Assembly: GCA_947650365.1 (NCBI GenBank) | Contig: CANTAL010000132.1 | Coordinates: 620,001 to 684,000 of the forward strand | DNA length: 64,000 nucleotides | Direction: 5' to 3' | From: Chamaelirium japonicum | Taxonomy: Eukaryota > Streptophyta > Magnoliopsida > Liliales > Melanthiaceae | Part shown: positions 1-64,000 of the stretch, one piece after another | How the letters are laid out: each line of letters starts with the position of its first letter | Position numbering within the stretch: position 1 is the first letter of the stretch | Position numbers and translations under genes: made by a program | The notes under the pieces: model-generated | Databases searched by the model: none | Told to the model about the DNA's origin: nothing | What the model saw: only the letters and a program-made list of their open reading frames with translations

Positions 1-1232
1 ATTCGTACGATCTATTCTAATTCATTCGCATGATCCATTCTAATTCATTCATACAATCCATTCTAATTCATTCATACGATCCATTCTAATTCATTCGCAC
101 GATCCATTCTAATTCATTTGTACGATCTATTCTAATTCATTCACACGATCCATTCTAATTCATTCATACGATCCATTCTAATTCATTCACACGATCCATT
201 CTAATTCATTCGTACGATCCTTTCTAATTCATTCGAACGAATGTATCCATTCTAATTCATTCGTACGATCTATTCTAATTCATTCGTACGATCCATTCTA
301 ATTCATTCATACGATCCATTCTAATTCATTCGTACGATCCACTCTAATTCATTCGCACGATCCATTCTAATTCATTCGTACGATACAATCTAATTCATTC
401 GTACGATCCATTCTAATTCATTCGTACGAACCATACAAATTCATTCGTAAGAATGTATTCATTCTAATTCATTCGTACGATCCATTCTAATTCAATCGTA
501 TGATCCATTCTAATTCATTCGTACGATCCATTCTAATTCATTCGCACGATCCAATCTAATTCATTCGTACGATCCATTCTTATTCATTCGTACGATCCAT
601 TCTAATTCATTCGCACGATCCATTCTAATTCATTCGCACGATCTATTCTAATTCATTCGCACGATCCATTCTAATTCATTCGCACGATCCATTCTAATTC
701 ATTTATACGATCCATTCTAATTCATTCATACAATCCATTCTAATTCTTTCGCACGAATGTATCCATTCTAATTCATTCGTACGATCTATTCTAATTCATT
801 CGCACGATCCATTCTAATTCATTCGTACGATCCATTCTAATTCATTCGCACGAATGTATCCATTCTAATTCATTTGTACGATCTATTCTAATTCATTCGT
901 ACGATCCATTCTAAGTCATTCGTACGATCCATTCTATTTCATTCGTACGATCCATTCTAGTTCATTCGTATGATCCATTCTATTTCATTCGTACGATCCA
1001 TTCTAACTCATTCGTACGATCCATTCTAATTCATTCGCACGAATGTATCCATTCTAATTCATTCGTACGACCCATTCTAATTCATTCGCACGATCCATTC
1101 TAATTTATTCGCACGAATGTATCCATTCTAATTCATTTGTACGATCTATTCTAATTCATTCGCACGATCCATTCTAATTCATTCATACAATTCATTCTAA
1201 TTCATTCGTACGATCCATTCTAATTCATTCGC
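1..1232 (+). repeat. Satellite block, F orientation
   Basis: Head-to-tail 23-bp units with 28-bp variants near 235, 753, 853, 1,041 and 1,113. The block belongs to the dispersed duplication shared with 28,777 onwards and probably continues left of the window. It ends at an inverted junction around 1,232, where ATTCATTCG is followed by CA and then CGAATGAAT. Confidence 0.93.
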
Positions 1233-1782
1233 ACGAATGAATTAGAATGGATCGTGCGAATGAATTACAATAGATCGTACGAATGAATTAGAATGGATCG
1301 TACGAATGAATTAGAATGGATCGTACGAATGAATTAGATTGTATCGTACGAATGAATTAGAATGGATCGTGCGAATGAATTAGAATGGATCGTACGAATG
1401 AATTAGAATGGATCATATGAATGAATTAGAATGGATCGTACGAATGAATTAGAATAGATCGTACGAATGAATTAGAATGGATACATTCGTGCGAATGAAT
1501 TACAATGGATCGTGCGAATGAATTAGAATGGATCATGCGAATGAATTAGAATGGATCGTACGAATGAATTAGATTGGATCGTGCGAATGAATTAGAATGG
1601 ATCGTACGAATGAATTAGAATCGATCGTACGACTGAATTAGAATAGATCGTACGAATGAATTAGAATGGATACATTCGTGCGAATGAATTAGAATGGATC
1701 GTACGAATGAATTAAATGAATTAGAATGGATCGTATGAATGAATTAGAATGGATCGTGCGAATGAATTAGAATGAATTATAA
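1233..1782 (-). repeat. Satellite block, R orientation
   Basis: Units read GAATGAATTAG then AATGGATCG on the plus strand, with a 28-bp variant (GGATACATTCGTGCG) near 1,479 and 1,669. The block ends in GAATGAATTATAATAG before a small F islet. Confidence 0.92.
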
Positions 1783-1851
1783 TAGATTCGCATGATCCAT
1801 TCTAATTCAAATTCATTCGCACGATCTAATCTAATTCGCACGATCCATTCT
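1783..1851 (+). repeat. Short F-orientation islet inside an R tract
   Basis: About 70 bp of F units with truncated, rearranged joints (ATTCAAATTCATTCG, ATCTAATCTAATTCG). The same islet with the same odd joints recurs at 30,467-30,530, so it predates the A/B duplication. Confidence 0.88.
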
Positions 1852-2639
1852 AGAATGGATCGTGCGAATGAATTAGATTGGATCATACGAATGAGTTAGA
1901 ATGGATCGTACGAATGAATTAGAATGGATCGTACGAATGAATTAGAATGGATCGTACGTATGAATTAGAATGGATCGTGCGAATGAATTAGAATGGATCG
2001 TACGAATGAGTTAGAATGGATCGTACAAATGAATTAGAATGGATCGTACGAATGAACTAGAATGGATCGTACGAATGAAATAGAATGGATCGTGCGAATG
2101 AATTAGATTGGATCGTGCGAATAAATTAGAATGGATAGTACGAATGAATTAGAATGGATACATTCATGCGAATGAATTAGAATTGATCGTACGAATGAAT
2201 TAGAATGGATCGTACGAATGAATTAGAATGGATCGTACGAATGAATTAGAATGGATCGTGCGAATGAATTAGAATAGATCGTACGAATGAATTAGAATGG
2301 ATACATTCGTGCGAATGAATTAGAATGGATCGTGCGAATGAATTAGAATGAATACATTCTTACGAATGAATTTGTATGGTTTGTATGAATGAATTAGAAT
2401 GGATTGTAAGACTGAATTAGAATTGATCATACGAATGAATTAGATTGTATCGTACGAATGAATTAGAATGGATCGTGCGAATGAATTAGAATGGTTCGTA
2501 CGAATGAATTAGAATCGATCGTATGAATGAATTAGAATGGATCGTGCGAAAGAATTAGAACAGATCGTACGAATGAATTAGAATGGATACATTTGTGCGA
2601 ATGAATTAGAATGGATCGTACGAATGAATTAGATTGTAC
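1852..2639 (-). repeat. Satellite block, R orientation
   Basis: Regular R units with 28-bp variants near 2,155 and 2,303. A divergent unit, AATGAATTTGTATGG followed by TTTGTATGAATG, lies near 2,365. Its relatives recur near 4,678 and 31,045. Confidence 0.92.
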
Positions 2640-2748
2640 AATTCATTCGCACGATCCATTCTAATTAGATCCATTCTAATTCATTCTTTGGCACGAATGA
2701 TCCATTCTAATCCAATCTAATTCATTCTAATTCAATCTATTTCATGAT
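2640..2748 (+). repeat. Scrambled F islet with CTTTGG insertion
   Basis: F-like satellite with truncated units and a rare CTTTGGCACGAATG joint near 2,685. It is duplicated at 31,365-31,473 and is a good landmark for tracing the A/B duplication. Confidence 0.85.
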
Positions 2749-5487
2749 CATACGAATGAATTAGAATGGATCATACGAATGAATTAGAATGGATCGTACG
2801 AATGAATTAGAATGGATTGTACGACTGAATTAGAATGGATCGTACGAATGAATTAGATTGGATCGTGCGAATGAAATAGAATGGATCGTATAAATGAATT
2901 AGATTGGATCGTGCGAATGAATTAGAATAGATCATACGAATGAATTAGAATGGATCGTGCGAATGAATTAGAATGGATCGTACGAATGAATTAGAATGGA
3001 TCGTGCGAATGAATTAGAATGGATCGTGCGAATGAATTAAAATGGATCGTGCGAATGAATTAGAATGGATCGTACGAATGAATTAGAATGGATCGTATGA
3101 ATGAATTAGATTGGATCGTGCGAATGAATTAGAATGGATCGTACGAATGAATTAGAATGGATCGTACGAATGAATTAGAATAGATCTTACGAATGAATTA
3201 GAATGGATACATTCGTGCGAATGAATTAGAATGGATCGTACGAATGAATTAGAATGGATCGTACGAAGGAATTAGATTGGATCGTGCGAATGAATTAGAA
3301 TGGATCGTACGAATGAATTAGAATGGATCGTGCGAATGAATTAGAATGGATCGTACGAATGAATTAGAATGGATCGTACGAATGAATTAGATTGGATCGT
3401 GCGAATGAATTAGAATGGATCGTACGAATGAATTAGAATCGATCGTACGAATGAATTAGAATAGATCGTACGAATGAATTAGAATGGATACATTCGTGCG
3501 AATGTATTAGAATGGATTGTACGAATGAAATAGAATGGATCGTGCGAATGAATTAGAATGGATCGTATGAATGAATTAGAATGGATCGTGCGAATGAATT
3601 AGAATGGATCGTGCGAATGAGTTAGAATGGATCGTACGAATGAATTAGAATGGATCGTGCGACTGAATTAGAATGGATCGTATGAATGAATTAGATTGTA
3701 TCGTACGAATGAATTAGAATGGATCGTGCGAATGAATTAGAATTGATCGTACGAATGAATTAGAATGGATCGTATGAATGAATTAGAATGGATCATGTGA
3801 ATGAATTAGAATAGATCGTACGAATGAATTAGAATGGATACATTCGTGCGAATGAATTAGAATAGATCGTACGAATGAATTAGAATGGATCGTGCGAATG
3901 AATTAGAATGGATCTTACAAATGAATTAGATTGGATCGTGCGAATGAATTAGAATGGATCGTATAAATGAATTAGAATGGATCGTACGAATGAATTAGAA
4001 TGGATCGTACGAATGAATTAGAATAGATCATACGAATGAATTAGATTGTATCGTACGAATGAATTAGAATGGATCGTACGAATGAATTAGAATGGATACA
4101 TTCGTGCGAATGAATTAGAATGGATCGTACGAATGAGTAAGAATGGATCGTACGAATGAAATAGAATGGATCATACGAATGAATTTGAATGGATCGTGCG
4201 AATGAATTAGAATAGATCGTATGAATGAACTAGAATGGATCGTACGAATGAAGTAGAATGGATACATTCGTGCGAATGAATTAGAATGGATCGTACGAAT
4301 GAATTAGAATGATCGTACGAATGAACTCGAATGGATCGTACGAATGAATTAGAATAGATCGTACGAATGAATTAGAATGGATACATTTGTGCGAATGAAT
4401 TAGAATCGATCGTACGAATGAATTAGAATGGTTTGTGCGAATGAATTAGAATGGATCGTATGAATGAATTAGAATGGATCATGCAAATGAATTAGAATGG
4501 ATCGTACGAATGAATTAGAATGGATCATCTGAATGAATTAGAATGGATCGTACGAATGAATTAGAATGGATTGTTCGACTGAATTAGAATGGATCGTACG
4601 AATGAATTAGAATGGATCATGCGAATGAATTAGAATGGATCATACGAATGAATTAGAATGAATACATTCTTACGAATGAATTTGTATGGTTCATATGAAT
4701 GAATTAGAATGGATTGTACGACTGAATTAGAATGGATCATACGAATGAATTAGATTGTATCGTACGATCCATTCTAATTCATTTGTACGAATAAGATCGT
4801 ACGAATGAATTAGAATGGATCATACTAATGAATTAGAATGGATCATATGAATGAATTAGAATGGATCGTGCGAATGAATTAGAATAGATCGTACGAATGA
4901 ATTAGAATGGATACATTCGTGCGAATGAATTAGAATGGATCGTACGAATGAATTAGAATGGATCGTGCGAATGAATTAGAATGGATCGTGCGAATGAATT
5001 AGAATGGATCGTACGAATGAATTAGAATAGATCGTACGAATGAATTAGATTGGATCGTGCGAATGAATAAGAATGGATCATACGAATGAATTAGAATGGA
5101 TCATACGAATGAATTAGAATTGATCGTACAAATGAATTAGAATGGATCATACGAATAAATTATAATGGATCGTATGAATGAATTAGAATGGATCGTACGA
5201 ATGAATTAGAATGGATTGTACGAATGAATTAGAATGGATCGTGCGATTGAATTAGAATAGATCATATGAATGAATTAGAATGGATCATACGAATGAATTA
5301 GAATGGATCATACGAATGAATTATAATGGATCTAGAATGGATACATTCGTTCGAATGAATTAGAATGGATCGTGCGAATGAATTAGAAGGATACATTCGT
5401 GCGAATGAATTAGAATGGATCGTACGAATGAATTAGAATGGATCGTACGAATTAGAATAGATCGTACGATCTATGAATTAGAATGGA
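2749..5487 (-). repeat. Satellite block, R orientation, 2.7 kb
   Basis: Long R tract interrupted only by an F snippet at about 4,762-4,790. It holds one copy of the diagnostic GAGTAAG / GAAATAG / GAATTTG / GAACTAG / GAAGTAG unit series (about 4,130-4,370) and several 28-bp variants. Confidence 0.92.
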
Positions 5488-6440
5488 TCCGTTCTAATTC
5501 ATTCGCACGATCCATTCTAATTCATTCGTACGATCCATTCTAATTCATTCGCACGAATGTATCCTTTCTAATTCATTCGTACGATCCATTCTAATTCATT
5601 CGTACGATCCATTCTAATTCATTCGAACGAATGTATCCATTCTAGATCCATTCTAATTCATTCGTACGATCCATTCTAATTCATTCGTATGATCCATTCT
5701 AATTCATTCGTACGATCTATTCTAATTCATTCGCACGATCCATTCTAATTCATTCGTACGATCCATTATAATTCATTCGTACGCTCCATTATAATTCATT
5801 CGTACGCTCCTTTCTAATTCATTCGTACGATCAATTCTAATTCATTCGCATGATCCATTCTAATTCATTCGTATGATCTATTCTAATTCATTCGCACGAT
5901 CCAATCTAATTCATTCGTACGATCTATTCTAATTTATTCGTACGATCCATTCTAATTCATTCGCACGATCCATTCTAATTCATTCGCACGATCCATTCTA
6001 ATTCATTCGTACGATCCATTCTAATTCATTCGCACGAATGTATCCATTCTAATTTATTCGTACGATCTATTCTAATTCATTCGCACGATTCATTTTAATT
6101 CATTCATATGATCCATTCTAATTCATTAGTATGATCCATTCTAATTCATTCGTACGATTTTATTCGTACGAATGAATTAGAATGGATCGTACGATACAAT
6201 CTAATTCATTCGTATGATCCATTCTAATTCAGTCGTACAATCCATTCTAATTCATTCATACGAACCATACAAATTCATTCGTAAGATTGTATTCATTCTA
6301 ATTCATTCGTACGATCCATTCTAATTCATTCGCATGATCCATTCTAATTCATTCGTACGATCCATTCTAATTCAGTCGTACAATCAATTCTAATTCATTC
6401 GTACGATCCATTCTAATTCATTCGTATGATCCATTCTAAT
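5488..6440 (+). repeat. Satellite block, F orientation
   Basis: F units with 28-bp variants near 5,553 and 5,627. A single R unit is embedded at about 6,166-6,192, which makes a short local palindrome. Confidence 0.9.
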
Positions 6441-6560
6441 TCGTACGAATGAATTAGAATGTATACGTATGAATTAGAATGTACGAATGAATTAGAATGA
6501 ATTAGAAAGGATCGTACGAATGGAGCTATTCATTCTTACATAAGAATTAGAATGAATCTA
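6441..6560. repeat. Scrambled satellite patch
   Basis: Units are truncated and switch orientation within a few tens of bases (AGAATGTATACGTATG, GGAGCTATTCATTC, TTACATAAGAATTAG). This is one of the most degenerate spots in the window. It is still recognisably derived from the satellite, and I see no foreign sequence. Confidence 0.8.
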
Positions 6561-6838
6561 TTCACATGATCCATTCTAATTCATTCGTACGATCCATTCT
6601 AATTCAGTCGTACAATCCATTCTAATTCATTCGTACGATCCATTCTAATTCATTTGTATGATCCATTCTAATTCATTCGTACGATCTATTCTAATTCATT
6701 CGCACGATCCATTCTAATTCATTCGTACGATCCATTCTAATTCACTTGCACAATCCAATCTAATTCATTCGTACGATCCATTCTAATTCATTCGCACGAT
6801 CCATTCTAATTAGATCGTACGATCCATTCTAATTCAAT
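6561..6838 (+). repeat. Satellite block, F orientation
   Basis: Regular F units. The block ends in a mixed joint, TAATTAGATCGTACG, and then reverses to R near 6,838. Confidence 0.9.
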
Positions 6839-7985
6839 CGTACAAATGAATTAGAATGGATCGTACAAATGAATTAGAATGGATCGTGCGAATGAATTAG
6901 AATAGATACATTCGTTAGAGTAAGAATGGATTGTGCGAATGAGTAAGAATGGATCGTACGAATGAATTAGAATGAATTAGATTGTATCGTACGAATGAAT
7001 TAGAATGGATCGTGCGAATGAATTAGAATGGATCGTACGAATGAATTAGAATGGATCGTATGAATGAATTAGAATAGATCGTACGAATGAATTAGATTGT
7101 ATCGTACGAATGAATTAGAATGGATCGTACGAATGAATTAGAATGGATCGTACGAATGAGTAAGAATGGATCGTATGAATAAAATAGAATGGATCGTACG
7201 AATGAGTTTGAATGGATCGTGCGAATGAATTAGAATCGATCGTACGAATGAACTAGAATGGATCGTACGAATGAAGTAGAATGGATACATTTGAGCGAAT
7301 GAATTAGAATGGATCGTACGAATGAATTAGAATGAATTAGAATGGATTCGACTACTTAACTAGAATGGATTAGAATGGATCGTGCGAATGAATTAGAATG
7401 GATCGTGCGAATGAATTAGAATAGATTGTGCGAATAAATTAGATTGGATTGTACGAATGAATTAGAATAGATCGTGCGAATTAATTAGAATGGATCGTGC
7501 GAATGAATTAGAATGGATCGTACGAATGAATTAGAATCGATCGTATGACTGAATTAGAATAGATCGTACGAATGAATTAGAATGGATACATTCGTGCGAA
7601 TGAATTAGAATGGATCGTACGAATGAATTAGAATGGATCGTGCGAATGAATTAGAATGGATCATATGAATGAATTAGAATTGATCGTGCGAATGAATTAG
7701 AATGGATCGTGCGAATGAATTAGAATGGATCGTACGAATGAATTAGAATGGATTGTACGACTGAATTAGAATGGATCATACGAATAAATTAGATTGTATC
7801 GTACGAATGAATTAGAATGGATCGTGCGAATGAATTAGAATGGATAGTACGAATAAATTAGAATGAATCGTACGAATGAATTAGAATGGATCGTATGAAT
7901 GAATTCGAATGGATCGTACGAATGAATTAGAATGGATCGTGCGAATGAATTAGAATGGATCATATGAATGAATTAGAATTGATCC
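6839..7985 (-). repeat. Satellite block, R orientation
   Basis: R tract containing a copy of the diagnostic GAGTAAG...GAAGTAG series (about 7,145-7,290) and, next to it, a rare divergent joint, TGGATTCGACTACTTAAC, near 7,345. The block ends at TTGATCCATTCGTACG. Confidence 0.9.
7321..7380. repeat. Rare divergent joint (partner near 50,731-50,785)
   Basis: AATGGATTCGACTACTTAAC is followed by TAGAATGGATTAG. A relative, GGATTCGGCTAATTAAC, lies near 50,751. Both follow a 28-bp variant carrying GAGCG instead of GTGCG, which marks the two loci as old diverged copies. Confidence 0.8.
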
Positions 7986-8164
7986 ATTCGTACGTACGAT
8001 CCATTCTAATTCATTATTACGATCCATTCTAATTCATTCGCACGATCCATTCTAATTCATTCGCACGATCCATTCTAATTCATTCATACGATCCATTCTA
8101 ATTCATTCGCACGATCCATTCTAATTCATTCGTATGATCCATTCTAATATATTCGCACGAATGT

Positions 8165-9090
8165 ATCCATTCTAATTTATTCGTACGATCTATTCTAATT
8201 CATTCGTACGATCCATTCTAATTCATTCATACGATCCATTCTAATTCATTCGCACGATCCAATCTAATTCATTCGTACGATCCATTCTAATTCAGTCGTA
8301 CGATCCATTCTAATTCATTCGTACGATCCATTCTAACTCATTCGCACGATCCATTCTAATTCATTCGCACGATCCATTCTAATTCATTCATACGATCCAT
8401 TCTAATTCATTCGCACGATCCATTCTAATTCATTCGTACAATCCATTCTAATACATTCGCACGAATGTATCCATTCTAATTCATTCGTACGATCTATTCT
8501 AATTCATTCGTACGATCGATTCTAATTCATTCGTACGATCCATTCTAATTCATTCGCACGATCCAATCTAATTCATTCGTACGATCGATTCTAATTCATT
8601 CGTATGATCCATTCTAATTCATTCGCACGATCCATTCTAATTCATTCGTACGAACCATTCTAATTCATTTGCACGAATATATCTATTCTAATTCATTCGC
8701 ACAATCTATTCTAATTCAATCGTATGATCCATTCTAATTCATTCGTACGATCCATTCTAATTCATTCGCATCATCCAATCTAATTCATTCGTACGATCCA
8801 TTCTTATTCATTCGTACGATCCTTTCTAATTCGTTCGCACGATCCATTCTAATTCATTCGTACGATTCATTCTAATTCATTCGCACGAATGTATCCATTC
8901 TAATTCATTCGTACGATCTATTCTAATCCATTCGCACGATCCATTCTAATTCATTTATACGATCCATTCTAATTCATTCGTATGATCAATTCTAATTCAT
9001 TCACACGATCCATTCTAATTCATTCGTACGATCCATTCTAATTCATTCGCACGAATGTATCCATTCTAATTCATTCGTACGATCTATTCT
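8165..9090 (+). repeat. ~0.9-kb internal duplication, copy 1
   Basis: Shares with 9,845-10,735 an ordered series of rare variants: CAGTCGTACG, TAACTCATTCG, GTACGAACCATTC, GAATATATCTATTC and GCATCATCCAATC. The offset falls from about 1,672 to about 1,646, so single units have been gained or lost since. Confidence 0.82.
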
Positions 9091-9844
9091 AATTCAGTCG
9101 TACGATCGATTCTAATTCATTCGTACGATCCATTCTAATTCATTTGCACGATCCAATCTAATTCATTCGTACGATCCATTCTAATTCATTCGTACGATCT
9201 ATTCTAATTCATTCGTACGATCCATTCTAATTCATTCGTACGATCCATTCTAATTCATTCGCATGATCCAATCTAATTCATTCGTACGATCCATTCTAAT
9301 TTCATTCGTACGATCCATTCTAATTCATTCATACGATCCATTCTAATTCATTCGTACGATCCATTCTAATTCATTCGCACGAATGTATCCATTCTAATTC
9401 ATTCGTACGATCTATTCTAATTCAGTCGTACGATCGATTCTAATTCATTCGTACGGTCCATTCTAATTCATTCGCACGATCCAATCTAATTCATTCGTAC
9501 GATCCATTCTAATTCATTCGTATGATCCATTCTAATTCATTCGCACGATCCATTCTAATTCATTCGTACAATCCATTCCAATTCATTCGCACGAATGTAT
9601 CCATTCTAATTCATTCATATGATCCATTCTAATTTATTTGTACGATCCAATCTACTTCATTCGCACGATCCATTCTAATTCATTCGCACGATCCATTCTA
9701 ATTCATTCGTACGATCCATTCTAATTCATTCGTATGATCCATTCTAATTCATTCGCACGAATGTATCCATTCTAATTCATTCGTACGATCTATTCTAATT
9801 CATTCGTACGATCCATTCTAATTCATTCATACGATCCATTCTAA

Positions 9845-10735
9845 TTTATTCGTACGATCTATTCTAATTCATTCGTACGATCCATTCTAATTCATTCATA
9901 CGATCCATTCTAATTCATTCGCACGATCCAATCTAATTCATTCGTACGATCCATTCTAATTCAGTCGTACGATCCATTCTAATTCATTCGTACGATCCAT
10001 TCTAACTCATTCGCACGATCCATTCTAATTCATTCGCACGATCCATTCTAATTCATTCATACGATCCATTCTAATTCATTCGCACGATCCATTCTAATTC
10101 ATTCGTACAATCCATTCCAATACATTCGCATGAATGTATCCATTCTAATTCATTCGTACTATCTATTCTAATTCATTCGTACGATCGATTCTAATTCATT
10201 CGTACGATCCATTCTAATTCATTCGCACGATCCAATCTAATTCATTCGTACGATCCATTCTAATTCATTCGCACGATCCATTCTAATTCATTCGTACGAA
10301 CCATTCTAATTCATTCGCACGAATATATCTATTCTAATTCATTCGCACAATCTATTCTAATTCAATCGTATGATCCATTCTAATTCATTCGTACGATCCA
10401 TTCTAATTCATTCGCATCATCCAATCTAATTCATTCGTACGATCCATTCTTATTCATTCGTACGATCCTTTCTAATTCATTCGCACGATCCATTCTAATT
10501 CATTCGTACGATTCATTCTAATTCATTCGCACGAATGTATCCATTCTAATTCATTCGTACGATCTATTCTAATTCATTCGCACGATCCATTCTAATTCAT
10601 TTATACGATCCATTCTAATTCATTCGTATGATCAATTCTAATTCATTCACACGATCCATTCTAATTCATTCGTACGATCCATTCTAATTCATTCGCACGA
10701 ATGTATCCATTCTAATTCATTCGTACGATCTATTC
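9845..10735 (+). repeat. ~0.9-kb internal duplication, copy 2
   Basis: Partner of 8,165-9,090, in the same orientation and separated from it by about 0.75 kb of other F units. Confidence 0.82.
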
Positions 10736-11464
10736 TAATTCATTCGTACGATCCATTCTAATTCATTATTACGATCCATTCTAATTCATTCGCACGATCC
10801 ATTCATTCGCACGATCCATTCTAATTCATTTGCACGATCCATTCTAATTCATTCGCACGATCCATTCTAATTCATTCGTACGATCCAATCTAATTCATTC
10901 ATACGATCCATTCTAATTCATTCACACGACCCATTCTAATTCATTTGTACGATACAATCTAATTCATTCGTACGATCCATTCTAATTCATTCGCACGATC
11001 CATTCTAATTCATTCGCACGATCCATTCTAATTCATTCGCGCGATCCATTCTAATTCATTCGCACGATCCATTCTAATTCATTCGTACGATCCATTCTAA
11101 TTCATTTGTACGATCCATTCTAATTAATTCGCACGAATGTATCCATTCTACTTTATTCGTACGATCCATTCTAGTTCATTTGTACGATCCATTCTAATTC
11201 ATTCGCACGATCAATTCTAATTCATTCATATGATCCATTCTAATTCATTCGCACGATCAATTCTAATTCATTCATATGATCCATTCTAATTCATTCGCAC
11301 AATCCATTCTAATTCATTCGTACGATCGATTCTACTTCATTCGCACGAATGTATCCATCCTAATTCATTCGTACAATCCATTCTAATTCATTCGCATGAT
11401 CCATTCTAATTCATTCGTCTGATCTATTCTAATTCATTCGTACGATCCATTCTAATTCATTCTA

Positions 11465-12374
11465 ATGGATTGTACGACTGAATTAGAATGGATCATACGA
11501 ATGAATTAGATTGTTTTATACAAATGAATTAGAATGGATCATACGAATGAAATAGAATGGATCGTACGAATGAAATAGAATGGATCGTACGAATGAATTT
11601 GAATGGATCGTGCGAATGAATTAGAATGGATCGTACAAATGAACTAGAATGGATCGTACGAATGAAGTATAATGGATACATTCGTGCGAATGAATTAGAA
11701 TGGATCGTACAAATGAATTAGAATGGATCGTACGAATGAATTAGAATGGATCGTGCGAATGAATTAGAATGGATCATGCGAATGAATTAGAATGGATCGT
11801 GCGAATGAATTAGAATGGATCGTGCGAATGAATTAGAATGGATCATACAAATGAATTAGAATAGATACATTGATGCGAATGAATTAGAATGGATCGTACG
11901 AATGAATTAGTATGGATCGTGCGAATGAATTAGAATGGATCGTACGAATGAATTAGAATGGATACATTCGTGCGAATGAATTAGAATGGATCATCCGAAT
12001 GAGAAAGAATGGATCGTATGAATGAAATAGAATGGATCGTACGAATGAATTTGAATGGATCATGTGAATGAATTAGAACGAATCGTACGAATGAATTAGA
12101 ATGGATTGTACGACTGAATTAGAATGGATCATACGAATGAATTAGATTGTATCGTACGAATGAATTAGAATGGATCATGCGAATGAATTAAAATGGATCG
12201 TACGAATGAATTAGAATGGATCGTATGAATGAATTAGAATGGATCGTGCGAATGAATTAGAATAGATCGTACGAATGAATTAGAATGGGTACATTCGTGC
12301 GAATGAATTAGAATGGATCGTACCAATGAATTCGAATGGATACATTCGTGCGAATGAATTACAATAGATCGTGC
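11465..12374 (-). repeat. Satellite block, R orientation
   Basis: R tract entered at CATTCTAATGGATTG. Includes part of the GAAATAG / GAATTTG / GAACTAG / GAAGTAG series (about 11,540-11,690). It exits through a 28-bp variant read as GTGCGAATGTATCC. Confidence 0.9.
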
Positions 12375-14549
12375 GAATGTATCCATTCTACTTCATTCGT
12401 ACGATCCATTCTAGTTCATTCGTACGATCCATTCTAATTCATTCGTACGATACAATCTAATTCATTCGTATGATCCATTCTAATTCAGTCGTACAATCCA
12501 TTCTAATTCATTCGTACGATCCATTCTAATTCATTTGTACGATCTATTCTAATTCATTCGCACGATCCATTCTAATTCATTCATACGATCCATTCTAATT
12601 CATTCGCACGATCCATTCTAATTCATTCGTACGATCCATTCTAATTCATTTGAACGAATGTATCCATTCTAGATCCATTCTAATTCATTCGTACGATCCA
12701 TTCTAATTCATTTGCATGATCCAATCTAATTCATTTGTACGATCCATTCTAATTCATTCGCACGATCCATTCTAATTCATTCGCACGAATGTATCCATTA
12801 TAATTCATTCGTACGATCTATTCTAATTCATTCGCACGATCCATTCTAATTCATTCATACGATCCATTCTAATTCATTTGTACGATCTATTCTAATTCAT
12901 TCGCACGATCCATTCTAATTCATTCGTACGATCCATTCTAATTCATTCACACGAATGTATCCATTCTAATTCATTCGTACGATCCATTCTAATTCATTCG
13001 TACGATACAATCTAATTCATTCGTACGATCCATTCATTCGTACGATCCATTCTAATTCAGTCATACGATCTATTCTAATTCATTCGTACGATCCATTCTA
13101 ATTCATTCGTACAATCCATTCTAATTCATTCGTAAGATCCATTCTAATTCATTTGCACGATCCAATCTAATTCATTCGTACGATCCATTTTAATTCATTC
13201 GTACGATTCATTCTAATTCATTCGCACGATCCATTCTAATTCATTCGTACGATCCATTCTAATTCATTCGTACGATCCAATCTTACTCATTCGTACGATC
13301 CATTCTAATTCATTCGCACGATCCATTCTAATTCATTCATATGATCCATCCTAATTCATTCGTACGATCCATTCTAATTCATTCGCACGATCTATTCTAA
13401 TTCATTCCTACGATACAATCTAATTCATTCATATGATCCATTCTAATTCAGTCGTACAATCCATTCTAATTCATTCGTACGATCCATTCTAATTCATTCG
13501 CACGATCCATTCGAATTCATTCGCACGATCCATTCTAATTCATTCATGCGATCCATTCTAATTCATTCACATGATCCATTCTAATTTATTCGTACGATCC
13601 ATTCTAATTCATTCGCACGAATGTATCCATTCTAATTCATTCGTACGATCTATTCTAATTCATTCGTACGATCCATTCTAATTCATTCGTACTATCCATT
13701 CTAATTCATTCACACAATCCAATCTAATTCATTCGTACGAACCATTCTAATTCATTCGTACGATCCATTCTAATTCATTCGCACGATCCCTTCTAATTCA
13801 TTCGCAGAATTCATTCGCACGATCCATTCTTATTCAGTCGTACAATCCATTCTAATTCATTCGTACGATCCATTCTAATTCATTCGCACGACCCATTTTA
13901 ATTCATTCACACGATCCATTCTAATTCATTCATACGTCCATTCTAATTCATTCGCATGATCCATTCTAATTCATTCGTACGATCCATTCTACTTCATTTG
14001 CACGATTGTATCCATTCTAATTCATTCGTACGATCTATTCTAATTCATTCGTACGATCCATTCTAATTCATTCGTACAATCCATTCTAATTCATTCGCAT
14101 GATCCAATTTAATTCATTCGTACGATCCATTCTAATTCATTCGCACGATCCATTCTAATTCATTTGGACGATACAATCTAATTCATTCGTATGATCCATT
14201 CATTCGTACGATCCATTCTAATTCATTCGCCCGATCCATTCTAATTCATTCGTACGATACAATCTAATTTATTCGTACGATCCATTCATTCGTACGATCC
14301 ATTTTAATTCATTCATACGATCTATTCTAATTCATTCGTACGATCCAATCTAATTCATTCGCACGATCCAATCTAATTCATTCGTACGATCCATTCTAAT
14401 TCGTTCGCACAATCTATTCTAATTCATTCGCACGATCCATTCTAATTCATTCGTACGATCCATTCTAATTCATTCACACGATCCATTCTAATTCATTCAT
14501 ACGATCCATTCTAATTCATTCGCATGATCCATTCTAATTCATTCGTACG

Positions 14550-17150
14550 ATCCATTCTAACTCATTCGCACGATCCATTCTAATTCATTCGCACGATCCA
14601 TTCTAATTCATTCATACGATCCATTCTAATTCATTCGCACGATCCATTCTAATTCATTCGTACGATCCATTCTAATACATTCGCACGAATGTATCCATTC
14701 TAATTCATTCGTACGATCTATTCTAATTCATTCGTACGATCCATTCTAATTCATTCGTACGATCCATTCTAATTCATTCGCACAATCCAATCTAATTCAT
14801 TCGTACGATCCATTCTACTTCATTCGCACAATCCATTCTAATTCATTCGCACGATCCATTCTAATTCATTCGTACGATCCATTCTAATTTATTCGCACGA
14901 ATGTATCCATTCTAATTCATTCGTACAATCTATTCTAATTCATTCGTACGATCCATCCTAATTCATTCATACGATCCATTCTAATTCATTCGCACGATTC
15001 AATCTAATTCATTCGTACGATCAATTCTAATTCAATCGTGCGATCCATTCTAATTCATTCGCACGATCCATTCTAATTCATTCGCACGAATATATCCATT
15101 CTAATTCATTCTAATTCATTCGCATGATCCATTCTACTTCATTCATGCGATCCATTCTAATTCATTCGTACGATCCATTCTAATTCATTCGCACGATCCA
15201 TTCTAATTCATTCATACGATACAATCTAATTCATTCATACGATCCATTCTAATTCAATCGTATGATCCATTCTAATTCATTCATACGATCCATTCTAATT
15301 CATTCGTACGATCCATTCTAATTCATTCGCACGATCCATTCTAATTCTTTCGTACGATACAATCTAATTCATTCCTATGATCCATTCTAATATAGTCGTA
15401 CAATCCATTCTAATTCATTCGTATGATCCATTCTAACTCATTCGCACGATCCATTCTAATTCATTCGCACGATCCATTCTAATTCATTCATACGATCCAT
15501 TCTAATTCATTCGCACGATCCATTCTAATTCATTCGTATGATCCATTCTAATACATTCGCACGAATGTATCCATTCTAATTCATTCGTACGATCTATTCT
15601 AATTCATTCGTACGATCCATTCTAATTCATTCGTACGATCCATTCTAATTCATTCGCACAATCCAATCTAATTCATTCGTACGATCCATTCTACTTCATT
15701 CGCACGATCCATTCTAATTCATTCGCACGATCCATTCTAATTCATTCGTACGATCCATTCTAATTTATTCGCACGAATGTATCTATTCTAATTCATTCGT
15801 ACAATCTATTCTAATTCATTCGTACGATCCATCCTAATTCATTCATACGATCCATTCTAATTCATTCGCACGATTCAATCTAATTCATTCGTACGATCAA
15901 TTCTAAATCAATCGTGCGATCCATTCTAATTCATTCGCACGATCCATTCTAATTCATTCGCACGAATATATCCATTCTAATTCATTCTAATTCATTCGCA
16001 TGATCCATTCTAATTCATTCATGCGATCCATTCTAATTCATTCGTACGATCCATTCTAATTCATTCGCACGATCCATTCTAATTCATTCGTACGATACAA
16101 TCTAATTCATTCATACGATCCATTCTAATTCAATCGTATGATCCATTCTAATTCATTCATACGATCCATTCTAATTCATTCGTACGATCCATTCTAATTC
16201 ATTCGCACGATCCATTCTAATTCTTTCGTACGATACAATCTAATTCATTCCTATGATCCATTCTAATATAGTCGTACAATCCATTCTAATTCATTCGTAT
16301 GATCCATTCTAACTCATTCGCACGATCCATTCTAATTCATTCGCACGATCCATTCTAATTCATTCATACGATCCATTCTAATTCATTCGCACGATCCATT
16401 CTAATTCATTCGTACGATCAATTCTAATACATTCGCACGAATGTATCTATTCTAATTCATTCGTATGATCTATTCTAATTCATTCGTACGATCGATTCTA
16501 ATTCATTCGTACGATCCATTCTAATTCATTCGCACGATCCAATCTAATTCATTCGTACGATCCATTCTAATTCATTCGCACGATCCATTCTAATTCATTC
16601 GTACGATCCATTCTAATTCATTCGCACGAATATATCCATTCAAATTCATTCGCACGATCTATTCTAATTCAATCGTATGATCCATTCTAATTCAGTCGTA
16701 CGATCCATTCTAATTCATTCGCACGAATGTATCCATTCTACTTCATTTGTACGATCCATTCTAGTTCATTCGTACGATCCATTCTAATTCATTCGCACGA
16801 TCCATTCTAATTCATTCGCACGATCAATTCTAATTCATTCATATGATCAATTCTAATTCATTCGCACGATCCATTCTAATTCATTCGTACGATCCATTCT
16901 AATTCATTCGCACGAATGTATCCATTCTAATTCATTCGTACGATCTATTCTAATTCAGTCGTACGATCGATTCTAATTCATTCGTACGATCCATTCTAAT
17001 TCATTTGCACGATCCAATCTAATTCATTCGTACGATCCATTCTAATTCATTTGTACGATCTATTCTAATTCATTCGCACGATCCATTCTAATTCATTCAT
17101 AAGATCCATTCTAATTCATTCGCACGAATGTATCCATTCTAGATCCATTC
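14550..17150 (+). repeat. ~0.875-kb higher-order repeat, three units
   Basis: The marker series TAACTCATTCG, TAATACATTCG, GTATCCATTC and GAATATATCC, with CTAATATAGTCG ahead of the later repeats, recurs about every 875 bp (TAACTCATTCG near 14,560, 15,435 and 16,312). The third repeat diverges in its second half. The counterpart in copy 2 starts near 22,296, 23,330 and 24,205; its first spacing is longer by the 158-bp insertion. Confidence 0.85.
15246..15250. other. Empty target site for the 22,985 element
   Basis: GATCC-ATTCT-AATTCAATCG is uninterrupted here. It corresponds exactly to the flanks of the 153-bp element in copy 2 (22,980 minus 7,734), where ATTCT appears on both sides. This fixes the element ends and the 5-bp target duplication. 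Confidence 0.93.
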
Positions 17151-17162
17151 TAATTCATTCGT

Positions 17163-18256
17163 GCGAATGAATTAGAATGGATCATACGATTGAATTAGAA
17201 TAGATCGTGCGAATGAATTAGAATGGATATATTCGTGCGAATGAATTAGAATGGATTGTACGAATGAATTAGAATTGATCGTACGAATGAATTAGAATGG
17301 ATCGTACGAATGAATTAGATTGGATCGTGCGAATGAATTAGAATGGATCGTACGAATGAATTAGAATCGATCGTACGAATGAATTAGAATAGATCGTACG
17401 AATGAATTAGAATGGATACATTCGTGCGAATGTATTAGAATGGATTGTTCGAATGAATTAGAATGGATCGTGCGAATGAATTAGAATGGATCGTATGAAT
17501 GAATTAGAATGGATCGTGCGAATGAGTTAGAATGGATCGTACGAATGAATTAGAATGGATCGTACGACTGAATTAGAATGGATCGTACGAATGAATTAGA
17601 TTGTATCGTACAAATGAATTAGAATGGATCGTGCGAATGAATTAGAATGGATCGTACGAATGAATTAGAATGGATCGTATGAATGAATTAGAATGGATCA
17701 TGCGAATGAATTAGAATAGATCGTACGAATGAATTAGAATGGATACATTCGTGCGAATGAATTAGAATGGATCGTACGAATGAATTAGAATGGATCGTGC
17801 GAATGAATTAGAATGGATGGTACAAATGAATTAGATTGGATCGTGCGAATGAATTAGAATGGATCGTATAAATGAATTAGAATGGATCGTACGAATGAAT
17901 TAGAATGGATCGTACGAATGAATTAGAATAGATCATACGAATGAATTAGATTGTATCGTACGAATGAATTAGAATGGATCGTAAGAATGAATTAGAATGG
18001 ATACATTCGTGCGAATGAATTAGAATGGATCGTACGAATGAAATAGAATGGATCGTACGAATGAATTTGAATGGATCGTGCGAATGAATTAGAATGGATC
18101 GTATGAATGAACTAGAATGGATCGTACGATTGAAGTAGAATGGATACATTCGTGCGAATGAATTAGAATGGATCGTACGAATGAATTAGAATGATCGTAC
18201 GAATGAACTAGAATGGATCGTACGAATGAATTAGAATAGATCGTATGAATGAATTA
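17163..18256 (-). repeat. Satellite block, R orientation
   Basis: Entered through an inverted joint: TAATTCATTCG, TG, CGAATGAATTA. Ends with the diagnostic GAAATAG / GAATTTG / GAACTAG / GAAGTAG series and a 21-bp unit lacking GG (GAATTAGAATGATCGTACG) near 18,190. Confidence 0.9.
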
Positions 18257-18587
18257 TAATTCAATCTAATTCATTAGAATGGATCGTGCGAATGAATATA
18301 CACATTCTTACGAATGAATTCTAATTAGAATGGATCCATTCTAATACATCCGCACGAATGTATCCATTCTAATTCATTCGTACGATCTATTCTAATTCAT
18401 TCGTACGATCGATTCTAATTCATTCGTACGATCCATTCTAATTCATTCGCACGATCCAATCTAATTCATTCGTACGATCCATTCTAATTCATTCGCACGA
18501 TCCATTCTAATTCATTCGCACGAATGTATCCATTCTAATTCATTCGCACGATCCATTCTAATTCATTCTAATTCATTCATACGATCG
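18257..18587 (+). repeat. Mixed joint plus short F block
   Basis: A scrambled lead-in (TATAATTCAATCTAATTC, AATATACACATTCTTACG, TCTAATTAGAATGG) is followed by about 0.25 kb of F units. The same lead-in recurs near 19,683, 26,166 and 27,597. Confidence 0.87.
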
Positions 18588-18607
18588 TTAGAATCGATCG
18601 TATGAAT
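18575..18607. repeat. Inverted repeat at F/R switch
   Basis: ATTCATACGATCG and CGATCGTATGAAT form perfect 13-bp arms around the 7-nt spacer TTAGAAT. Equivalent structures lie near 20,004-20,036, 26,484-26,520 and 27,918-27,950. They are fixed parts of the ~1.43-kb unit. Confidence 0.88.
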
Positions 18608-19689
18608 AGAATGGATCGTTCGAATGAATTAGAATGGATCGTATGAATGAATTCGAATGGATCGTACGAATGAATTAGAATGGATACATTCGTGCGAATG
18701 AATTAGAATGGATCGTGCGAATGAATTAGAATGGATCGTACGAATGAATTAGAATGGATCATACGAATGAATTAGATTGTATCGTACGAATGAATTAGAA
18801 TGGATCGTGCAAATGAATTAGAATGGATCGTACGAATGATTTAGAATGGATCGTATGAATGAATTAGAATAGATCGTGCGAATGAATTAGAATGGATCGT
18901 ACGAATGAATTAGATTGGATCGTGCGAATGAATTAGAATGGATCGTACAAATGAATTATAATAGATTGTACGACTGAATTAGAATGGATCATATGAATGA
19001 AATAGAATGGATACATTCGTGCGAATGAATTAGAATGGATCGTACGAATGAATTAGAATAGATCGTGCGAATGAATTAGAATGGATCGTATGAATGAATT
19101 AGAATGGATCGTACGAATGAATTAGAATAGATTGTACGACTGAATTAGAATGGATCATATGAATGAATTAGATTGTATCGTAGGAATGAATTAGAATGGA
19201 TCGTGCGAATGAATTAGAATGGTTCATATGAATGAATTAGAATTGATCGTGCGAATGAATTAGAATGGATCGTGCGAATGAATTAGAATGGATCGTACGA
19301 ATGAATTAGAATGGATCGTACGAATGAATTAGAAAAGATCATACGAATGAATTAGATTGTATCGTACGAATAAATTAGAATGGATCGTACGAATGAATTA
19401 GAATGGATACATTCGTGCGAATGAATTAGAATGGATCGTACGAATGAGTAAGAATGGATCGTACGAATGAAATAGAATGGATCGTACAAATGAATTTGAA
19501 TGGATCGTGCGAATGAATTAGAATGGATCGTATGAATGAACTAGAATGGATCGTACGAATGAAGTAGAATGGATACATTCGTGCGAATGAATTAGAATGG
19601 ATCGTACGAATGAATTAGAATGATCGTACGAATGAACTAGAATGGATCGTACGAATGAATTAGAATAGATCGTATGAATGAATTATAAT
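18590..19689 (-). repeat. Satellite block, R orientation
   Basis: R part of the first ~1.43-kb alternating unit. Contains CGTAGGAATGAATTAG near 19,180 and closes with the GAGTAAG...GAAGTAG series and the 21-bp GG-less unit. Confidence 0.9.
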
Positions 19690-20015
19690 TCAATCTAATT
19701 CATTAGAATGGATCGTGCGAATGAATGTATAAATTCTTACGAATGAATTCTAATTAGAATGGATCCATTCTAATACATCCGCACGAATGTATCCATTCTA
19801 ATTCATTCGTACGATCTATTGTAATTCATTCGTACGATCGATTCTAATTCATTCGTACGATCCATTCTAATTCATTCGCACGATCCAATCTAATTCTTTC
19901 GTACGATCCAATCTAATTCATTCGCACGATCCATTCTAATTCATTCGCACGAATGTATCCATTCTAATTCATTCGCATGATCCGTTCTAATTTATTCTAA
20001 TTCATTCATACGATC
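19690..20015 (+). repeat. Mixed joint plus short F block
   Basis: Second occurrence of the scrambled lead-in and short F block described at 18,257. It differs in a few variant units (CGATCCAATCTAATTC is doubled). Confidence 0.87.
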
Positions 20016-20017
20016 GT

Positions 20018-20550
20018 TAGAATCGATCGTATGAATAGAATGGATCGTACGAATGAATTAGAATGGATCGTATGAATGAATTCGAATGGATCATACAAAT
20101 GAATTAGAATGGATACATTCGTGCGAATGAATTAGAATGGATCGTGCGAATGAATTAGAATGGATCGTACGAATGAATTAGAATGGATCATACGAATGAA
20201 TTAGATTGTATCGTACGAATGAATTAGAATGGATCGTGCGAATGCATTAGAATGGATCGTACGAATGAATTAGAATGGATCGTATGAATGAATTAGAATA
20301 GATCGTGCGAATGAATTAGATTGGATCGTACGAATGAATTAGATTGGATCGTGCGAATGAATTAGAATGGATCGTACGAATGAATTAGAATCGATCGTAC
20401 GACTGAATTAGAATAGATCGTACGAATGAATTAGAATGGATACATTCGTGCGAATGAATTAGAATGGATCGTACGAATGAATTAGAATGGATCATGCGAA
20501 TGAATTAGAATGGATCATATGAATGAATTAGAATTGATCGTGCGAATAAT
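20018..20550 (-). repeat. Satellite block, R orientation
   Basis: About 0.53 kb of R units. It exits abruptly at GTGCGAATAATCTAATTC into F. The same joint recurs near 28,460. Confidence 0.9.
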
Positions 20551-22979
20551 CTAATTCATTCGTATGATCCATTCTTATTCAGTCATACAATCCATTCTAA
20601 TTCATTCGTACGATCCATTCTAATTCATTTGTACGATCTATTCTAATTCATTCGCACGATCCATTCTAATTCATTCATAAGATCCATTCTAATTCATTCG
20701 TACGATCCATTCTAATTCATTCGCATGATCCATTCTAAGTCATTCGTATGATCCATTCTAATTCATTCGTACGATCCATTCTAATTCATTCGCATGATCC
20801 ATTCTAATTCACTCGTATGATCCATTCTAATTCATTCGCACGAATGTATCCATTCTAATTCATTCGTACGATCTATTCTAATTCATTCGCATGATCCATT
20901 CTAATTCATTCATACAATCCATTCTAATTCATTCATACGATCCATTCTAATTCATTCGCACGATCCATTCTAATTCATTTGTACGATCTATTCTAATTCA
21001 TTCACACGATCCATTCTAATTCATTCATACGATCCATTCTAATTCATTCGCACGATCCATTCTAATTCATTCATATGATCCATCCTAATTCATTCGTACG
21101 ATCCATTCTAATTCATTCGCACGATCTATTCTAATTCATTCCTACGATACAATCTAATTCATTCATATGATCCATTCTAATTCAGTCGTACAATCCATTC
21201 TAATTCATTCGTACGATCCATTCTAATTCATTCGCACGATCCATTCGAATTCATTCGCACGATCCATTCTAATTCATTCATGCGATCCATTCTAATTCAT
21301 TCACATGATCCATTCTAATTTATTCGTACGATCCATTCTAATTCATTCGCACGAATGTATCCATTCTAATTCATTCGTACGATCTATTCTAATTCATTCG
21401 TACGATCCATTCTAATTCATTCGTACTATCCATTCTAATTCATTCGCACAATCCAATCTAATTCATTCGTACGAACCATTCTAATTCATTCGTACGATCC
21501 ATTCTAATTCATTCGCACGATCCCTTCTAATTCATTCGCAGAATTCATTCGCACGATCCATTCTTATTCAGTCGTACAATCCATTCTAATTCATTCGTAC
21601 GATCCATTCTAATTCATTCGCACGACCCATTTTAATTCATTCACACGATCCATTCTAATTCATTCATACGTCCATTCTAATTCATTCGCATGATCCATTC
21701 TAATTCATTCGTACGATCCATTCTAATTCATTTGCACGATTGTATCCATTCTAATTCATTCGTACGATCTATTCTAATTCATTCGTACGATCCATTCTAA
21801 TTCATTCGTACAATCCATTCTAATTCATTCGCATGATCCAATTTAATTCATTCGTACGATCCATTCTAATTCATTCGCACGATCCATTCTAATTCATTTG
21901 GACGATACAATCTAATTCATTCGTATGATCCATTCATTCGTACGATCCATTCTAATTCATTCGCCCGATCCATTCTAATTTATTCGTACGATACAATCTA
22001 ATTTATTCGTACGATCCATTCATTCGTACGATCCATTTTAATTCATTCATACGATCTATTCTAATTCATTCGTACGATCCAATCTAATTCATTCGCACGA
22101 TCCAATCTAATTCATTCGTACGATCCATTCTAATTCATTCGCACAATCTATTCTAATTCATTCGCACGATCCATTCTAATTCATTCGTACGATCCATTCT
22201 AATTCATTCACACGATCCATTCTAATTCATTCATACGATCCATTCTAATTCATTCGCATGATCCATTCTAATTCATTCGTACGATCCATTCTAACTCATT
22301 CGCACGATCCATTCTAATTCATTCGCATGATCCATTCTAATTCATTCATACGATCCATTCTAATTCATTCGCACGATCCATTCTAATTCATTCGTACGAT
22401 CCATTCTAATACATTCGCATGAATGTATCCATTCTAATTCATTCGTACGATCTATTCTAATTCATTCGTACGATCCATTCTAATTCATTCGTACGATCCA
22501 TTCTAATTCATTCGCACAATCCAATCTAATTCATTCGTACGATCCATTCTACTTCATTCGCACGATCCATTCTAATTCATTCGCACGATCCATTCTAATT
22601 CATTCGTACGATCCATTCTAATTTATTCGCACGAATGTATCCATTCTAATTCATTCGTACAATCTATTCTAATTCATTCGTACGATCCATCCTAATTCAT
22701 TCATACGATCCATTCTAATTCATTCGCACGATTCAATCTAATTCATTCGTACGATCAATTCTAATTCAATCGTGCGATCCATTCTAATTCATTCGCACGA
22801 TCCATTCTAATTCATTCGCACGAATATATCCATTCTAATTCATTCTAATTCATTCGCATGATCCATTCTAATTCATTCATGCGATCCATTCTAATTCATT
22901 CGTACGATCCATTCTAATTCATTCGCACGATCCATTCTAATTCATTCGTACGATACAATCTAATTCATTCATACGATCC

Positions 22980-22984
22980 ATTCT
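22980..22984 (+). repeat. Target-site duplication ATTCT, left
   Basis: ATTCT directly precedes the element. The matching copy is at 23,138-23,142, and the single-copy site is at 15,246-15,250. Confidence 0.92.
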
Positions 22985-23028
22985 TGTCACGCCCCGGATC
23001 TGACTACAAGGGTAAACCAGTCAAACCC
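22985..23028 (+). repeat. Left terminal inverted repeat, 44 bp
   Basis: Starts TGTCACGCCCC and ends AGTCAAACCC. Perfect reverse complement of 23,094-23,137. It is far richer in G+C than the surrounding satellite. Confidence 0.95.
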
Positions 23029-23093
23029 TTAAATAATAGAATCAATCTCGCAACCTTATAACATTGACTTACCTTTAAAACCCCATCACCCCC

Positions 23094-23137
23094 GGGTTTG
23101 ACTGGTTTACCCTTGTAGTCAGATCCGGGGCGTGACA
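23094..23137 (-). repeat. Right terminal inverted repeat, 44 bp
   Basis: Starts GGGTTTGACTGG and ends GGGGCGTGACA. Mirror of the left arm with no mismatch. Confidence 0.95.
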
Positions 23138-23142
23138 ATTCT
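23138..23142 (+). repeat. Target-site duplication ATTCT, right
   Basis: ATTCT directly follows the element, after which the satellite resumes in phase with AATTCAATCG. Confidence 0.92.
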
Positions 23143-25054
23143 AATTCAATCGTATGATCCATTCTAATTCATTCATACGATCCATTCTAATTCATTCGTA
23201 CGATCCATTCTAATTCATTCGCACGATCCATTCTAATTCTTTCGTACGATACAATCTAATTCATTCCTATGATCCATTCTAATATAGTCATACAATCCAT
23301 TCTAATTCATTCGTATGATCCATTCTAACTCATTCGCACGATCCATTCTAATTCATTCGCACGATCCATTCTAATTCATTCATACGATCCATTCTAATTC
23401 ATTCGCACGATCCATTCTAATTCATTCGTACGATCCATTCTAATACATTCGCACGAATGTATCCATTCTAATTCATTCGTACGATCTATTCTAATTCATT
23501 CGTACGATCCATTCTAATTCATTCGTACGATCCATTCTAATTCATTCGCACAATCCAATCTAATTCATTCGTACGATCCATTCTACTTCATTCGCACGAT
23601 CCATTCTAATTCATTCGCACGATCCATTCTAATTCATTCGTACGATCCATTCTAATTTATTCGCACGAATGTATCCATTCTAATTCATTCGTACAATCTA
23701 TTCTAATTCATTCGTACGATCCATCCTAATTCATTCATACGATCCATTCTAATTCATTCGCACGATTCAATCTAATTCATTCGTACGATCAATTCTAATT
23801 CAATCGTGCGATCCATTCTAATTCATTCGCACGATCCATTCTAATTCATTCGCACGAATATATCCATTCTAATTCATTCTAATTCATTCGCATGATCCAT
23901 TCTAATTCATTCATGCGATCCATTCTAATTCATTCGTACGATCCATTCTAATTCATTCGCACGATCCATTCTAATTCATTCGTACGATACAATCTAATTC
24001 ATTCATACGACCCATTCTAATTCAATCGTATGATCCATTCTAATTCATTCATACGATCCATTCTAATTCATTCGTACGATCCATTCTAATTCATTCGCAC
24101 GATCCATTCTAATTCTTTCGTACGATACAATCTAATTCATTCCTATGATCCATTCTAATATAGTCGTACAATCCATTCTAATTCATTCGTATGATCCATT
24201 CTAACTCATTCGCACGATCCATTCTAATTCATTCGCACGATCCATTCTAATTCATTCATACGATCCATTCTAATTCATTCGCACGATCCATTCTAATTCA
24301 TTCGTACGATCCATTCTAATACATTCGCACGAATGTATCCATTCTAATTCATTCGTACGATCTATTCTAATTCATTCGTACGATCGATTCTAATTCATTC
24401 GTACGATCCATTCTAATTCATTCGCACGATCCAATCTAATTCATTCGTACGATCCATTCTAATTCATTCGCACGATCCATTCTAATTCATTCGTACGATC
24501 CATTCTAATTCATTCGCACGAATATATCCATTCAAATTCATTCGCACGATCTATTCTAATTCAATCGTATGATCCATTCTAATTCAGTCGTACGATCCAT
24601 TCTAATTCATTCGCACGAATGTATCCATTCTACTTCATTTGTACGATCCATTCTAGTTCATTCGTACGATCCATTCTAATTCATTCGCACGATCCATTCT
24701 AATTCATTCGCACGATCAATTCTAATTCATTCATATGATCCATTCTAATTCATTCGCACGATCCATTCTAATTCATTCGTACGATCCATTCTAATTCATT
24801 CGCACGAATGTATCCATTCTAATTCATTCGTACGATCTATTCTAATTCAGTCGTACGATCGATTCTAATTCATTCGTACGATCCATTCTAATTCATTTGC
24901 ACGATCCAATCTAATTCATTCGTACGATCCATTCTAATTCATTTGTACGATCTATTCTAATTCATTCGCACGATCCATTCTAATTCATTCATAAGATCCA
25001 TTCTAATTCATTCGCACGAATGTATCCATTCTAGATCCATTCTAATTCATTCGT

Positions 25055-26168
25055 GCGAATGAATTAGAATGGATCATACGATTGAATTAGAATAGATCGT
25101 GCGAATGAATTAGAATGGATATATTCGTGCGAATGAATTAGAATGGATCGTACGAATGAATTAGAATGGATCGTACGAATGAATTAGAATGGATCGTACG
25201 AATGAATTAGATTGGATCGTGCGAATGAATTAGAATGGATCGTACGAATGAATTAGAATCGATCGTACGACTGAATTAGAATAGATCGTACGAATGAATT
25301 AGAATGGATACATTCGTGCGAATGTATTAGAATGGATTGTTCGAATGAATTAGAATGGATCGTGCGAATGAATTAGAATGGATCGTATGAATGAATTAGA
25401 ATGGATCGTGCGAATGAGTTAGAATGGATCGTACGAATGAATTAGAATGGATCGTACGACTGAATTAGAATGGATCGTACGAATGAATTAGATTGTATCG
25501 TACAAATGAATTAGAATGGATCGTGCGAATGAATTAGAATGGATCGTACGAATGAATTAGAATGGATCGTATGAATGAATTAGAATGGATCATGCGAATG
25601 AATTAGAATAGATCGTACGAATGAATTAGAATGGATACATTCGTGCGAATGAATTAGAATGGATCGTACGAATGAATTAGAATGGATCGTGCGAATGAAT
25701 TAGAATGGATGGTACAAATGAATTAGATTGGATCGTGCGAATGAATTAGAATGGATCATATAAATGAATTAGAATGGATCGTACGAATGAATTAGAATGG
25801 ATCGTACGAATGAATTAGAATAGATCATACGAATGAATTAGATTGTATCGTACGAATGAATTAGAATGGATCGTACGAATGAATTAGAATGGATACATTC
25901 GTGCGAATGAATTAGAATGGATCGTACGAATGTGTAAGAATGGATCGTACGAATGAAATAGAATGGATCGTACGAATGAATTTGAATGGATCGTGCGAAT
26001 GAATTACAATGGATCGTATGAATGAACTAGAATGGATCGTACGAATGAAGTAGAATGGATACATTCATGCGAATGAATTAGAATGGATCGTACGAATGAA
26101 TTAGAATGATCGTACGAATGAACTAGAATGGATCGTACGAATGAATTAGAATAGATCGTATGAATGAA
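25055..26168 (-). repeat. Satellite block, R orientation
   Basis: Copy-2 counterpart of 17,163-18,256, with the same order of variants and the same GAGTAAG-type series at its end (here GTGTAAG near 25,931). Confidence 0.9.
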
Positions 26169-26495
26169 TTATAATTCAATCTAATTCATTAGAATGGATC
26201 GTGCGAATGAATATACACATTCTTACGAATGAATTCTAATTAGAATGGATCCATTCTAATACATCCGCACGAATGTATCCATTCTAATTCATTCGTACGA
26301 TCTATTCTAATTCATTCGTACGATCGATTCTAATTCATTCGTACGATCCATTCTAATTCATTCGCACGATCCAATCTAATTCATTCGTACGATCCATTCT
26401 AATTCTTTCGCACGATCCATTCTAATTCATTCGCACGAATGTATCCATTCTAATTCATTCGCACGATCCATTCTAATTCATTCTAATTCATTCAT
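26169..26495 (+). repeat. Mixed joint plus short F block
   Basis: Copy-2 counterpart of 18,257-18,587, including the scrambled lead-in and the CGATCG inverted repeat at its right edge. Confidence 0.87.
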
Positions 26496-26499
26496 ACGA

Positions 26500-27600
26500 T
26501 CGTTAGAATCGATCGTATGAATAGAATGGATCGTACGAATGAATTAGAATGGATCGTATGAATGAATTCGAATGGATCGTACGAATGAATTAGAATGGAT
26601 ACATTCGTGCGAATGAATTAGAATGGATCGTGCGAATGAATTAGAATGGATCGTACGAATGAATTAGAATGGATCATACGAATGAATTAGATTGTATCGT
26701 ACGAATGAATTAGAATGGATCGTGCGAATGAATTAGAATGGATCGTACGAATGAATTAGAATGGATCGTATGAATGAATTAGAATAGATCGTGCGAATGA
26801 ATTAGAATGGATCGTACGAATGAATTAGATTGGATCGTGCGAATGAATTAGAATGGATCGTACAAATGAATTATAATAGATTGTACGACTGAATTAGAAT
26901 GGATCATATGAATGAAATAGAATGGATACATTCGTGCGAATGAATTAGAATGGATCGTACGAATGAATTAGAATAGATCGTGCGAATGAATTAGAATGGA
27001 TCGTATGAATGAATTAGAATGGATCGTACGAATGAATTAGAATAGATTGTACGACTGAATTAGAATGGATCATATGAATGAATTAGATTGTATCGTAGGA
27101 ATGAATTAGAATGGATCGTGCGAATGAATTAGAATGGTTCATATGAATGAATTAGAATTGATCGTGCGAATGAATTAGAATGGATCGTGCGAATGAATTA
27201 GAATGGATCGTACGAATGAATTAGAATGGATCGTACGAATGAATTAGAATAGATCATACGAATGAATTAGATTGTATCGTACGAATAAATTAGAATGGAT
27301 CGTACGAATGAATTAGAATGGATACATTCGTGCGAATGAATTAGAATGGATCGTACGAATGAGTAAGAATGGATCGTACGAATGAAATAGAATGGATCGT
27401 ACGAATGAATTTGAATGGATCGTGCGAATGAATTAGAATGGATCGTATGAATGAACTAGAATGGATCGTACGAATGAAGTAGAATGGATACATTCGTGCG
27501 AATGAATTAGAATGGATCGTACGAATGAATTAGAATGATCGTACGAATGAACTAGAATGGATCGTACGAATGAATTAGAATAGATCGTATGAATGAATTA
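26500..27600 (-). repeat. Satellite block, R orientation
   Basis: Copy-2 counterpart of 18,590-19,689. It shares the rare CGTAGGAATGAATTAG unit near 27,095. Confidence 0.9.
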
Positions 27601-27930
27601 TAATTCAATCTAATTCATTAGAATGGATCGTGCGAATGAATGTATACATTCTTACGAATGAATTCTAATTAGAATGGATCCATTCTAATACATCCGCACG
27701 AATGTATCCATTCTAATTCATTCGTACGATCTATTCTAATTCATTCGTACGATCGATTCTAATTCATTCGTACGATCCATTCTAATTCATTCGCACGATC
27801 CAATCTAATTCTTTCGTACGATCCAATCTAATTCATTCGCACGATCCATTCTAATTCATTCGCACGAATGTATCCATTCTAATTCATTCGCATGATCCAT
27901 TCTAATTTATTCTAATTCATTCATACGATC
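27601..27930 (+). repeat. Mixed joint plus short F block
   Basis: Copy-2 counterpart of 19,690-20,015. Confidence 0.87.
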
Positions 27931-27934
27931 GTTA

Positions 27935-28463
27935 GAATCGATCGTATGAATAGAATGGATCGTACGAATGAATTAGAATGGATCGTATGAATGAATTTGA
28001 ATGGATCGTACGAATGAATTAGAATGGATACATTCGTGCGAATGAATTAGAATGGATCGTGCGAATGAATTAGAATGGATCGTACGAATGAATTAGAATG
28101 GATCATACGAATGAATTAGATTGTATCGTACGAATGAATTAGAATGGATCGTGCGAATGCATTAGAATGGATCGTACGAATGAATTAGAATGGATCGTAT
28201 GAATGAATTAGAATAGATCGTGCGAATGAATTAGATTGGATCGTACGAATGAATTAGATTGGATCGTGCGAATGAATTAGAATGGATCGTACGAATGAAT
28301 TAGAATCGATCGTACGACTGAATTAGAATAGATCGTACGAATGAATTAGAATGGATACATTTGTGCGAATGAATTAGAATGGATCGTACGAATGAATTAG
28401 AATGGATCATGCGAATGAATTAGAATGGATCATATGAATGAATTAGAATTGATCGTGCGAATA
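27935..28463 (-). repeat. Satellite block, R orientation
   Basis: Copy-2 counterpart of 20,018-20,550, ending at the same GTGCGAATAATC joint. Confidence 0.9.
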
Positions 28464-29911
28464 ATCTAATTCATTCGTATGATCCATTCTTATTCAGTCG
28501 TGTAATCCATTCTAATTCATTCGTACGATCCATTCTAATTCATTTGTACGATCTATTCTAATTCATTCGCACGATCCATTCTAATTCATTCATAAGATCC
28601 ATTCTAATTCATTCGTACGATCCATTCTAATTCATTCGCATGATCCATTCTAAGTCATTCGTATGATCCATTCTAATTCATTCGTACGATCCATTCTAAT
28701 TCATTCGCATGATCCATTCTAATTCACTCGTATGATCCATTCTAATTCATTCGCACGAATGTATCCATTCTAATTCATTCGTACGATCTATTCTAATTCA
28801 TTCGCATGATCCATTCTAATTCATTCATACAATCCATTCTAATTCATTCATACGATCCATTCTAATTCATTCGCACGATCCATTCTAATTCATTTGTACG
28901 ATCTATTCTAATTCATTCACACGATCCATTCTAATTCATTCATACGATCCATTCTAATTCATTCGCACGATCCATTCTAATTCATTCGTACGATCCTTTC
29001 TAATTCATTCGAACGAATGTATCCATTCTAATTCATTCGTACGATCTATTCTAATTCATTCGTACGATCCATTCTAATTCATTCATACGATCCATTCTAA
29101 TTCATTCGTACGATCCACTCTATTTCATTCGCACGATCCATTCTAATTCATTCGTACGATACAATCTAATTCATTCGTACGATCCATTCTAATTCATTCG
29201 TACGAACCATACAAATTCATTCGTAAGAATGTATTAATTCTAATTCATTCGTACGATCCATTCTAATTCAATCGTATGATCCATTCTAATTCATTCGTAC
29301 GATCTATTCTAATTCATTCGCACGATCCATTCTAATTCATTCGTACGATCCATTCTAATTCATTCGCACGATCCATTCTAATTCATTCATACGATCCATT
29401 CTAATTCATTCATACAATCCATTCTAATTCTTTCGCACGAGTGTATCCATTCTAATTCATTCGTACGATCTATTCTAATTCATTCGCACGATCCATTCTA
29501 ATTCATTCGTACGATCCATTCTAATTCATTCGCACGAATGTATCCATTCTAATTCATTTGTACGATCTATTCTAATTCATTCGTACGATCCATTCTAAGT
29601 CATTCGTACGATCCATTCTATTTCATTCGTACGATCCATTCTAGTTCATTCGTACGATCCATTCTATTTCATTCATACGATCCATTCTAACTCATTCGTA
29701 CGATCCATTCTAATTCATTCGCACGAATGTATCCATTCTAATTCATTCGTACGATCCATTCTAATTCATTCGCACGATCCATTCTAATTCATTCGTACGA
29801 TACAATCTAATTCATTCGTACGATCCATTCTAATTCATTCGTACGATCCATTCTAATTCATTCGTACGATCTATTGTAATTCATTCGCACGATCCATTCT
29901 AATTCATTCGC
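28464..29911 (+). repeat. Satellite block, F orientation
   Basis: Starts as the end of copy 2 of the 7.7-kb duplication. From 28,777 it is also duplication B, the partner of window position 1. It ends at the centre of the large palindrome. Confidence 0.92.
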
Positions 29912-30092
29912 ACGAATGAATTAGAATGGATCGTGCGAATGAATTACAATAGATCGTACGAATGAATTAGAATGGATCGTACGAATGAATTAGAATGGAT
30001 CGTACGAATGAATTAGATTGTATCGTACGAATGAATTAGAATGGATCGTGCGAATGAATTAGAATGGATCGTACGAATGAATTAGAATGGAT
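29731..30092. repeat. Perfect palindrome, 180-bp arms, 2-nt spacer
   Basis: The arms are 29,731-29,910 and 29,913-30,092, with spacer CA. I compared the reverse complement of the left arm with the right arm block by block and found no mismatch over 180 bp. The match includes rare variants such as TTACAATAG / CTATTGTAA and TTAGATTGTATCG / CGATACAATCTAA. It breaks where the left side enters a 28-bp variant. Confidence 0.95.
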
Positions 30093-30466
30093 CGTATGAA
30101 TGAATTAGAATGGATCGTACGAATGAATTAGAATAGATCGTACGAATGAATTAGAATGGATTCATTCGTGCGAATGAATTACAATGGATCGTGCGAATGA
30201 ATTAGAATGGATCATGCGAATGAATTAGAATGGATCGTACGAATGAATTAGATTGGATCGTGCGAATGAATTAGAATGGATCGTACGAATGAATTAGAAT
30301 CGATCGTACGACTGAATTAGAATAGATCGTACGAATGAATTAGAATGGATACATTCGTGCGAATGAATTAGAATGGATCGTACGAATGAATTAAATGAAT
30401 TAGAATGGATCATATGAATGAATTAGAATGGATCGTGCGAATGAATTAGAATGAATTATAATAGAT
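29912..30466 (-). repeat. Satellite block, R orientation
   Basis: Right arm of the palindrome and following R units. Counterpart of 1,233-1,782, including the truncated unit GAATTAAATGAATTAG near 30,388. Confidence 0.92.
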
Positions 30467-30530
30467 TCGCATGATCCATTCTAATTCAAATTCATTCGCA
30501 CGATCTAATCTAATTCGCACGATCCATTCT
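30467..30530 (+). repeat. Short F islet (copy of 1,783-1,851)
   Basis: Same truncated joints as in A (ATTCAAATTCATTCG, ATCTAATCTAATTCG). Confidence 0.87.
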
Positions 30531-31364
30531 AGAATGGATCGTGCGAATGAATTAGATTGGATCATACGAATGAGTTAGAATGGATCGTACGAATGAATTA
30601 GAATGGATCGTACGAATGAATTAGAATGGATCGTACGTATGAATTAGAATGGATCGTGCGAATGAATTAGAATGGATCGTACGAATGAGTTAGAATGGAT
30701 CGTACAAATGAATTAGAATGGATCGTACGAATGAACTAGAATGGATCGTACGAATGAAATAGAATGGATCGTGCGAATGAATTAGATTGGATCGTGCGAA
30801 TAAATTAGAATGGATAGTACGAATGAATTAGAATGGATACATTCATGCGAATGAATTAGAATTGATCGTACGAATGAATTAGAATGGATCGTACGAATGA
30901 ATTAGAATGGATCGTACGAATGAATTAGAATGGATCGTGCGAATGAATTAGAATAGATCGTACGAATGAATTAGAATGGATACATTCGTGCGAATGAATT
31001 AGAATGGATCGTGCGAATGAATTAGAATGAATACATTCTTACGAATGAATTTGTATGGTTTGTATGAATGAATTAGAATGGATTGTAAGACTGAATTAGA
31101 ATTGATCATACGAATGAATTAGATTGTATCGTACGAATGAATTAGAATGGATCGTGCGAATGACTTAGAATGGTTCGTACGAATGAATTAGAATCGATCG
31201 TATGAATGAATTAGAATGGATCGTGCGAAAGAATTAGAACAGATCGTACGAATGAATTAGAATGGATACATTTGTGCGAATGAATTAGAATGGATCGTAC
31301 GAATGAATTAGAATGGATCGTGCGAATGAATTAGAATGGATCGTACGAATGAATTAGATTGTAC
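30531..31364 (-). repeat. Satellite block, R orientation
   Basis: Counterpart of 1,852-2,639 with two additional R units at its right end, near 31,300-31,345. Confidence 0.9.
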
Positions 31365-31473
31365 AATTCATTCGCACGATCCATTCTAATTAGATCCATT
31401 CTAATTCATTCTTTGGCACGAATGATCCATTCTAATCCAATCTAATTCATTCTAATTCAATCTATTTCATGAT
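31365..31473 (+). repeat. Scrambled F islet (copy of 2,640-2,748)
   Basis: Contains the same CTTTGGCACGAATG joint, near 31,412. Confidence 0.85.
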
Positions 31474-31637
31474 CATACGAATGAATTAGAATGGATCATA
31501 CGAATGAATTAGAATGGATCGTACGAATGAATTAGAATGGATTGTACGACTGAATTAGAATGGATCGTACGAATGAATTAGAATGGATCATGCGAATGAA
31601 TTAGAATGGATCGTACGAATGTAATACAATGGATCGT
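31474..31637 (-). repeat. Satellite block, R orientation
   Basis: Short R tract that leaves the A/B homology near 31,580. It reverses at GGATCGTACGATCC, a 14-bp self-complementary joint. Confidence 0.9.
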
Positions 31638-33689
31638 ACGATCCATTCTAATTCATTCGCACGATCCAATGTAATTCATTCGCACGATCCAATCTAATTC
31701 ATTCGTACGATCCATTCTAATTCATTCGCACAATCTATTCTAATTCATTCGCACGATCCATTCTAATTCATTCGTACGATCCATTCTAATTCATTCGCAC
31801 GATCCATTCTAATTCATTCATTCGATCCATTCTAATTCATTCGCATGATCCATTCTAATTCATTCGTACGATCCATTCAAATTCATTTTCACGAATGTAT
31901 CCATTCTAATTCATTCGTACGATCCATTCTAATTCATTCGTACGATCCATTCTAATTCATTCGAACGATCCATTCTAATTCATTCGCATGAATGTATCCA
32001 TTCTATTTCATTCGTACGATCCATTCTAATTCATTCGTACGATCCATTCTAATTGATTCGCATGATCCATTCTAATTCATTCGTACGATCCATTCTAATT
32101 CAGTCGTAAGAATGGATCATTCATACGATTCCAATCTAATCCATTCTAATTCAATGTATCGTGCGAATGAATTCTAATTCATTCTAATTCATTCGTACGA
32201 TCCATTCTAATTCATTCGTACGATCTATTAGAATGGATTCTAATTCATTCGCACGATCCATTCTAATTCATTCGCACGATCCAATCTTATTCATTCGTAC
32301 GATCCATTCTAATTCATTCGTACGATCCATTCTAATTCATTCGCAAGATCCATTCTAATTCATTCGTACGATCCATTCTAATTCATTCGTACGATCCATT
32401 GTAATTCATTCACACGATCCATTCTAATTCATTCGTACGATCCATTCTAATTCATTCGCACGATCTATTCTAATTCATTCGCACGATCCATTCTAATTCA
32501 TTCGTACGATCCATTCTAATTCATTCGTACGATCCATTCTAATTCATTCGTACGATCCATTCTAATTCATTCGCACGATCCATTCTAATCCATTCGTATG
32601 ATCAATTCTAATTCATTCGTATGATCCATTCTAATTCATTCGCATGATCCATTCTAATTCATTCGCACGATCCATTCTAATTCATTCGTACGATCCATTC
32701 TAATTCATTCGTATGATCTATTCTAATTCATTCGTACGATCCATTCTAATTCATTCGCACGATCCAATCTAATTCATTCACACGATCCATTCTAATTCAT
32801 TCGTACGATCCATTCTAATTCATTCGCATGAATGTATCCATTCTAATTCATTCGTACGATCTATTCTAATTCATTCGTACAATCCATTCTAATTCATTCA
32901 TACGATCCATTCTAATTCATTCGTACGATCCATTCTAATTCATTCGCACGATCCATTCTAATTCATTCGTACGATCCATTCTAATTCATTCGTACAATCC
33001 ATTCTAATTCATTCGCAAGAATGTATCCATTCTAATTCATTCGTTCGATCTATTCTAATTCATTCGCAAGATCCATTCTAATTCATTCATATGATCCATT
33101 CTACTTCATTCGTACGATCCATTCTAATTCATTCGCACGATCCATTCTAATTCATTCGCACGATCCATTCTAATTCATTCGCACGATCAATTCTAATTCA
33201 TTCATATGATCCATTCTAATTCATTCGCACAATCCATTCTAATTCATTCGTACGATCCATTCTAATTCATTCGCACGAATGTATCCATTCTAATTCATTC
33301 GTACGATATATTCTAATTCAGTCGTACGATCGATTCTAATTCATTCGTACGATCCATTCTAATTCATTCGCACGATCTAATCTAATTCATTCGTACGATC
33401 CATTCTAATTCATTCGTACGATCCATTCTAATTCATTCGCACGATCCATTCAAATTCATTCGTACAATCCATTCTAATTCATTCGCACGAATGTATCCAT
33501 TCTAATTCATTCGTACGATCCTTTCTAATTCATTTGTACGATCTATTCTAATTCATTCGTACGATCCATTCTAATTCATTCGCATGATCCATTCTAATTC
33601 ATTCGTACGATACAATCTAATTCATACGTATGATCCATTCTAATTCAGTCGTACAATCCTTTCTAATTCATTCATACGAACCATTCTAA
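31638..33689 (+). repeat. Satellite block, F orientation, 2 kb
   Basis: F tract with one scrambled patch at about 32,108-32,240 (truncated units in both orientations, e.g. CGATTCCAATCTAATCC and AATGTATCGTGCGAATG). Its last ~600 bp are duplicated near 60,980-61,610. Confidence 0.9.
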
Positions 33690-33790
33690 TGGATCGTACG
33701 AATGAATTAGAATAGATACAATCGTGCGAATGAATTAGAATAGATCGTATGAATGAATTACAATAGATACCTTCGTGCGATCCATTCTAA
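33160..33790. repeat. ~0.63-kb module (partner 60,980-61,610)
   Basis: Shares rare variants in order with the right-hand region at a constant offset of 27,820: GCACGATCAATTC, CATTCATATGATCC, CAGTCGTACGATCGATTC, AATTCATACGTATGATCC, ACAATCCTTTC, and an 80-90-bp R islet ending AGATACCTTCGTGCG. Its last ~160 bp also recur at about 53,442-53,605. Confidence 0.85.
33690..33779 (-). repeat. R islet ending in TACCTTCGTGCG
   Basis: About four R units ending in a one-off 28-bp derivative with ACCTTCG. Equivalents lie at 53,513-53,598 and 61,509-61,597, and the ACCTTCG joint alone also occurs near 49,290. Confidence 0.87.
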
Positions 33791-33923
33791 TTCATTCGTA
33801 CGATCCATTCTAATTCATTTGTACGATACATTCTAATTCATTCGTATGATACAATCTAATTCATTCGAACGATCCATTCTAATTCATTCGTGTGATCCAT
33901 TCTTATTCATTCTAATTCATTCT
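33780..33923 (+). repeat. Satellite block, F orientation
   Basis: Short F tract with the unusual CATTCGTGTGATCC near 33,888, shared with about 49,385. It leads directly into module X. Confidence 0.87.
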
Positions 33924-34074
33924 AATGGATCGTGGTAATGAATTAGATTGTATCGTATGAATTAGAATTAATCGTTTGTATCATACAAATTAGAATGAAT
34001 GATTACAAATTCATTCGTAAGAATGAATTTATTCTAAGATCCAATCTAATTCATTCGCACGAATGGATCGTGCG
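33924..34074 (+). repeat. Module X, copy 1
   Basis: About 150 bp of strongly diverged satellite found in four copies. Landmarks in order: ATGGATCGTGGTAATG, TAGAATTAATCGTTTG, the 15-bp palindrome TTTGTATCATACAAA, AATGATTACAAATTC, CGTAAGAATGAATT, ATTCTAAGATCCAATC. It looks like several truncated units of both orientations fixed together. It has no coding capacity. Confidence 0.87.
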
Positions 34075-34757
34075 AATGAATTAGAATGGATCGTACGAAT
34101 GAATTAGAATGGATACATTCGTGCGAATGAATTAGAATGGATTGTACGAATGAATTAGAATGGATCGTGCGAATGAATTAGAATGGATCGTACGAATGAA
34201 TTAGAATAGATCGTATGAATGAATTAGAATAGATCGTGCGAATGAATTAGATTGGATCGTACGAATGAATTAGATTGGATCGTGCGAATGAATTAGAATG
34301 GATCGTACGAATGAATTAGAATCGATCGTACGACTGAATTAGAATAGATCGTACGAATGAATTAGAATGGATACATTCGTGCGAATGAATTAGAATGGAT
34401 CGTACGAATGAATTAGAATGGATCGTGCGAATGAATTAGAATGGATCATATGAATGAATTAGAATTGATCGTGCGAATGAATTAGAATGGATCGTGCGAA
34501 TGAATTAGAATGGATCGTGCGAATGAATTAGAATGGATCGTACGAATGAATTAGAATGGATTGTACGACTGAATTAGAATGGATCATACGAATGAATTAG
34601 ATTGTATCGTACGAATGAATTAGAATGGATCGTGCGAATGAATTAGAATGGATCGTACGAATGAATTAGAATGGATCGTACGAATGAATTAGATTGTATC
34701 GTACGAATGAATTAGAATGGATCATGCTAATGAATTAGAATGGATCGTACGAATGGA
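34063..34757 (-). repeat. Satellite block, R orientation
   Basis: Regular R units with 28-bp variants near 34,111 and 34,369 and the CGATCGTACGACTG pair of units near 34,325. Confidence 0.9.
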
Positions 34758-34850
34758 TCGCACGAAGGTATCTATTCTAATTCATTCATACGATCTATTC
34801 TAATTCATTCGCACGAATGTATCCATTCTAATTCATTTGTACGATCCATT
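34758..34850 (+). repeat. Short F islet
   Basis: Four units, two of them 28-bp derivatives (CACGAAGGTATC, CACGAATGTATCC), between two R tracts. Confidence 0.87.
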
Positions 34851-35608
34851 AGAATGGTTCGTATGAATGAATTAGAAAGGATTGTACGACTGAATTAGAA
34901 TGGATCATACGTATGAATTAGATTGTATCGTACGAATTAATTAGAATGGATCATGCGAATGAATTAGGATGGATCGTACGAATGAATTAGAATAGATCGA
35001 ACAAATGAATTAGAATGGATCGTACGAATGAATTAGAATGGATACATTCGTGCGGATGAATTAGAATGGATTGTACGAATGAATTAGAATGGATCGTGCG
35101 AATGAATTAGAATGGATCGTACGAATGAATTAGAATGGATCGTACGAATGAATTAGATTGGATCGTGCGAATGAATTAGAATGGATCGTACGAATGAATT
35201 AGAATCGATCGTACGACTGAATTAGAATAGATCGTACGAATGAATTAGAATGGATACATTCGTGCGAATGAATTAGAATGGATCGTACGAATGAATTAGA
35301 ATGGATCGTGCGAATGAATTAGAATGGATCATATGAATGAATTAGAATTGATCGTGCGAGTGAATTAGAATAGATCGTGCGAATGAATTAGAATGGATCG
35401 TATGAATGAATTAGAATGGATCGTACGAACGAATTAGAATGGATCGTGTGAATGAATTATAATGGATCGTACGAATGAATTAGAATGGATCGTATGAATG
35501 AATTAGAATGGATCTTGCGAATGAATTAGAATAGATCGAACGAATGAATTAGAATGGATACATTCATGCAAATGAATTAGAATGGATCGTACGAATGAAT
35601 TTGAATTC
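34851..35608 (-). repeat. Satellite block, R orientation
   Basis: R tract whose central part (about 35,040-35,380) closely parallels 34,100-34,470 and 38,930-39,220, so it is a local higher-order unit. Confidence 0.9.
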
Positions 35609-35690
35609 GTATGATCCAATCTAATTAGAATGAATTAGAATGATCCATTAGAATAGTACGATGCATTCTAATCCATTCTAATTCATTCGT
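35609..35690. repeat. Scrambled satellite joint
   Basis: Truncated units alternate in orientation (TTGAATTCGTATGATCC, AGAATGATCCATTAG, AGTACGATGCATTC) over about 80 bp. No foreign sequence is evident. Confidence 0.8.
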
Positions 35691-37549
35691 ACGATCCATT
35701 CTAATTCATTCGCACGATCCATTCTAATTCATTCATACGATCCATTCTAATTCATTCGTACGATCCATTCTAATTCATTCGCATGATCCATTCTAATTCA
35801 TTCGTACGATACAATCTAATTCATTCATATGATCCATTCTAATTCAGTCGTACAATCCATTCTAATTCATTCGTATGATTCATTCTAATTCATTCACATG
35901 ATCCATTCAAATTCATTCGTACGATCATTCTAATTCATTCGTACGATCCATTCTAATTCATTCGCACGAATGTATCCATTCTACTTCATTCGTACGATCC
36001 ATTCTAGTTCATTCATACGATCCATTCTAATTCATTCGCACGATCCATTCAAATTCATTCGTACGATCCATTCTATTTCATTCGTACGATCCATTCTTAC
36101 TCATTCGTACGATCCATTCTAATTCATTCGCACGAATGTATCCATTCTAATTCATTCGTACGATCCATTCTAATTTATTCGTACGATACAATCTAATTCA
36201 TTCGTATGATCTATTCTAATTCATTCGTACGATCCATTCTAATTCATTCGTACGATCCATTCTAATTCATTCGCACGATCCATTCTAATTCATTCGCACG
36301 ATCAATTCTAATTGATTCATATGATCCATTCTAATTCATTCGCACGATCCATTCTAATTCATTCCTACGATACAATCTAATTCATTCATATGATCCATTC
36401 TAATTCAGTCGTACAATCTATTCTAATTCATTCGTACGATCCATTCTAATTCATTCATACGATCCATTCTAATTCATTCGCACGATCCATTCTAATTCAT
36501 TCGTACGATCCATTCTAATTCATTCGCACGAATGTATCCATTCTAATTCATTCATATGATCCATTCTAATTCAGTCGTACAATCTATTCTAATTCATTCG
36601 TACGATCCATTCTAATTCATTCATACGATCCATTCTAATTCATTCGCACGATCCATTCTAATTCATTCGTACGATCCATTCTAATTCATTCGCACGAATG
36701 TATCCATTCTAATTCATTCGTACGATCTATTCTAATTCAGTCGTACGATCGATTCTAATTCATTCATATCATCCATTCTAATTCATTCGCACGATCCAAT
36801 CTAATTCATTCGTACGATCCATTCTAATTCATTCGTACGATCCATTCTAATTCATTCACACGATCCATTCTAATTCATTCGCAAGATCCATTCTAATTAA
36901 TTCGCACGATCCATTCTAATTCATTCGTACGAAACAATCTAATTCATTCATACGATCCATTCTAATTCATTCGTACGATCCATTCTAATTCATTCGTACT
37001 ATCCATTCTAATTCATTCGCACGATCCATTCTAATTCATTCGCACGATCCATTTTAATTCATTCGTACGATACAATCTAATTCATTCGTATGATCCATTC
37101 TAATTCAGTCGTACTATCCATTCTAATTCATTCGTACGATCCATTCTAATTCATTCGCACGATCCATTCTAATTCATTCGCACGATCAATTCTAATTCAT
37201 TCATATGATCCATTCTAATTCATTCGCACGATCCATTCTAATTCATTCGTACGATCCATTCTAATTCATTCGCATGAATGTATCCATTCTAATTCATTCG
37301 TACGATCTATTCTAATTCAGTCGTACGATCGATTCTAATTCATTCGTACGATCCATTCTAATTCATTCGCACGATCCAATCTAAATCATTCGTACGATCC
37401 ATTCTAACTCATTCGTATGATCCATTCTAATTCATTCGCACGATCCATTCTAATTCATTCGTACAATCCATTCTAATTCATTCGCACGAATGTATCCATT
37501 CTAATTCATTCGTACGATCCATTCTAATTCATTCGCACGATCCATTCGT
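35690..37549 (+). repeat. Satellite block, F orientation
   Basis: F tract. Its 35,905-36,710 part is duplicated at 63,055-63,860. It includes a ~159-bp direct duplication (about 36,380-36,538 and 36,541-36,700). Confidence 0.91.
35905..36710 (+). repeat. ~0.8-kb module (partner 63,055-63,860)
   Basis: Constant offset of about 27,149 with shared rare variants: a unit shortened to CGTACGATCATTC, then CTACTTCATTCG, CTAGTTCATTC, CAAATTCATTCG, CTATTTCATTCG, CTTACTCATTCG, and a 159-bp internal tandem. Confidence 0.87.
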
Positions 37550-37685
37550 TCGAATGAATTAGATTGGATCTTAGAATGAATTCATTCTTACGAATGAATT
37601 TGTAATCATTCATTCTAATTTGTATGATACAAACGATTAATTCTAATTCATACGATACAATCTAATTCATTACCATGATCCATTA
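37534..37685 (-). repeat. Module X, inverted copy
   Basis: Reverse complement of the module at 33,924: GGATCTTAGAATGAATTC, TTTGTAATCATTCATTC, TTTGTATGATACAAA, CGATTAATTCTAATTC and TTACCATGATCC are all present in inverted order. It is the only inverted copy of the four. Confidence 0.87.
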
Positions 37686-37829
37686 GAATGACTTAGAATG
37701 AATTAGAATGGATCACACGAATGAATTAGAATGGATCGTTCGAATGAATTAGATTGTATCGTACGAATGAATTAGAATGTATCGTACAAATGAATTAGAA
37801 TGGATCGTACGAATGAATTAGAATGGATC
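37686..37829 (-). repeat. Satellite block, R orientation
   Basis: Short R tract following the inverted module X. It ends where GGATCGCACGAATGTATCC switches to F. Confidence 0.88.
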
Positions 37830-38039
37830 GCACGAATGTATCCATTCTAATTCATTCGTACGATCTATTCTAATACATTCGTACAATCGATTAAAATTCA
37901 TTAATACGATCCATTCTAATTCATTCGTATGATCCATTCTAATTCATTCGCACGATCCATTCTAATTCACTCGTACGATCCATTCAATTCATTCGCACGA
38001 ATGTATCCATTCTAATTCCTTCGCACGATCCATTCTAAT
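37830..38039 (+). repeat. Satellite block, F orientation
   Basis: F units including TAATTCCTTCGCACG near 38,015. A relative of this end joint (CCTTCGCACGATCC, then AATGAATGAATTAG) recurs near 57,832-57,860. Confidence 0.88.
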
Positions 38040-40729
38040 GAATGAATTAGAATGGATCGTACGAATGAATTAGAATGGATCGTACGAATGAATTAGAATG
38101 GATCGTACGAATGAATTAGAATGGATTGTACGAATGAATTAGAATGGATCGTACGAATGAATTAGAATGGATACATTCGTGCGAATGAATTAGAATGGAT
38201 CGTATGAATGAATTAGAATGGATCATGCGAATGAATTAGAATAGATCGTACGAATGAATTAGAATGGATCGTACGAATGAATTAGAATGGATCGTATGAA
38301 TGAATTAGAATGGATCGTGCGAATGAATTAGAATAGATCGTACGAATGAATTAGAATGGATACATACGAATGAATTAGAATGGATCGTACGAATGAATTA
38401 GAATGGATCATGCAAATGAATTAGAATGGACCGCACGATTGAATTAGAATTGATCGTACGAATGAATTAGATTGAATCGTGCGAATGAATTAGAATGGAT
38501 CGTACGAATGAATTAGAATGGATCGTACGAATGAATTAGAATAGATTGTACGAATGAATTAGAATGGATACATTCGTGCGAATAAATTAGAATGGATCGT
38601 ACGAATGAATTAGAATGGATCGTGCGAATGAATTAGAATGGATCGTGCGAATGAATTAGAATGGATCGTACGAATGAATTAGATTAGATTGTGCGAATGA
38701 ATTTGAATGGATCGTACGAATGAATTAGAATGGATCGTACGAATGAATTAGAATGGATCGTACGAATGAATTAGAATAGATCGTATGAATGAATTAGAAT
38801 GGATCGTACGAATGAATGGATCGTACGAATGAATTAGATTGAATCGTCCGAATGAATTATAATGGATCGTGCGAATGAATTAGAATGGATCGTACGAATG
38901 AATTAGAAAGGATACAATCGTGCGAATGAATTAGAATGGATTGTACGAATGAATTAGAATGGATCGTGCGAATGAATTAGAATGGATCGTACGAATGAAT
39001 TAGAATGGATCGTACGAATGAATTAGATTGGATCGTGCGAATGAATTAGAATGGATCGTACGAATGAATTAGAATCGATCGTACGACTGAATTAGAATAG
39101 ATCGTACGAATGAATTAGAATGGATACATTCGTGCGAATGAATTAGAATGGATCGTACGAAAAAAGTAGAATGGATCGTGCGAATGAATTAGAATGGATC
39201 ATATGAATGAATTAGAATTGATCGTGCGAATGAATAAGAATGGATCGTGCGAATGAATTAGAATGGATCGTACGAATGAATTAGAATGAATTGTACGACT
39301 GAATTAGAATGGATCATACGAATGAATTAGATTGTATCGTACGAATGAATTAGAATTGATCGTGCGAATGAATTAGAATGGATAGTACGAATGAATTAGA
39401 ATGGATCGTACGAATGAATTAGAATGTATCGTACGAATGAATTAGATTGTATCGTACAAATGAATTAGAATGGATCGTGCGAATGAATTAGACTGGATCG
39501 TACGAATGAATTAGAATGGATCGTGCGAATGAATTAGAATGGATCGTACGAATGAATTAGAATGGATCGTACGAATGAATTAGAATGGATCATACGAATG
39601 AATTAGAATCGATCGTACGACTGAATTAGAATAGATCGTACGAATGAATTAGAATGGATACATTCGTGCGAATAAATTAGAATGGATCGTACGAATGAAT
39701 TAGAATGGATCGTTCGAATGAATTAGAATGGATCGTATGAATGAATTAGAATGGATCGTACGAATGAATTAAAATAGATTGTACGACTGAATTAGAATGG
39801 ATCATATGAATGAATTAGAATGGATACATTCGTGCGAATGAATTAGAATGGATCGTACGAATGAATTAGAATGGATCGTGCGAATGAATTAGAATGGATT
39901 GTATGAATGAATTAGAATGGATCGTACGAATGAATTAGAATAGATTGTACGACTGAATTAGAATGGATCATATGAATGAATTAGATTGTATCGTAGGAAT
40001 GAATTAGAATGGATCGTGCGAATGAATTAGAATGGATCATATGAATGAATTAGAATTGATCGTGCGAATGAATTAGAATGGATCGTGCGAATGAATTAGA
40101 ATGGATCGTACGAATGAATTAGAATGGATCGTACGAATGAATTAGAATAGATCGTACGAATGAATTAGAATGGATCGTATTAATCAATTAGAATGGATCA
40201 TGTGAATGAATTAGAATAGATCGTACGAATGAATTAGAATGGATACATTCGTGCGAATGAATTAGAATGTATCGTACGAATGAATTAGAATGGATCGTAC
40301 GAATGAATTAGATTGTATCGTACGAATGAATTAGAATGGATCGTTCGAATGAATTAGAATGGATCATACGAATGAATTAGATTGTATCGTGCGAATGAAT
40401 TAGAATGGATCATACGAATGAATTAGATTGTATCGTGCGAATGAATTAGAATGGATCATACGAATGAATTAGATTGTATCGTACGAATGAATTAGAATGG
40501 ATCGTACGAATGAATTAGAATGGATCGTACGAATGAATTAGAATGGATCATATGAATGAATTAGAATACATCGTACGAATGAATTAGAATGGATACATTC
40601 GTGCGAATGAATAAGAATGGATCGTACGAATGAATTAGAATGGATCGTACGAATGAATTAGAATAGAATATATCTTACGAATGAATTAGAATAGATCGTA
40701 CGAATGAATTAGAATGGATCCATTCATTC
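38040..40729 (-). repeat. Satellite block, R orientation, 2.7 kb
   Basis: Long R tract. From about 39,230 it is the start of the 4,070-bp tandem duplication. It contains a dimer series in which GGATCATACG and TTGTATCGTGCG units alternate (about 40,360-40,480). Confidence 0.92.
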
Positions 40730-41412
40730 GTACGATTTATTCTAATTCATTCGCACGATTCATTCTAATTCATTCGTACGATCCATTCTAATTCATTCGC
40801 ACGATCCATTCTAATTCATTCGTATGATCCATTCAAATTCATTCGCAAGATCCATTCTAATTCATTCGTACGATACAATCTAATTCATTCGTATGATCCA
40901 TTCTATTCTAATTCATTCGCACAATCCATTCTAATTCATTCATACGATCCATTCTAATTCATTCGTACGATCCATTCTAATTCATTCGCATGATCCATTC
41001 TAATTCATTCGTACGATACAATCTAATTCATTCGCACGATTCATTCAAATTCATTCATACAATCCATTCTAATTCATTCGTACGATCCATTCTAATTCAT
41101 TATACATCATTCGTACGATCCATTAGAATTAGAATCGCACGAATGTATCCATTCTAATTCATTCGTACGATCTATTCTAATTCATTCGTACGATCCATTC
41201 TAATTCATTCTAATTCATTCGTTCGATCTATTCTAATTCATTCGCAAGATCCATTCTAATTAATTCATACGATCCATTCTAATTCATTCGTACGATCCAT
41301 TCTAATTCATTCGCACGATCCATTCTAATTCGTTCGTACGATCCATTCTAATTCATTCGTACGATCCATTCTAATTCATTCGTACGATCCATTCTAATTC
41401 ATTCGCACGATC
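40730..41412 (+). repeat. Satellite block, F orientation
   Basis: F tract with a scrambled joint near 41,098-41,135 (TTATACATCATTCG, CCATTAGAATTAGAATCG). Repeated at 44,800-45,482. Confidence 0.9.
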
Positions 41413-41563
41413 TATTAGATTGTATCGTGCGAATGAAATAGAATGGAAGGTACGAATGAATTAGAATGGATCGTGCGAATGAAATAGAATGGATCGTATG
41501 AATGAATTAGAATGGATCGTACGATTGAATTAAATGGATCGTACGAATGAATTAGATTGGATA
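41413..41563 (-). repeat. Short R block
   Basis: About 150 bp of R units with the unusual GAATGGAAGGTACG. Repeated at 45,483-45,633. Confidence 0.88.
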
Positions 41564-42215
41564 CATTCTAATTCATTCGTACGATCCATTCTAATTCATT
41601 CGTACGATACAATCTAATTCATTCGTATGATCCATTCTAATTCAGTTGTACAATCCATTCTAATTCATTCGTACGATCCATTCTAATTCATTCGCACGAT
41701 CCATTCTAATTCATTCGCACGATCAATTCTAATTCATTCGTATGATCCAATCTAATTCATTCGCACGATCCAATCTAATTTATTCGTATGATCCATTCTA
41801 ATTCATTCGCACGATACAATCTAATTCATTCGTATGATCCATTCTAATTCATTCGCACGATCCATTCTAATTCATTCGAACGATACAATCTAATTCATTC
41901 GTACGATCCATTCTAATTCATTCGTACGATACATTCTAATTCATTCGCACGAATGTATCCATTCTAATTCATTCGTACGATCTATTCTTATTCATTTGCA
42001 TGATCCATTCTAAATCATTAATACGATCCATTCTAATTCATTCGTACGATCTATTCTAATTCATTCGTACGATCCATTCTAATTCATTCGCACGAATATA
42101 TCCATTCTAATTCATTCGCACGATCCTTTCTAATTCATTCGTACGATTCATTCTAATTCATTCGTACGATCCATTCTAATTCATTCGCATGATCCATTCG
42201 CACGATCCATTCTAA
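41564..42215 (+). repeat. Satellite block, F orientation
   Basis: F tract with CAGTTGTACAATCC near 41,644. Repeated at 45,634-46,284. Confidence 0.9.
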
Positions 42216-42756
42216 TGGATCGTACGAATGAATTAGAGTGGATACATTCGTGCGAATGAATTAGAATGGATCGTATGATTGAATTAGAATAGATCATTGA
42301 ATTAGAATTGATTCGTACAATCCATTCTAATTCATTCTAATGGATCGTATGAATTAGAATGAATGGATCGTACGAATGATTTAGAATGGATACATTCGTG
42401 TGAATGAATTAGAAAGGATCGTACGAATGAATTAGAATGGAACGTGCGAATGAATTAGAATGGATCATATGAATGAATTAGAATTAATCGTGCGAATGAA
42501 TTAGAATGGATCGTGCGAATGGATTAGAATGGATCGTACGAATGAATTAGAATGGATTGTACGACTGAATTAGAATGGATCATACGAATGAATTAGATTG
42601 TATCGTACGAATGAATTAGAATGGATTGTGCGAATGAATTAGAATGGATCATACGAATGAATTAGAATGGATCGTGCGAATGAATTAGAATGGATCGTAC
42701 GAATGAATTAGAATGAATCGTGCGAATGAATTAGAATAAATCGTACGAATGAATGG
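42216..42756 (-). repeat. Satellite block, R orientation
   Basis: R tract with a small F interruption near 42,308-42,338. Repeated at 46,285-46,826. Confidence 0.88.
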
Positions 42757-42929
42757 ATCCATTCTAATTCATTCGTACGATCTATTCTAATTCATTCCTA
42801 CGATCCATTCTAATTCATTCGCACGATCCATTCTAATTCATTCGTACGATCCATTCTAATTCATTCGTACGATACAATCCAATTCTTTCGTACGATCCAT
42901 TCTAATTCATTCGCACGATCCATTCTAAT
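42757..42929 (+). repeat. Satellite block, F orientation
   Basis: Short F tract entered at GAATGGATCCATTC, a self-complementary joint. Repeated at 46,827-46,999. Confidence 0.88.
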
Positions 42930-44799
42930 TAGAATGAATTAGAATGGATACATTTGTGCGAATGAATTAGAATAGATCGTATGAATGAATTAGAATAGAA
43001 TGGATCGTGCGATTGAATTAGAATGGATTATATGAATGAATTAGAATAGATCGTATGATCCATTAGATTGTACGATCCATTCTAATTCATTCATAGAATG
43101 GATCGTACGAATGAATTAGAATGGATCGTGCGAATGAATTAGAATGGATCGTGCGAATGAATTAGAATGGATCGTACTAATGAATTAGAATGGATCGTAT
43201 GAATGAAATAGAATAGATCGTGCGAATGAATTATAATAGATCGTACGAATGAATTAAAATGGATACATTCGTGCGAATGAATTAGAAAGGATCGTACGAA
43301 TGAATAAGAATGGATCGTGCGAATGAATTAGAATGGATCGTACGAATGAATTAGAATGAATTGTACGACTGAATTAGAATGGATCATACGAATGAATTAG
43401 ATTGTATCGTACGAATGAATTAGAATTGATCGTGCGAATGAATTAGAATGGATAGTACGAATGAATTAGAATGGATCGTACGAATGAATTAGAATGTATC
43501 GTACGAATGAATTAGATTGTATCGTACAAATGAATTAGAATGGATCGTGCGAATGAATTAGACTGGATCGTACGAATGAATTAGAATGGATCGTGCGAAT
43601 GAATTAGAATGGATCGTACGAATGAATTAGAATGGATCGTACGAATGAATTAGAATGGATCATACGAATGAATTAGAATCGATCGTACGACTGAATTAGA
43701 ATAGATCGTACGAATGAATTAGAATGGATACATTCGTGCGAATAAATTAGAATGGATCGTACGAATGAATTAGAATGGATCGTTCGAATGAATTAGAATG
43801 GATCGTATGAATGAATTAGAATGGATCGTACGAATGAATTAAAATAGATTGTACGACTGAATTAGAATGGATCATATGAATGAATTAGAATGGATACATT
43901 CGTGCGAATGAATTAGAATGGATCGTACGAATGAATTAGAATGGATCGTGCGAATGAATTAGAATGGATTGTATGAATGAATTAGAATGGATCGTACGAA
44001 TGAATTAGAATAGATTGTACGACTGAATTAGAATGGATCATATGAATGAATTAGATTGTATCGTAGGAATGAATTAGAATGGATCGTGCGAATGAATTAG
44101 AATGGATCATATGAATGAATTAGAATTGATCGTGCGAATGAATTAGAATGGATCGTGCGAATGAATTAGAATGGATCGTACGAATGAATTAGAATGGATC
44201 GTACGAATGAATTAGAATAGATCGTACGAATGAATTAGAATGGATCGTATTAATCAATTAGAATGGATCATGTGAATGAATTAGAATAGATCGTACGAAT
44301 GAATTAGAATGGATACATTCGTGCGAATGAATTAGAATGTATCGTACGAATGAATTAGAATGGATCGTACGAATGAATTAGATTGTATCGTACGAATGAA
44401 TTAGAATGGATCGTTCGAATGAATTAGAATGGATCATACGAATGAATTAGATTGTATCGTGCGAATGAATTAGAATGGATCATACGAATGAATTAGATTG
44501 TATCGTGCGAATGAATTAGAATGGATCATACGAATGAATTAGATTGTATCGTACGAATGAATTAGAATGGATCGTACGAATGAATTAGAATGGATCGTAC
44601 GAATGAATTAGAATGGATCATATGAATGAATTAGAATACATCGTACGAATGAATTAGAATGGATACATTCGTGCGAATGAATAAGAATGGATCGTACGAA
44701 TGAATTAGAATGGATCGTACGAATGAATTAGAATAGAATATATCTTACGAATGAATTAGAATAGATCGTACGAATGAATTAGAATGGATCCATTCATTC
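42930..44799 (-). repeat. Satellite block, R orientation
   Basis: R tract with an F snippet at about 43,068-43,094. It crosses the boundary between the two 4,070-bp copies at about 43,300. Confidence 0.9.
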
Positions 44800-45482
44800 G
44801 TACGATTTATTCTAATTCATTCGCACGATTCATTCTAATTCATTCGTACGATCCATTCTAATTCATTCGCACGATCCATTCTAATTCATTCGTATGATCC
44901 ATTCAAATTCATTCGCAAGATCCATTCTAATTCATTCGTACGATACAATCTAATTCATTCGTATGATCCATTCTATTCTAATTCATTCGCACAATCCATT
45001 CTAATTCATTCATACGATCCATTCTAATTCATTCGTACGATCCATTCTAATTCATTCGCATGATCCATTCTAATTCATTCGTACGATACAATCTAATTCA
45101 TTCGCACGATTCATTCAAATTCATTCATACAATCCATTCTAATTCATTCGTACGATCCATTCTAATTCATTCTACATCATTCGTACGATCCATTAGAATT
45201 AGAATCGCACGAATGTATCCATTCTAATTCATTCGTACGATCTATTCTAATTCATTCGTACGATCCATTCTAATTCATTCTAATTCATTCGTTCGATCTA
45301 TTCTAATTCATTCGCAAGATCCATTCTAATTAATTCATACGATCCATTCTAATTCATTCGTACGATCCATTCTAATTCATTCGCACGATCCATTCTAATT
45401 CGTTCGTACGATCCATTCTAATTCATTCGTACGATCCATTCTAATTCATTCGTACGATCCATTCTAATTCATTCGCACGATC
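44800..45482 (+). repeat. Satellite block, F orientation
   Basis: Copy of 40,730-41,412 in the tandem duplication. Confidence 0.9.
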
Positions 45483-45633
45483 TATTAGATTGTATCGTGC
45501 GAATGAAATAGAATGGAAGGTACGAATGAATTAGAATGGATCGTGCGAATGAAATAGAATGGATCGTATGAATGAATTAGAATGGATCGTACGATTGAAT
45601 TAAATGGATCGTACGAATGAATTAGATTGGATA
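45483..45633 (-). repeat. Short R block
   Basis: Copy of 41,413-41,563. Confidence 0.88.
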
Positions 45634-46284
45634 CATTCTAATTCATTCGTACGATCCATTCTAATTCATTCGTACGATACAATCTAATTCATTCGTATGA
45701 TCCATTCTAATTCAGTTGTACAATCCATTCTAATTCATTCGTACGATCCATTCTAATTCATTCGCACGATCCATTCTAATTCATTCGCACGATCAATTCT
45801 AATTCATTCGTATGATCCAATCTAATTCATTCGCACGATCCAATCTAATTTATTCGTATGATCCATTCTAATTCATTCGCACGATACAATCTAATTCATT
45901 CGTATGATCCATTCTAATTCATTCGCACGATCCATTCTAATTCATTCGAACGATACAATCTAATTCATTCGTACGATCCATTCTAATTCATTCGTACGAT
46001 ACATTCTAATTCATTCGCACGAATGTATCCATTCTAATTCATTCGTACGATCTATTCTTATTCATTTGCATGATCCATTCTAAATCATTAATACGATCCA
46101 TTCTAATTCATTCGTACGATCTATTCTAATTCATTCGTACGATCCATTCTAATTCATTCGCACGAATATATCCATTCTAATTCATTCGCACGATCCTTTC
46201 TAATTCATTCGTACGATTCATTCTAATTCATTCGTACGATCCATTCTAATTCATTCGCATGATCCATTCGCACGATCCATTCTA
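45634..46284 (+). repeat. Satellite block, F orientation
   Basis: Copy of 41,564-42,215. Confidence 0.9.
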
Positions 46285-46826
46285 ATGGATCGTACGAATG
46301 AATTAGAGTGGATACATTCGTGCGAATGAATTAGAATGGATCGTATGATTGAATTAGAATAGATCATTGAATTAGAATTGATTCGTACAATCCATTCTAA
46401 TTCATTCTAATGGATCGTATGAATTAGAATGAATGGATCGTACGAATGATTTAGAATGGATACATTCGTGTGAATGAATTAGAAAGGATCGTACGAATGA
46501 ATTAGAATGGAACGTGCGAATGAATTAGAATGGATCATATGAATGAATTAGAATTAATCGTGCGAATGAATTAGAATGGATCGTGCGAATGGATTAGAAT
46601 GGATCGTACGAATGAATTAGAATGGATTGTACGACTGAATTAGAATGGATCATACGAATGAATTAGATTGTATCGTACGAATGAATTAGAATGGATTGTG
46701 CGAATGAATTAGAATGGATCATACGAATGAATTAGAATGGATCGTGCGAATGAATTAGAATGGATCGTACGAATGAATTAGAATGAATCGTGCGAATGAA
46801 TTAGAATAAATCGTACGAATGAATGG
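46285..46826 (-). repeat. Satellite block, R orientation
   Basis: Copy of 42,216-42,756, with the same small F interruption. Confidence 0.88.
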
Positions 46827-46999
46827 ATCCATTCTAATTCATTCGTACGATCTATTCTAATTCATTCCTACGATCCATTCTAATTCATTCGCACGATCCA
46901 TTCTAATTCATTCGTACGATCCATTCTAATTCATTCGTACGATACAATCCAATTCTTTCGTACGATCCATTCTAATTCATTCGCACGATCCATTCTAAT
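46827..46999 (+). repeat. Satellite block, F orientation
   Basis: Copy of 42,757-42,929. Confidence 0.88.
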
Positions 47000-48150
47000 T
47001 AGAATGAATTAGAATGGATACATTTGTGCGAATGAATTAGAATAGATCGTATGAATGAATTAGAATAGAATGGATCGTGCGATTGAATTAGAATGGATTA
47101 TATGAATGAATTAGAATAGATCGTATGATCCATTAGATTGTACGATCCATTCTAATTCATTCATAGAATGGATCGTACGAATGAATTAGAATGGATCGTG
47201 CGAATGAATTAGAATGGATCGTGCGAATGAATTAGAATGGATCGTACTAATGAATTAGAATGGATCGTATGAATGAAATAGAATAGATCGTGCGAATGAA
47301 TTATAATAGATCGTACGAATGAATTAAAATGGATACATTCGTGCGAATGAATTAGAAAGGATCGTACAAATGAATTAGAATGGATCGTGCGAATGAATTA
47401 GAATGGATCGTACGAATGAATTAGAATGGATACATTCGTGCGAAAGAATTAGAATGGATTGTATGAATGAATTAGAATGGATCGTATGAATGAATTAGAA
47501 TAGATCGAGCGAATGAATTAGAATGGATCGTACGAATGAATTAGAATGGATACATTCGTGCGAATGAATTAGAATAGATCGTACGAATGAATTAGAATGG
47601 ATCGTGCGAATGAATTAGAATGGATCATATGAATGAATTAGAATTGATCGTGCGAATGAATTAGAATGGATCGTGCGAATGAATTAGAATGGATCGTACG
47701 AATGAATTAGAATGGATCGTACGAATGAATTAGAATAGATCATACGAATGAATTAGATTGTATCATACGAATGAATTAGAATGGATCGTACGAATGAATT
47801 AGAATGGATACATTTGTGCGAATGAATTAGAATGGATCGTACGAATGAGTAAGAATGGATCGTACGAATGAAATAGAATGGATCGTACGAATAAATTTGA
47901 ATGGATCGTGTGAATGAATTAGAATGGATCGTATGAATGAACTAGAATGGATCGTACGAATGAAGTAGAATGGATACATTCGTGCGAATGAATTAGAATG
48001 GATCGTACGAATGAATTAGAATGATCGTACGAATGAACTAGAATGGATCGTACGAATGAATTAGAATAGATCGTACGAATAATTTAGAATGGATACATTT
48101 GTGCGAATGAATTAGAATCGATCGTACGAATGAATTAGATTGTATCGTAC
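47000..48150 (-). repeat. Satellite block, R orientation
   Basis: R tract with an F snippet near 47,137-47,164. After 47,370 it leaves the 4-kb duplication. It holds a full diagnostic GAGTAAG...GAAGTAG series plus the 21-bp GG-less unit (about 47,840-48,075). Confidence 0.9.
47840..48075 (-). repeat. Diagnostic variant series ('GAGTAAG module')
   Basis: Ordered units carry GAGTAAG, GAAATAG, AATTTG, GAACTAG and GAAGTAG, then a 28-bp variant, then a unit lacking GG (AGAATGATCGTACG) and another GAACTAG. The same order recurs near 4,130, 18,030 (without the first unit), 19,440, 25,920, 27,355 and 55,890. Partial copies lie near 7,145, 11,540 and 54,200. It is a fixed higher-order module of about 240 bp. 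Confidence 0.87.
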
Positions 48151-48484
48151 GATCTACTCTAATTCATTCATACGATCCATTCTAATTCATTCGCACGATC
48201 CAATCTAATTCATTCGTACGATCCATTCTAATTCATTCGTACGATCCATTCTACTTCATTCGCACGATCCATTCTAATTCATTCGCACAATCCATTCTAA
48301 TTCATTCGCACGATCCATTCTAATTCATTCGTACGATACGATCTAATTCATTCGTATGATCCATTCTAATTCAGTCGTACAATCCATTCTAATTCATTCG
48401 TACTATCCATTCTAATTCATTCACACGAATGTATCCATTCTACTTCATTCGTACAATCCATTCTAGTTTATTCGTACGATCTAC
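48151..48484 (+). repeat. Satellite block, F orientation
   Basis: F tract that ends abruptly at CGTACGATCTACATTCG, a cut 28-bp unit. Confidence 0.89.
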
Positions 48485-49300
48485 ATTCGTGCGAATGAAT
48501 TAGAATGGATCGTACGGATGAATTAGAATGGATCGTGCGAATGAATTAGAATGGATCATATGAATGAATTAGAATGGATCGTACGAATGAATTAGAATGG
48601 ATCGTACGAATGAATAAGAATGGATCGTGCGAATGATTTAGAATGGATCGTACGAATGAATTAGAATGGATCGTACGAATGAACTAGATTGGATCGTGCG
48701 AATGAATTAGAATGGATCGTACGAATGAATTAGAATGGATCGTACGAATGAATTAGAATAGATCGTATGACTGAATTAGAATGGATCGTACGAATGAATG
48801 GATCGTACGAATGAATTAGATTGTATCGTACGAATGAATTAGAATGGATCGTGCGAATGAATTAGAATGGATCGTACGAATGAATTAGAATGGATCGTGC
48901 GAATGAATTAGAATGGATCGTGCGAATAAATTAGAATGGATCGTATGAATTAGAATGAATTAGAATAGATCGTACGAATGAATTAGAATGGATCGTGCGA
49001 ATGAATTAGAATAGATCGTACGAATGAATTAGAATGGATACATTCGTGCGAATGAATTAGAATGGATCGTACGAATGAATTAGAATGGATACATTCGTGC
49101 GAATGAATTACAATGGATCGTACGAATGAATTAGAATGGATCATATGAATGAATTAGAATGGATACATTCGTGCGAATGAATTAGAATGGATCGTACAAA
49201 TGAATTAGAATGGATCGTGCGAATGAATTAGAATGGATACATTCGTGCGAATGAATTAGAAAAGATCGTATGAATGAATTAGAATAGATACCTTCGTGCG
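48485..49300 (-). repeat. Satellite block, R orientation
   Basis: R tract in which 28-bp variants become frequent (near 49,037, 49,089, 49,162, 49,237), only about 50-75 bp apart. That is denser than elsewhere. Confidence 0.9.
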
Positions 49301-49422
49301 ATCCATTCTAATTCATTCGTACGATCCATTCTAATTCATTCGTACGATACAATCTAATTCATTCGAACGATCCATTCTAATTCATTCGTGTGATCCATTC
49401 TAATTCATTCTAATTCATTCTA
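49301..49422 (+). repeat. Satellite block, F orientation
   Basis: Short F tract after the ACCTTCG joint. It parallels 33,780-33,923 and likewise runs into module X. Confidence 0.87.
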
Positions 49423-49572
49423 ATGGATCGTGGTAATGAATTAGATTGTATCGTATGAATTAGAATTAATCGTTTGTATCATACATATTAGAATGAATGA
49501 TTACAAATTCATTCGTAAGAATGAATTCATTCTAAGATCCAATCTAATTCATTCGCATGAATGGATCGTGCG
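49423..49572 (+). repeat. Module X, copy 2
   Basis: Same landmark order as 33,924-34,074, with TATCATACATATTAG in place of TATCATACAAATTAG. Confidence 0.87.
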
Positions 49573-49770
49573 AATGAATTAGAATGGATCTATTCGTACG
49601 AATGTATCGTACGCCTGAATCAGATTGTATACATTCTGATTCATTCGTACGATCCATTCTACGAATGAATTCGAATTCATTCGTACGATCCATTCTAATT
49701 CATTCGCACAATCTAATTCATTACGATCGTACGAATGAATCTATTCTAATCCATTCTAATGAATTAGAAT
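49573..49770. repeat. Highly scrambled satellite patch
   Basis: Orientation changes every 20-40 bp (GGATCTATTCGTACG, CGTACGCCTGAATCAG, CATTCTGATTCATTCG, TTACGATCGTACG). The loss of the usual TAA/TAG phase gives a 68-codon open frame at 49,584-49,790, which I do not regard as a gene. Confidence 0.82.
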
Positions 49771-49901
49771 GGATACATTCGTGCGAATGAATTAGAATGG
49801 ATTGTACGAATGAATTAGAATGGATCGTGCGAATGAATTAGAATGGATCATACGAATGAATTAGAATGGATCGTGCGAATAAATTAGAATGGATCGTACG
49901 A
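49771..49901 (-). repeat. Satellite block, R orientation
   Basis: Five regular R units with one 28-bp variant, between two scrambled elements. Confidence 0.88.
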
Positions 49902-50050
49902 ATGGATCGTGGTAATGAATTAGATTGCATCGTATGAGTTAGAATTAATCGTTTGTATCATACAAATTAGAATGAATGATTACAAATTCATTCGTAAGAA
50001 TGAATTCATTCTAAGATCCAATCTAATTCATTCGCACGAATGGATCGTGC
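49902..50050 (+). repeat. Module X, copy 3
   Basis: Third direct copy, only about 330 bp from copy 2. Variants TTGCATCG and ATGAGTTAG distinguish it. Confidence 0.87.
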
Positions 50051-50385
50051 GAATGAATTAGAATGGATCGTACGAATGAAGTAGAATGGATACATTCGTG
50101 CGAATGAATTAGAATGGATTGTACGAATGAATTAGAATGGATCGTGCGAATGATTTAGAATGGATCGTACGAATGAATTAGAATGGATCGTACGAATGAA
50201 TTAGATTGGATCGTGCGAATGAATTAGAATGGATCGTACGAATGAATTAGAATCGATCGTACGACTGAATTAGAATAGATCGTACGAATGAATTAGAATG
50301 GATACATTCGTGCGAATGAATTAGAATGGATCGTACGAATGAATTAGAATTAGTTGTACGAATGAATGGATCGTACAAATTCATT
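50051..50385 (-). repeat. Satellite block, R orientation
   Basis: R units that parallel 34,066-34,410 downstream of module X copy 1. The duplicated segment therefore extends beyond module X. Confidence 0.88.
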
Positions 50386-50500
50386 CTAATCCATTCTAAT
50401 TCATTCATAAGAATGGATCGTACGAGTGAATTAGATCCAATCTAATTCATTCGCACGATCCATTCTAATTCATTTGCACGATCCATTCTAATTCGTACGA
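50386..50500. repeat. Scrambled satellite joint
   Basis: Mixed truncated units (TACAAATTCATTC, CATAAGAATGG, TGAATTAGATCCAATC), then three F units, then reversal at TTCGTACGAATG. Confidence 0.8.
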
Positions 50501-51289
50501 ATGAATGGATTGTACGAATGAATTAGAATGGATCGTACGAATGAATTAGATTGGATCGTGCGAATGAATTAGATTGGATCATACAAATGAGTTAGAATGG
50601 ATCGTACGAATGAATTTGAATGGATCGTGCGAATGAATTAGAATGGATCGTACGAATGAACTAGAATGGATCGTACGAATGAAGTAGAATGGATACATTC
50701 GAGCGAATGAATTAGAATGGATCGTACGAATGAATTAGAATGAATTAGAATGGATTCGGCTAATTAACTAGAATGGATTAGAATGGATTCATTGAATGAA
50801 TGGATGGATCGTACGATCCATTCTATTTCGTACGAATGAATTAGAATAGATCGTACGAATGAACTAGAATGGATACATTCGTGCGAATGAATTAGAATGA
50901 ATCATACAAATGAGTAAGAATGGATCATACAAAAGAATTAGAATGGATCGTGTGGATGAATTAGAATGGATCGTATGAATGAATTAGAATGGATACATTC
51001 GTGTGAATGAATTAGAATGGATCGTACGAATGAATTAGATTGTATCGTACGAATGAATTAGAATGGATCGTACGAATGAATTAGAATGGATCGTGCGAAT
51101 GAATTAGAAAGGATCGTACGAATGAATTAGATTGTATCGTACGAATGAATTAGAATGGATCGTGCGAATGAATTAGAATGGATCATACGAATGAATTAGA
51201 ATGGATCGTGCGAATGAATTAGAATGGATCGTACGAATGAATTAGAATGAATCATGCGAATGAATTAGAATAAATCATACGAATGAATG
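50501..51289 (-). repeat. Satellite block, R orientation
   Basis: R tract with the divergent GGATTCGGCTAATTAAC joint (50,731-50,785, partner 7,321-7,380) and a scrambled patch at about 50,785-50,835. Confidence 0.87.
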
Positions 51290-51663
51290 GATCCATTCTA
51301 ATTCATTCGTACGATCTATTCTAATTCATTCGTAAGATACATTCTATTCTAATTCATTCGTACGATCCATTCTAATTCATTCGTACGATCCATTCTTATT
51401 CATTCGCACGAATGTATCCATTCTAATTCATTCGTACGATGTATTCTAATTCATTCGTACGATCCATTCTAATTCATTCGTACGATCCATTCTAATTCAT
51501 TCGTACGATACAATCTAATTCATTCGTATGATCCATTCTAATTCATTCGCACGATACAATCTAATTCATTCGTATGATCCATTCTAATTCATTCGCACGA
51601 TACAATCTAATTCATTCGTACGATCCATTTTAATTCATTCCTACGATCCATTCTAATTCATTC
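51290..51663 (+). repeat. Satellite block, F orientation
   Basis: F tract starting at GAATGGATCCATTC. It includes two alternating GATCC / GATAC dimers near 51,520-51,600. Confidence 0.89.
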
Positions 51664-52978
51664 GTGAGAATGAATTAGAATGGATCGTACGAATGAATCA
51701 GAATGTATACAATTAGAATGGATCGTACGAATGAATTAGAATGGATCGTGCGAAAGAATTAGAATGGATCATATGAATGAATTAGAATGGATCGTGCGAA
51801 TGAATTAGAATAGATCGTACGAATGAATTAGAATGGATACATTCGTGCGAATGAATTAGAATGGATCGTACGAATGAATTAGAATGGATCATGCAAATGA
51901 ATTAGAATGGATCGTATGAATGAATTAGAATGGATACATTCGTGCGAATGAATTAGAATGGATCGTACGAATGAGTAAGAATGGATCGTACGAATGAATT
52001 AGAATGGATCGTACGAATGAATTAGAATGGATCGTGCGAATGAATTAGAATAGATCGTAGAAACGAATTATAATGGATCGTGCAAATGAATTAGATTGGA
52101 TCGTGCGAATGAATTAGAATGGATCATACAAATGAATTAGAATGGATCGTACGAATGAATTAGAATGGATCGTACGAATGAATTAGAATAGATCGTATGA
52201 CTGAATTAGAAAGGATCGTACGAATGAATGGATCGTACGAATGAATTAGATTGTATCATACGAATGAATTAGAATGGATTGTGCGAATGAATTAGAATGG
52301 ATCGTGCGAATGAATTCGAATGGATCGTGCGAATGAATTAGAAGGGATCGTACGAATGAATTAGAATGGATCGTACGAATGAATTAGAATGGATACATTC
52401 GTGCGAAATAATTAGAATGAATCGTACGAATGAATTACAATGGATCGTACGAATGAATTAGAATAAATCGTACGAATGAATGGATCCATTCGTACGATCG
52501 TATGAATGAATTAGAATGGATCGTACGAATGAATTAGAATGGATCATTCGAATGAATTAGAATAGATCCTACGAATGAATTAGAATGGATACATTCGTGC
52601 GAATGAATTAGAATGGATCGTGCGAATGAATTAGAATGGATCGTGCGAAAGAATTAGAATGGATTGTATGAATGAATTAGAATGGATCGCATGAATGAAT
52701 TACAATGGATCGTGCGAATGAATTAGAATGGATCGTGCGAATGAATTAGAATCGATCGTGCGAATGAATTAGAATGGATACATTCGTGTGAATGAATTAG
52801 AATGAATCGTACGAATGAGTAAGAATGGATCATACAAATGAATTAGAATGATCGTACGAATGAACTAGAATGGATCGTACGAATGAATTAGAATAGATCG
52901 TACGAATGAATTAGAATGGATACATTTGTGCGAATGAATTAGAATCGATCGTACGAATGAATTAGATTGTATCGTACG
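51664..52978 (-). repeat. Satellite block, R orientation
   Basis: R tract with a short scrambled spot near 52,478-52,505 (GGATCCATTCGTACGATCG). Confidence 0.9.
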
Positions 52979-53512
52979 ATCTATTCCAATTCATTCATAC
53001 GATCTATTCTAATTCATCCACACGATCCATTCTAATTCATTTGTATGATCCATTCTTACTCATTCGTACGATTCATTCTAATTCATTCGCACGAATGTAT
53101 CCATTCTAATTCATTCGCACGATCCATTCTAATTCATTCGCACGATCCATTGTAATTCATTCATACGATCCATTCTAATTCATTCATACAATCCATTCTA
53201 ATTCTTTCGCACGATCCATTCTAATTCATTCGCATGATCCATTCTAATTCATTCGTACAATCCATTCTAATTCATTCGCACAAATGTATCCATTCTAATT
53301 CATTCGTACGATCCATTCTAATTCATTCGTACGATCCATTCTAATTCATTCGTACGATACGATCCATTCTAATTCATTCGTACGATCCATTCTAATTCAT
53401 TCGTACGATCTATTCTAATTCAGTCGTACGATCGATTCCAATTCATACGTATGATCCATTCTAATTCAGTCGTACAATCCTTTCTAATTCATTCATACGA
53501 ACCATTCTAATG
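52979..53512 (+). repeat. Satellite block, F orientation
   Basis: F tract. Its end (53,442-53,512) matches the CATACGTATGATCC...GAACCATTC series near 33,622 and 61,441. Confidence 0.89.
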
Positions 53513-53598
53513 GATCGTACGAATGAATTAGAATGGATACATTCGTGCGACTGAATTAGAATAGATCGTATGAATGAATTAGAATAGATACCTTCGTG
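53513..53598 (-). repeat. R islet ending in TACCTTCGTGCG
   Basis: Second of three copies of this islet (others at 33,690 and 61,509). Confidence 0.87.
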
Positions 53599-54123
53599 CG
53601 ATCCATTCTAATTCATTCGTACGATACAATCTAATTCATTCGTACGATTCATTCATTCGTACGATCCATTCTATTTCATTCGTACGATCTATTCTAATTC
53701 ATTCATACGATCCATTCTAATTCATTCGCACGATCCAATCTAATTCATTCATACGATCCATTCTAATTCATTCGTATGATCCATTCTACTTCATTCACAC
53801 GATCCATTCTAATTCATTCGCACAATCCATTCTAATTCATTCGTACGATCCATTCTAATTCATTCGTACGATCCATTCTAATTCATTCGCACGAATGTAT
53901 CCATTCTAATTCATTCGTACGATCCATTCTAATTCATTCATACGATCCATTCTAATTCATTCGTACGATCCATTCTAATTCATTCGCACGATCCATTCTA
54001 ATTCATTCGTACGATACAATCTAATTCATTCGTACGATCCATTCTAATTCATTCGTATGATCCATTCTAATTCATTCGTACTATCCATTCTAATTCATTC
54101 ATACGATCCATTCTAATTCATTC
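53599..54123 (+). repeat. Satellite block, F orientation
   Basis: F tract ending at the inverted joint TAATTCATTCG, TG, CGAATGAATTA near 54,126. Confidence 0.9.
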
Positions 54124-57100
54124 GTGCGAATGAATTAGAATGGATCGTACGAATGAATTAGAATGGATACATTCGTGCGAATGAATTAGAATGGATCGCA
54201 CGAATGAGTAAGAATGAATCGTACGAATGAAATAGAATGGATCAAACAAATGAATTTGAATGGATCGTGCGAATGAATTAGAATGGATCGTACGAATGAA
54301 CTAGAATGGATCGTACGAATGAAATAGAATGGATCGTACGAATGACTTAGAATGGATCGTACAAATGAATTAGAATAGATCGTACGAATGAATTAGAATG
54401 GATACATTCGTGCGAATGAATTAGAATGGATCGTACGAATGAATTAGAATGGATCGTGCGAATGAGTTAGAATAGATCGTACGAATGAATTAGAATAGAT
54501 ACATTCGTGCGAAAGAATTAGAATGGATTGTATGAATGAATTAGAATGGATCGTATGAATGAATTACAATGGATCGTGCGAATGAATTAGAATGGATCGT
54601 GCGAATGAATTAGAATGGATACATTCGTGCGAATGAATTAGAATGAATCGTACGAATGAGTAAGAATGGATCATACAAATGAATTAGAATGGATCGTGTG
54701 GATGAATTAGAATGGATCGTATGAATGAATTAGAATGGATACATTCGTGTGAATGAATTAGAATGGATCGTACGAATGAATTAGATTGTATCGTACGAAT
54801 GAATTAGAATGGATCGTACGAATGAATTAGATTGTATCGTACGAATGAATTAGAATGGATCGTGCGAATGAATTAGAATGGATCATACGAATGAATTAGA
54901 TTGTATCGTGCGAATGAATTAGAATGGATCATACGAATGAATTAGATTGTATCGTGCGAATGAATTAGAATGAATCATACGAATGAATTAGATTGTATCG
55001 TACGAATGAATTAGAATGGATCGTACGAATGAATTAGAATGGATCGTACAAATGAATTAGAATGGATCGTATGAATGAATTAGAATACATCGTACGAATG
55101 AATTAGAATGGATACATTCGTGCGAATGAATAAAAATGGATCGTACGAATGAATTAGAATGGATCGTACGAATGAATTAGAATGGATCGTATTAATGAAT
55201 TAGAATAGATCATGCGAATGAATTAGAATAGATCGTACGAATGAATTAGAATGGATAGATTCATGCGAATGAATTAGAATGTATCGTACGAATGAATTAG
55301 AATGGATCGTACGAATGAATTAGATTGTATCGTACGAATGAATTAGAATGGATCGTGCGAATGAATTAGAATGGATCATACGAATGAATTAGATTGTATC
55401 GTGCGAATGAATTAGAATGGATCATACAAATGAATTAGATTGTATCGTGCGAATGAATTAGAATGGATCATACGAATGAATTAGATTGTATCGTACGAAT
55501 GAATTAGAATTGATGTTACAAATGAATTAGAATGGATCGTACGAATGAATTAGAATGGATCGTATGAATGAATTAGAATACATCGTACGAATGAATTAGA
55601 ATGGATACATTCGTGCGAATGAATTAGAATGGATCATACGAATGAATTAGAATGGATCGTGCGAATGAATTAGAATGGATCGTACGAATGAATTAGAATG
55701 GATCATACGAATGAATTAGATTGTATCGTACGAATGAATTAGAATGGATCGTGCGAATGAATTAGAATGGATCGTATAAATGAATTAGAATGGATCATAC
55801 GAATGAATTAGATTGTATCGTACGAATGAATTAGAATGGATCGTACGAATGAATTAGAATGGATACATTCGTGCGAATGAATTAGAATGGATCGTACGAA
55901 TGAGTAAGAATGGATCGTACGAATGAAATAGAATGGATCGTATGAATGAATTTGAATGGATCGTGCGAATGAATTAGAATGGATCGTATGAATGAACTAG
56001 AATGGATCGTACGAATGAAGTAGAATGGATACATTCGTGCGAATGAATTAGAATGGATCGTACGAATGAATTAGAATGATCGTACGAATGAACTAGAATG
56101 GATCGTACGAACGAATTAGAATAGATCGTACGAATGAATTAGAATGGATACATTTATGCGAATGAATTAGAATCGATCGTACGAATGAATTAGAATGGAT
56201 TGTGCGAATGAATTAAATTGGATCGTGCGAATGAATTAGAATGGATCGTACGAATGAATTAGAATCGATCGTACGACTGAATTAGAATAGATCATACGAA
56301 TGAATTAGAATGGATACATTCGTACGAATGAATTAGAATGGATCGTACGAATGAATTAGAATGGATCGTGCGAATGAATTAGAATGGATCATATGAATGA
56401 ATTAGAATTGATCGTGCGAATGAATTAGAATGGATCGTGCGAATGAATTAGAATGGATCGTACGAATGAATTAGAATGGATTGTACGACTGAATTAGAAT
56501 GGATCATACGAATGAATTAGATTGTATCGTACGAATGAATTAGAATGGATCATACGATTGAATTAGAATGGATCATACGAATGTATTAGAATTGATCGTA
56601 CGAATGAATTAGAATGGATCGTACGAATGAATTAGAATGGATCGTACGAATGAATTAGAATGGATCGTACGAATGAATTAGAATAGATCGTATGAATGAA
56701 TTAGAATAGATCGTACGAATGAATGGATCGTACGAATGAATTAGATTGTATCGTACGAATGAATTAGAATGGATCGTGCGAATGAATTAGAATGGATCGT
56801 ACGAATGAATTAGAATGGATTGTACGACTGAATTAGAATGGATCATACGAATCAATTAGATTATATCGTACAAATGAATTAGAATGGATCGTGCGAATGA
56901 ATTAGAATGGATAGTACGAATGAATTAGAAAGGATCGTACGAATGAATTAAAATGGATCGTACGAATGAATTAGATTGTATCGTACGAATGAATTAGAAT
57001 GGATCGTGCGAATGAATTTGAATGGATCGTACGAATGAATTAGAATGGATCGTACCAATGAATTAGATTGTATCGTTAGAATGAATTAGAATGGATCATG

Positions 57101-57229
57101 CGAATGAATTAGAATGGATCGTACGAATGAATTAGAATGGATCGTATGAATGAATTAGAATTGATCGTACGAATGAATTAGAATAGATCGTACGAATGAA
57201 GTAGAATGGATACATTCGTACGAATGAAT
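54124..57229 (-). repeat. Satellite block, R orientation, 3.1 kb
   Basis: The longest uninterrupted R tract. It contains two imperfect ~0.45-kb repeats (about 54,760-55,150 and 55,260-55,620) built on dimers of GGATCATACG and TTGTATCGTGCG units, related to 40,240-40,660, and a GAGTAAG module at about 55,890-56,130. Confidence 0.92.
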
Positions 57230-57480
57230 TTGCACGATCATTCATACGATCCATTCTAATTCATTCGTACGATCTAATTCATTCTATTCTAATTCATTCG
57301 TACGATCCATTCGTACGATCCATTGAATGTATACGTACGATCTAGAATGAATACATTCTAATTCAATCGTACGAATGAATTAGAATGGATACACTTGTAG
57401 AATGAATTGTACGATTCTAATTCATTCGCACGTACGATCTAATTCATACAATTCATTCGTACGATCTATTCTAATTCATT
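57230..57480. repeat. Scrambled satellite patch
   Basis: About 250 bp of truncated units in both orientations (TTTGCACGATCATTC, GAATGTATACGTACG, GGATACACTTGTAG, AATTGTACGATTC). Still derived from the satellite. Confidence 0.82.
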
Positions 57481-57851
57481 CGTACGATCCATTCTAAGTC
57501 ATTCGTACGATCCATTCTATTTCATTCGTACGATCCATTCTAGTTCATTCGTACGATCCATTCTAATTCATTCGCACGATCCATTCAAATTCATTTGTTT
57601 GATCCATTCTATTTCATTCATACGATTCATTCTTACTCATTCGTGCGATCCATTCTAATTCATTCGCACGAATGTATCTATTCTAATTCAGTCGTACAAT
57701 CCATTCTAATTCATTAATACGATCCATTTTAATTCATTCGTACGATCTGTTCTAATTCATTCGCATGATCCATTCTAATTCATTCGTACGATCCATTCAA
57801 TTCATTCACACGAATGTATCCATTCTAATTCCTTCGCACGATCCATTCTAA
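57481..57851 (+). repeat. Satellite block, F orientation
   Basis: F tract with units TAAGTCATTCG, TATTTCATTCG and TAGTTCATTCG in the same order as near 910-960 and 29,590-29,660. Confidence 0.88.
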
Positions 57852-57961
57852 TGAATGAATTAGAATGGATCGTACGAATGAATTAGAATGGATCGTACGA
57901 ATGAATTAGAATGGATCGTACGAATGAATTTGAATGGATCATGCGAATGAATTAGATTGCA
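57852..57961 (-). repeat. Short R islet
   Basis: Four to five R units entered at AATGAATGAATTAG and ending at GATTGCATCTACTTC. Confidence 0.87.
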
Positions 57962-60900
57962 TCTACTTCATTCATACGATCCATTCTAGTTCATTCATAC
58001 GATCCATTCTAATTCATTCGTACGATCCATTCTAATTCATTCGCACGATCTATTCTAATTCATTCATACGATCTATTCTAATTCATTCGCACGATCCATT
58101 CTAATTCATTCTAATTCATTCAAATTCATTCGTACGATCCATTCTATTTCATTCGTACGATCCTTTCTTACTTATTCGTACGATCCATTCTAATTCATTC
58201 ACACGAATGTATCCATTCTAATTCATTCGTACGATCCATTCTAATTCATTCGCACGAATGTATCCATTCTACTTCATTCGTACGATCCATTCTAATTCAT
58301 TCACACGAATGTTTCCATTATAATTCATTCGTACGATCTATTCTAATTCATTCGTACGATCCATTCTAATTCATTAATACGATCCATTCTAATTCATTCG
58401 TACGATCCATTCTAATTCATTCGCACGAATGTATCCATTCTAATTCATTCGTATTTTCCATTCTAATTCATTCGCACGATCCATTCTAATTCATTCGTAC
58501 GATACAATCTAATTCATTCGTACGATCCATTCTAATTCATTCGCACGAATGTATCCATTCTAATTCATTCGTACGATCCATTCTAATTCATTCGCACGAT
58601 CTATTCAAATTCATTCGTACGATCCATTCTAATTCATGCGCACGAATGTATCCAGTCTAATTCATTCGTACGATCTATTCTAATTCATTCGCACGATCCA
58701 TTCTAATTCATTCATATGATCCATTCTAATTCATTCGCACGATCCATTCTAATTCATTCGTATGATCCATTCAAATTCATTCGCACGGATGTATCCATTC
58801 TAATTCATTCGTACGATCTATTCTAATTCAGTCGTACGATCCATTCTAATTCATTAGTACGATCCATTCTAATTCATTCGTACGATCCATTCTAATTCAT
58901 TCGCACGATCCATTCTAATTCATTCGTACGATCCATTCTAATTCATTCGCACGATCCATTCTAATTCATTCATACGATCCATTCTAATTCATTCGCACGA
59001 TCCATTCTAATTCATTCGTACGATCCATTCATTCGTACGATCCATTGTATTTCATTCATACGATCTATTCTAATTCATTCGTACGATCCATTCTAATTCA
59101 TTCGCACGATCCATTCTAATTCATTCGTACAATCCATTCTAATTCATTCACACGAATGTATCCATTCTAATTCAATCGTATGATCTATTCTAATTCATTC
59201 GCATGATCCATTCTAATTTATTCATACGATCCATTCTAATTCATTCGTACGACCCATTCTAATTCATTCGCACGATCCATTCTAATTCATTCGTACGATC
59301 CATTCTAATTCATTCGTACGATCCATTCTAATTTATTCATACGAACCATTCTAATTCATTCATACAATCCATTCTAATTCATTCGTACGATCCATTCTAA
59401 TTAATTCGTACGATACAATCTAATTCATTCATATGATCCATTCTAATTCAGTCGTACAATCTATTCTAATTCATTCGTACGATCCATTTTAATTCATTCG
59501 CACGATCCATTCTAATTCATTCGCACGATCCATTCTAATTCATTCATACGATCCATTCTAATTCATTCGCACGATCCATTCAAATTCATTCGTACGATCC
59601 ATTCTAATTCATTCGCACGAATGTATCAATTCTAATTCATTCTTACGATCTATTCTAATTCATTCGTACGATTGATTCTAATTCATTCGTACGATCCATT
59701 TTAATTCATTTGCACGATCCAATCTAATTCATTCGCACGATCCATTCTAATTCATTCGCACGATCCATTCTAATTCATTCGCACGATCCATTCTAATTCA
59801 TTCGCACGATCCATTCTAATTCATTCGTACGATCCATTCTAATTCATTCGCACGATCCATTCTAATTCATTCGTACGATACAATCTAATTCATTCGTACG
59901 ATCCATTCATTCGTACGATCCATTCTATTTCATTCATACGATCTATTCTAATTCATTCGTACGATCCATTCTAATTCATTCGCACGATCCATTCTAATTC
60001 ATTCGTACGATACAATCTAATTCATTCGTACGATCCATTCATTCGTACGATCCATTCTAATTCATTCATACGATCTATTCTAATTCATTCGTACGATCCA
60101 TTCTAATTCATTCGTACGATCCATTCTAATTCATTCGTACGATCCATTCTAATTCATTCGCACGATCTAATCTAATTCATTCGTACGATCCATTCTAATC
60201 CGTTCGAACGATCCATTCTAATTCATTTGCACGGTCCATTCAAATTCATTCGCACGATCCATTCTAATTCATTCGCACGATCCATTCTAATTCATTCGTA
60301 CGATCCATTCTAATTCATTCGTATGATCCAATCTAATTCATTCGCACGATCCAATCTAATTCATTCGTACGATCCATTCTAATTCATTCGCACGATCTAT
60401 TCTAATTCATTCGCACAATCCATTCTAATTCATTCGTACGATCCATTCTAATTCATTCGCACGATCCATTCTAATTCATTCGTACGATACAATCTAATTC
60501 ATTCGTATGATCCATTCTAATTCATTCGTACGATCCATTCTAATTCATTCGCATGATCCATTCTAATTCACTCGTACGATCCATTCTAATTCATTCGCAC
60601 GAATGTATCCATTCTAATTCATTCGTACGATCTATTCTAATTCATTCGCATGATCCATTCTAATTCATTCATACAATCGATTCTAATTCGTACATATGAT
60701 CCATTCTAATTCATTCGCACGATCCATTCTAATTCATTCGTACGATCCATTCTAATTCATTCGTATGAGCCATTTAAATTCATTCGTACGATCCATTCTA
60801 ATTCATTCATATGATCATACAATCCATTCTAATTCATTCGTACGATCCATTCGAATTCATTCGCACGGTCCATTCTAATTCATTCGTATGATACAATCTA

Positions 60901-61508
60901 ATTCATTCGTATGATCCATTTTAATCTAGTCGTACAATCCATTCTAATTCATTCGTACGATCCATTCTAATTCATTCGCACGATCCATTCTAATTCATTC
61001 GCACGATCAATTCTAATTCATTCATATGATCCATTCTAATTCATTCGCACGATCCATTCTAATTCATTCGTACGATCCATTCTAATTCATTCGCACGAAT
61101 GTATCCATTCTAATTCATTCGTACGATCTATTCTAATTCAGTCGTACGATCGATTCTAATTCATTCGTACGATCCATTCTAATTCATTCGCACGATCCAA
61201 TCTAATTCATTCGTACGATCCATTCTAATTCATTCGTACGATCCATTCTAATTCATTCGCACGATCCATTCTAATTCATTCGTACAATCCATTCTAATTC
61301 ATTCGCACGAATGTATCCATTCTAATTCATTCGTACGATCCATTCTAATTCATTTGTACGATCTATTCTAATTCATTCGTACGATCCATTCTAATTCATT
61401 CGCATGATCCATTCTAATTCATTCGTACGATACAATCTAATTCATACGTATGATCCATTCTAATTCAGTCGTACAATCCTTTCTAATTCATTCATACGAA
61501 CCATTCTA
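57962..61508 (+). repeat. Satellite block, F orientation, 3.5 kb
   Basis: Long F tract. Near 59,025-60,060 units truncated to CCATTCATTCGTACG recur with a common neighbourhood. The end (60,980 on) is the partner of 33,160-33,790. Confidence 0.92.
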
Positions 61509-61610
61509 ATGGATCGTACGAATGAATTAGAATGGATACATTCATGCGAATGAATTAGAATAGATCGTATGAATGAATTAGAATAGATACCTTCGTGCGA
61601 TCCATTCGTA
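60980..61610. repeat. ~0.63-kb module (partner 33,160-33,790)
   Basis: Same variant order as the left partner at an offset of 27,820. Confidence 0.85.
61509..61597 (-). repeat. R islet ending in TACCTTCGTGCG
   Basis: Third copy of this islet (others at 33,690 and 53,513). Confidence 0.87.
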
Positions 61611-62002
61611 CGATCCATTCTAATTCATTCGCACGATCCATTCTAATTCATTCATACGATACAATCTAATTCATTCGTGCGATCCATTCTAATTCATTCA
61701 TACGATCCATTCTAATTCATTCGTACTATCCATTCTAATTCATTCGCACGATCCATTCTAATTCATTCGTACGATACAATCTAATTCATTCGTATGATCC
61801 ATTCTAATTCAGTCGTACAATCCATTCTAATTCATTCGTACGATCCATTCTAATTCATTCGCACGATCCATTCTAATTCATTCGCACGATCAATTCTAAT
61901 TCATTCATATGATCCATTCGAATTCGTTCGCACGATCCATTCTAATTCATTCGTACGATCCATTCTAATTCATTCGCACGAATGTATCCATTCTAATTCA
62001 TT
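61598..62002 (+). repeat. Satellite block, F orientation
   Basis: F tract broken off at CATTCCACGACTGAATTAG, an abrupt joint to R. Confidence 0.89.
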
Positions 62003-62246
62003 CCACGACTGAATTAGAATGGATCATACGAATGAATTAGATTGTATCGTACGAATGAATTAGAATGGATCGTGCGAATGAATTAGAATGGATCGTATGA
62101 ATGAATTAGAATGGATCGTGCGAATGAATTAGAATAGATCGTACGAATGAATTAGAATGGATACATTCCTGCGAATGAATTAGAATGGATCGTACGAATG
62201 AATTAGAATGGATACATTCGTGCGAATGAATTACAATGGATCGTGC
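62003..62246 (-). repeat. Satellite block, R orientation
   Basis: R tract parallel to 12,118-12,374 (same order, same exit GTGCGAATGTATCC, then CTACTTCATTCG). It marks another dispersed duplication. Confidence 0.88.
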
Positions 62247-64000
62247 GAATGTATCCATTCTACTTCATTCGTACGATCCCTTCTAGTTCATTCGTACGAT
62301 CCATTCTAATTCATTCGTACAATACAATCTAATTCATTCGCACGATCCATTCTAATTCATTCGTACGATCCATTCTAATTCATTCGCACGATCCATTCTA
62401 ATTCATTCGTACGATACAATCTAATTCATTCACACGATCCATTCTAATTCATTCGTACGATCCATTCTAATTCATTCGCACGAATGTATCCATTCTAATT
62501 CATTCGTAAGATCTATTCTAATTCATTTGTACGATCCATTCAAATTCATTCGTACGATCCATTCTAATTCATTCGCACGATCCAATCTAATTCATTCGTA
62601 CGATCCATTCTAATTCATTCGTACGATCCATTCTATTTCATTCGCACGATCCATTCTAATTCATTCGCACGATCCATTCTAATTCATTCGCACGATCCAT
62701 TCTAATTCGTTCATACGATCCATTCTAATTCATTCGCACGATCCATTCTAATTCATTCGTACGATCCATTCTAATTCATTCACACGAATGTATCCATTCT
62801 AATTCATTCGTACGATCTATTCTAATTCAGTCGTACAATCCATTCTAATTCATTCGTACGATCCATTCTAATTCATTCGTACGATCCATTCTAATTCATT
62901 CGCACGATCCATTCTAATTCATTTATACGATCCATTCTAATTCATTCGCACAATCCATTCTAATTCATTCGTACGATCGATTCTAATTCATTCGCACAAA
63001 TGTATCCATTCTAATTCATTCGTACGATCTATTCTAATTCATTCGTACGATCCATTCTAGTTCATTCGTACGATCATTCTAATTCATTCGTACGATCCAT
63101 TCTAATTCATTCGCACGAATGTATCCATTCTACTTCATTCGTACGATCCATTCTAGTTCATTCATACGATCCATTCTAATTCATTCGCACGATCCATTCA
63201 AATTCATTCGTACGATCCATTCTATTTCATTCGTACGATCCATTCTTACTCATTCGTACGATCCATTCTAATTCATTCGCACGAATGTATCCATTCTAAT
63301 TCATTCGTACGATCCATTCTAATTCATTCGTACGATACAATCTAATTCATTCGTATGATCTATTCTAATTCATTCGTACGATCCATTCTAATTTATTCGT
63401 ACGATTCATTCTAATTCATTCGCACGATCCATTCTAATTCATTCGCACGATCAATTCTAATTCATTCATATGATCCATTCTAATTCATTCGCACGATCCA
63501 TTCTAATTCATTCCTACGATACAATCTAATTCATTCATATGATCCATTCTAATTCAGTCGTACAATCTATTCTAATTCATTCGTACGATCCATTCTAATT
63601 TATTCATACGATCCATTCTAATTCATTCGCACGATCCATTCTAATTCATTCGTACGATCCATTCTAATTCATTCGCACGAATGTATCCATTCTAATTCAT
63701 TCATATGATCCATTCTAATTCAGTCGTACAATCTATTCTAATTCATTCGTACGATCCATTCTAATTCATTCATACGATCCATTCTAATTCATGCGCACGA
63801 TCCATTCTAATTCATTCGTACGATCCATTCTAATTCATTCGCACGAATGTATCCATCCTAATTCATTCGTACAATCCATTCTAATTCATTCGTACAATCC
63901 ATTCTAATTCATTCGCACGAATGTATCCATTCTAATTCATTCGTATGATCCAATCTAATTCATTCGTACGATCCATTCTAATTCATTCGTACGATCCATT
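62247..64000 (+). repeat. Satellite block, F orientation, to window end
   Basis: Starts like 12,375 (CTACTTCATTCG, CTAGTTCATTCG). Contains the 63,055-63,860 module. The array continues beyond the window. Confidence 0.92.
63055..63860 (+). repeat. ~0.8-kb module (partner 35,905-36,710)
   Basis: Same order of rare variants as the left partner, including the unit shortened to CGTACGATCATTC near 63,071 and the 159-bp internal tandem. Confidence 0.87.

Follow-up and report, generated by a model that had tools for sequence, protein, structure and literature searches.

A derived perfect palindrome in a centromere-type satellite array, probably formed by quasipalindrome correction

Locus B of a centromere-type satellite array carries a perfect palindrome of 362 bases, in which two 180-bp arms are identical as reverse complements at 180 of 180 positions around the dinucleotide CA. 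On the sequence comparisons presented here, one arm of this palindrome has been overwritten from the other, and the derived state is well polarised. Events of this kind are known; the present one stands out by its instructive setting and its unusual length. Comparison with nine related copies shows that the left arm of B has changed and the right arm has not, and that the changed tract is contiguous and matches the mirror register. The overwriting was probably a quasipalindrome correction, during which a nascent strand would have folded back on the right arm.

The satellite array and the duplicated locus

The window, by which we mean the whole 64-kb stretch of DNA analysed (G000:C144:620,001-684,000), consists entirely of a 23-bp satellite with interspersed 28-bp units, and our own segmentation divides it into 67 forward and reverse stretches. 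Genome-wide pattern searches covered 1,518,659,071 bases of a plant genome, recognised as such by 28 matches to the chlorophyll-binding family (best 1.8e-48). The 23-bp and 28-bp units of the window are a 5-bp deletion and one substitution apart. The same relation is described in the available part of PMC10264360 for Chio1 (23 bp) and Chio2 (28 bp), the monomers of the centromeric satellite of Chionographis japonica, which occur in mixed forward and reverse orientations and contain dyad symmetries; CENH3 occupancy is reported there for Chio arrays in general. In addition, the 9-mer TTCGTACGA, published in the accessible source as common to the 23-bp Chio monomer, is present in the 23-bp consensus of the window. 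This comparison sets the units of the window against the published description and the 9-mer, and from it we infer that the window is a centromere-type Chio1/Chio2 array. Six pieces of the monomer gave no match in the open-access papers searched, and there was no match to Rfam at the gathering threshold in the window and seven flanking loci.

Higher-order duplications are apparent in the window as many exact 40-bp matches at offsets of 4070, 7734, 7892, 7915, 1429 and 28679. The duplication that links B to its sister locus A is one of these. The features of both duplicates are as follows.

1..2700, + strand: duplicate A, the paralogue of 28777-31425; the flanks of the two differ by 13 substitutions over 2,241 bases and by two indels
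1047..1231, + strand: left arm of A, in the ancestral non-palindromic state according to the alignment
1103..1130, + strand: 28-bp unit in the left arm of A where B has a 23-bp unit (from the alignment; boundaries by eye)
1234..1413, + strand: right arm of A, identical to the right arm of B over 180 bp
28777..31425, + strand: duplicate B, bearer of the palindrome, aligned to 1-2700
29713..29740, + strand: 28-bp unit across the outer end of the palindrome, keeping the extra AATGT at 29726-29730 (boundaries by eye)
29731..29910, + strand: left arm of B, the putative overwritten recipient; exact reverse complement of 29913-30092 and different from nine of the nine other exact copies
29787..29809, + strand: 23-bp (Chio1-like) unit replacing the 28-bp (Chio2-like) unit of the other copies (from alignments; boundaries by eye)
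29790..29888, + strand: core of the converted tract, set apart from all nine copies by nine substitutions and a 5-bp deletion, and from eight of them by one more substitution, at 29790
29911..29912, no strand: uninverted spacer, which reads CA in each of the ten copies
29913..30092, + strand: right arm of B, the putative template; identical to the right arm of A over 180 bp

Geometry of the palindrome

The symmetry of B ends at once beyond 29,731 and 30,092. In a scan of 359,076 bases which allowed spacers of up to about 200 bp, the next longest exact inverted arm measured 111 bp, with a 59-bp spacer. A 39-bp sequence at the centre of B also marks other forward/reverse junctions and occurs 5,539 times genome-wide at one mismatch or fewer. 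Among 42 loci sharing this centre, all junctions except B have exact arms of 16-42 bp; 30 of the 42 come from C1 and C2 and were the first ones returned by the search, and this subset is not a random one.

The two states are also predicted to fold differently. An A-like strand would form essentially one long imperfect hairpin (-162.2 kcal/mol), whereas B would form a perfect one (-217.5 kcal/mol), more stable by about 55 kcal/mol.

The left arm of B is derived

The left arms of A and B are distinguished by 14 substitutions and a 5-bp indel, whereas their right arms show no differences. Outside the arms, the 13 substitutions and two indels in 2,241 bases amount to a divergence of 0.58%. At this divergence 0.57 changes are expected in 99 bp, and the probability of at least ten is about 4e-10. 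A chance origin of the palindrome is rejected on the strength of the exact 180-bp arms, the scan, the comparison of junctions and the divergence between A and B.

A 73-bp probe, comprising the centre and the inner right arm, is found without mismatch at ten places genome-wide. Besides A and B, C144 holds two of them, C8 four, and C90 and C125 one each. All nine exact copies besides B were read. In each of them the centre is CA, the inner arms pair exactly over 22 bp, and the left arm is of essentially one old, non-palindromic form; the gapped identity between arms is 91.4-94.3%. Since nine of nine other exact copies, on C8, C90, C125 and C144, are A-like, the left arm of B is derived. At one mismatch the probe finds nine further places, and the old left arm adjoins six of them by pattern match. 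The old left arm is present in 15 of the 18 other near-identical copies; the remaining three (two on C4, one on C198) are not among the 100 matches listed out of 150. No mirrored partner besides B was found among the matches listed genome-wide for the probe, the core and the 180-bp arm.

Nine substitutions, located 23, 35, 39, 47, 69, 85, 106, 109 and 115 bp from the centre, distinguish B from all nine copies, as does the 5-bp indel 111 bp from the centre; at 85 bp the copy L054 has a third base. A further substitution at 121 bp separates B from eight copies, the more divergent copy L052 having the base of B (C at 29,790). At every distinguishing site B shows the mirror of its right arm, and the sites are contiguous, from 23 to 121 bp from the centre. 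The innermost mismatch of the old copies lies at the same 23 bp. The core of the tract thus extends from 29,790 to 29,888 (99 bp) relative to A, or from 29,796 to 29,888 (93 bp) when the site shared with L052 is set aside. The T at 29,755 is mirrored in B but is also found in L045, L047 and L052, and therefore does not extend the tract to that position. The outer limit is placed at 29,731 because the unconverted AATGT of the 28-bp unit survives just outside it. On these limits the converted tract would be about 93-180 bp long, and its inner end may run into the 22-bp identical stem.

Changes in the right arm are few. The right arms of the nine copies show 0-4 differences from that of B over 212 sites, and one C8 copy is identical to it over this whole length. 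No right-arm difference is common to all nine, which indicates that the template arm was left unchanged.

Several claims of the original prediction can be assessed at this point. The exact reverse-complement arms around CA at B are as it described, and so is the right arm that A has in common with B. Its statement that A pairs well only near the centre holds for exact pairing, which is limited to 22 bp, but is too strong overall, since the two arms of A are 92.6% identical over 175 aligned bases. The differing units had been placed at about 29,780-29,890; sites that differ from A run from 29,755 to 29,888, and the interval is now refined to the 99-bp or 93-bp core. Lastly, it had named outgroup copies as the check on an ancestral palindrome, and the nine read here speak for B as the derived state.

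The template

Of the inverted registers in the window, 1,033 agree with the core at 65 or more of its 99 positions. Two of these are exact, namely the right arm of B itself in mirror position and that of A. Direct registers matching the core number 1,257, and the only exact one is B itself. Genome-wide, the 99-bp core occurs exactly at 35 places, 33 of which are outside B, and the entire 180-bp arm at four: the right arms of A, of B and of a copy at C8:12,057,799, and the left arm of B. The exact mirror register suggests that the donor was the right arm of B or that of its sister chromatid. No private variant of the right arm of B is mirrored in the left arm within the 180 bp; the arm has no donor-diagnostic private variant because the right arm of A is identical to it, and the donor-variant comparison found the same 180-bp identity for the C8:12,057,799 copy.

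With up to two mismatches allowed, the 99-bp core is also found in inverted pairs exactly 1,443 bp apart on C8, for example at 27517083(+)/27518526(-), 13131647(+)/13133090(-) and 13989281(+)/13990724(-). These pairs apparently represent another amplified inverted unit.

Origin of the palindrome

Quasipalindrome correction would proceed from an imperfect palindrome which B inherited at a strand-switch junction of the satellite, with 22-bp exact inner arms around CA and about 93% similarity further out. Once the lineage of B had separated from that of A, the right arm would have been copied over about 93-180 bp of the left arm, a single event being the simplest case. A strand complementary to the + strand of the window would have copied the right arm and the centre, after which its 3' end would fold back via the inner stem and synthesise the left arm from its own right-arm copy. 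The nascent strand would then rejoin its normal template somewhere between 29,731 and 29,796. The loss of five bases, which turns a 28-bp unit into a 23-bp unit, and the more stable predicted hairpin would be side effects. Such a fold-back switch predicts a contiguous tract that extends outward from the inner stem, an unchanged template arm and a spacer that is not flipped, and all three are observed; the non-inverted spacer fits a switch made after the centre had been copied. The conversion of quasipalindromes to palindromes by template switching is reportedly the subject of the Ripley model (Ripley, 1982).

As an outcome, the overwriting of the left arm by a right-arm copy had been foreseen in the original prediction, and nine of nine other copies keep the old left arm. 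Quasipalindrome-to-palindrome correction by template switching, the switch being one of the alternatives that it offered, is the more specific known name for this outcome. The repair of a hairpin or a break, which it also mentioned, retains some probability. Here, the arms of a single molecule, or of two sister chromatids, would mispair in a hairpin or cruciform, and the heteroduplex would be repaired from the right arm. We consider this route unlikely, though credible enough to be kept in mind. The products would be the same (a contiguous tract, the mirror register, an intact right arm), and the sequence therefore does not separate it, or the copying of the right arm of a sister chromatid, from a fold-back switch; furthermore, an A-like locus is predicted to fold into the long imperfect hairpin that it requires, and about 93-180 bp is a comfortable length for repair or conversion. 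Mismatch repair of a hairpin gives no stated reason for favouring one arm at every site unless a single nick directs it, whereas a template switch yields a single-direction tract directly. Neither the bias nor the direction is decisive. The length of the tract also weighs against a fold-back switch, being near or beyond the top of the template-switch range in the accessible part of PMC7954356.

The remaining explanations are less probable. In ectopic conversion, the right arm of another copy, such as A (28.7 kb away) or C8:12,057,799, would have served, in inverted orientation, as donor to the left arm of B. These two right arms match all 180 bp and are donors as exact as the right arm of B, which is a point against the fold-back switch, as are the 33 exact occurrences of the core outside B; clusters of differences between paralogues also suggest that exchange is common in such arrays. 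The donor would have had to hit the exact mirror register of the centre of B among many, and just two of the 1,033 in-window registers fit, while the right arm of B is only 2 bp away. We therefore hold ectopic conversion to be improbable. A sequencing or assembly artefact, arising from a foldback read or a consensus error, is more improbable still. Palindromes are classic sites of artefacts, the 858-kb contig that contains the locus is mostly repeat where it was read, and our view of B rests on assembly sequence. A foldback read would not regain the correct left flank, yet B is A-like beyond 29,730, and nothing of the kind is seen in the nine related loci that were read. The available part of PMC10264360 describes an assembly of Chionographis japonica from 58.5x PacBio HiFi data with hifiasm, from libraries of 14-26 kb, and makes no mention of polishing; a 362-bp palindrome would sit well inside such reads, and these methods make a consensus artefact less likely. 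Finally, we give hardly any credence to an ancestral palindrome that was lost in the other copies. A newborn foldback junction would indeed be perfect, but nine copies on four scaffolds would all have to share one altered left arm, nine or ten substitutions and a 5-bp insertion included, while their right arms stayed nearly unchanged. A single event would suffice if all nine descend from one altered copy, but A is a near neighbour of B, with a flank divergence of 0.58%.

Rarity of mirrored tracts

The survey of difference clusters between paralogues took in the stretches of contig C144 that were read and those C1 and C2 loci that came first in the search. A cluster was scored when its entire segment had an exact inverted counterpart within 800 bp, a test which misses older, diverged events. 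Clusters with at least seven substitutions numbered 209, in 301 bins of 60 bp, and a single bin, that of B, had an exact inverted copy nearby. At a threshold of at least five substitutions there were 299 clusters in 440 bins, and three bins including B had such a copy. The 305 paralogue alignments were counted under length limits slightly different from those of the run that gave the 209 clusters. As almost all difference clusters lack a local inverted template, other exchange would be the commoner process, and mirror copying of the length seen at B looks rare beside other exchange or divergence. The other two clusters with an inverted copy, at G000:C144:774187-774225 (39 bp) and 752286-752318 (33 bp), have six substitutions each and are candidates for small template switches.

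Six presumed pairs of sister junctions, chosen by coordinates and composition and spanning 641-649 aligned columns, contained no mirrored cluster like that of B. The left arms of L004 and L012 differ in a cluster that lies 186-297 bp from the centre and is of mixed mirror status. In the pair L003/L011 (around position 1517), two left-arm differences lie 21 and 24 bp from the centre; both are mirrored in L011, which has an exact arm of 42 against 20 in L003. This is a possible tiny version of the event at B, too little to call.

Relation to known systems

The passage from a near-perfect to a perfect inverted repeat is given as characteristic of template switching in the available parts of PMC7954356, PMC8604942 and PMC3820800. 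As in the quasipalindrome corrections of yeast and great apes, the change at B affects many sites at once, uses one arm as template, starts from a pre-paired inner stem and leaves the flanks untouched. In contrast to these cases, it lies in a centromere-type satellite and comprises ten or eleven sites in a tract of about 93-180 bp, which is an upper-range length for a correction of this type. As far as the accessible text of each source goes, template-switch fragments in great apes have a median of 12 and a maximum of 128 (PMC7954356), the perfect repeats of yeast reporters measure 5-9 bp (PMC3820800) and the arms in natural yeast genes 7-16 bp (PMC8604942).

A second parallel is provided by perfect inverted repeats in the coding DNA of Nematomorpha mitochondria, with arms of up to 142 bp, for which the available part of PMC6649704 names template switching as a possible origin. 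No single event is polarised in the portion of that source at hand, whereas nine copies record the ancestral state of B. The same source mentions arm-to-arm gene conversion of long palindromes. The palindromes of the human X and Y chromosomes, like B, keep their inverted arms identical by the copying of arm onto arm. Those palindromes have kilobase to megabase arms, longer spacers and recurrent conversion, in contrast to the 180-bp arms, the 2-bp spacer and the one event seen at B.

Unequal exchange and conversion are generally credited with homogenising satellite arrays, and to our knowledge single homogenisation events are rarely polarised. For one event in a centromere-type array, the nine outgroup copies of B show from what state it started, which way it went and what its template probably was. 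For the spread of the Chio arrays, gene conversion is suggested in the available part of PMC10264360, in which no individual conversion event or junction is traced. No comparable template-switch or conversion event in a satellite was found among the titles and abstract openings of the open-access literature searched. The event at B indicates that satellite units of opposite orientation can serve each other as templates, so that forward and reverse arrays could homogenise together, and mirror templating would let a 28-bp unit become a 23-bp unit. Since mirror events are, by our counts, rare next to other clusters of differences, B is to be seen as a clear example rather than as a demonstrated driver.

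Strand-switch junctions in the array

It is conceivable, though we find it doubtful, that the strand-switch junctions of this holocentromere satellite act in general as engines of hairpin-templated copying, with B as a freshly caught event. Nascent strands would then fold at the dyad of the monomer, rewrite arms and convert 28-bp into 23-bp units, and in an extreme form the process would create the forward/reverse junctions themselves. The mixing of orientations and the homogenisation of the centromere array would in that case be one mechanism of replication error. Some forward-to-reverse junctions reuse the register CATTCG-NN-CGAATG, for instance those with centres at 1232, 17162, 25054, 29911 and 54125. 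The 28-bp unit itself contains CATTCGCACGAATG and could thereby seed fold-backs. As the sole seed of forward-to-reverse junctions, the dyad CATTCG-CA-CGAATG of this unit finds no support in that form: in a count that covered the CA and TA registers, the TA form of the 26-bp junction core outnumbers the CA form genome-wide (4,185 against 2,661 places).

Exact inverted arms of 71-89 bp with spacers of 120-188 bp are found at positions 61728-62093, 18460-18753 and 53869-54198 of the window. Equal lengths of arm and spacer (87/120 and 89/188) recur in the flanking loci.

Around the window, GC-rich blocks break the satellite at G000:C144:544001-551500, 557501-583000 and 730001-743500 (parts of the loci L033-L037 and L045-L046), with GC contents of 0.586 in L035, 0.589 in L036 and 0.574 in L046. 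The second of these blocks has reading frames with gag, reverse transcriptase, RNase H and integrase domains, a set which we take to be Ty3/gypsy-like.
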